NCBI GenBank assembly: GCA_024638845.1
Contig: JAHEJN010000002.1
Location: 64,838-96,966, forward strand
Source: Acidimicrobiales bacterium
GTDB lineage: Bacteria > Actinomycetota > Acidimicrobiia > Acidimicrobiales > JAHEJN01
Reading direction: 5' to 3'
Length of the DNA stretch: 32,129 nt
The number at the start of each line of letters is the position of its first letter. The stretch's first letter is position 1. Shown here in pieces: positions 1 through 32,129 of the stretch. The notes under the pieces are model-generated. The model had not been told where the DNA came from. It saw only the letters and a list, made by a program, of their open reading frames with translations, and did no database searches. The translations under genes and the position numbers were made by a program.

Positions 1-1467
<1,467 letters not shown>

Positions 1468-1469
<2 letters not shown>

Positions 1470-1481
1470 GGTCGAGACCTC
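1468..1481. repeat. Short palindrome after ettA
   Basis: Six-base arms GAGGTC and GACCTC flank a 2-base centre, beginning inside the ettA stop codon and ending 3 bases before the GATACT hexamer at 1485. The centre is too short for a good RNA hairpin, so a protein-binding site is as likely as a terminator. It could also be chance in GC-rich DNA. Confidence 0.25.
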
Positions 1482-1484
1482 GGC

Positions 1485-1490
1485 GATACT
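1485..1490 (+). promoter_or_regulatory. Candidate leaderless -10 element for the 1498 gene
   Basis: GATACT keeps the A2 and T6 of the actinobacterial -10 consensus TANNNT and ends 7 bases before the GTG at 1498. There is no Shine-Dalgarno sequence. That spacing places the transcript start on or next to the start codon. Confidence 0.45.
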
Positions 1491-1497
1491 TGACATC

Positions 1498-1848
1498 GTG
1501 ATCACGCCCCGACGCATCCGTGGCTTCGTGCTGTTGTGGTGCGCGGGGGGCATCGCCGGGATGATCATCACCTCGATCAACGACAGCATCGACGGCGCCA
1601 TCACCTTCGGGCTGCTGACCGCGGCCGCCGTACTGTGCCTGATCCTGGTCACAGCCGTGGCCGGACGTGACGCGTTTGCGGCTCCGGGTGAACCCGATCC
1701 CGACCACGCGGCACACGTCGAGCGACAGATCGCCGCCCTGGTGCGCGACGGGGTCGACGAGTCGCGCGTGCGTCGACTGGCCAGGGATGCCGTTGCCCTC
1801 GGGCGTGAGATGGGTGTCGATCGCGACGACCGGGCACCCGAGCGATGA
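1498..1848 (+). CDS. Small two-helix membrane protein upstream of murT
   Basis: This encodes 116 residues of a protein I do not recognise. Two hydrophobic stretches, about residues 9-28 and 36-57, look like membrane helices. They are followed by a charged tail of about 55 residues with an amphipathic look (ERQIAALVRDGVDESRV). I chose the GTG at 1498 because a -10-like hexamer ends 7 bases upstream and an earlier in-frame start at 1459 would overlap ettA. Its stop overlaps the murT start in an ATGA arrangement (1845-1848), so it is probably cotranscribed and translationally coupled with murT-gatD. By position it could be an accessory of the membrane-proximal lipid II amidation step, but nothing in its sequence proves this. 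Confidence 0.7.
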   Translation: MITPRRIRGFVLLWCAGGIAGMIITSINDSIDGAITFGLLTAAAVLCLILVTAVAGRDAFAAPGEPDPDHAAHVERQIAALVRDGVDESRVRRLARDAVALGREMGVDRDDRAPER

Positions 1849-3218
1849 GGACGCCGAGCACGGTTGCCCGAGCGCTTGCACGCTCGATCGGCTGGCTCTC
1901 GCGCCACGCCGGCCGCGGTGGCGGTACCACGGTGCCCGGAGTGATCCTGTTGAGGCTGCGCCCCGATGCGGTGGCCGAGCTCGCCGGGCCGCTCGGGCGG
2001 TCGATCGTGATCAGCGCGACCAACGGCAAGACCACGACGGCGCGTCTCGTCGTCGCTGCGCTCGAAGCCGTCGACACACCCATCGTGGCCAACACGGCCG
2101 GATCGAACCTGCTGCGAGGGGTGGCAACCGCACTGCTCGACGCCAAGCGCCCCACGGGGGCGACGGGGGTCTTCGAGGTCGACGAAGCGGCCATGGGATC
2201 GGTGGTCGAGCAGCTTGCGCCCGAGGTCGTCGTATTGATGAACCTGTTCCGCGATCAGCTCGACCGCTACGGCGAGCTCGAGGCGTTGGCCGATGGATGG
2301 GTCGAGCTGGTCGACCGACTTCCCGAGACCACCACCCTCGTGCTCAATGCTGACGACCCTGCGATCGCCGAACTGGCCCATCGACACGCCAAGGTGGTCA
2401 CCTTCGGGGTCGACGACGCGTCGGCGGCCCGGGCTGCGGTCCAGCACGCGGCCGACTCGACCACGTGTCGGAACTGCTCGAGCCCACTGGTCTACGAACG
2501 GGTCTTCATCGGTCACCTCGGGCACTGGCGATGTCCCAACTGCGACCGTCGGCGCCCACCACCCGACGTGAGCGTCGCAGCGTTCGATCCCGAAGGCATT
2601 TCGGGGTCGTCGCTCACAGTGGCCACACCGACCGGGCCGGTCGCCGTCGCCACCGCGCTGCCCGGGCTGCACAACGCGTACAACGTGGCCGCCGCCGTCG
2701 CCACCGCGTCGTCGCTCGGGCTCGATCTCCATACCAGCGCCCGCGCCATCGGCTCGACCGGCGCCGCATTCGGGCGGGCCGAGCGGGTCGCCCTCGCCGG
2801 ACACGATCTGATGGTGCTGCTCGCCAAGAACCCGGCCGGCGTGAACGAGAACCTCCGCACCCTCGTATTGCATCCCGACCCGCTGCATCTGCTCGTCCTG
2901 CTCAACGACCGCACCGCTGACGGCCGTGACGTGTCGTGGATCTGGGATGTCGACTACGAGGAGATCTTCGACCGAGTCGGGTCGCTCACCATCTGCGGCG
3001 ACCGGGGCCACGACATGGCCCTTCGGTTCCGGTACGGCGGCTTTCCCGTCGACCGGCTCACCGTGCACTCGAACGTAGGCGACGCACTCGACGCGGCGCT
3101 GCTGACGATGCCCGACCGGGCTCCCTTGTTCGCGCTTCCCACGTACACGGCCATGCTCGAACTGCGCGCCGAGCTGGTCCGTCGAGGAGTGGCCGACGAC
3201 TTCTGGAAGGACGCCTGA
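1845..3218 (+). CDS. murT: Lipid II isoglutaminyl synthase, MurT subunit
   Basis: The 457-residue protein is a Mur-ligase relative that, with GatD, amidates the alpha-carboxyl of D-Glu2 in the lipid II stem peptide using ATP and glutamine-derived ammonia. The Mur-type P-loop ATNGKTTT lies at about residues 57-64. The central domain carries the extra Cys4 zinc ribbon typical of MurT, with Cys208, Cys211, Cys230 and Cys233 in two CxxC pairs. The C-terminal part matches the MurT-specific domain (DUF1727), including the stretch LAKNPAGVNENL. Length is normal for the family. The ATG at 1845 overlaps the upstream stop by 4 bases, and gatD starts 1 base after the murT stop, so the two subunits are made from one message. 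Confidence 0.95.
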   Translation: MRTPSTVARALARSIGWLSRHAGRGGGTTVPGVILLRLRPDAVAELAGPLGRSIVISATNGKTTTARLVVAALEAVDTPIVANTAGSNLLRGVATALLDAKRPTGATGVFEVDEAAMGSVVEQLAPEVVVLMNLFRDQLDRYGELEALADGWVELVDRLPETTTLVLNADDPAIAELAHRHAKVVTFGVDDASAARAAVQHAADSTTCRNCSSPLVYERVFIGHLGHWRCPNCDRRRPPPDVSVAAFDPEGISGSSLTVATPTGPVAVATALPGLHNAYNVAAAVATASSLGLDLHTSARAIGSTGAAFGRAERVALAGHDLMVLLAKNPAGVNENLRTLVLHPDPLHLLVLLNDRTADGRDVSWIWDVDYEEIFDRVGSLTICGDRGHDMALRFRYGGFPVDRLTVHSNVGDALDAALLTMPDRAPLFALPTYTAMLELRAELVRRGVADDFWKDA

Positions 3219-3219
3219 C

Positions 3220-3960
3220 GTGGCAACCGTTCGGCTGTGCCACCTCTACCCCGATCAGATGAACATCTACGCCGACCGCGGCAACATCGCGGTCTTTCGC
3301 CAGCGCTTGGCGTGGCGCGGCCACCGGCTCGAGGTGACCGACGCAGGACCGGGAGTCGAACCGAGCCCCGATCACGACCTGTGGTACCTCGGCGGCGGCC
3401 AGGACCGCGACCAGACCATGGTGGCCGGCGACCTCGCCACGCTGAAGGGTTCGGCCATGCGGGACGCGGCCGACGACGGCGCGGCCATGTTGTTCGTGTG
3501 CGGAGGCATTCAGTTGGCCGGCCACGTGTACGTCGGCGTGAACGGCGAGCGGCTGGCCGGCGCCGCGGTGCTCGACCTCGAGACCACCGCCGGGTCGTCA
3601 CGACTCATCGGCGACCTGGTGATCGAGGCCGAGCTCGATGGCGAGACGCGAGAAGTCGTCGGCTACGAGAACCATGCAGGCCGCACGACACTCGGTGACG
3701 CGGTGCGGCCGCTGGGGCGAGTGGTGTCGGGCCACGGCAACGACGGCACTTCAGGGTTCGAGGGCGCCGTGCGCGATCGCGTGATCGGCACCTATCTGCA
3801 CGGCCCCCTGCTGCCGAAGAACCCGTGGGTGGCCGACGCGTTGCTGGGGTGGGCTCTCGCGCATGCCGGCGAGCCGGTCGACCTCGAGCCGCTCGATGAT
3901 CGAGTCGAGGCTGCCGCCCATTCGGCCGCCGTGGCTCGCACGTCGCACCCGAACCGCTGA
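3220..3960 (+). CDS. gatD: Lipid II isoglutaminyl synthase, GatD glutaminase subunit
   Basis: This 246-residue class I glutamine amidotransferase hydrolyses glutamine and channels ammonia to MurT. The catalytic nucleophile is Cys94 in LFVCGGIQ, and the catalytic His is about residue 194 in GTYLHGPLLPKNP. The N-terminus (HLYPDQMNIYADRGN) is characteristic of the GatD/CobQ-like group. The start is the GTG at 3220, one base after the murT stop; no separate promoter is needed. The gene ends 27 bases before the convergent cysC. Together with murT it fixes the cell-wall type: D-isoglutamine in the stem peptide. Confidence 0.95.
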   Translation: MATVRLCHLYPDQMNIYADRGNIAVFRQRLAWRGHRLEVTDAGPGVEPSPDHDLWYLGGGQDRDQTMVAGDLATLKGSAMRDAADDGAAMLFVCGGIQLAGHVYVGVNGERLAGAAVLDLETTAGSSRLIGDLVIEAELDGETREVVGYENHAGRTTLGDAVRPLGRVVSGHGNDGTSGFEGAVRDRVIGTYLHGPLLPKNPWVADALLGWALAHAGEPVDLEPLDDRVEAAAHSAAVARTSHPNR

Positions 3961-3987
3961 TCGAATCGGGCGCTCTGGAAGTCTCGC

Positions 3988-4614
3988 TCAGGGGGCGAGA
4001 AGGCGCTCGATGACCAGCGCGGCCTGAGTCGTGGGGTCACCATCGGCCGGCGTCAGGATCAGATCGGGTGACACCGGGGCCTCGTAGGGGTCGTCGATGC
4101 CGGTGAACCCCTTCAGTTCGCCCGCTCGTGCCTTGGCGTAGAGGCCCTTGGGATCGCGTGCCTCGCACAGGTCGAGCGGGGTGTCGACGAACACCTCGAA
4201 GAAGGGCACGCCGGCTGCTTCGTGCAACGATCGGGCGGTGTCGCGGGCCTGCCGATAGGGCGAGACCAGTGGCACCAACGCCACCACACCCGCGTCGCCC
4301 ATGAGCCGGGCCACTTCGGCCACCCGACGCACGTTCTCGTCGCGATCGTCGGCCGAGAACCCGAGGTCGGCGTTCAGGCCGTGACGCAGATTGTCGCCAT
4401 CGAGCAGGTAGGCGGGACGGTGGTCGGCCACGAGCATCGCCTCGACCGCGACCGCGACCGTCGACTTGCCCGAACCCGACAGGCCAGTGAACCAGACGGT
4501 GGCGCCGGAGAAGCCGAGCCGTTGCTCCCGCACCGGTCGGGCGATGGCACTGGCATGCCAGACGACGTTGGCGCTCCGACCCGCCGCGCCGTCGCCCGGG
4601 ATGTCGGTGGGCAT
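3988..4614 (-). CDS. cysC: Adenylylsulfate (APS) kinase
   Basis: This cytoplasmic enzyme of 208 residues phosphorylates APS to PAPS with ATP, the second step of sulfate activation. The P-loop GLSGSGKST lies at about residues 44-52, followed by the APS-kinase motifs [24 protein letters not shown] and PYRQARD, and by [13 protein letters not shown]. An N-terminal extension of about 35 residues precedes the kinase fold (start ATG at 4614). It is the last gene of cysD-cysN-cysC, separated from the cysN stop by 1 base. In many actinobacteria CysC is fused to CysN; here they are separate. Confidence 0.95.
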
Positions 4615-4615
4615 G

Positions 4616-5872
4616 TCAGTGGACGCGGTCTTGGATCATGCCGGCGGCAACCGTCGCACCCGTGACCTCGTCGATGAGGATGAAGCTCCCCGTCTCGCGA
4701 TTGCGCGAGTAGCGGTCGAAGAAGAGCGGTTGGGTGGTGCGGAGCGCGACGCGGCCGATCTCGTTGAGGATGAGGGAATCGACGGTCTCGTCACGGTGCA
4801 AGGTGTTCACGTCGAGGCGGTACTTGATGTCCTTCACCACCGCTCGGACCGACCGGGTGGTGTGCTTGAGCGCCAGCTTCTGGCCCTGGCGCAACGACCC
4901 CGACTCGGTCATCCAGCACACCATGGCGTCGATGTCCTGGCCGGCAGTCGGTCGGTTCTGGCGTCGGCAGATCATGTCGCCGCGGGAGACGTCGATGTCG
5001 TCGGTGAGGCGCACCGCGACCGACATGGGCGCGAACGCCTCGGCGACGGGCCCGTCGTAGGTGTCGATGGCAGCGATCGTGCTCTCGAAGCCCGAGGGCA
5101 ACACGACGATGTCGTCGCCGGGCTTGAGCACCCCGCCGACGATGCGCCCGGCGTACCCCCGATAGTCGTGGTGCTCGTCGGACTGGGGTCGGAGCACGTA
5201 CTGCACGGGCAGGCGGGCATCGATGAGGTTGCGGTCACTGGCGATGTGGACCTCCTCGAGGTGATGCAACAGCGACGACCCCTCGTACCACCCCATGTTG
5301 GCCGACCGGTCGACGACGTTGTCGCCGCGCAACGCCGACACCGGAATGAAGGTGAGATCGGCGATGTCGAGGCGGGCCGCGAAATGGCGGAACTCGTCCT
5401 TCAGCTCCTCGAACCGCTCCTGGCTGTAGTCGACCAGGTCCATCTTGTTCACGCACAGCACCAGGTGGGGGATGCCGAGCAACGAGGCGAGGAAGGCGTG
5501 GCGCCGCGACTGCTCGAGCACACCCTTGCGGGCATCGATCAACACCAGGGCCAGATCGGCCGTCGATGCTCCGGTGATCATGTTGCGGGTGTACTGGATG
5601 TGTCCCGGCGTGTCGGCGATGATGAACTTGCGCTTCGGGGTGGCGAAGTACCGGTAGGCGACGTCGATGGTGATCCCCTGCTCGCGCTCGGCCCGCAGGC
5701 CGTCGGTGAGCAACGCCAGGTTCACGTACCCCGCACCCATCGCCTCGGAGGTGCGCTCGACCGCCTCGAGCTGATCCTCGAAGATCGTCTTGGTGTCGTA
5801 CAGCAACCGGCCGATCAGGGTCGACTTGCCGTCGTCGACGGAACCGGCGGTGGCGAATCGGAGCAGCTCCAT
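4616..5872 (-). CDS. cysN: Sulfate adenylyltransferase subunit 1 (GTPase)
   Basis: This encodes the 418-residue GTP-hydrolysing subunit of ATP sulfurylase, which drives APS formation by CysD. The EF-Tu-like GTPase domain has P-loop GSVDDGKST at residues 10-18, switch II DTPGH and the base-recognition motif NKMDLVDY. Beta-barrel domains 2 and 3 follow, and the length is that of a CysN without a fused APS kinase. The start ATG at 5872 shares one base with the cysD stop, so translation is coupled. Confidence 0.95.
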
Positions 5873-6783
5873 CAGAAGTACCCCTCCTTCTTGCGGTCTT
5901 CCATGGCCGCCTCCGACACCCGATCGTCGGCCCGCGTGGCTCCCCGCTCGGTGATGCGAGTGGCCGCGACCTCCTCGATCACCTTGTCCAGCGTGTCGGC
6001 ATCGGACTCCACCGCACCGGTACAGCTCGCATCGCCGACGGTCCGGAACCGGACGCGCTCGGTGAAGATCTCCTCGCCGTCGAGCTGGGTCACGAACTCG
6101 GTGTCGGCCAACAACATGCCGTCACGCTCGAACACCCTCCGCTCGTGGGCGAAGTAGATGGAGGGCAGGTCGATGCGCTCGGACTTCACGTACTGCCAGA
6201 TGTCGAGCTCGGTCCAGTTCGAGATCGGGAACACCCGAATGTGCTCGCCCCGGCGATGGCGCCCGTTGTAGAGACTCCACAGCTCCGGCCGCTGGGCCTT
6301 CGGGTCCCACTGACCGAACTCGTCCCGGAACGAATACACCCGTTCCTTGGCCCGTGCCTTCTCCTCGTCGCGTCGGGCTCCCCCGAAGGCGGCGTCGAAA
6401 CCGTGCTCCTCCATCGCGTCCAACAGCGTGGTCGTCTGCAACAGATTGCGGCTCGCTCGGGCGCCGGTCTGCTCCACGACGCGACCCGCATCGATCGAAT
6501 CCTGTACCGATGCCACGACGAGGCGGGCACCGATGGCCTCGACCGTGCGATCACGGAACTCGATCACCTCGGCGAAGTTGTGACCCGTGTCGACGTGCAT
6601 CACCGGGAACGGCAGCTTGCACGGGTAGAACGCCTTCAACGCCAGATGCAACACCACGACCGAGTCCTTGCCGCCCGAAAACAGCAGAACCGGACGCTCG
6701 AACTCCGCGGCGACCTCGCGCATGATGTAGATCGACTCGGCCTCGAGAGCATCGAGATGGGACAACTGATAGGTGCTCGGCAC
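5872..6783 (-). CDS. cysD: Sulfate adenylyltransferase subunit 2
   Basis: This 303-residue catalytic subunit of ATP sulfurylase makes APS from sulfate and ATP. The PP-loop FSGGKDSVV lies at about residues 33-41, with the family motifs MHVDTGHNF, GGARRDEEKARAKER and FPISNWTELDIW. I chose the GTG at 6783 because the protein then begins VPSTYQLSHLDALEAESI and has the normal family length; the frame stays open far upstream, but that stretch is antisense to cysQ and does not resemble CysD. It is the first gene of cysDNC and is transcribed away from cysQ, with 40 bases between the two starts. Confidence 0.95.
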   Translation of the reverse strand: MPSTYQLSHLDALEAESIYIMREVAAEFERPVLLFSGGKDSVVVLHLALKAFYPCKLPFPVMHVDTGHNFAEVIEFRDRTVEAIGARLVVASVQDSIDAGRVVEQTGARASRNLLQTTTLLDAMEEHGFDAAFGGARRDEEKARAKERVYSFRDEFGQWDPKAQRPELWSLYNGRHRRGEHIRVFPISNWTELDIWQYVKSERIDLPSIYFAHERRVFERDGMLLADTEFVTQLDGEEIFTERVRFRTVGDASCTGAVESDADTLDKVIEEVAATRITERGATRADDRVSEAAMEDRKKEGYF

Positions 6784-6823
6784 GCGATGTGGATCCCTGC
6801 AGACAAACCGGTAGGAAGATCGA

Positions 6824-7564
6824 ATGGTAACGACAGATGACGCGCTTTCGGGAGATCTGGCCACCGAGGCAGGCGTCCTGTTGCTGGCCGTCCGTGCCGA
6901 GCTCGCCACCGCCGAAACCCGGATGCTGAGGGACGAGGGCGATCGCCGATCGCACGAGCTCCTCATGACCCGCCTGCGCGAGCACCGTCCCCACGACTCG
7001 GTGCTGTCCGAGGAGGGCGCCGACGACCACGCCCGGCTCGAGGCCGAACGGGTCTGGATCGTCGACCCGCTCGACGGGACCCGGGAATTCTCCGAACCGC
7101 CGCGAGCCGACTGGGCCGTGCATGTCGCCCTGTGGCAACGAGGCGAGCTCGTCGCCGGTGCGGTGGCGCTTCCCGCCCACCGCGCAACCCTCACGACCGA
7201 CCCCGCTCCCTCGTTTCCCGAACCGGTGGCCGGTGCGCCTCGCATCGTCGCCAGCCGCACGCGGCCCGGCCCCGCGGCCGCCGCGGTCGCGGCCGCCCTC
7301 GGCGGTCAGCTGCTGTTCATGGGCTCGGCCGGAGCGAAGGCCATGGCGGTGGTCCGCGGCGAAGCCGACGTGTACGCCCACACCGGTGGCCAGTACGAAT
7401 GGGACTCGGCCGCGCCGGTGGCCGTTGCCCTGGCTGCAGGGTTCCACGCCAGCCGCGCCGACGGTTCTCCCCTCGTCTACAACCAGGCCGACCCGTATCT
7501 GCCCGATCTGTTGATCTGCCGTCCGGAACTGGCCGCCACCTGCCTCGAGGCACTGAACCCTTGA
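6824..7564 (+). CDS. cysQ: 3'(2'),5'-bisphosphate nucleotidase, CysQ/IMPase family
   Basis: This 246-residue member of the inositol-monophosphatase superfamily probably hydrolyses PAP to AMP, removing the inhibitor left by PAPS use. Metal-binding motifs are present: SEEG at about residues 62-65, VDPLDGTREF at about 81-90, and WDSAAPVAVA near the C-terminus. Divergent placement from cysDNC supports CysQ over a generic inositol phosphatase. The ATG at 6824 follows AGGAAG at 6813-6818, which could act as a weak Shine-Dalgarno; TAGGAA at 6812-6817 could instead be an imperfect -10. Its stop overlaps the possible TTG start of the next gene in a TTGA arrangement. Confidence 0.85.
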   Translation: MVTTDDALSGDLATEAGVLLLAVRAELATAETRMLRDEGDRRSHELLMTRLREHRPHDSVLSEEGADDHARLEAERVWIVDPLDGTREFSEPPRADWAVHVALWQRGELVAGAVALPAHRATLTTDPAPSFPEPVAGAPRIVASRTRPGPAAAAVAAALGGQLLFMGSAGAKAMAVVRGEADVYAHTGGQYEWDSAAPVAVALAAGFHASRADGSPLVYNQADPYLPDLLICRPELAATCLEALNP

Positions 7565-9699
7565 GCGGCACCGCCCCCGACGCCGCGCCTCCCGATCTCG
7601 CCGTCGGCAGCTACAGCGACTCGGCTCCGTGGATCGTCGAGCCCGACGCCCTGGTGTGGCGTCGAGGCCTCGACCGACGCCGCACGCAGGTTCAGGCCGC
7701 AGTGCCCGGGTTGTTGACGCCGGGTCGCATTCCGCCACTGCGCCGCACTCTCGCAACGATCTGGCATCTGGGTCGGGCCATCGTCGTGTGGGCCTTCCGT
7801 GAGCGAGGCCGGGCCAACTCGCGAGCCGGGATCTCCCGACGTATGCGCTTGGCCTGCGAGGCGCTGGGCCCCACCTACATCAAGCTCGGTCAGATAATCT
7901 CGTCGGGCGAAGGCGTGTTCCCCGACGAGCTGGTGAGCGAGTTCCGGTTGTGTCGCGATCGCGTTCCGGCCGAGCCATTCGAGGTCGTGAGGGCCATCGT
8001 CGAAGCCGACCTCGGCGCGCCGCTCTCCAGCACGTTCAGCGAGTTCGACCCCACGCCGCTCGCGGCTGCGTCGATCGCCCAGGTGCACCGAGCCGTCCTG
8101 CGCACTGGTCCCGACGGAGCACCGGTCGAGGTCGTGGTGAAGGTGCAGCGTCCCGCGATCGCCGAGGTGGTGCACCGCGACATCAGGATCCTCGCCTGGT
8201 TGGCTCCCCACCTCGTAGGGCGGATCCCGGTCGCCTCGCTGGCCAACCCGCCCGCGCTCGTCGAGCTGTTCGCGCAGACGATCGTCGAGGAGCTCGACTT
8301 CCGGCTCGAGGCCGAGAACATGGTCGACGTGGCGCGGTCGTTCATCGATCTCGATCAGTCCGGGTACGTCGTTCCGCGCCCTCATCCCGAGCACGTGACC
8401 GAGCGGGTCCTGGTGATGGAACGCCTGGTCGGTTTCGCCTTCGACGACATCGAGGGAATGGCGGCGGCCGGGGTCGATCTGCAACGGGTCGTGCGCACCG
8501 GCATGATCGGGTTCATGGAGGGATGCATGATCCACGGCATCTTCCACGGAGACCTCCACGGAGGAAACCTGTTCGTGCTCCCCGACGGCCGCACGGCGCT
8601 GCTCGACTACGGCATCGTCGCCCGTCTGCCCGAGTCCCGCCGCATCGCTTTCCTCCGCCTGCTGATAACCGGAACAACCGGCGACATCGAGGGTCAGGTC
8701 GCCGCCATCCGCGATCTCGGTGCCCTGCCCGCCGACACCGACCTGCGCCGGGTGATCGACGACCTCGACCTCGAGGCACCGACCATCGATCCCACCACCC
8801 TCGACCCCGACGAGCTGGTCGACGAGGTCAACCGCATCGTGAAGGCGCTCCTGGGTTACGGCGCCAGCATGCCCAAGGAGCTGATGCTGTTCGCCAAGAA
8901 CCTGGTGTTCGTCGACTCCGCCATCGCCACCATGACCCCGGAGGTCGACCTGCTCGGCGAGATCGCCCATCTGGCGCAGTACTTCGCGCTCAACCACGGG
9001 GAACGGATCGCCACCGACGTCGGCATCGACCCCACCGGCTACACGATGGACCTCAGCTCGGTGAAGGCCGGCTTCGGCGTGACCGACGAGGTCGACTCGC
9101 TCACCTATCAGGAGCTCCAGCAACGGCGTGAGCTGATCAGCCGCCGGCTCCAGAGCCACACGCAGCGGGGCTCACGAGTTCGTCGTACCCTGCGTGCGGC
9201 TCGATCCGTGGTGAGCCGCAAGGCCGCCATCGCCCTGGTGATCGTCGCTGTCGTCGCATCGAGCTGTTCGAGCGATCCGATCGTCGACCAGGCCGACCCC
9301 TCGCCCTCGGCCACCACGATGCCCGAGCCGACCCCGCCACCCGACCCCGAGCCGACCCCGCCACCCACGGCCGAGCCGAGCGCCACGCCGGCGCCGACGA
9401 CCGCGGCCTCCGACGACAGCATCGACATCGCTACGGCCCTCGAACGATCGACGAGCGGCCTGCTCACCGTCGACGGCTTCCTGGTCGTCGTCGACGACAC
9501 CGTTCGCCTCTGCTCGGCGTTGGACGAGTCCTCCCCGCCGCAGTGTGGCGAGCCGTCGGCGGTGGTCGAGGGCCTCGACCTCCAGACCGTTCCCGGCCTG
9601 GTCACGAGCGACGGTGTCGCCTGGACGGCCGACCGCGTCCAGCTCACGGCCATCCTCGTCGACGGGCTCCTCGACATCGTCGACGTCAGCCGCGAATAG
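7561..9699 (+). CDS. ABC1/UbiB atypical kinase-like protein joined in frame to a lipoprotein-like tail
   Basis: This encodes 712 residues from the TTG at 7561, which overlaps the cysQ stop as TTGA; no ATG or GTG precedes the conserved region at a plausible place. Residues of about 80-450 are an ABC1/AarF/UbiB domain: KLGQ near 107, the Ala-rich loop AAASIAQVH near 167-175, Lys in VVVKVQRP near 194, the catalytic loop HGDLHGGN near 330 and the metal-binding DYG near 350. UbiB-type proteins act at membranes, often in isoprenoid quinone metabolism. After about residue 540 comes a hydrophobic helix (KAAIALVIVAVVASSC, Cys569), a Pro/Thr/Glu-rich linker and a domain of about 90 residues with two cysteines. 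That tail alone looks like a small actinobacterial lipoprotein. In-frame GTG codons at 9208 and 9211 would start it exactly as a signal peptide. It may be a genuine fusion, a nested second gene, or a lost stop. Confidence 0.82.
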   Translation: MSGTAPDAAPPDLAVGSYSDSAPWIVEPDALVWRRGLDRRRTQVQAAVPGLLTPGRIPPLRRTLATIWHLGRAIVVWAFRERGRANSRAGISRRMRLACEALGPTYIKLGQIISSGEGVFPDELVSEFRLCRDRVPAEPFEVVRAIVEADLGAPLSSTFSEFDPTPLAAASIAQVHRAVLRTGPDGAPVEVVVKVQRPAIAEVVHRDIRILAWLAPHLVGRIPVASLANPPALVELFAQTIVEELDFRLEAENMVDVARSFIDLDQSGYVVPRPHPEHVTERVLVMERLVGFAFDDIEGMAAAGVDLQRVVRTGMIGFMEGCMIHGIFHGDLHGGNLFVLPDGRTALLDYGIVARLPESRRIAFLRLLITGTTGDIEGQVAAIRDLGALPADTDLRRVIDDLDLEAPTIDPTTLDPDELVDEVNRIVKALLGYGASMPKELMLFAKNLVFVDSAIATMTPEVDLLGEIAHLAQYFALNHGERIATDVGIDPTGYTMDLSSVKAGFGVTDEVDSLTYQELQQRRELISRRLQSHTQRGSRVRRTLRAARSVVSRKAAIALVIVAVVASSCSSDPIVDQADPSPSATTMPEPTPPPDPEPTPPPTAEPSATPAPTTAASDDSIDIATALERSTSGLLTVDGFLVVVDDTVRLCSALDESSPPQCGEPSAVVEGLDLQTVPGLVTSDGVAWTADRVQLTAILVDGLLDIVDVSRE

Positions 9700-9702
9700 A
9701 GT
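9697..9702 (+). promoter_or_regulatory. Candidate leaderless -10 element of nucS
   Basis: TAGAGT fits TANNNT and ends 6 bases before the GTG at 9709. Its first three bases are the stop codon of the upstream gene. No Shine-Dalgarno sequence is present. Confidence 0.5.
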
Positions 9703-9708
9703 CGCAAC

Positions 9709-10368
9709 GTGCGTCTGGTCCTCGCTCGCTGTCAGGTCGACTACGACGGCCGTCTCACCGCCCATCTCCCCATGGCACCGCGGCTCATCATGGTGAAGGC
9801 CGACGGCTGCGTCGCGATCCATGCCGACGGTGGCGCCTACAAGCCCCTCAACTGGATGAACGCCCCCAACCGCCTCGTCGAGACCGACAGCCGGTGGACG
9901 GTCACCAACCCGAAGGGCGAGTGCCTCGTGATCACCATCGACGAGATCATCTCCGACACCAGCCACGAGCTCGGCGTCGATCCCGGTCTGCGCAAGGACG
10001 GTGTCGAGGCGCACCTCCAGGAGTTGTTGGCGACCGACCCCACCGCCATCGGCGCCGGCTTCACCCTGGTGCGCCGGGAGTTCCCCACCGAGATCGGCCC
10101 GGTCGATCTGCTCTGTCGCGATGCAGCCGGGTCGGCGGTTGCCGTCGAGGTGAAACGGCGGGGCGAGATCGACGGCGTCGAGCAGCTCGCGCGGTACATC
10201 GAATTCCTGAATCGTGACCCGAATCTGGCGCCCGTGCGCGGCGTCTTCGTGGCCCAGGAAGTCAAGCCACAGGCCAAAGTCCTGGCCGGCCAACGCCACA
10301 TCGAGTGGGTGGTGATCGACTACGACGAGCTGCGGGGCATCGAGTCACCCGAGCCGCGCCTGTTCTGA
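9709..10368 (+). CDS. nucS: Mismatch-specific endonuclease NucS/EndoMS
   Basis: This 219-residue protein cuts both strands at mismatches (notably G-T, G-G, T-T) in the MutS/MutL-independent repair pathway of actinobacteria and some archaea. The N-terminal DNA-binding half begins [16 protein letters not shown], a family hallmark. The RecB-like nuclease site is intact: Asp133 in GPVDLL, Glu147 and Lys149 in VEVKRR, Gln159 and Tyr163 in EQLARY. The C-terminus ends PRLF, resembling the terminal beta-clamp-binding motif described for actinobacterial EndoMS. The GTG start at 9709 is set by the -10-like hexamer and the conserved N-terminus. No mutS or mutL is visible here. Confidence 0.96.
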
Positions 10369-10382
10369 TTCCCCTGGTCCGT

Positions 10383-10399
10383 GGGCGGTGCCTCCGCCC
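10383..10399. terminator. Weak hairpin after nucS
   Basis: GGGCGG and CCGCCC form a 6-bp stem around a 5-base loop, 15 bases after the nucS stop. There is no U tract, so termination is uncertain. TACATT at 10413-10418 may be the -10 element for the following VanW gene. Confidence 0.3.
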
Positions 10400-10447
10400 C
10401 GACGGCGACCAGTACATTGTCTCCCTGCGACATCGTTGCTCCCCACC

Positions 10448-12319
10448 ATGAACGCACGGACTCCGACCGGTGAACTGACCCTGCAAGACAGGCGCGCCAT
10501 CCGCCGCGCCGCCAAGCGTCGCAAGAAGCGCCTCTGGTGGTTCGCCGCACCCGTAGGCATCCTGGTCGTGTTCCTCGTCGCCTTCGCGATCGACGCCGGG
10601 TTGACCAGCGGCAGGACCGCGCGCAACGTCGAGGTCGCGGGCGTCGACGTCGGCAACCTCGACGACGCCGACCTCGATGAGGCCATGGTCGCCATCGAGA
10701 GCGACTTCAGCCGTCGGGCCGTCGAGATCCGGCTACCCGAGTCGACGATGTCGACCAATGCGGCCGACGTCGGTCTGCGCGTCGATGTCGCCGCCACCGT
10801 CGACGCCGTGAACGAGGTCGGAAGCGGGTTCATCGTCACTCGGCCGTTCGGCTGGCTGGGACGGTTCTTCTCTCCGGCGGCGGTCGATCTCCGCTTCGCG
10901 GCCGCCGATCTCGCCGATGCGCCGGCGCTCAGAGAACTCGAGGCGTCGATCACCGCCGATCCGGTCGAGCCCTCGGTCGACCTCGTCGACGGTGAGCTGG
11001 TGCTCGTCGCCGGGCAGCCCGGCCGGGGCATCGCCCCACAGACGATCCTCGACCAGCTCCCGGCTGCGGCCGCAGCCGGCGCAACGCCGATCGTCGTCGA
11101 CGCCGAACCGAGCCCCATCGAGCCGACGGTCTCCGATGGCGACGTGCAAGCAGCGATCGACGAGTGGAACGCGATGACGGCTGCGGGCCTCACCATCTCG
11201 GTCGGCAGTGAGGCCACCAGCCAGTTCGGTGCGGGCGAGCTGCGTTCGTGGCTGACGCTTTCGGTCGACGGCACCGAGATCATCGCCGCCCCCGACGCCG
11301 TGGCCATTCGGGCCATGCTCGACGAGCGCTTCGCCGACGTCGGCGACCTCGGCGCCCCAGGCGATATCACCATCGTCGACGGCGCACCTGTGGCCGAGCC
11401 GGGCGAACCGGGCACCAAGTGCTGCACCGCCGAAGCACCCGACCAGATCTTCGAGGCCATCGAGACGGGAGCGGGCGCAGTCCGCCTCGAGCTCGAAACC
11501 GTCGACAGGGGCGACGACTACCTGGCCGAGCTCGGCATCGTCGAGCTCGTCGGCGAGTTCACCACCAACCACGACTGCTGCCAGAGCCGGGTCACCAACA
11601 TCCAACGACTGGGTGAGATCATTCGCGGCCAGATCGTCATGCCCGGCGATCAGTTCTCGGTCAACGAGTTCGTCGGTCCACGCACGACCGAGAAGGGATT
11701 CGTCGGGGGCGGGGTGATCTACCAGGGAGTGTTCAAATCCGACATCGGCGGTGGCATCTCGCAGTTCATCACCACGTTCTTCAATGCCGTGTTCTTCGCC
11801 GGTCTCGACTACGACACGTACCAGTCGCACTCGATCTACATCTCCCGGTACCCACGGGGACGCGAGGCCACCATCTCGTATCCGGCGCCTGACTTCGCCA
11901 TCGTCAACACGTCGGAGTACCCCGTTCTCATATGGTCGACCTGGACCGACACCTCGATCACCGTCGAGCTCTACTCGACCAAGCACATCGAGGTGACCCA
12001 GACCGGTCAGGTCGACGAAGCCGCCGGCGCCTGTACCCGGGTCACCACGTTCCGTGAGCGCGTGTACCCCGACGGCGAGGTGGTCGAGGACTCGGTGTTC
12101 GCGCTGTATCAGCCGAGCGAGGGCATCGGCTGCGACGGCCGGCCCACGGTGCCACCGACTCCGGCGCCCCCACCCGCCGCGACCCCCGAACCCGAGCCGA
12201 CCCCGCCGCCCGAGGAAACACCGCCACCCGAGCCCGAGCCGACCCTGCCCCCCGAACCACCACCACCCGAACCACCACCACCCGAACCACCACCACCCGA
12301 ACCACCACCACCCGCCTGA
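10448..12319 (+). CDS. VanW/YoaR family cell-envelope protein
   Basis: This is a 623-residue anchored extracytoplasmic protein. A basic N-terminus (RRAAKRRKKR) precedes one membrane helix at about residues 30-50. Two YoaR-like putative peptidoglycan-binding regions follow, at about 60-170 and 210-320. The VanW domain begins near residue 375 and contains CCQSRVTNIQRLGEII, MPGDQFSVNEFVGPRT, GGGISQFITTFFNAVFFAGLDY and HSIYISRYPRGREATISYP. Paired cysteines (KCCTAE, HDCCQS) sit before and in it. The tail is Pro-rich and ends in four tandem EPPPP units. VanW function is unsettled; the family is linked to cell-wall biology and glycopeptide resistance loci by context only. I chose the ATG at 10448; a GTG at 10388 in the same frame gives 20 more residues unlike a signal sequence. 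Confidence 0.85.
   Translation: MNARTPTGELTLQDRRAIRRAAKRRKKRLWWFAAPVGILVVFLVAFAIDAGLTSGRTARNVEVAGVDVGNLDDADLDEAMVAIESDFSRRAVEIRLPESTMSTNAADVGLRVDVAATVDAVNEVGSGFIVTRPFGWLGRFFSPAAVDLRFAAADLADAPALRELEASITADPVEPSVDLVDGELVLVAGQPGRGIAPQTILDQLPAAAAAGATPIVVDAEPSPIEPTVSDGDVQAAIDEWNAMTAAGLTISVGSEATSQFGAGELRSWLTLSVDGTEIIAAPDAVAIRAMLDERFADVGDLGAPGDITIVDGAPVAEPGEPGTKCCTAEAPDQIFEAIETGAGAVRLELETVDRGDDYLAELGIVELVGEFTTNHDCCQSRVTNIQRLGEIIRGQIVMPGDQFSVNEFVGPRTTEKGFVGGGVIYQGVFKSDIGGGISQFITTFFNAVFFAGLDYDTYQSHSIYISRYPRGREATISYPAPDFAIVNTSEYPVLIWSTWTDTSITVELYSTKHIEVTQTGQVDEAAGACTRVTTFRERVYPDGEVVEDSVFALYQPSEGIGCDGRPTVPPTPAPPPAATPEPEPTPPPEETPPPEPEPTLPPEPPPPEPPPPEPPPPEPPPPA
12254..12313 (+). repeat. Four perfect 15-base tandem repeats (EPPPP)
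   Basis: The unit GAACCACCACCACCC occurs four times without a mismatch at the 3' end of the VanW gene, just before the stop. Identity at the third codon positions points to recent expansion by slippage. Copy number probably varies among relatives. Confidence 0.95.
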
Positions 12320-12340
12320 TTCGGTCTGTTCGCGAGCCGT

Positions 12341-12346
12341 TAGCCT
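12341..12346 (+). promoter_or_regulatory. Candidate leaderless -10 element of the WS/DGAT gene
   Basis: TAGCCT ends 6 bases before the GTG at 12353. There is no Shine-Dalgarno sequence and only a 33-base gap from the VanW stop. Confidence 0.5.
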
Positions 12347-12352
12347 GATCCC

Positions 12353-13759
12353 GTGACCACGACCATCTCCCCCGGGCAGACCGATCGGATGAGTGAGTTC
12401 GACGCGCTCATGTGGATCGTCGAACGCAACCCGATGTTGCGATCGACGATGACCTCGGTGGCGATCTTCGACGGGCAGCCCGACCGCAAAGTCGTCCGCG
12501 AGCGCATCGACCGCATGACTCGCGTCATCCCCCGCTTGCGCCAACGTGTGCGAGGCAACCCGTTCTCCATCGCCACCCCGCGGTGGGAGATCGACCCCGA
12601 TTTCGATCTCGACTACCACCTGCGCTGGATCGGGGTCGGTGGAGACCGCACCGTTCGTGACGTGCTCGACCTGACCGCACCGATCGTGATGCAGGGATTC
12701 GATCGCGAGCGCCCGCTCTGGGAAGCCGACGTGGTCGAAGGACTCGCCGACGGCACGACCGCCCTCATCCTGAAGACCCATCATTCGGTGGTCGACGGCA
12801 TGGGAGCCATGCGGATGCAGATGGAGCTCTTCGACTTCGAGCCCGGCATCGTCGACAAGGGCCCGATGCCCGACGCCCCGAGCGAGGTGGTGCTGGGCCA
12901 GGCCGAGCGGTCGGTCGACGCCCTGGCCCACGAGCTCCGAGCCCAGCGAGAGGTGTTCGCCGCCGGGCGCGACTTCCTGAAGGCAAACCTGATGCATCCC
13001 CTCGACACCACGAGGTCGGTGGCCGAAGGCGTGGTGTCGGCCGGGCGCCTGCTCAAGCCGATCGATGCACCCCTCAGCCCGCTCCTGTCGGAACGGTCGC
13101 TCAACCTTCGACTCGACACCATCGAGCTCTCGCTGAGCGAGCTGAAGGCGGCCAGCAAGCTCGCCGGCGGCAAGCTCAACGACTCCTTCCTCGCCGGCCT
13201 GTGTCTCGGGCTCGGCGAGTATCACCAACGGCACGGTTTGCCCGCGGAAGCGCTTCGGTTCGGCGTGCCGGTGAATCAGCGTCCGAAGGACGGCGACGAT
13301 TCCACCGAGGGCAACCACTGGGCCCCGGTGCGATTCGAGCTCGCGATCCTCGACGACCCCATCGAGCAGATGCACGAGATCCAGGCGAGGATGGCCGCCA
13401 CCACCGCGGAGCCCGCCCTGGCCTGGCTGGCTTCGATCTCCGGAGCGATCCGCCGCCTCCCGAAGCCGATGGCCACCGCGATCGTCACGGCGTCGATGCG
13501 GGGCACCGACGTGCAGGCCTCGAATGTGCCGGGTTCGCCGCTGCCGCTGTATCTCGCCGGGGTCCCCATGCTCGCGCAGTTTCCCTTCGGTCCGGTCACC
13601 ACGTCGGCCCTCAACGTCACGCTGTTGAGCTATCAGGACGATCTCCACATCGGCGTGGCCATGAACGACGCCGCCATCGACGATCCCGGGCAGCTCGTCG
13701 ACGATCTCCGAAACGGCTTTCGCCAGGTCATCGGCGGGAAATCGCGTCGGACTCCTTGA
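12353..13759 (+). CDS. WS/DGAT family O-acyltransferase
   Basis: This encodes 468 residues of the bacterial wax ester synthase/diacylglycerol acyltransferase family, which moves an acyl group from acyl-CoA to a fatty alcohol or diacylglycerol to make storage lipid. The catalytic motif HHSVVDG is intact at residues 143-149. Other family features are the N-terminal MSEFDALMWIVERNP stretch, PLWEADVVEGL before the active site, NDSFLAGLCLGL, and SNVPGSPLPLYLAGVPM near the C-terminus. Length is typical. The substrate cannot be told from sequence: some members act on other alcohols. The start is the GTG at 12353, supported by the -10-like hexamer. Confidence 0.93.
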   Translation: MTTTISPGQTDRMSEFDALMWIVERNPMLRSTMTSVAIFDGQPDRKVVRERIDRMTRVIPRLRQRVRGNPFSIATPRWEIDPDFDLDYHLRWIGVGGDRTVRDVLDLTAPIVMQGFDRERPLWEADVVEGLADGTTALILKTHHSVVDGMGAMRMQMELFDFEPGIVDKGPMPDAPSEVVLGQAERSVDALAHELRAQREVFAAGRDFLKANLMHPLDTTRSVAEGVVSAGRLLKPIDAPLSPLLSERSLNLRLDTIELSLSELKAASKLAGGKLNDSFLAGLCLGLGEYHQRHGLPAEALRFGVPVNQRPKDGDDSTEGNHWAPVRFELAILDDPIEQMHEIQARMAATTAEPALAWLASISGAIRRLPKPMATAIVTASMRGTDVQASNVPGSPLPLYLAGVPMLAQFPFGPVTTSALNVTLLSYQDDLHIGVAMNDAAIDDPGQLVDDLRNGFRQVIGGKSRRTP

Positions 13760-13790
13760 ATGTCGCAGGGCCGGTGCCGATGGACCGGTC

Positions 13791-14714
13791 ATGGACCCTT
13801 CGCTGTGCCGTCGCCTCTTGGCCGTTTTCGCGGTGCTCTTCGCGTTCGGGGCGGGTTGCAGCACCGGTGAGCCCGCGGCCGCCCCGGTCCCCACGGCCGA
13901 GCCGGTTGTCGAGGCCACGCCCGAGCCGACGCCCGAGCCCTCGCCCGAGGACCTCCCCTTCGTCGACCCCGCCGTCGACGCCACCGATTTCGCCATGGTG
14001 GTCGACCCCAACGGCGCCTTCCTGCGCGGTGGTGTTCCCGACCAAGAGGCGCGGCTGCTCCTGTTTGGTGCCGCCAACAGCAGCTTCATCGGCGGCACCA
14101 TCGTCGACGAGCTCGTCGTGGCCGAGGTCGTCATGAGCGACGCAGCCCGGGTCAACATCTCGGCGTTCGCCGCGCTCATTCCGTCGGTCAGCGCCAATCT
14201 GCGCATCGGGTCGCTGAAGCTCGATGGCGACTCCCTGCGGATCGAAGGCAGTGCCTATGATCGAGCGGCCGCGGTCGCCCTCGACGCCGGCCTGCGCGAC
14301 AGCGGGCTGCCGAACGGGTTCTCGGTATCGATCCCCGAGCCGGGAACCGAGAGCGCGCTGCAGACGGCCATCAACGAGCTCGACCTCCAATCCATCCAGT
14401 TCGCAACCGGCACGGCCGATCTCACTCCCGACGCCCAGGCGGTGCTCGCCGAGGTCGCTTCGCTGCTGAACGACAACCCGCGGGTGTCGGTGCAGGTCGA
14501 GGGGCACACCGACGGCCGGGGCGATGCCGAGGACAACCTCTTGCTCAGCCAGGAGCGAGCCCAAGCGGTGGTCGACGCCCTCGGGTCGCTCGGTGTCGAC
14601 GTGGCCCGATTGACCGCACGTGGTTTCGGTGAACAGCGTCCGCTGGCCGACAACGAGACCGAAGCGGGCATGGCTACCAACCGGCGCGTGGAGCTCATCG
14701 TCCAAGAGGACTGA
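13791..14714 (+). CDS. OmpA-family lipoprotein
   Basis: This 307-residue exported protein has a signal peptide with a lipobox-like end (LFAFGAGC, Cys23). A Pro/Glu/Ala-rich linker follows, then a middle domain of about 120 residues that may be BON-like, as in the mycobacterial OmpA-like proteins. The C-terminal OmpA/MotB domain (about residues 200-307) has FATGTADLTPDAQ, VEGHTDGRGDAEDN, LSQERAQAVVDAL and NRRVELIV, the usual peptidoglycan-binding residues. It probably tethers the membrane to the wall. The ATG at 13791 is the only start that gives a signal peptide; an out-of-frame ATG lies 11 bases upstream. Confidence 0.9.
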   Translation: MDPSLCRRLLAVFAVLFAFGAGCSTGEPAAAPVPTAEPVVEATPEPTPEPSPEDLPFVDPAVDATDFAMVVDPNGAFLRGGVPDQEARLLLFGAANSSFIGGTIVDELVVAEVVMSDAARVNISAFAALIPSVSANLRIGSLKLDGDSLRIEGSAYDRAAAVALDAGLRDSGLPNGFSVSIPEPGTESALQTAINELDLQSIQFATGTADLTPDAQAVLAEVASLLNDNPRVSVQVEGHTDGRGDAEDNLLLSQERAQAVVDALGSLGVDVARLTARGFGEQRPLADNETEAGMATNRRVELIVQED

Positions 14715-14740
14715 CCGGTTGGAGGGCGCGACCGCGCTCG

Positions 14741-14746
14741 TACCAT
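14741..14746 (+). promoter_or_regulatory. Candidate leaderless -10 element of the flavoprotein gene
   Basis: TACCAT ends 7 bases before the ATG at 14754. No Shine-Dalgarno sequence is visible. Confidence 0.48.
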
Positions 14747-14753
14747 CGGATCC

Positions 14754-15977
14754 ATGCGTGAGGTCGATGTCGTCGTCGTCGGCGCCGGCCCCGCTGGGAC
14801 CGCCGCCGCCATCACCGCCCGTCGAGCCGGACTCACCGTTGCCGTCGTCGACAAGGCCCGGTTTCCCCGGGAGAAGATCTGCGGCGACGGGCTGACCACC
14901 ACCTGCCTGCGCCTTCTCGACGAGCTGGGACTCGATCCTCGCCGCGTCGCCTCGTGGCATCGGGTCGACGACGTGGCCATCTCGTCTCCGTCGCACCGCC
15001 AGATCATCTTCCCCCTCCCCCGCAACATGGGCGAGTTCGCCGTGATCGCCGAGCGCCGTGACCTCGATGCCGCGCTGGTCGACCTCGCCCGGTCGGTGGG
15101 TGCCGGGATCCACGAGGGCCATGGCATCGCCGCCATCGAGCAGGTCGCCGACGGGGTCACCGTCACCACCGACGGCGGGCTCGAGCTCGCGGGTCGCCAC
15201 GTCGTGGCGGCCGACGGCATGTGGTCGCCCACCCGCAAGCTGCTCGGCCTCGAGACCGGCCGGTACCTCGGCGAGTGGCACGCCTTCCGGCAGTACTTCC
15301 GCAACGTCGGCGCCCAGCCGGCCCACCGACTCCACGTTTGGTTCGAGCCCGATCTGCTGCCCGGATACGTGTGGTCGTTCCCCCTGCCGCAGGGCCGGTC
15401 CAATCTCGGATTCGGCATCCTGCGCGACGCTTCCATCGCCACCCGCGACATGACCCGCATCTGGACCGACATCGTCGACCGACCTCACATCCGGTCGGTG
15501 ATCGGTCCCGGCGCCGAACCCGAGCAGCCCCATCGGGCCTGGCCCATCCCGGCCCGCGTCGGCCGTCTGCCGCTCACGCTCGGCCGCACGCTCTTCGTCG
15601 GCGACGCCGCCGCGGCGACCGACCCGATGACCGGTGAGGGCATCGCCCAGGCCCTGTTCACCGGCATGGCCGCGGCCCGATCGATCGCCCGGTTCGCCGC
15701 GCCGGAGCAGGTCCGACGTCACTACGAGCGCCACGTGCACGACGAGCTGGCCATCGACCATGGGCTGGCTCGGGTCCTCGGCAAGGTGCTGCAATCACCG
15801 CTGGGGGCTCGTGGGGCCGTACGCGTCGCCGGTCTGTCACCGTGGACCCGACGCCACTTCGCCCGGTGGCTCTTCGAGGACTACCCCCGCGCGGTGGTCG
15901 TCACCCCATCGCGCTGGCGCCGCGATCTGTTCCGTCGTCCGGGGGCCTACTCGTCGGCGGGTGAGTCGCAGGGGTGA
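14754..15977 (+). CDS. Geranylgeranyl reductase family FAD oxidoreductase
   Basis: This encodes 407 residues. The N-terminal dinucleotide fold VVVVGAGPAGTAAAITARRAG binds FAD, followed by the family signature EKICGDGL and the second FAD motif FVGDAAAATDPMTGEGIAQAL near residue 285. The family saturates isoprenoid double bonds, for example in menaquinone (MenJ), archaeal ether lipids or chlorophyll side chains. In an actinobacterium reduction of the menaquinone side chain is the most likely role, though I cannot assign it from sequence. The next gene is a PAP2 phosphatase, which may act on prenyl or lipid phosphates; the pairing is suggestive only. Confidence 0.88.
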   Translation: MREVDVVVVGAGPAGTAAAITARRAGLTVAVVDKARFPREKICGDGLTTTCLRLLDELGLDPRRVASWHRVDDVAISSPSHRQIIFPLPRNMGEFAVIAERRDLDAALVDLARSVGAGIHEGHGIAAIEQVADGVTVTTDGGLELAGRHVVAADGMWSPTRKLLGLETGRYLGEWHAFRQYFRNVGAQPAHRLHVWFEPDLLPGYVWSFPLPQGRSNLGFGILRDASIATRDMTRIWTDIVDRPHIRSVIGPGAEPEQPHRAWPIPARVGRLPLTLGRTLFVGDAAAATDPMTGEGIAQALFTGMAAARSIARFAAPEQVRRHYERHVHDELAIDHGLARVLGKVLQSPLGARGAVRVAGLSPWTRRHFARWLFEDYPRAVVVTPSRWRRDLFRRPGAYSSAGESQG

Positions 15978-15984
15978 CGCCCAC

Positions 15985-15990
15985 TACGCT
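15985..15990 (+). promoter_or_regulatory. Candidate leaderless -10 element of the PAP2 gene
   Basis: TACGCT ends 8 bases before the ATG at 15999, within the 21-base gap after the flavoprotein gene. Confidence 0.45.
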
Positions 15991-15998
15991 GCGCCCTC

Positions 15999-16532
15999 AT
16001 GCTCGATCGCATCCTCTCGGTCGTCGATGCGCTCGACGACCGCATCGACTCGGCGTGGAACGGGCTGCGCGGCCGGCCGACGGTCGACCGGATGTTCTAC
16101 ACGGCGTCCGAGCTCGCCGACTTCAGCCTGCTCTGGCACCTGCTGGGCGTCGGGCGCTCGCTGGTGCCGCCGGCGGATCCTCGCATCGTCATGCGTCTGT
16201 CGGCGGCCCTCGGCGTCGAGTCGGCGTTGGTGAACGGAGCCGTCAAGTCGCTGTTCGGCCGCAGCCGACCGCTAGCCGACGTGGAGCGTCCCCTGTATCT
16301 GCGCGTGCCCCGCACCAGCAGTTTCCCGTCGGGTCACGCCAGCTCGGCCTTCATGGCCGCCACCTTGTTGGCCGACCGCGACCCGCACCTCCGAGCCGTG
16401 TACTTCGGCCTGGCTGCGCTGGTGGCGACGAGCCGGGTCCACGTGCGCATCCACCACGCGTCCGACGTCGCGGCGGGAAGCGTGTTGGGGCTCGCGCTGG
16501 GCCACATCGCCAAGCGGGCGTGGCCGATCTGA
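15999..16532 (+). CDS. PAP2-family membrane phosphatase
   Basis: This is a 177-residue phosphatase with the three PAP2 motifs in order: KSLFGRSRP (about residues 74-82), PSGH (about 109-112) and SRVHVRIHHASD (about 146-157), giving the catalytic His residues and the Arg/Lys phosphate contacts. Hydrophobic segments around the motifs suggest a membrane enzyme, but it is short for the family and has fewer clear helices than most. Likely substrates are phosphatidate or polyprenyl (pyro)phosphates; they cannot be distinguished here. Confidence 0.9.
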   Translation: MLDRILSVVDALDDRIDSAWNGLRGRPTVDRMFYTASELADFSLLWHLLGVGRSLVPPADPRIVMRLSAALGVESALVNGAVKSLFGRSRPLADVERPLYLRVPRTSSFPSGHASSAFMAATLLADRDPHLRAVYFGLAALVATSRVHVRIHHASDVAAGSVLGLALGHIAKRAWPI

Positions 16533-16545
16533 CGCCGTGCGGACC

Positions 16546-16722
16546 TCAGACGACGGGAGTGTCGGCGACCTCAGCGGCCAGGAGCAGCAAACGGAGGTCG
16601 AGCAGAAGGTCGGCGACCTCGTTCGAAGGGATGATCTGACGCTGTTGGATGTCGCGCAGTCCTCGATCGATGATGCCGATCGCGTCGGCCAGCGGCGAGA
16701 GGTCGGTATCAGCGGGTGCCAT
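16546..16722 (-). CDS. Small hypothetical protein (58 aa)
   Basis: I do not recognise this protein. The sequence MAPADTDLSPLADAIGIIDR runs into two predicted helices, the second being very Leu-rich (VADLLLDLRLLLLAAEVAD). It could be an alpha-helical dimer or a small regulator. The ATG at 16722 is preceded by AGGAGGGG, a strong but very close Shine-Dalgarno (2 bases from AGGAGG). TAGACA lies 7 bases further out in the leaderless arrangement. A longer frame to 16788 has an Arg/Gly-rich N-terminus that looks non-coding. It sits convergent with the PAP2 gene and divergent from the glycosylase gene. Confidence 0.5.
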   Translation of the reverse strand: MAPADTDLSPLADAIGIIDRGLRDIQQRQIIPSNEVADLLLDLRLLLLAAEVADTPVV

Positions 16723-16796
16723 CCCCTCCTGTCTACCACGCCCGCCCCCTCGGTCCGCAGCACGCGGGTCGGAGCGATCAGGGTTCACGAGCAGCG

Positions 16797-17555
16797 ATGA
16801 TTCCTGCGACTCACCTCGATCTCACCCATCTCGATGCAGTTCGAGTGCCGGTGGCATTGGCAGAACTGCACGGAAAGACCGTCAACGGAGCCCGATTCGA
16901 GCTCGGGATCGACGCCGCCGCCGATCGGGCGAGCGACATCGTGCGCGGCGCCGGTTTCTCGGTCGAACGAATCACTGAGCACGTGGGGGACGGGTGGTGC
17001 AGCGTCGCCGCGACACGGCAGTGGGAGCTTCCCGACCACGTCGGCCCGGACATGCGCGTGCTGCTGGTCGGACTCAATCCGAGCCCGGCCGCCACCGATG
17101 CCGGCGTGGGCTTCGCCCGCCCCGGCAACCGATTCTGGCCGGCGCTCCTCGCAAGCGGGTTGGCCACTCTCGACAGGGACCCTTCGCAGTTGTTGGACGA
17201 TCATCGCATCGGCATGACCGACCTGGTCGCGCGCACCACCGCCAGAGCCGCCGAACTGGCGGACCACGAGTTCGCCACCGGAATCGATCGCCTCGAGCGG
17301 CTGGTCGGCTGGCTTCGGCCCGGCATCGTGTGTTTCGTCGGTCTCCAAGGATGGCGGACCGCGATCGACCGGCGGGCGACAGCGGGGCCGCAGACCCTCA
17401 CCATCGCCGGCCGACCGACCTATCTGATGCCCAACCCGAGCGGGTTGAACGCCAACCATCGACTGCCCGACTTCGTCGAGCACTTCGCCGCGGTGGCCGC
17501 GCTGGCCGCGACCGATGCCATCGCTGGTTCCCCCGCTCCGAAATCGGTTCGGTAG
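16797..17555 (+). CDS. mug: Mug/TDG-type G:T/U mismatch DNA glycosylase
   Basis: This 252-residue protein removes uracil or thymine mispaired with guanine, in the family's usual role. The active-site motif is GLNPS (Gly92-Ser96, Asn94 equivalent to the catalytic Asn), followed by GVGFARPGNRFWPALLASGL. The second motif is LMPNPSGLNAN near residue 211. E. coli Mug has 168 residues, so about 80 N-terminal residues are extra. They are acidic and partly helical, and I do not recognise them. I chose the ATG at 16797; a GTG at 16716 in the same frame would overlap the convergent small gene. No obvious Shine-Dalgarno or -10 precedes it. Confidence 0.85.
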   Translation: MIPATHLDLTHLDAVRVPVALAELHGKTVNGARFELGIDAAADRASDIVRGAGFSVERITEHVGDGWCSVAATRQWELPDHVGPDMRVLLVGLNPSPAATDAGVGFARPGNRFWPALLASGLATLDRDPSQLLDDHRIGMTDLVARTTARAAELADHEFATGIDRLERLVGWLRPGIVCFVGLQGWRTAIDRRATAGPQTLTIAGRPTYLMPNPSGLNANHRLPDFVEHFAAVAALAATDAIAGSPAPKSVR

Positions 17556-17581
17556 ATTCTGATCTCAACGAGCCCAAGGAG
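17553..17581 (+). promoter_or_regulatory. -10 element and Shine-Dalgarno of the 17587 gene
   Basis: TAGATT (17553-17558) sits across the stop of the upstream gene. AAGGAG (17576-17581) lies 5 bases before the GTG at 17587. This is one of the few leadered starts in the middle of the window, with an untranslated leader of about 20 bases. Confidence 0.5.
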
Positions 17582-17586
17582 CAGCC

Positions 17587-18207
17587 GTGGAACGAACCAT
17601 CGCCGTCATCGGAGCCGGCCCGGTCGGGCGGGCGCTGGCCGGTGGCCTCCATCGGGTCGGGCACGAAGTGATCGTGGGGGTCCGCAACCCGGGCGATCCC
17701 AAACACGACGGTCTCCGGCCGACAGTGCACGTTGTCGGTATCGGCGATGCAACCGCCGAGGCCCGTCTGGTGGTGCTCGCGGTTCCGGCCGACGCGCTGG
17801 CCTCGATCGTCTCGGGGCTACGACTCGAGGCCGGAACCACGGTGATCGACGCCACGAACGCGGCGTTCAGCCCCGTTCCGGCAGGGTTCGAGACGCTCGG
17901 CCATTTCGTAGCCTCGATGCTCGAGCCCGACATCGGTTTCGTGAAGGCGTTCAACACGGTCGGGGCCGAGCACCTCGGTCATGGCGAGATCGACGGACAG
18001 CGGCTGTTCCTGCCCATCGCAGGCGACGACATCGGTCGGGCCATCGTGGCCGACGTGGCCGACAGCCTCGGGTTCGCCGTGGTCGAGGTCGGGGGCCGCG
18101 AGGCGATCAGCCTCGTCGAGAACCACGCTCGGCTCTGGATCCACCTGGCCATACATCGTGGTTGGGGCCGGGCGTTCGGTTTCACGACCGTCGGTGACCA
18201 CGGCTGA
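17587..18207 (+). CDS. NADPH-dependent F420 reductase-like dehydrogenase
   Basis: This encodes 206 residues with a Rossmann NADP-binding start (IAVIGAGPVGRALAGGLHRVGHEV), the family stretch VIDATNAAFS, and KAFNTVGAEHL, which is typical of the F420:NADP oxidoreductase group. A conserved end (LVENHARLWIHLAIHRGWGRAFGF) follows. The archaeal enzyme passes hydride between F420H2 and NADP. Related bacterial proteins may use other partners, so reaction and cofactor are inferred. The start is set by a good Shine-Dalgarno. It is convergent with the nuclease gene that ends at 18226, leaving 18 bases between the two stops. Confidence 0.82.
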   Translation: MERTIAVIGAGPVGRALAGGLHRVGHEVIVGVRNPGDPKHDGLRPTVHVVGIGDATAEARLVVLAVPADALASIVSGLRLEAGTTVIDATNAAFSPVPAGFETLGHFVASMLEPDIGFVKAFNTVGAEHLGHGEIDGQRLFLPIAGDDIGRAIVADVADSLGFAVVEVGGREAISLVENHARLWIHLAIHRGWGRAFGFTTVGDHG

Positions 18208-18225
18208 ATCAGGACCACCCCTGAA

Positions 18226-19098
18226 TCAATAGGGAAACGAGGCAACCGTCGACCCCGACGCATCGAGGACGAACACCGTGTCGCCGTCGTTGTTCCAAAC
18301 CGACTCGCCCTGCTTGCCCCAATACCGTTCGGTGGCGGTATCGGTTCCTGTTCCCGAGAAGAGGCGGAGCGACGCGCCCGCCGCGACGACGAACCCATCG
18401 GCGAAGGTGTACCTGTGCCGCGTCGACTCGTCGCGGACAGCCCAGCCGGTCAGGTCGACGGCCCCCGAAGAGACGTTGCGGAGCTCGATCCACTCGCCGT
18501 TGGGGTTCTCGTTGTCGGGGCCGGGAGCGTCGGCCTCGACTGCGATGATCTCGATGCTGACATCGGTCGACCCGCCGCAGGCTCCGGGCGCCCAGATTCC
18601 CAGCGGGATCGCTCTCGCCTCGGCTTCGGCGTCCTCGAAGCGCCCGGCGTCGGGATGCCCTGACTGATCGCGGGCCACCGCGAGGCCTTCGCGAACCAGC
18701 TCGAGGTTGACGTAAGCGTCGTCGGTGCGCACCACGGCGAGGAGCCGGCCGAAGTCATCACGCCCGGCGGTCACCACGAAGACGTCGGTGTCGGCGACGA
18801 GATCGGCCAGGCGGTCGCGGGCCTGGTCGGCGAGACACTCGTTCGGCTCGGGAGCGTTGACACCGATCAGGCGGGTCTCCTCGAGCTCTCCGTCGATGCG
18901 CAGATCGAGGCTGTCGCCGTCGATCACCCGCTCGACCCGGGCCCTCACTCCGGGAACACCGACGGCATCGACGGTGTTGTCCTCACTGTCGATCGCCGGC
19001 GCCTCGGCGGTGCCGGTTCCCGGAATCGGGGCGGTCGACGTGGTGCTCGCACAACCGGCGAGTATCACCACGACGAAAGGAAGACAGGGGCGTATCAC
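18226..19098 (-). CDS. Exported SNase-like nuclease with lamin-tail domain
   Basis: This 290-residue lipoprotein has a classic lipobox LAGC (Cys16). A Thr/Pro/Ala-rich spacer follows, then a staphylococcal-nuclease (TNase) domain at about residues 50-170. The catalytic set is intact: Arg and Glu in TRLIGVNAPE and Arg in DDFGRLLAV. Residues of about 172-285 form a lamin-tail domain (EWIELRNVSSGAVDLTGWAV, FVVAAGASLRLFSG, VWNNDGDTVFVLD), a beta-sandwich often attached to secreted nucleases and thought to aid binding to DNA or surfaces. It would act outside the membrane, for example in DNA scavenging. The start is the GTG at 19098, with a -10-like hexamer 6 bases upstream. Confidence 0.9.
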   Translation of the reverse strand: MIRPCLPFVVVILAGCASTTSTAPIPGTGTAEAPAIDSEDNTVDAVGVPGVRARVERVIDGDSLDLRIDGELEETRLIGVNAPEPNECLADQARDRLADLVADTDVFVVTAGRDDFGRLLAVVRTDDAYVNLELVREGLAVARDQSGHPDAGRFEDAEAEARAIPLGIWAPGACGGSTDVSIEIIAVEADAPGPDNENPNGEWIELRNVSSGAVDLTGWAVRDESTRHRYTFADGFVVAAGASLRLFSGTGTDTATERYWGKQGESVWNNDGDTVFVLDASGSTVASFPY

Positions 19099-19104
19099 GG
19101 AGCT

Positions 19105-19110
19105 AGGGTC
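19105..19110 (-). promoter_or_regulatory. Candidate leaderless -10 element of the SNase/lamin-tail gene
   Basis: On the minus strand GACCCT keeps A2 and T6 of TANNNT and ends 6 bases before the GTG at 19098. It is the weakest of the set. Confidence 0.35.
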
Positions 19111-19151
19111 GGCATCGAGTTGCTTCCCCTGAGACTGTCACACCCCATCGG

Positions 19152-19157
19152 TAGGTT
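19152..19157 (+). promoter_or_regulatory. Candidate leaderless -10 element of the 49-aa gene
   Basis: TAGGTT ends 7 bases before the ATG at 19165. It lies in the 66-base divergent region between the two nuclease units and probably serves the 49-aa gene and the nuclease gene behind it. Confidence 0.5.
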
Positions 19158-19164
19158 CAGGACC

Positions 19165-19314
19165 ATGAAGGAACAACTCACCCTCATCGACACCGAGCGC
19201 AACTGGCGCATCGACGAGAAGACCAAGATCATCGGTTTCCGGGGCATCGAGCAAGCCCGTGAGGCGCTCGCCTCGGCTCGCCGGCCGGCCCCCGGGCTCG
19301 ACCGCGCCGCCTGA
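19165..19314 (+). CDS. Small conserved-looking protein (49 aa)
   Basis: This is a 49-residue, charged, soluble protein beginning MKEQLTLIDTERNWRIDE with an amphipathic second half (GIEQAREALASARR). I have a weak memory of similar small actinobacterial proteins with a pattern like WRxDExTxxxGxxGIxxAR, but I cannot confirm it. The start is supported by TAGGTT 7 bases upstream. The exported nuclease gene begins 5 bases after its stop, so the two are probably cotranscribed. No signal peptide or catalytic motif is present; its role is unknown. Confidence 0.62.
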   Translation: MKEQLTLIDTERNWRIDEKTKIIGFRGIEQAREALASARRPAPGLDRAA

Positions 19315-19319
19315 GCGCC

Positions 19320-19811
19320 GTGCGAATCCGGTCGGCAGTGGCCATGGCCGGGCTGCTCGCCGCCGGAGCCTGCGCGTCGCCTCCCCTTCCCGAACCGGCC
19401 CGTCCCGGCGAGGCGACCGTGCTGCGAGTCGTCGACGGCGACACCGTCGAGGTGCTCATCGGCGAGCACCGTGAACCGGTCCGACTCATCGGCGTCGACA
19501 CGCCCGAGGTCGCTCATCCGCCCGATCCGGCCGACTGCTTCGGTCCCGAGGCGTCGGCCTTCGTGCAGTCGCTCCTGCCCCCCGGCACACGGGTTCTGCT
19601 GTCGCGAGACGAAGAGGCTCGCGACCCCTACGACCGCCTGCTCGCCTACCTGGTTCGGGCCGCCGACGATCTCGACGTCAACCATGCGCTGCTCGAACAC
19701 GGCTACGCCGAGGTCCTCTCGATCGCACCGAACACGACCCATGCCGTCGACTTCGCCCAAGCCGAAGCCGACGCCCGGGCCGCCGGTCGCGGACTGTGGC
19801 GCGCCTGTTGA
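19320..19811 (+). CDS. Exported SNase-like thermonuclease
   Basis: This 163-residue secreted nuclease has a lipoprotein-like signal (MAGLLAAGAC, Cys18). The TNase domain has DGDTVEVL, VRLIGVDTPE, FGPEASAF, YDRLLAYL and NHALLEHGYAEV. The catalytic residues equivalent to Arg35, Glu43 and Arg87 of the staphylococcal enzyme are all present, as is the C-terminal AEADARAAGRGLW helix. It lacks a lamin-tail domain, unlike the divergent paralogue at 18226. The start is the GTG at 19320, 5 bases after the 49-aa gene, with no separate Shine-Dalgarno. Confidence 0.92.
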   Translation: MRIRSAVAMAGLLAAGACASPPLPEPARPGEATVLRVVDGDTVEVLIGEHREPVRLIGVDTPEVAHPPDPADCFGPEASAFVQSLLPPGTRVLLSRDEEARDPYDRLLAYLVRAADDLDVNHALLEHGYAEVLSIAPNTTHAVDFAQAEADARAAGRGLWRAC

Positions 19812-19835
19812 GCAGTCGGGCCGCCGTCGTGGGTC

Positions 19836-19859
19836 ACCGGCCCGTCGAGATGGGCCGGT
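19836..19859. promoter_or_regulatory. Perfect 8-bp inverted repeat at the ChbG-like promoter
   Basis: ACCGGCCC and GGGCCGGT flank an 8-base loop, from 25 bases after the nuclease stop to the first base of the TAGCGT hexamer. It may be a terminator for the nuclease gene (no U tract) or an operator lying across the -35 to -10 region of the next gene. Confidence 0.4.
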
Positions 19860-19864
19860 AGCGT
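19859..19864 (+). promoter_or_regulatory. Candidate leaderless -10 element of the ChbG-like gene
   Basis: TAGCGT ends 7 bases before the GTG at 19872. No Shine-Dalgarno is present. Confidence 0.5.
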
Positions 19865-19871
19865 TGCCGAG

Positions 19872-20705
19872 GTGACCGAACTGGCCCGCCGTCTGGGCCA
19901 CACCGACGACGCCCGCCTGGTGATCATCACCTGCGACAACCTCGGCCGTACCCATGCCGGAAACGTCGGCGCCTACGAGTCGATCCGCCGTGGCCTCGCG
20001 ACCAGCGCGACGCTCATGGTGCCGTGCCCATGGGCGCGCGAGTCGGCGGCGCAGTACCGGGGAGAGGACGTCGGGGTTCATCTCACGCTCAACGCCGAGC
20101 TCGACCTCATGCGCTGGGGACCCATCACCCACGCGCCGTCGTTGCTCGACGGCGACGGCGGTTTCCCCCGCACCGTCGACGACCTGTGGGACCACGCCGA
20201 CACGGAAGAGGTTCGACGTGAGTGCCGGGCCCAGATCGAGCGGGCGGTGCTCTGGGGCTTCGATGTCACCCACCTCGACTCCCACGGCGGTGCCATGATC
20301 CAGCGCCCCGAGTTCTTCGACGTGTACCTCGACCTCGCCTCCGAGTCGAACCTCCCGATCCGTCTCGACAGCACCGAGTCGCAGGCGACCGCCGGGTTCC
20401 CGTTTCGCGATCTGGCCCGCGACGAGGGCATCGTGAGCCCCGACCATGTCGTGGGGACCGCCACCGGCGATCCGGCGCAGGTCCTCCGCCGTGCCATCGA
20501 CGACCTGGCCCCCGGCGTCACCGAGATCTGCGTGCAGCCCGCCATCGAGACCCCCGAGCTGCGGGCCATCGATCCCGATTGGGCGCGGCGAGTGGCCGAG
20601 TACGAGCTGTTGGCCGAGGGAAGTGAGCTGTCGGGAGCGGTGACCGACAGTGGCGCGGTGCTCATCGACTACCGTGCCCTGCGGGCGGTTCAGCGATCGG
20701 GCTGA
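19872..20705 (+). CDS. YdjC/ChbG-like carbohydrate deacetylase family protein
   Basis: This encodes 277 residues of the YdjC/ChbG/HpnK family, which deacetylates N-acetylated sugars with a divalent metal. Family motifs are VGVHLTLN (His70), HLDSHGG (His134, Asp136, His138), and an N-terminal strand ending CDNLG at residues 21-25. Family members usually read ADDFG or CDDFG here. The second Asp, which I recall as a metal ligand in ChbG, is Asn23 in this protein. Activity may therefore be changed or lost. The gene overlaps the convergent SCP2-like gene by 16 bases. The start is the GTG at 19872, after a -10-like hexamer. Confidence 0.8.
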   Translation: MTELARRLGHTDDARLVIITCDNLGRTHAGNVGAYESIRRGLATSATLMVPCPWARESAAQYRGEDVGVHLTLNAELDLMRWGPITHAPSLLDGDGGFPRTVDDLWDHADTEEVRRECRAQIERAVLWGFDVTHLDSHGGAMIQRPEFFDVYLDLASESNLPIRLDSTESQATAGFPFRDLARDEGIVSPDHVVGTATGDPAQVLRRAIDDLAPGVTEICVQPAIETPELRAIDPDWARRVAEYELLAEGSELSGAVTDSGAVLIDYRALRAVQRSG

Positions 20706-21109
20706 GCGAAGCCCTCGTCGAACGACGTCTGTTCGGCCACCTCGGCGAGGTACGAGCGATAGGCATCGGAGGACACCACGGGCCGGAAGCCGAACAGCCA
20801 ACGATCGTAGGCTCCGTCGATCTTGAAGCGCCCCTGCATGAAGGCGACATCGGCCGAGACGTCGCCCGCCACGAGGGCGACCGCATCGGCGTACTTGAGC
20901 ACGAACTTCACATCGGCTTCGGCCGCGGCACCCGCTTCGACGGCCACGAGCCGGCCGTCGCTCCACACTTCGTGGTAACGGACCTTGCCGGCGGGAGCGC
21001 CGGCGACCTCGATGTCGATGGTGCAGTCGAGGCTCTCGTGCCGCGGCAGGGCCGAGCCGGTCGCCGCAACGAGGTCGAACCAGTCATCGGTCAGGTAGAG
21101 GGCCGTCAC
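20690..21109 (-). CDS. SCP2-like sterol-carrier domain protein
   Basis: This is a single-domain protein of 139 residues. The pattern DVKFVLKYADAVALVAGD followed by FMQGRFKIDGAYDRWLFGF is typical of SCP2 sterol-carrier domains, which hold lipids or fatty acyl groups in a hydrophobic tunnel. It starts at the GTG at 21109, overlapping the mca stop by 4 bases (GTGA), so it is translated from the same message. The ligand is unknown. A longer frame upstream is antisense-like Arg-rich sequence and was not used. Confidence 0.82.
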   Translation of the reverse strand: MTALYLTDDWFDLVAATGSALPRHESLDCTIDIEVAGAPAGKVRYHEVWSDGRLVAVEAGAAAEADVKFVLKYADAVALVAGDVSADVAFMQGRFKIDGAYDRWLFGFRPVVSSDAYRSYLAEVAEQTSFDEGFAQPDR

Positions 21110-21984
21110 ACCGCCACCAACTCCCGCACTCCGGCGAAGAGATCGTCTTCGGGCAGGTCGGTGGGCACCTCGGAACGAGCCAGGATGTAGTCGTCGAAGG
21201 GGTAGGCCTTGGCGGCGATGTCGTCGGGCAGACCGAACCAGAACTTCTCGGCCGGGTCGACCTGGGTCGCATGGGCCCGCAGCGCAGCCGTGCGGACCGG
21301 ATAGAACTCGCCGATCTCGATCTTGGTGGTGACACGATGATCGAGCGATGGCCGCTCGAACCACCGCTCGTCGTATGGCGACTCGAGTTCGCTCTCGCCG
21401 AAGGCCAGGTGCATGGCCTCGATACGCGCCCGTGACCACATCGAGTAGTACAGCTTCAACGGCTGCCACGGTTCACCGACCGACGGGTAGGCCGCGGGAT
21501 CGCCGGCCGCCTCGAAGGCGGGCCCGGTGATGTCGTGCACCTTGAGGTGATCAGGATGGCGATAGCCCTGCTGATCGTCGCTGTAGGTGATGATCACGTG
21601 CGGACGCTCGGCGCGTATGAGGGCGACGAGTCGACCGACCGCCTCGTCGAGCGGTGCCATGTCGAAGCAATCGGGGTGCAGATTGTGCTCGGTGTCAGGC
21701 ATCCCGGAATCTCGGTAACCCAGCAGATGGAAGCGGGAGAAGCCGATGGCGTCGACGGCGGCGCGCAGCTCGGCCAGTCGGACCGCCGGAAGGTTGTCGA
21801 TGATCTCTGGCCGGTCCATCGCCGGGTTGATGATGTCGCCCGCCTCGCCACCCGTGGCGCAGACCAGCACCGTCTCGACGCCTTCGGACGCGTACTTGGC
21901 GATCGTCGGCGCACCCTTCGACGATTCGTCGTCGGGATGAGCGTGAATCGTGAGCAGCCGGAGCGCTTCGGTCGCGCGCCCCAT
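21106..21984 (-). CDS. mca: Mycothiol S-conjugate amidase
   Basis: This is a 292-residue PIG-L-family zinc amidase. It cleaves mycothiol adducts of electrophiles and drugs, so a mercapturic acid can be exported and the glucosaminyl-inositol part recycled. The zinc motif AHPDDESSKG lies at residues 15-24 and the third ligand is in YRHPDHLKVHD. The stretches GGEAGDIINPAMD and LGYRDSGMPDTE favour Mca over its paralogue MshB. Presence of mca implies a mycothiol-making actinobacterium. Its start shares one base with the upstream stop. Confidence 0.92.
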   Translation of the reverse strand: MGRATEALRLLTIHAHPDDESSKGAPTIAKYASEGVETVLVCATGGEAGDIINPAMDRPEIIDNLPAVRLAELRAAVDAIGFSRFHLLGYRDSGMPDTEHNLHPDCFDMAPLDEAVGRLVALIRAERPHVIITYSDDQQGYRHPDHLKVHDITGPAFEAAGDPAAYPSVGEPWQPLKLYYSMWSRARIEAMHLAFGESELESPYDERWFERPSLDHRVTTKIEIGEFYPVRTAALRAHATQVDPAEKFWFGLPDDIAAKAYPFDDYILARSEVPTDLPEDDLFAGVRELVAV

Positions 21985-23210
21985 CAGGCACCGACCGGCA
22001 CGAGCTCGGCCTCGCCGTTCTCGTCGTCGACGACCAGCCGCCAGCCGAGCACCGCGGCCAACGCCGCGAGACCCTCTTCGGGGCCGCTCACCACCAGCTC
22101 GTCGTCGGCCTCGAGCTGCACGCGACCACGCGGCCGGTACACGTAGCGGTCGTGGCGACGAATGGCCAACACGGTGAACCCCGGCTCGATGTTGAGCCGC
22201 AGCTCACCGAGGGTCGCGCCGGCGGCATCGGAGCTCGCGGCCACGGGCATCTCGGCGATGATCTCGTCACTGTCGCCGAGCGCGATCTCGAGGATCGGGT
22301 GGATCTCCTCGCCGTCCTCGATCAGTTGGACCATCTGGTGGGCCTGGTCGCCCATGTCCTCGGCCGCATACGCCAGTTGGAGCAGACCCCGTAGCGGCGA
22401 AGGATCGAGATCGGCCTTCGACGCGCGCAGCACCCAGAGCTCGAGCCGGTCGTTCATCTCGTCGAGGCGGTGTTCGAGATGACGCACCTCGGCGGCCAGA
22501 CGTCGGTCGCCGATCACCAACGCCGAGTACGCGAGTCCGACGGCGGCCTCGGACAGGTTCTTCATCTCGACGAGGACGTCCACGGCACGATCGAGATCGG
22601 ACAGCCACGGGTCTTCGGGCGGCACCGGTGGGTGCCACACCGGAGCACCAGCGAGCTCACGCAGCGGGACGATCCCGTCGGGTGAACCCCGCAGGAACAA
22701 CACGTCACCCGTGCCGAGGATCAGGTCGCCGTCGACATCGGTGAGCCACTCGCGGTCGCGCTTCACCGCCATCACTCGCATGCCCGTGGCCACGGGAAGC
22801 TCCAGGCTGCGCAAGGCCATGTTGGTCATGTGCGAGCCTTCGGACACCAGCACGCGATGCGAGATCTCCTCGGCCTCGGCCAGATCGGCCACCAGCTGCG
22901 CCGGGATCCCGAGCTTGTGGGTGACGATACGGGCGATGTCGACGGCCGTGTTGGCGATCCGCTCGATGGCCGAGATCACCTGGAGCACCGACGACATCCC
23001 CTCGGCATCGCGAGGCTTGCGCGCCGCCATGATGCACACGAAGCGCATGTCCTGCACGAGGTCGGTCATCTGCTCCTCGAGCTCGGTGACCTCTTCGGCC
23101 ATGTCGGGGTCGTTGAAGAACAGCGCGGCGTAGCCGAGGTCGACCATCAGCTCCGAGAGGTCTTTGGCCTCGGCGAGCATCGTTCGCAGGTTGCGGGGTC
23201 TGTCATCCAT
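21984..23210 (-). CDS. Duplicated PhoU-TrkA_C regulatory protein
   Basis: This encodes 408 soluble residues made of two copies of the same two-domain unit. Helical PhoU-like domains lie at about 10-100 and 210-300. Each is followed by a TrkA_C (RCK_C) beta-rich domain, at about 135-200 (TGMRVMAVKRDREWL, LGTGDVLFLRGSPDG) and 325-400 (PGFTVLAIRRHDRYVY, EADDELVVSGPEEG). RCK_C domains bind ions or nucleotides and control K+ and other transporters. The neighbouring MgtE-like channel gene lies 51 bases upstream on the same strand, so this is probably its cytosolic regulator. The ATG at 23210 has GAGG five bases upstream. Confidence 0.85.
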   Translation of the reverse strand: MDDRPRNLRTMLAEAKDLSELMVDLGYAALFFNDPDMAEEVTELEEQMTDLVQDMRFVCIMAARKPRDAEGMSSVLQVISAIERIANTAVDIARIVTHKLGIPAQLVADLAEAEEISHRVLVSEGSHMTNMALRSLELPVATGMRVMAVKRDREWLTDVDGDLILGTGDVLFLRGSPDGIVPLRELAGAPVWHPPVPPEDPWLSDLDRAVDVLVEMKNLSEAAVGLAYSALVIGDRRLAAEVRHLEHRLDEMNDRLELWVLRASKADLDPSPLRGLLQLAYAAEDMGDQAHQMVQLIEDGEEIHPILEIALGDSDEIIAEMPVAASSDAAGATLGELRLNIEPGFTVLAIRRHDRYVYRPRGRVQLEADDELVVSGPEEGLAALAAVLGWRLVVDDENGEAELVPVGA

Positions 23211-23221
23211 CGGGTCCTCGG

Positions 23222-23227
23222 AATCTA
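23222..23227 (-). promoter_or_regulatory. Possible -10 element before the PhoU-TrkA_C gene
   Basis: TAGATT on the minus strand ends 11 bases before the ATG at 23210, in the 51-base gap after the transporter gene. It could allow the regulator, mca and the SCP2-like gene to be expressed without the transporter. Confidence 0.35.
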
Positions 23228-23261
23228 CTCGGGGCGAGAATGGTCGGGCCAGTGGTCGATC

Positions 23262-24524
23262 TCACGTCAGAATCACCACTTCGATGGCGGCGAGAAGGGT
23301 CAGCGCGCCGGTGAGATCGAGTACCGAGGTGACCAGGGGAATGCCGTAGGTGTCGGGATCGAAGCCGAAGCGCACGGCGGCGACCGTGCCGTAGTAGGCG
23401 ACGGCGACGACGACGAGGGTCGCAACGATGCCACCCGCCACCACTGCGCTGACGAGGCGTCCGAAGCTGGGGCCGGCGAGATCGAACCACCCGGCGGCGA
23501 CGTGGGCGGCAACCGCAGAGAACGCGAAGACGGGTACCGCCAGGGCCATCGCGGACCGGATGTCGGCTCGGGCGGCCCGGTCGGGCACGCCGGCGGTTTC
23601 GATGAGACCGAGGTGCAGCTTGCTCGACAACCGACTCGACAGGATCCCTCCGAGCGCTCCGGCGGCCGCCAGGAAGCCGGGTAGGACGACGAGCAGCGCG
23701 GGTTGGGCAGCGAGGGACTCGAGCTGGTTCTCGACGCTGACGCCGGCGAACAGCTCGAGCAGGGCCGCCACCATGAGCACGGGTAGTGATTCGATCACGA
23801 CCTGGCGCAACAACGGTGCCCGCGACCGCAGGGCCCACGTGAGTGCTCCGGCGGCGATGGTCGACAACACGACGGCGGCCGAGATCGTGAACAAACCGTT
23901 TCCGACAAGCGTCGCGGCGAACATGAGCGCGGGCAGCGTGGCGAGATCACCGGCCGCGGTGACCAACGGGGCGGTGACGTTGTCGGGATCCCAGCCGAAG
24001 CGAACCGAACCGGCCGCCAGCGCCAGCGTGATCGAGAGAACCACGATTGATGCCATCACGCCGCCGACCACCGAAATCACGATGAACTCGTCGAGTCGCA
24101 TCGCATCGGCGACATCGAAGAGCTCGGCCCCGCCCTTCCCGAGGACCGCGATGACCGTCGACATCGTGAGGGCGAGCACTCCCGACGCCCAGACGTTCTG
24201 ACCGACGACGGTGACGAGGCGGCCGCTCAGGTCGAAGGTTCCGGTGTGGATGGAGGTGCCGAGGCGGCTTCCGAGCGCGCCGAAGACGTTGCCCCTCAGT
24301 GCGGTCGCAGCCGGCACCATCAGGAGCAGCCCGGGCAGCTCCTCGAGTCGGTTGCTCTGACCACCGAGAACGAGCCCGGCCACCACGCTCGACAGGGCGA
24401 CGACGGTGAGCGCAGCCAGTGACTGGATCCGGCCCTGCGGATCGGCACCGAGGAGAGCGCCGCCGAAGCGGCGCGCCGCGGCTCGCGGTGCGATGTGCAG
24501 GGTGGTGAGTCGGGGAGTGTCCAT
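23262..24524 (-). CDS. MgtE/SLC41-like divalent cation transporter
   Basis: This is a 420-residue membrane protein built from two related halves, each carrying the MgtE integral-membrane signature. The first half has ATALRGNVFGALGSRLGTSIHTG and DPDNVTAPLVTAAGDL; the second has GGILSSRLSSKLHLGL and DPDTYGIPLVTSVLDL. About ten hydrophobic segments are visible. Ordinary bacterial MgtE has an N-domain and CBS domains plus one membrane domain and works as a dimer. This one lacks both cytosolic domains and carries the duplication, like archaeal and animal SLC41 proteins. Mg2+ is the likely ion. The start is the ATG at 24524; a frame open further upstream runs antisense into the next gene. Confidence 0.87.
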   Translation of the reverse strand: MDTPRLTTLHIAPRAAARRFGGALLGADPQGRIQSLAALTVVALSSVVAGLVLGGQSNRLEELPGLLLMVPAATALRGNVFGALGSRLGTSIHTGTFDLSGRLVTVVGQNVWASGVLALTMSTVIAVLGKGGAELFDVADAMRLDEFIVISVVGGVMASIVVLSITLALAAGSVRFGWDPDNVTAPLVTAAGDLATLPALMFAATLVGNGLFTISAAVVLSTIAAGALTWALRSRAPLLRQVVIESLPVLMVAALLELFAGVSVENQLESLAAQPALLVVLPGFLAAAGALGGILSSRLSSKLHLGLIETAGVPDRAARADIRSAMALAVPVFAFSAVAAHVAAGWFDLAGPSFGRLVSAVVAGGIVATLVVVAVAYYGTVAAVRFGFDPDTYGIPLVTSVLDLTGALTLLAAIEVVILT

Positions 24525-24615
24525 GATGTCGGCCCGGCCGGTGCCCAAGTCTCGCCCATCGAGTCCCGTTCCCGTGAGCAATCGGCGAGGACATCCGTAA
24601 CTTGTCTGTAACACA

Positions 24616-27054
24616 GTGCTCAACAACTTCGGCCTCGCTGCCGATGGTTCTCCCGTGAACCCGCGTGCGCTTCTGGCGATGATGCTCGGTGCGCTGCTCA
24701 CCAGCAGCGTGACTGCCGTCGTCGTCTCGCCGCTGCACGGCCTGCTGCTCGGCCTCTCCGGTCTCAGCCTGGCCGTGATCGCCTGGCTGTACCCCGACGA
24801 CGGCCGGTACGTGCTTCGGGGCACCGACGACGAGCGATATCGCTCACTGGTCGAGAACGCCGACGATGTCGTCTCGGTCCATGACGACAACGGCGCAACC
24901 ACGTGGGTGAGTGCGTCGGTCTCCCAGTTCGGGTACAGCCCGAGCGAGTACGTCCGGCGCCCGATCGCCGACTACATCCACCCCGACGATCGCGCCGCGT
25001 ACGAACGACTCCTGGCCGCCGTGGCCGACACCCCCGCGCTCGTGCACCGTGCCGAGGTGCGCTTCCTTGTTCGCGATCGGTCTTGGCGATGGGTCGCCAT
25101 TGCCGTCTCGGATCATCGGAACGATCCGGCGATCGCAGGGATCGTTGTCCATCAGTGCGACGTCACCGAGCGGCGGCTCGACGCCGAGATCGCCAGTTCC
25201 CGCGTGGCCCGGCAGACCGGAGTGGCCCAGCTCGGCCGTCTGGCGTTGGAGGGGGCCGATCCGACTCGCCTGGCCACCGCAGCCACGGCCATCATCGCCC
25301 GCACCCTCGGTGTCGACACGTGCGAGCTGTACCGAGCCATCGAGGGCACCGACACACTCCTGCTCGAGGCCGCCACCGGACCGAGCGCCGACTTCGTCGA
25401 CCACCTCGTGCTGGACGTCGGTCCCAGCTCCCAGGCGGGGTTCACCGCCCTTCTCGGCGACGCCATCACGTGTCACGACGTGAGCTCGGAGTCACGCTTC
25501 GCGCCGTCCCTGCATGCCCAGAACCTCGGAATCCGCAGTGGGCTGAGCACGGTCGTGACCGGTCAGATGGGACGGTACGGCGTGATGGTGGCGCAGTCGC
25601 GCACCGTGCAGACGTTCACGGCCGAGGACACCTCGTTCATGCAATCGGTCGGCAACGCCTTGGCCTTGGCCCTCGAACGACGAACCGTGGAGGAAGAAGC
25701 GCGCCACGCGGCGCTGCACGATGCGCTCACCGGTCTGCCCAACCGCGTCCTGTTCGTCGACCATCTGCGTCACGAACTGGAAGTGGCCCGTCGGAGCTCG
25801 GCACCGGTCGGCGTGCTCTTCGTCGACCTCGACCACTTCAAGGTCGTCAACGACAGCCTGGGCCACGGTGCCGGAGATGCTCTCCTGCGCTCAGTGGCCG
25901 CACGAATCACCACGACGATGCGCCCCGGTGACCTCGTGGCCCGTTTCGGCGGCGACGAGTTCACCATCCTGTGCGGCCGCCTGACCGACAACTCCGATCT
26001 CGAGAAGATCGCTGAAAGGGTCCGTGCATCGCTCGAGGCCCCCTTCGATGTCGAAGGCAACCAGGTGCGGATGACCGCGAGCATCGGGATCACCTCGGTC
26101 GACCCCGCCACCGACGCGAGCATCACCGCCGACGCGATTCTCCGCGACGCCGACGCGGCGATGTACCAGGCCAAGGACGCCGGTCGGGCCCGCCACGCGA
26201 TGTTCGACGACTCGATGCGGCTCCAGGCGATGAACCGCCTCCAGGTCGAGGCCGAACTGCGAGCCGGCATCGATCGAGGGGAGCTTCGCCTCTCCTACCA
26301 GCCGATCGTGTCGATGCGAACCGGCCACGTCGTAGCCGTGGAAGCGCTCTGCCGTTGGCAGCATCCCACCCGGGGCCTGCTCGAACCGGCCGACTTCATC
26401 CCCATCGCCGAGGAGACCGACCTCATCACCCGCCTCTCGAAGTGGGTGCTGGGCTCGGCCGCCAGGCAGGCACGGGTGTGGAACCGTGACGAGGGCCGCG
26501 GCGTGCTGGTCACGGCGAACCTCTCGGCGCGCAACCTCGAACGAGGAAGCCTGCTCGACACCGTGGCCGAGGCTGTCGATGCTGCCGCCATCGATCCTCG
26601 TTGGCTGTGTCTCGAGATGACCGAGACCACCGTGATGCGTGATGTCGGGGCGTCGATGGACATGCTCTGGAAGCTCCGCGAAACCGGCGTCTGCGTCGCC
26701 ATCGACGATTTCGGTACCGGCTACTCGTCGCTGGCCTACCTGAAGCGGCTACCGGTCGACATCCTGAAGATCGACCGCAGCTTCATCGACGGCGTGGCGA
26801 CCCGACGCGATGATCGGGCCATCGTCGAGGCGATCGTTCGTCTTGCCCACACTCTCGGGATCGTCGCGCTCGGGGAGGGGGTCGAAGACACCAGCCAGCT
26901 GCTTGCCCTGCGGGAGCTCGGTTGTGATCTGGCCCAGGGCTTCCATCTCTCGATGCCCCGGCCGGCCGAGGCCATCGACTTCCGGCCCCTGGCGGCGGTG
27001 GCATCGATGACCGACCCCGTCCCCGACCCGATGCATCCCACGGTGCGCACCTGA
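24616..27054 (+). CDS. Membrane PAS-GAF-GGDEF-EAL cyclic-di-GMP enzyme
   Basis: This encodes 812 residues. The order is an N-terminal hydrophobic pair (about 17-57), PAS (about 77-190), GAF (about 200-357), GGDEF (about 365-530) and EAL (about 545-795). The cyclase site FGGDEF is intact and preceded by the inhibitory I-site RPGD at the usual 5-residue spacing. The phosphodiesterase side has EAL, TANLSARNL, LEMTE, DDFGTGYSSL, KIDRSF and GEGVED, so it also looks active. It may make or destroy cyclic-di-GMP depending on PAS/GAF ligands. GTG at 24616 gives the longest start; GTG at 24655 is equally possible. TAACTT (24598-24603) could be its -10. Confidence 0.93.
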   Translation: MLNNFGLAADGSPVNPRALLAMMLGALLTSSVTAVVVSPLHGLLLGLSGLSLAVIAWLYPDDGRYVLRGTDDERYRSLVENADDVVSVHDDNGATTWVSASVSQFGYSPSEYVRRPIADYIHPDDRAAYERLLAAVADTPALVHRAEVRFLVRDRSWRWVAIAVSDHRNDPAIAGIVVHQCDVTERRLDAEIASSRVARQTGVAQLGRLALEGADPTRLATAATAIIARTLGVDTCELYRAIEGTDTLLLEAATGPSADFVDHLVLDVGPSSQAGFTALLGDAITCHDVSSESRFAPSLHAQNLGIRSGLSTVVTGQMGRYGVMVAQSRTVQTFTAEDTSFMQSVGNALALALERRTVEEEARHAALHDALTGLPNRVLFVDHLRHELEVARRSSAPVGVLFVDLDHFKVVNDSLGHGAGDALLRSVAARITTTMRPGDLVARFGGDEFTILCGRLTDNSDLEKIAERVRASLEAPFDVEGNQVRMTASIGITSVDPATDASITADAILRDADAAMYQAKDAGRARHAMFDDSMRLQAMNRLQVEAELRAGIDRGELRLSYQPIVSMRTGHVVAVEALCRWQHPTRGLLEPADFIPIAEETDLITRLSKWVLGSAARQARVWNRDEGRGVLVTANLSARNLERGSLLDTVAEAVDAAAIDPRWLCLEMTETTVMRDVGASMDMLWKLRETGVCVAIDDFGTGYSSLAYLKRLPVDILKIDRSFIDGVATRRDDRAIVEAIVRLAHTLGIVALGEGVEDTSQLLALRELGCDLAQGFHLSMPRPAEAIDFRPLAAVASMTDPVPDPMHPTVRT

Positions 27055-27067
27055 CCCTTGCGCCAAG

Positions 27068-27286
27068 CGGTTCGTCGCCGCGAGATCGTCGACCGACGAT
27101 CCCCACCGCGACCACTACATCTGGCGCGATCCCGCACCCGGCGGTGGCCCACCCGACAACTGGGTGAGTCACTTCGGCGGTTCGGCCTGGACCCTGGACG
27201 AGGTCTCGGGTCAGGCGCATCCAGTCGCCGGTCGAGCTGGTCGTCCGCACCACCACGGGTCCGCCACGGTGAAGCGCGCGCGTTGA
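27068..27286 (+). pseudogene. Relic of GH13 alpha-glucosidase
   Basis: In the frame that starts codons at 27068, the translation contains RSSTDDPHRDHYIWRDPAP and then GGGPPDNWVSHFGGSAW, followed by TLDEVSGQ. This matches closely the conserved stretch of GH13 alpha-glucosidases and oligo-1,6-glucosidases (consensus RDWYIWRDP, PPNNWLS, FGGSAW) near residues 95-145 of a protein of roughly 530. Nothing before (the EAL gene stops at 27054) or after continues the enzyme. Similarity ends near 27210 and the frame stops at 27286. No start codon or promoter serves it, so it is a dead fragment on the same strand as the transporter operon. Confidence 0.8.
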
Positions 27287-27311
27287 CGTTCACGTTTCAG
27301 CGCCCTATTCT
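27283..27311 (+). promoter_or_regulatory. Sigma-70-type promoter of the sugar transporter operon
   Basis: The -35 TTGACG (27283-27288) and -10 TATTCT (27306-27311) are separated by 17 bases, the ideal spacing. This is the best-formed promoter in the window. The transcript would start near 27318, giving a leader of about 85 bases before the ATG at 27404. The -35 overlaps the stop of the glucosidase relic. Confidence 0.8.
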
Positions 27312-27317
27312 GCGACC

Positions 27318-27334
27318 GCGTACAGAATGTATGC
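27318..27334. promoter_or_regulatory. Candidate operator palindrome at the transcript start
   Basis: Seven-base arms GCGTACA and TGTATGC match at 6 of 7 positions around a 3-base centre. The site begins at about +1 of the promoter at 27283-27311, where a bound repressor would block initiation. The regulator is not in the window. Confidence 0.5.
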
Positions 27335-27403
27335 AAAGAGCCGCGCCCGGTTACATCTCCAGACGAGCGTGGTGTTGTTGTCCACTGGAGGGGGAGAACA
27401 CAT

Positions 27404-28804
27404 ATGAGCAAGACCCGCTGGACCAAGTTGCTCGCGCTGCTGATGATCTTCGGACTCATCGCCGCCGCGTGTGGCAGCGACAGTGACGACGGTGACACCG
27501 CCGCCGAAGAGCCCGCAGCCGAAGAGCCCGCAGCCGAAGAGCCAGCCGCAGAAGAGCCGGCCGCAGAAGGCGACGCCATGGACTTCGGCGGGGCCGAGGT
27601 CACGATCACCGGCTCCGAGCGCGACGATCCGTCGGTTGCCGCGATCAACGACACCCTGAACGAGCACTTCAACCCACTGGGCCTCACGGTGACCTTTGCC
27701 GGCGATGCCGACTGGGAATCCAACATCAACACCCAGGTACAGGGTGGCAACCCGCCGAACATCTCGTTCTTCCCGCAGCCGGGCAAGCTCGCAGACTTCG
27801 CCCGCCAAGGATTTCTGAAGCCGCTCGACGAGGCTGCTGTAGCTTCGATCAACGAGAACTGGGCTGCCGACTTCGCTTCCTTCGGCGAGGTCGACGGCGT
27901 GCAGTACGGAACCCCGGCCAAGTCCGACCTCAAGGGCATCGTGTTCTACAAGCCGGCCCGCTTCGCGGCCGACGGCTACGAGGTCCCGACGACCTTCGCA
28001 GACTTCCAGGCTCTGGTCGACGAGATGGCCGCAGCCGGTGGGTCGAAGCCGCTCTGTGTCGGCATCGAGTCCGGTACCGCAACCGGGTGGATGTTCACCG
28101 ACTGGGTCGAGGACATGATGATGCGCCTCTGGGGCGGCGAAGACTACGACCGGTGGATCAGCAACGAGTTGAAGTTTGACGACCCGAAGGTGGTCGAGGC
28201 CATGCAGACCGTGGTCGATCTCTGGACCGACGAGAACGTGTTCGCCGCCGGTGGCACGATCTCGGCCACGAACTTCGGCGCCCCTGTCGCCGAAGCGCAT
28301 CTGGCCGACGACTGCTACATGGTTCGCCACTCGAACTTCTTCGCCGGTCTCTACCCGGCGGGCACCGCGTTCGCCGATCCCGACAACCCCGACGCCATCG
28401 ACGTCTTCTACTTCCCGGACATCAACGGTGACGGACCGGTCCTGACCGCCGGCACCGTTGCCGGAGCGTTCGACGAAGACCCGGCCACCATGGCAGTGAT
28501 GGCGTACCTGGCCACTCCCGAGTACGCCCAGATCCGCCAGGCCAAGCAAACCGCCGAGCTCGGCGGCAGCATCTCCGGCTACCTCTCGGGCGCCAAGGGC
28601 CAGGACCCGAGCGTCTACCAGCCGCTCGAGCAGCGGTTCCTCGAGATCCTCTCTACCGCCGACTTCGTGCGGTTCGACGGTGGCGACCTCATGCCGGCCG
28701 ACGTCGGCGCTGGGTCGTTCTGGTCCGAGGGCACCTCGCTCGTCAACGGTGACATCACCGCTGAAGAAGCGGGCGCGAACATCCAGGCCACCTGGCCATC
28801 GTGA
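27404..28804 (+). CDS. Alpha-glucoside-type ABC transporter substrate-binding lipoprotein
   Basis: This is a 466-residue extracytoplasmic binding protein (family 1, AglE-like). The signal peptide ends in lipobox IAAAC (Cys23), followed by a flexible acidic linker with EEPAA repeats. The mature domain includes GGNPPNISFFPQPGKLADFARQG, YGTPAKSDLKGIVFYKP and GWMFTDWVEDMMMRLWGGEDYDRW. It captures sugar outside and delivers it to the two permeases. The ATG at 27404 has a long Shine-Dalgarno, GGAGGGGGAG (27387-27396). The alpha-glucoside substrate is inferred from AglE-like sequence and from the adjacent alpha-glucosidase relic. No helical ATPase gene accompanies the operon. Confidence 0.9.
   Translation: MSKTRWTKLLALLMIFGLIAAACGSDSDDGDTAAEEPAAEEPAAEEPAAEEPAAEGDAMDFGGAEVTITGSERDDPSVAAINDTLNEHFNPLGLTVTFAGDADWESNINTQVQGGNPPNISFFPQPGKLADFARQGFLKPLDEAAVASINENWAADFASFGEVDGVQYGTPAKSDLKGIVFYKPARFAADGYEVPTTFADFQALVDEMAAAGGSKPLCVGIESGTATGWMFTDWVEDMMMRLWGGEDYDRWISNELKFDDPKVVEAMQTVVDLWTDENVFAAGGTISATNFGAPVAEAHLADDCYMVRHSNFFAGLYPAGTAFADPDNPDAIDVFYFPDINGDGPVLTAGTVAGAFDEDPATMAVMAYLATPEYAQIRQAKQTAELGGSISGYLSGAKGQDPSVYQPLEQRFLEILSTADFVRFDGGDLMPADVGAGSFWSEGTSLVNGDITAEEAGANIQATWPS
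27503..27562 (+). repeat. Four 15-base tandem repeats (AEEPA)
   Basis: The unit GCCGAAGAGCCCGCA is repeated four times, the first two identical and the last two with synonymous changes. It encodes the linker just after the lipid-anchored Cys of the binding protein. It probably varies in length among relatives. Confidence 0.9.
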
Positions 28805-28849
28805 TGACAACGATGATCTGACCGGGTAATCCGGGATCAGTTCGAAGTA

Positions 28850-28883
28850 TCGGGGCACCGACACTAAGGTGTCGGTGCCCCGA
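28850..28883 (+). terminator. Strong intercistronic hairpin after the binding-protein gene
   Basis: A perfect 15-bp stem (left arm 28850-28864, right arm 28869-28883) closes a 4-base TAAG loop, followed by CGCATTT. It lies 45 bases after the stop of the binding protein and 32 bases before the permease start. Such hairpins usually protect the upstream message or cause partial termination, so that the binding protein outnumbers the permeases. Confidence 0.75.
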
Positions 28884-28915
28884 CGCATTTCGGGGGAATG
28901 AGCCGAGGGGGAACA

Positions 28916-31000
28916 TTGGAAACGATGCAGAGCGGGGGAGCCGACTCTCCCGACCCGATGGAGGGTGAGCACACCACGGCGGCGACCACCACCGTGAGAC
29001 ACGACCGGTCGTGGTTCGCCAAGCAGTCGTTGGCCAATCGTGGCGCCATGGCCGTCGGGCTCGTCGGCCTGCTCTTCCTGGCGATCATCGACGACAAGGT
29101 CCGCGGCACGATCATCACCGTCTTCGTTGCTGTGGCCGTGTGCGCGGGGATCTGGATCGGTGCCAACATCCTCTTCGACCAGGTCCAGGACCGGTGGCAG
29201 CGGTTCCAGACCATCTGGTTCGCCCTTCTCGGTCTCGCGCTCGGAGTCATCCTCCACGGCAACGGTTTGACGCTCGGATCCGAGGGCGGCCTCTTCTCCT
29301 GGGTGCTCGGACCGCTCGTCGGCGGCCTGGCGTTCGGAGGGCTCGGGTTTCTGCTCGCCGTCGAGGACGACCCTCGAAGACGACTGATCTTGTCCATTGG
29401 CAGCTTCACCGCAATCGGTGTCGTAATCGGGTTGTTGCTCCGCGAGCAGTACCAACCGGGCGTCGACTGGTTGGCGACCGTCGTCTACACGATGGCCGTC
29501 GCGGCCATCGGCACCGGGATCGCGATGCTCTTCAAGCGGCCGTGGCAGCAAGGGGCGCTGCTCGGCGCGGCGCTCGGATGGCTACTGGGCTACTGGGGCG
29601 GCGCCGACGTCGGCGGCGGCAACGTCGGGACCGCAATCCTGGGTGCCGTCGTCCCCGCCGTCCTCGTCGGCCTGAACGTCGGCAGGTCGCACAACCCCGA
29701 CTACAACGAACGCCTCGACCTCGACCGCTCGTCGCGAGCCTGGATCTTCCTCGGGCCCGGCCTGCTGTTCATCGGCGTGATGCTCGTCATTCCGACGATC
29801 CGCACCGCCTATCTGTCGCTGCTCGACCGCGACTCGGTGGATTTCGTCGGGCTCGAGAACTACCAGGACACCTTCACCGACAAGGCGAGCTGGGATCTCT
29901 CGGAGTGGACGAACATGTTCACCAGCTACCCGTTCATCATCGGTGTGACGATCCTCGTCATTGCCGCGGTCATCGGAGTGAAGCAGAAGCAGCTCACCGG
30001 TCGGGCCGTCGAGCTCGGCAACCCGACGGTCCTGCCGCTGGTCGCCGGCTTCCTGTTCGTGTGCTTCGGCGCCTTCACCGCGATGCGCGGCACGATCATC
30101 AACAACCTCTGGTGGGTCGTCACCGTAACGTTCTTCTCCACTGCTCTCGGGCTCGCCATCGCCGTGCTGGCCGACGGACGCGGCGGCGAGAAGATCGCCA
30201 AGTCCATCATCTTCATGCCGATGGCCCTGTCGCTGGTCGGTGCTTCGATCATCTGGCGCTTCGTGTACCAGACGCGAGACATCTCCAAGGAGCAGACGGG
30301 CGTGGCCAACGCCCTGTGGATCGGTCTGGGCAAGCTCAGCACGGGTTCGGGCCTACCGACGCTGATCGTCGCCATCTTGCTCGGCGTCCTCATAGCCGTC
30401 ATCTGCACGTTCCTGGCCCGATCCCTCGTGCGTCAGGCCTACGGCCGGGCCGTGGTGCCGGGGATCCTGTTGATCTTCGCCGGATGGTTGTTCCTCCGCT
30501 ACACCCAGATCGTCGGCGGCGGCATCGGCGGCTTCACCACCACCGCCGACGGCGATGTCGTGGCCCAGACCATCGTCTTCACCCAGGAGAGCCCCTACAA
30601 CAACTTCTGGCTCATGGTGATCCTGATCTGGATCCAGGTCGGGTTCTCGATGGTGATCCTGTCCGCAGCCATCAAGGCCGTGCCCACCGAACTGATCGAG
30701 GCGGCCAAGATCGACGGCGCCACCGACAGCCAGGTGTTCTGGCGGGTGACGTTGCCCCAGATCGGCACCACGATCGGAGTCGTGGTCACTACGGTCATCG
30801 TGCTGGTCATGAAGGTCTTCGACATCGTGAAAGTGGTGACCAATGGGCAGTTCGACACCCAGGTGCTGGCCAACGACATGTTCCAGCAGGCGTTCAACAT
30901 CCTCAACATCGGTCGCGGTGCGGCGCTGGCGATGCTGATCTTCATCTCGGTGCTGCCGGTCATGGTCTTCAACATTCGCAAGATGCAGAGGGAGGTCTGA
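28916..31000 (+). CDS. Very large sugar ABC transporter permease, AglF-like
   Basis: This is about 694 residues, roughly twice the normal size of a sugar permease. The core is recognisable: AWIFLGPGLLFIGVMLVIPTI, FVGLENYQDTF, SIIFMPMALSLVGASIIWRFVYQ, and the EAA loop EAAKIDGATDSQVFWRVTLP that contacts the ATPase. An N-terminal region of about 260 residues adds about eight hydrophobic helices. Two more pairs of helices are inserted, before NNLWWVV and after LWIGLGKLSTGSG. I count about 18 segments against 6 in a minimal permease. TTG 28916 is preferred because GAGGGGGA (28905-28912) lies just upstream; ATG 28898 (Shine-Dalgarno too close) and ATG 28925 are alternatives. The extra helices have no recognised function. 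Confidence 0.87.
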   Translation: METMQSGGADSPDPMEGEHTTAATTTVRHDRSWFAKQSLANRGAMAVGLVGLLFLAIIDDKVRGTIITVFVAVAVCAGIWIGANILFDQVQDRWQRFQTIWFALLGLALGVILHGNGLTLGSEGGLFSWVLGPLVGGLAFGGLGFLLAVEDDPRRRLILSIGSFTAIGVVIGLLLREQYQPGVDWLATVVYTMAVAAIGTGIAMLFKRPWQQGALLGAALGWLLGYWGGADVGGGNVGTAILGAVVPAVLVGLNVGRSHNPDYNERLDLDRSSRAWIFLGPGLLFIGVMLVIPTIRTAYLSLLDRDSVDFVGLENYQDTFTDKASWDLSEWTNMFTSYPFIIGVTILVIAAVIGVKQKQLTGRAVELGNPTVLPLVAGFLFVCFGAFTAMRGTIINNLWWVVTVTFFSTALGLAIAVLADGRGGEKIAKSIIFMPMALSLVGASIIWRFVYQTRDISKEQTGVANALWIGLGKLSTGSGLPTLIVAILLGVLIAVICTFLARSLVRQAYGRAVVPGILLIFAGWLFLRYTQIVGGGIGGFTTTADGDVVAQTIVFTQESPYNNFWLMVILIWIQVGFSMVILSAAIKAVPTELIEAAKIDGATDSQVFWRVTLPQIGTTIGVVVTTVIVLVMKVFDIVKVVTNGQFDTQVLANDMFQQAFNILNIGRGAALAMLIFISVLPVMVFNIRKMQREV

Positions 31001-31001
31001 G

Positions 31002-31967
31002 ATGAGCGAGACAACCGAAGCCGCGAGCTCGGGAATCGCATCCGACGCCCCGCAGGACGCCCAGGGCCTCACCGGCCGGTGGTACGGCCTCATCCGCAGC
31101 CTCCCGACCGGCGTCGTCTGGTTCCTCGTGGTCCTCTGGAGCATCCCGAGCCTCGGGCTGTTCATCAACTCGTGGCGCACCCGCGACGCCCAGATCTCGA
31201 CGGGCTGGTGGAAGACCAGACCCGACGAGCTGACGGTCGACAACTACGACCAGATCTTCAGCGCTCGCAACAGCATCTGGGACTCGCTGGCGAACTCGTT
31301 CGCGATCGCCCTCCCGGCCACGGTCATCCCTATCGCCTTCGCCGCCTTCGCGGCGTACGGATTCGCGTGGATCGACTTCAAGGGCCGCAAGGGTCTGTTC
31401 ATCGCGACCGTCTCGCTGCTGGCGATACCCCTACAGGTGGCGCTGATCCCGCTGCTGCAGCTGTACGTCGGCGGGGCCAAGTACACGCTGCCGCTGCTCG
31501 ACAAGACGATCACCCTGATCCCCGACCTCGATCTGGCCGGGAACACGACCGCCGTGTGGCTGACCCACACCGGTTTCGCCATGCCGTTCGCGATCTTCCT
31601 GTTGCACAACTACATCAGCTCGTTGCCCAAGGATCTGTTCGAGGCGGCGCGCATCGACGGGGCAAACCACTTCACCATCTTCTGGCGGCTCGTCCTGCCC
31701 TTGTCGGTACCGGTGCTCGCCGCATTCGGGATCTTCCAGTTCCTCTGGACCTGGAACGACTACCTGATCGCCAACACCATGGTGGGCTCCAATCCGAGCT
31801 CACACCCGACGACGATCCTCATCGCGAATCTGGCGGGCGACTTCGGTCGCAACGAGCACATTCTGCCCGCGGCCGCGTTCGTCCAGGCGTTCATACCCCT
31901 GGTCGTCTTCTTCGCCCTCCAGAGGTTCTTCGTTCGAGGCATGCTCGCCGGCTCCGTCAAGGGTTGA
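31002..31967 (+). CDS. Sugar ABC transporter permease, AglG-like
   Basis: This is a 321-residue second permease of the importer, of normal size with six membrane segments. The EAA loop FEAARIDGANHFTIFWRLVLPLS is intact near residues 215-235. The stretches SIPSLGLFINSWR and WTWNDYLIANTMVG are typical of the MalG/AglG group. The ATG at 31002 is 1 base after the first permease's stop, with GGAGG (30991-30995) six bases upstream. It is the last gene of the operon. Confidence 0.93.
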   Translation: MSETTEAASSGIASDAPQDAQGLTGRWYGLIRSLPTGVVWFLVVLWSIPSLGLFINSWRTRDAQISTGWWKTRPDELTVDNYDQIFSARNSIWDSLANSFAIALPATVIPIAFAAFAAYGFAWIDFKGRKGLFIATVSLLAIPLQVALIPLLQLYVGGAKYTLPLLDKTITLIPDLDLAGNTTAVWLTHTGFAMPFAIFLLHNYISSLPKDLFEAARIDGANHFTIFWRLVLPLSVPVLAAFGIFQFLWTWNDYLIANTMVGSNPSSHPTTILIANLAGDFGRNEHILPAAAFVQAFIPLVVFFALQRFFVRGMLAGSVKG

Positions 31968-32000
31968 TCGACGCCGCCTCCCCTCCCGGCGAAGATCAGA

Positions 32001-32041
32001 GGAGACCACCTTCCTGGTCGATCGACCAGGTGGTGGTCTCC
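32001..32041. terminator. Large bidirectional hairpin between convergent genes
   Basis: A 10-bp outer stem (32001-32010 with 32032-32041) continues, after a small internal bulge, into an 18-base perfect palindrome (32013-32030). It lies 34 bases after the permease stop and 30 bases from the stop of the convergent gene. It has no U tract but is nearly symmetrical, so it could end transcription from both sides. Confidence 0.75.
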
Positions 32042-32070
32042 GCGCGCTGACCGGCCGAAGGCGAGCGCGC

Positions 32071-32129
32071 TCAACCCAGGATGTCGGCCATGGCCACGGG
32101 TGCACCGGTGGCGATCGACCGGTGGGCGG
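32071..32129 (-). CDS. 3' end of a convergent gene (possibly Gfo/Idh/MocA oxidoreductase)
   Basis: Only the last 19 residues are in the window: AHRSIATGAPVAMADILG before a TGA at 32071-32073. The pattern of a Ser followed by TGxPV near the C-terminus is common in Gfo/Idh/MocA sugar dehydrogenases, which would suit a sugar-transport neighbourhood, but 19 residues are too few to assign a family. The open frame and the terminator at 32001-32041 support a real gene end. Confidence 0.4.
   Translation of the reverse strand, partial: AHRSIATGAPVAMADILG

Follow-up and report, generated by a model that had tools for sequence, protein, structure and literature searches.

Does a UbiB/ABC1-type kinase gene that runs without a stop into a lipoprotein-like sequence encode a kinase with an outer domain, two separate products, or two genes that have become one? 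The question was raised by a 32,129-nt stretch of an Acidimicrobiales genome (GCA_024638845.1, contig JAHEJN010000002.1), here called the window. A first-pass annotation had reported such a frame and offered three explanations for it: a new kinase architecture with an outside sensor or lipid-binding tail, one gene yielding both a full-length and a short lipidated product, and a stop lost in this strain.

Layout of the fused frame

The frame was uninterrupted from TTG 7561 to TAG 9699 (712 aa), from the ABC1 domain through the lipoprotein-like part, as the annotation had described (Table 1). After the ABC1 domain it read in frame into KAAIALVIVAVVASSC, and then into the Pro-rich linker and the two-Cys part. 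Read from GTG 9211, the frame gave 162 aa, in which Cys19 (Cys569 in the numbering of the fusion) is the lipobox residue, and this confirmed the earlier reading of a lipoprotein with this lipid site. TTG 7561 is most likely the kinase start and shares bases with the CysQ-like gene's stop (TTGA). The longer mechanical ORF, with GTG 7132 as the kinase start, was rejected because it overlies the cysQ-like gene.

Table 1 Features of the fused frame and of its neighbours in the window. G001 is the other genome of the family (JAOTZB010000126.1).
Feature	Position	Strand	Evidence or remark
CysQ/inositol monophosphatase-family gene, upstream	6824..7564	+	Pfam Inositol_P 8.3e-30; NCBIfam CysQ 3.8e-30, below the NCBIfam cut-off
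UbiB/ABC1-type kinase part, residues 1-550	7561..9210	+	PF03109, motifs, identity to G001
Basic C-terminal tail of the kinase, SRVRRTLRAARSVVSRK; expected site of the kinase stop	9172..9222	+	Ungapped alignment with G001
In-frame GTG, aligned with the ATG of the separate G001 lipoprotein	9211..9213	+	
TGA in the +1 frame, overlapping the GTG (GTGA)	9212..9214	+	Would end the kinase, given a one-base indel upstream
Lipoprotein-type signal, MSRKAAIALVIVAVVASSC; internal signal anchor in the full-length product	9211..9267	+	
Lipobox Cys codon	9265-9267	+	Residue 569 of the fusion
Pro-rich linker	9268..9405	+	
Exported two-Cys OB-fold domain, motif PPQCG	9406..9696	+	Alignment, AlphaFold2 model, YgiW match
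Cys codons of the domain	9511-9513 and 9544-9546	+	
Stop TAG of the fused frame	9697..9699	+	
nucS endonuclease, next gene of the conserved cluster	9709..10368	+	NCBIfam NF002876 2e-107

The kinase part matched PF03109 (ABC1) over residues 132-376 (1.2e-57, 195 bits vs. a cut-off of 22.9), and the kinase motifs KLGQ, AAASIAQVH, VKV, HGDLHGGN and DYG were present in this order. Because of this match, and with the family motifs intact (KxGQ, A-rich loop, HGDLHxGN, DYG), the kinase part looks functional as judged by its sequence. It shares the ABC1 domain and the kinase motifs with the UbiB/ABC1 family (AarF, ADCK/COQ8; PF03109), but differs from true UbiB in scoring below the NCBIfam cut-off: against TIGR01982, the equivalog model for UbiB of the ubiquinone pathway, it reached 288 bits, short of the curated cut-off of 487.55. 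The solved structures nearest in sequence were 5yjz, 7cy2 (ABC1 family protein) and COQ8A.

Some orthologues of the window kinase (L081, L082, L083, L085 and L088) carried a strongly hydrophobic N-terminal segment, ITVVRVLGGALIAWFLV, around kinase residue 57, which could be a membrane helix. No such N-terminal segment was detected in the window kinase at the same threshold.

Comparison with relatives and the junction at GTG 9211

A total of 109 loci were compared, 29 from whole genomes and 80 from GTDB contigs, with some genomes occurring twice. The window is part of a 97-kb contig in a draft genome (3.7 Mb, 220 contigs). This genome alone represents its genus, and the family is represented by one other genome, G001. 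None of the orthologous kinases at the 109 loci had an exported tail. All of them stopped in frame, at most 34 codons past the conserved kinase end. The orthologues of this clade have a short and mostly basic tail, usually ending in a basic run, without an evident C-terminal helix by hydropathy only, whereas the exported domain was found in the window's genome alone. A kinase-lipoprotein fusion was found neither in the family's other genome, nor in 397 genomes of the order searched by domain profile, nor at the 80 GTDB-contig loci. The fusion was thus observed once, in the single genome of the genus.

In G001, the kinase ends with TGA and is followed by a separate lipoprotein gene and then by nucS. 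The lipoprotein ATG lies 69 nt after the kinase TGA and is preceded by GAGGAG. The window and G001 kinases were 70% identical over residues 4-549. The lipoprotein part of the fusion was 47% identical to the separate G001 lipoprotein (single-sequence match, 1.3e-21), and because of this identity to a real, separate protein it is not a chance extension of the kinase frame. Among the relatives examined, G001 was the only one with a homologue of the tail beside the kinase, and no second copy of the lipoprotein was found in the window's own genome (G000). The flanking genes of the two genomes were co-linear on both sides, and therefore the junction alone differs between them.

These comparisons bear directly on the explanations offered earlier. 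According to the annotation, its reading would be refuted if relatives consistently had two genes separated by a stop, and as far as one informative relative can show, the arrangement in G001 counts in this way against a new architecture. The loss of a stop is the best supported of the three options, because G001, the only relative with both parts, encodes them as two genes with an intervening stop, and the tail is absent from all other orthologous kinases examined. A new architecture, with a cytoplasmic kinase joined to an outside sensor, received no comparative support from the orthologues.

At the junction, the kinase tail SRVRRTLRAARSVVSRK aligned ungapped with SRLDRVRSVARSLRRSG-stop of G001, and MSRKAAIALVIVAVVASSC aligned with MHRLLALAVVVVLLATAC, from the lipoprotein that G001 encodes separately. 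The homology of the tail to this lipoprotein began at the start codon. The kinase and lipoprotein homologies met at 9211-9222, with an overlap of four codons, and therefore the stop, the spacer and the ribosome site are missing in the window. At the level of the assembled sequence, this comparison demonstrates that two genes, kept apart in the nearest relative, are joined in frame in the window. We consider it rather likely that the ubiB and lipoprotein genes of a ubiB-lipoprotein-nucS cluster merged in this lineage, in a nearly neutral event whose product is either anchored or cut.

An assembly or sequencing indel would produce the same picture from two overlapping genes, a kinase ending at the TGA of 9212-9214 and a lipoprotein starting at GTG 9211. 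The GTGA overlap needed for this is present and is a usual close-packed gene arrangement, and the sequence comes from one draft genome in 220 contigs. In codon usage, the last 14 codons before 9211 preferred the +1 frame over frame 0, a preference shared by 1.6% of this genome's gene 3' ends and by 2.5% of the orthologous kinase tails. However, the G001 kinase tail tilts towards +1 as well, although its stop is in frame 0, and this frame test is ambiguous. Charge argues against an indel: the frame-0 tail has a charge of +5, like the orthologue tails (+1 to +9 in 80/80), whereas the +1 frame before 9211 reads AHEFVVPCVRLDPW, without net positive charge. The frame-0 tail also aligned ungapped with the G001 tail with a score of 24, compared with 15 and 11 for the other frames, although shuffles of this Arg-rich tail scored equally well, and it is only composition that backs frame 0 in the alignment test. 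Taken with this evidence on both sides, an indel appears improbable, yet it is a serious competitor to a true fusion.

The second option of the annotation, that one gene gives two products, would add a 162-aa lipoprotein, started directly at GTG 9211, to the fusion. The alignment of GTG 9211 with the ATG of the G001 lipoprotein fits this option, and so does MSRKAAIALVIVAVVASSC, which is a complete lipoprotein signal with a basic n-region, a hydrophobic stretch and a lipobox ending in Cys. Only if GTG 9211 is used is this signal N-terminal in the primary product, but no Shine-Dalgarno sequence is present there. In the 20 nt upstream, anti-Shine-Dalgarno pairing was -1.7 kcal/mol, compared with -8.9 in G001, and even the median internal GTG of the kinase had stronger pairing (-2.7 kcal/mol). 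There is also no upstream stop, and hence no termination-coupled start, so that the kinase would always be made as a fusion. A short product initiated at this aligned start is unlikely.

The C-terminal two-Cys domain

Homologues of the domain were detected in 15 of 298 genomes of the order by a single-sequence search and in 27 of 397 with a profile. The window tail matched the domain profile with an E-value of 2.2e-32, from a profile that included the window sequence. Elsewhere in the order the domain was mostly exported, as a stand-alone lipoprotein or as a protein anchored by a single helix: most homologues had a lipobox, and several had one N-terminal helix. In the stretches retrieved around the homologues, no copy other than those of the window and G001 was seen to neighbour ubiB or nucS. 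Both Cys were invariant across 14 aligned homologues (alignment A2), and in the window tail both Cys, PPQCG, the Trp and the lipobox were intact. The stand-alone two-Cys OB-fold lipoproteins of the order share with the window copy the lipobox, an acidic or Pro-rich linker, the two invariant Cys and PPQCG. Among those examined, they differ from it in that only the window copy is joined to a kinase.

Sequence searches of the tail against Pfam, NCBIfam and PDB returned only low-complexity or non-significant matches, and the BOF model was absent among the Pfam matches up to E = 5. The AlphaFold2 model of the tail domain was an OB-fold (pLDDT 88.5), and its top structural match in PDB was YgiW of E. 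coli (Z 9.4, rmsd 2.2, 77 residues), an exported OB-fold protein. Foldseek gave no match under 0.001 against PDB, and its top matches were mostly OB-folds. Many unrelated OB-folds scored Z 7-9 against the tail model, and for this reason the YgiW match fixes the fold of the modeled tail, not its function. The domain has the OB-fold and export in common with the BOF family (YgiW), but differs from it by the two conserved Cys, by the lipid anchor and by the missing match to the BOF sequence model.

Homologues, invariant Cys and structure model together support the annotation's view of the tail as exported and lipoprotein-like. Apart from the fusion, this unnamed exported OB-fold family, which has no entry in Pfam or NCBIfam, adds a little to annotation.

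Possible fates of the fused product

If the two genes merged, the kinase stop, a spacer of roughly 70 nt and the ribosome site of the lipoprotein would have been lost, and the basic end of the kinase would now lead into the lipoprotein signal sequence. Ribosomes starting at TTG 7561 would then make a precursor of 712 residues, the kinase remaining in the cytoplasm. A hydrophobic segment (about residues 555-568) would send the C-terminal part through the Sec pathway, and Lgt and LspA could modify the chain and cut it before Cys569. LspA may cut the fusion at this site, which would free the OB-fold domain as a lipoprotein on the outside and leave a short membrane anchor at the C-terminus of the kinase. 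Any molecule that escapes the cut would keep its kinase anchored in the membrane and its OB-fold outside. Since processing would bring back more or less the two products that existed before the merger, the join is probably neutral or close to neutral.

Two proteins cut from one chain are known from fbcH of Bradyrhizobium japonicum, where the cytochrome b/c1 precursor is cut at an internal signal sequence, like the fate proposed for the fusion product. The two cases differ in that fbcH is an established gene with an ordinary signal peptidase site, whereas the fusion has a lipoprotein signal and occurs in a single genome. A search of the available literature on internal lipoprotein signals and fbcH yielded nothing useful.

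The uncut form would have the topology of a transmembrane receptor kinase, in which a ligand sensed by the OB-fold on the outside would regulate the UbiB-type kinase inside via one helix. A basic stretch, a 15-residue hydrophobic segment and an exported two-Cys domain suit such a topology. However, the covalent link was seen in one genome only, G001 encodes its parts in two genes, a lipobox lies at the end of the helix, and elsewhere the domain is unlinked to kinases. We regard a receptor kinase as very improbable, and the finding lends no support to a new class of UbiB sensor kinases. It is also doubtful, though less so, that either a single-pass UbiB-type kinase with an outer two-Cys OB-fold or an LspA-dependent kinase-lipoprotein polyprotein is at work in this lineage.

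A merger of the two genes, if real, would be a clean natural case of adjacent cytoplasmic and exported genes coming together in one frame. It would also test lipoprotein processing at an internal signal that lies behind a cytoplasmic protein of 550 residues.

Two observations were made on the neighbouring genes. A literature search found no paper on the ubiB-nucS neighbourhood, a conserved one: nucS lay within about 250 nt downstream of the ubiB-type kinase in 29 of the 80 oriented loci (L057-L136). Downstream of nucS in the window, a VanW-like protein (10388-12319, judged by eye) ended in a long Pro/Glu-rich repeat tail (PEPPPP).
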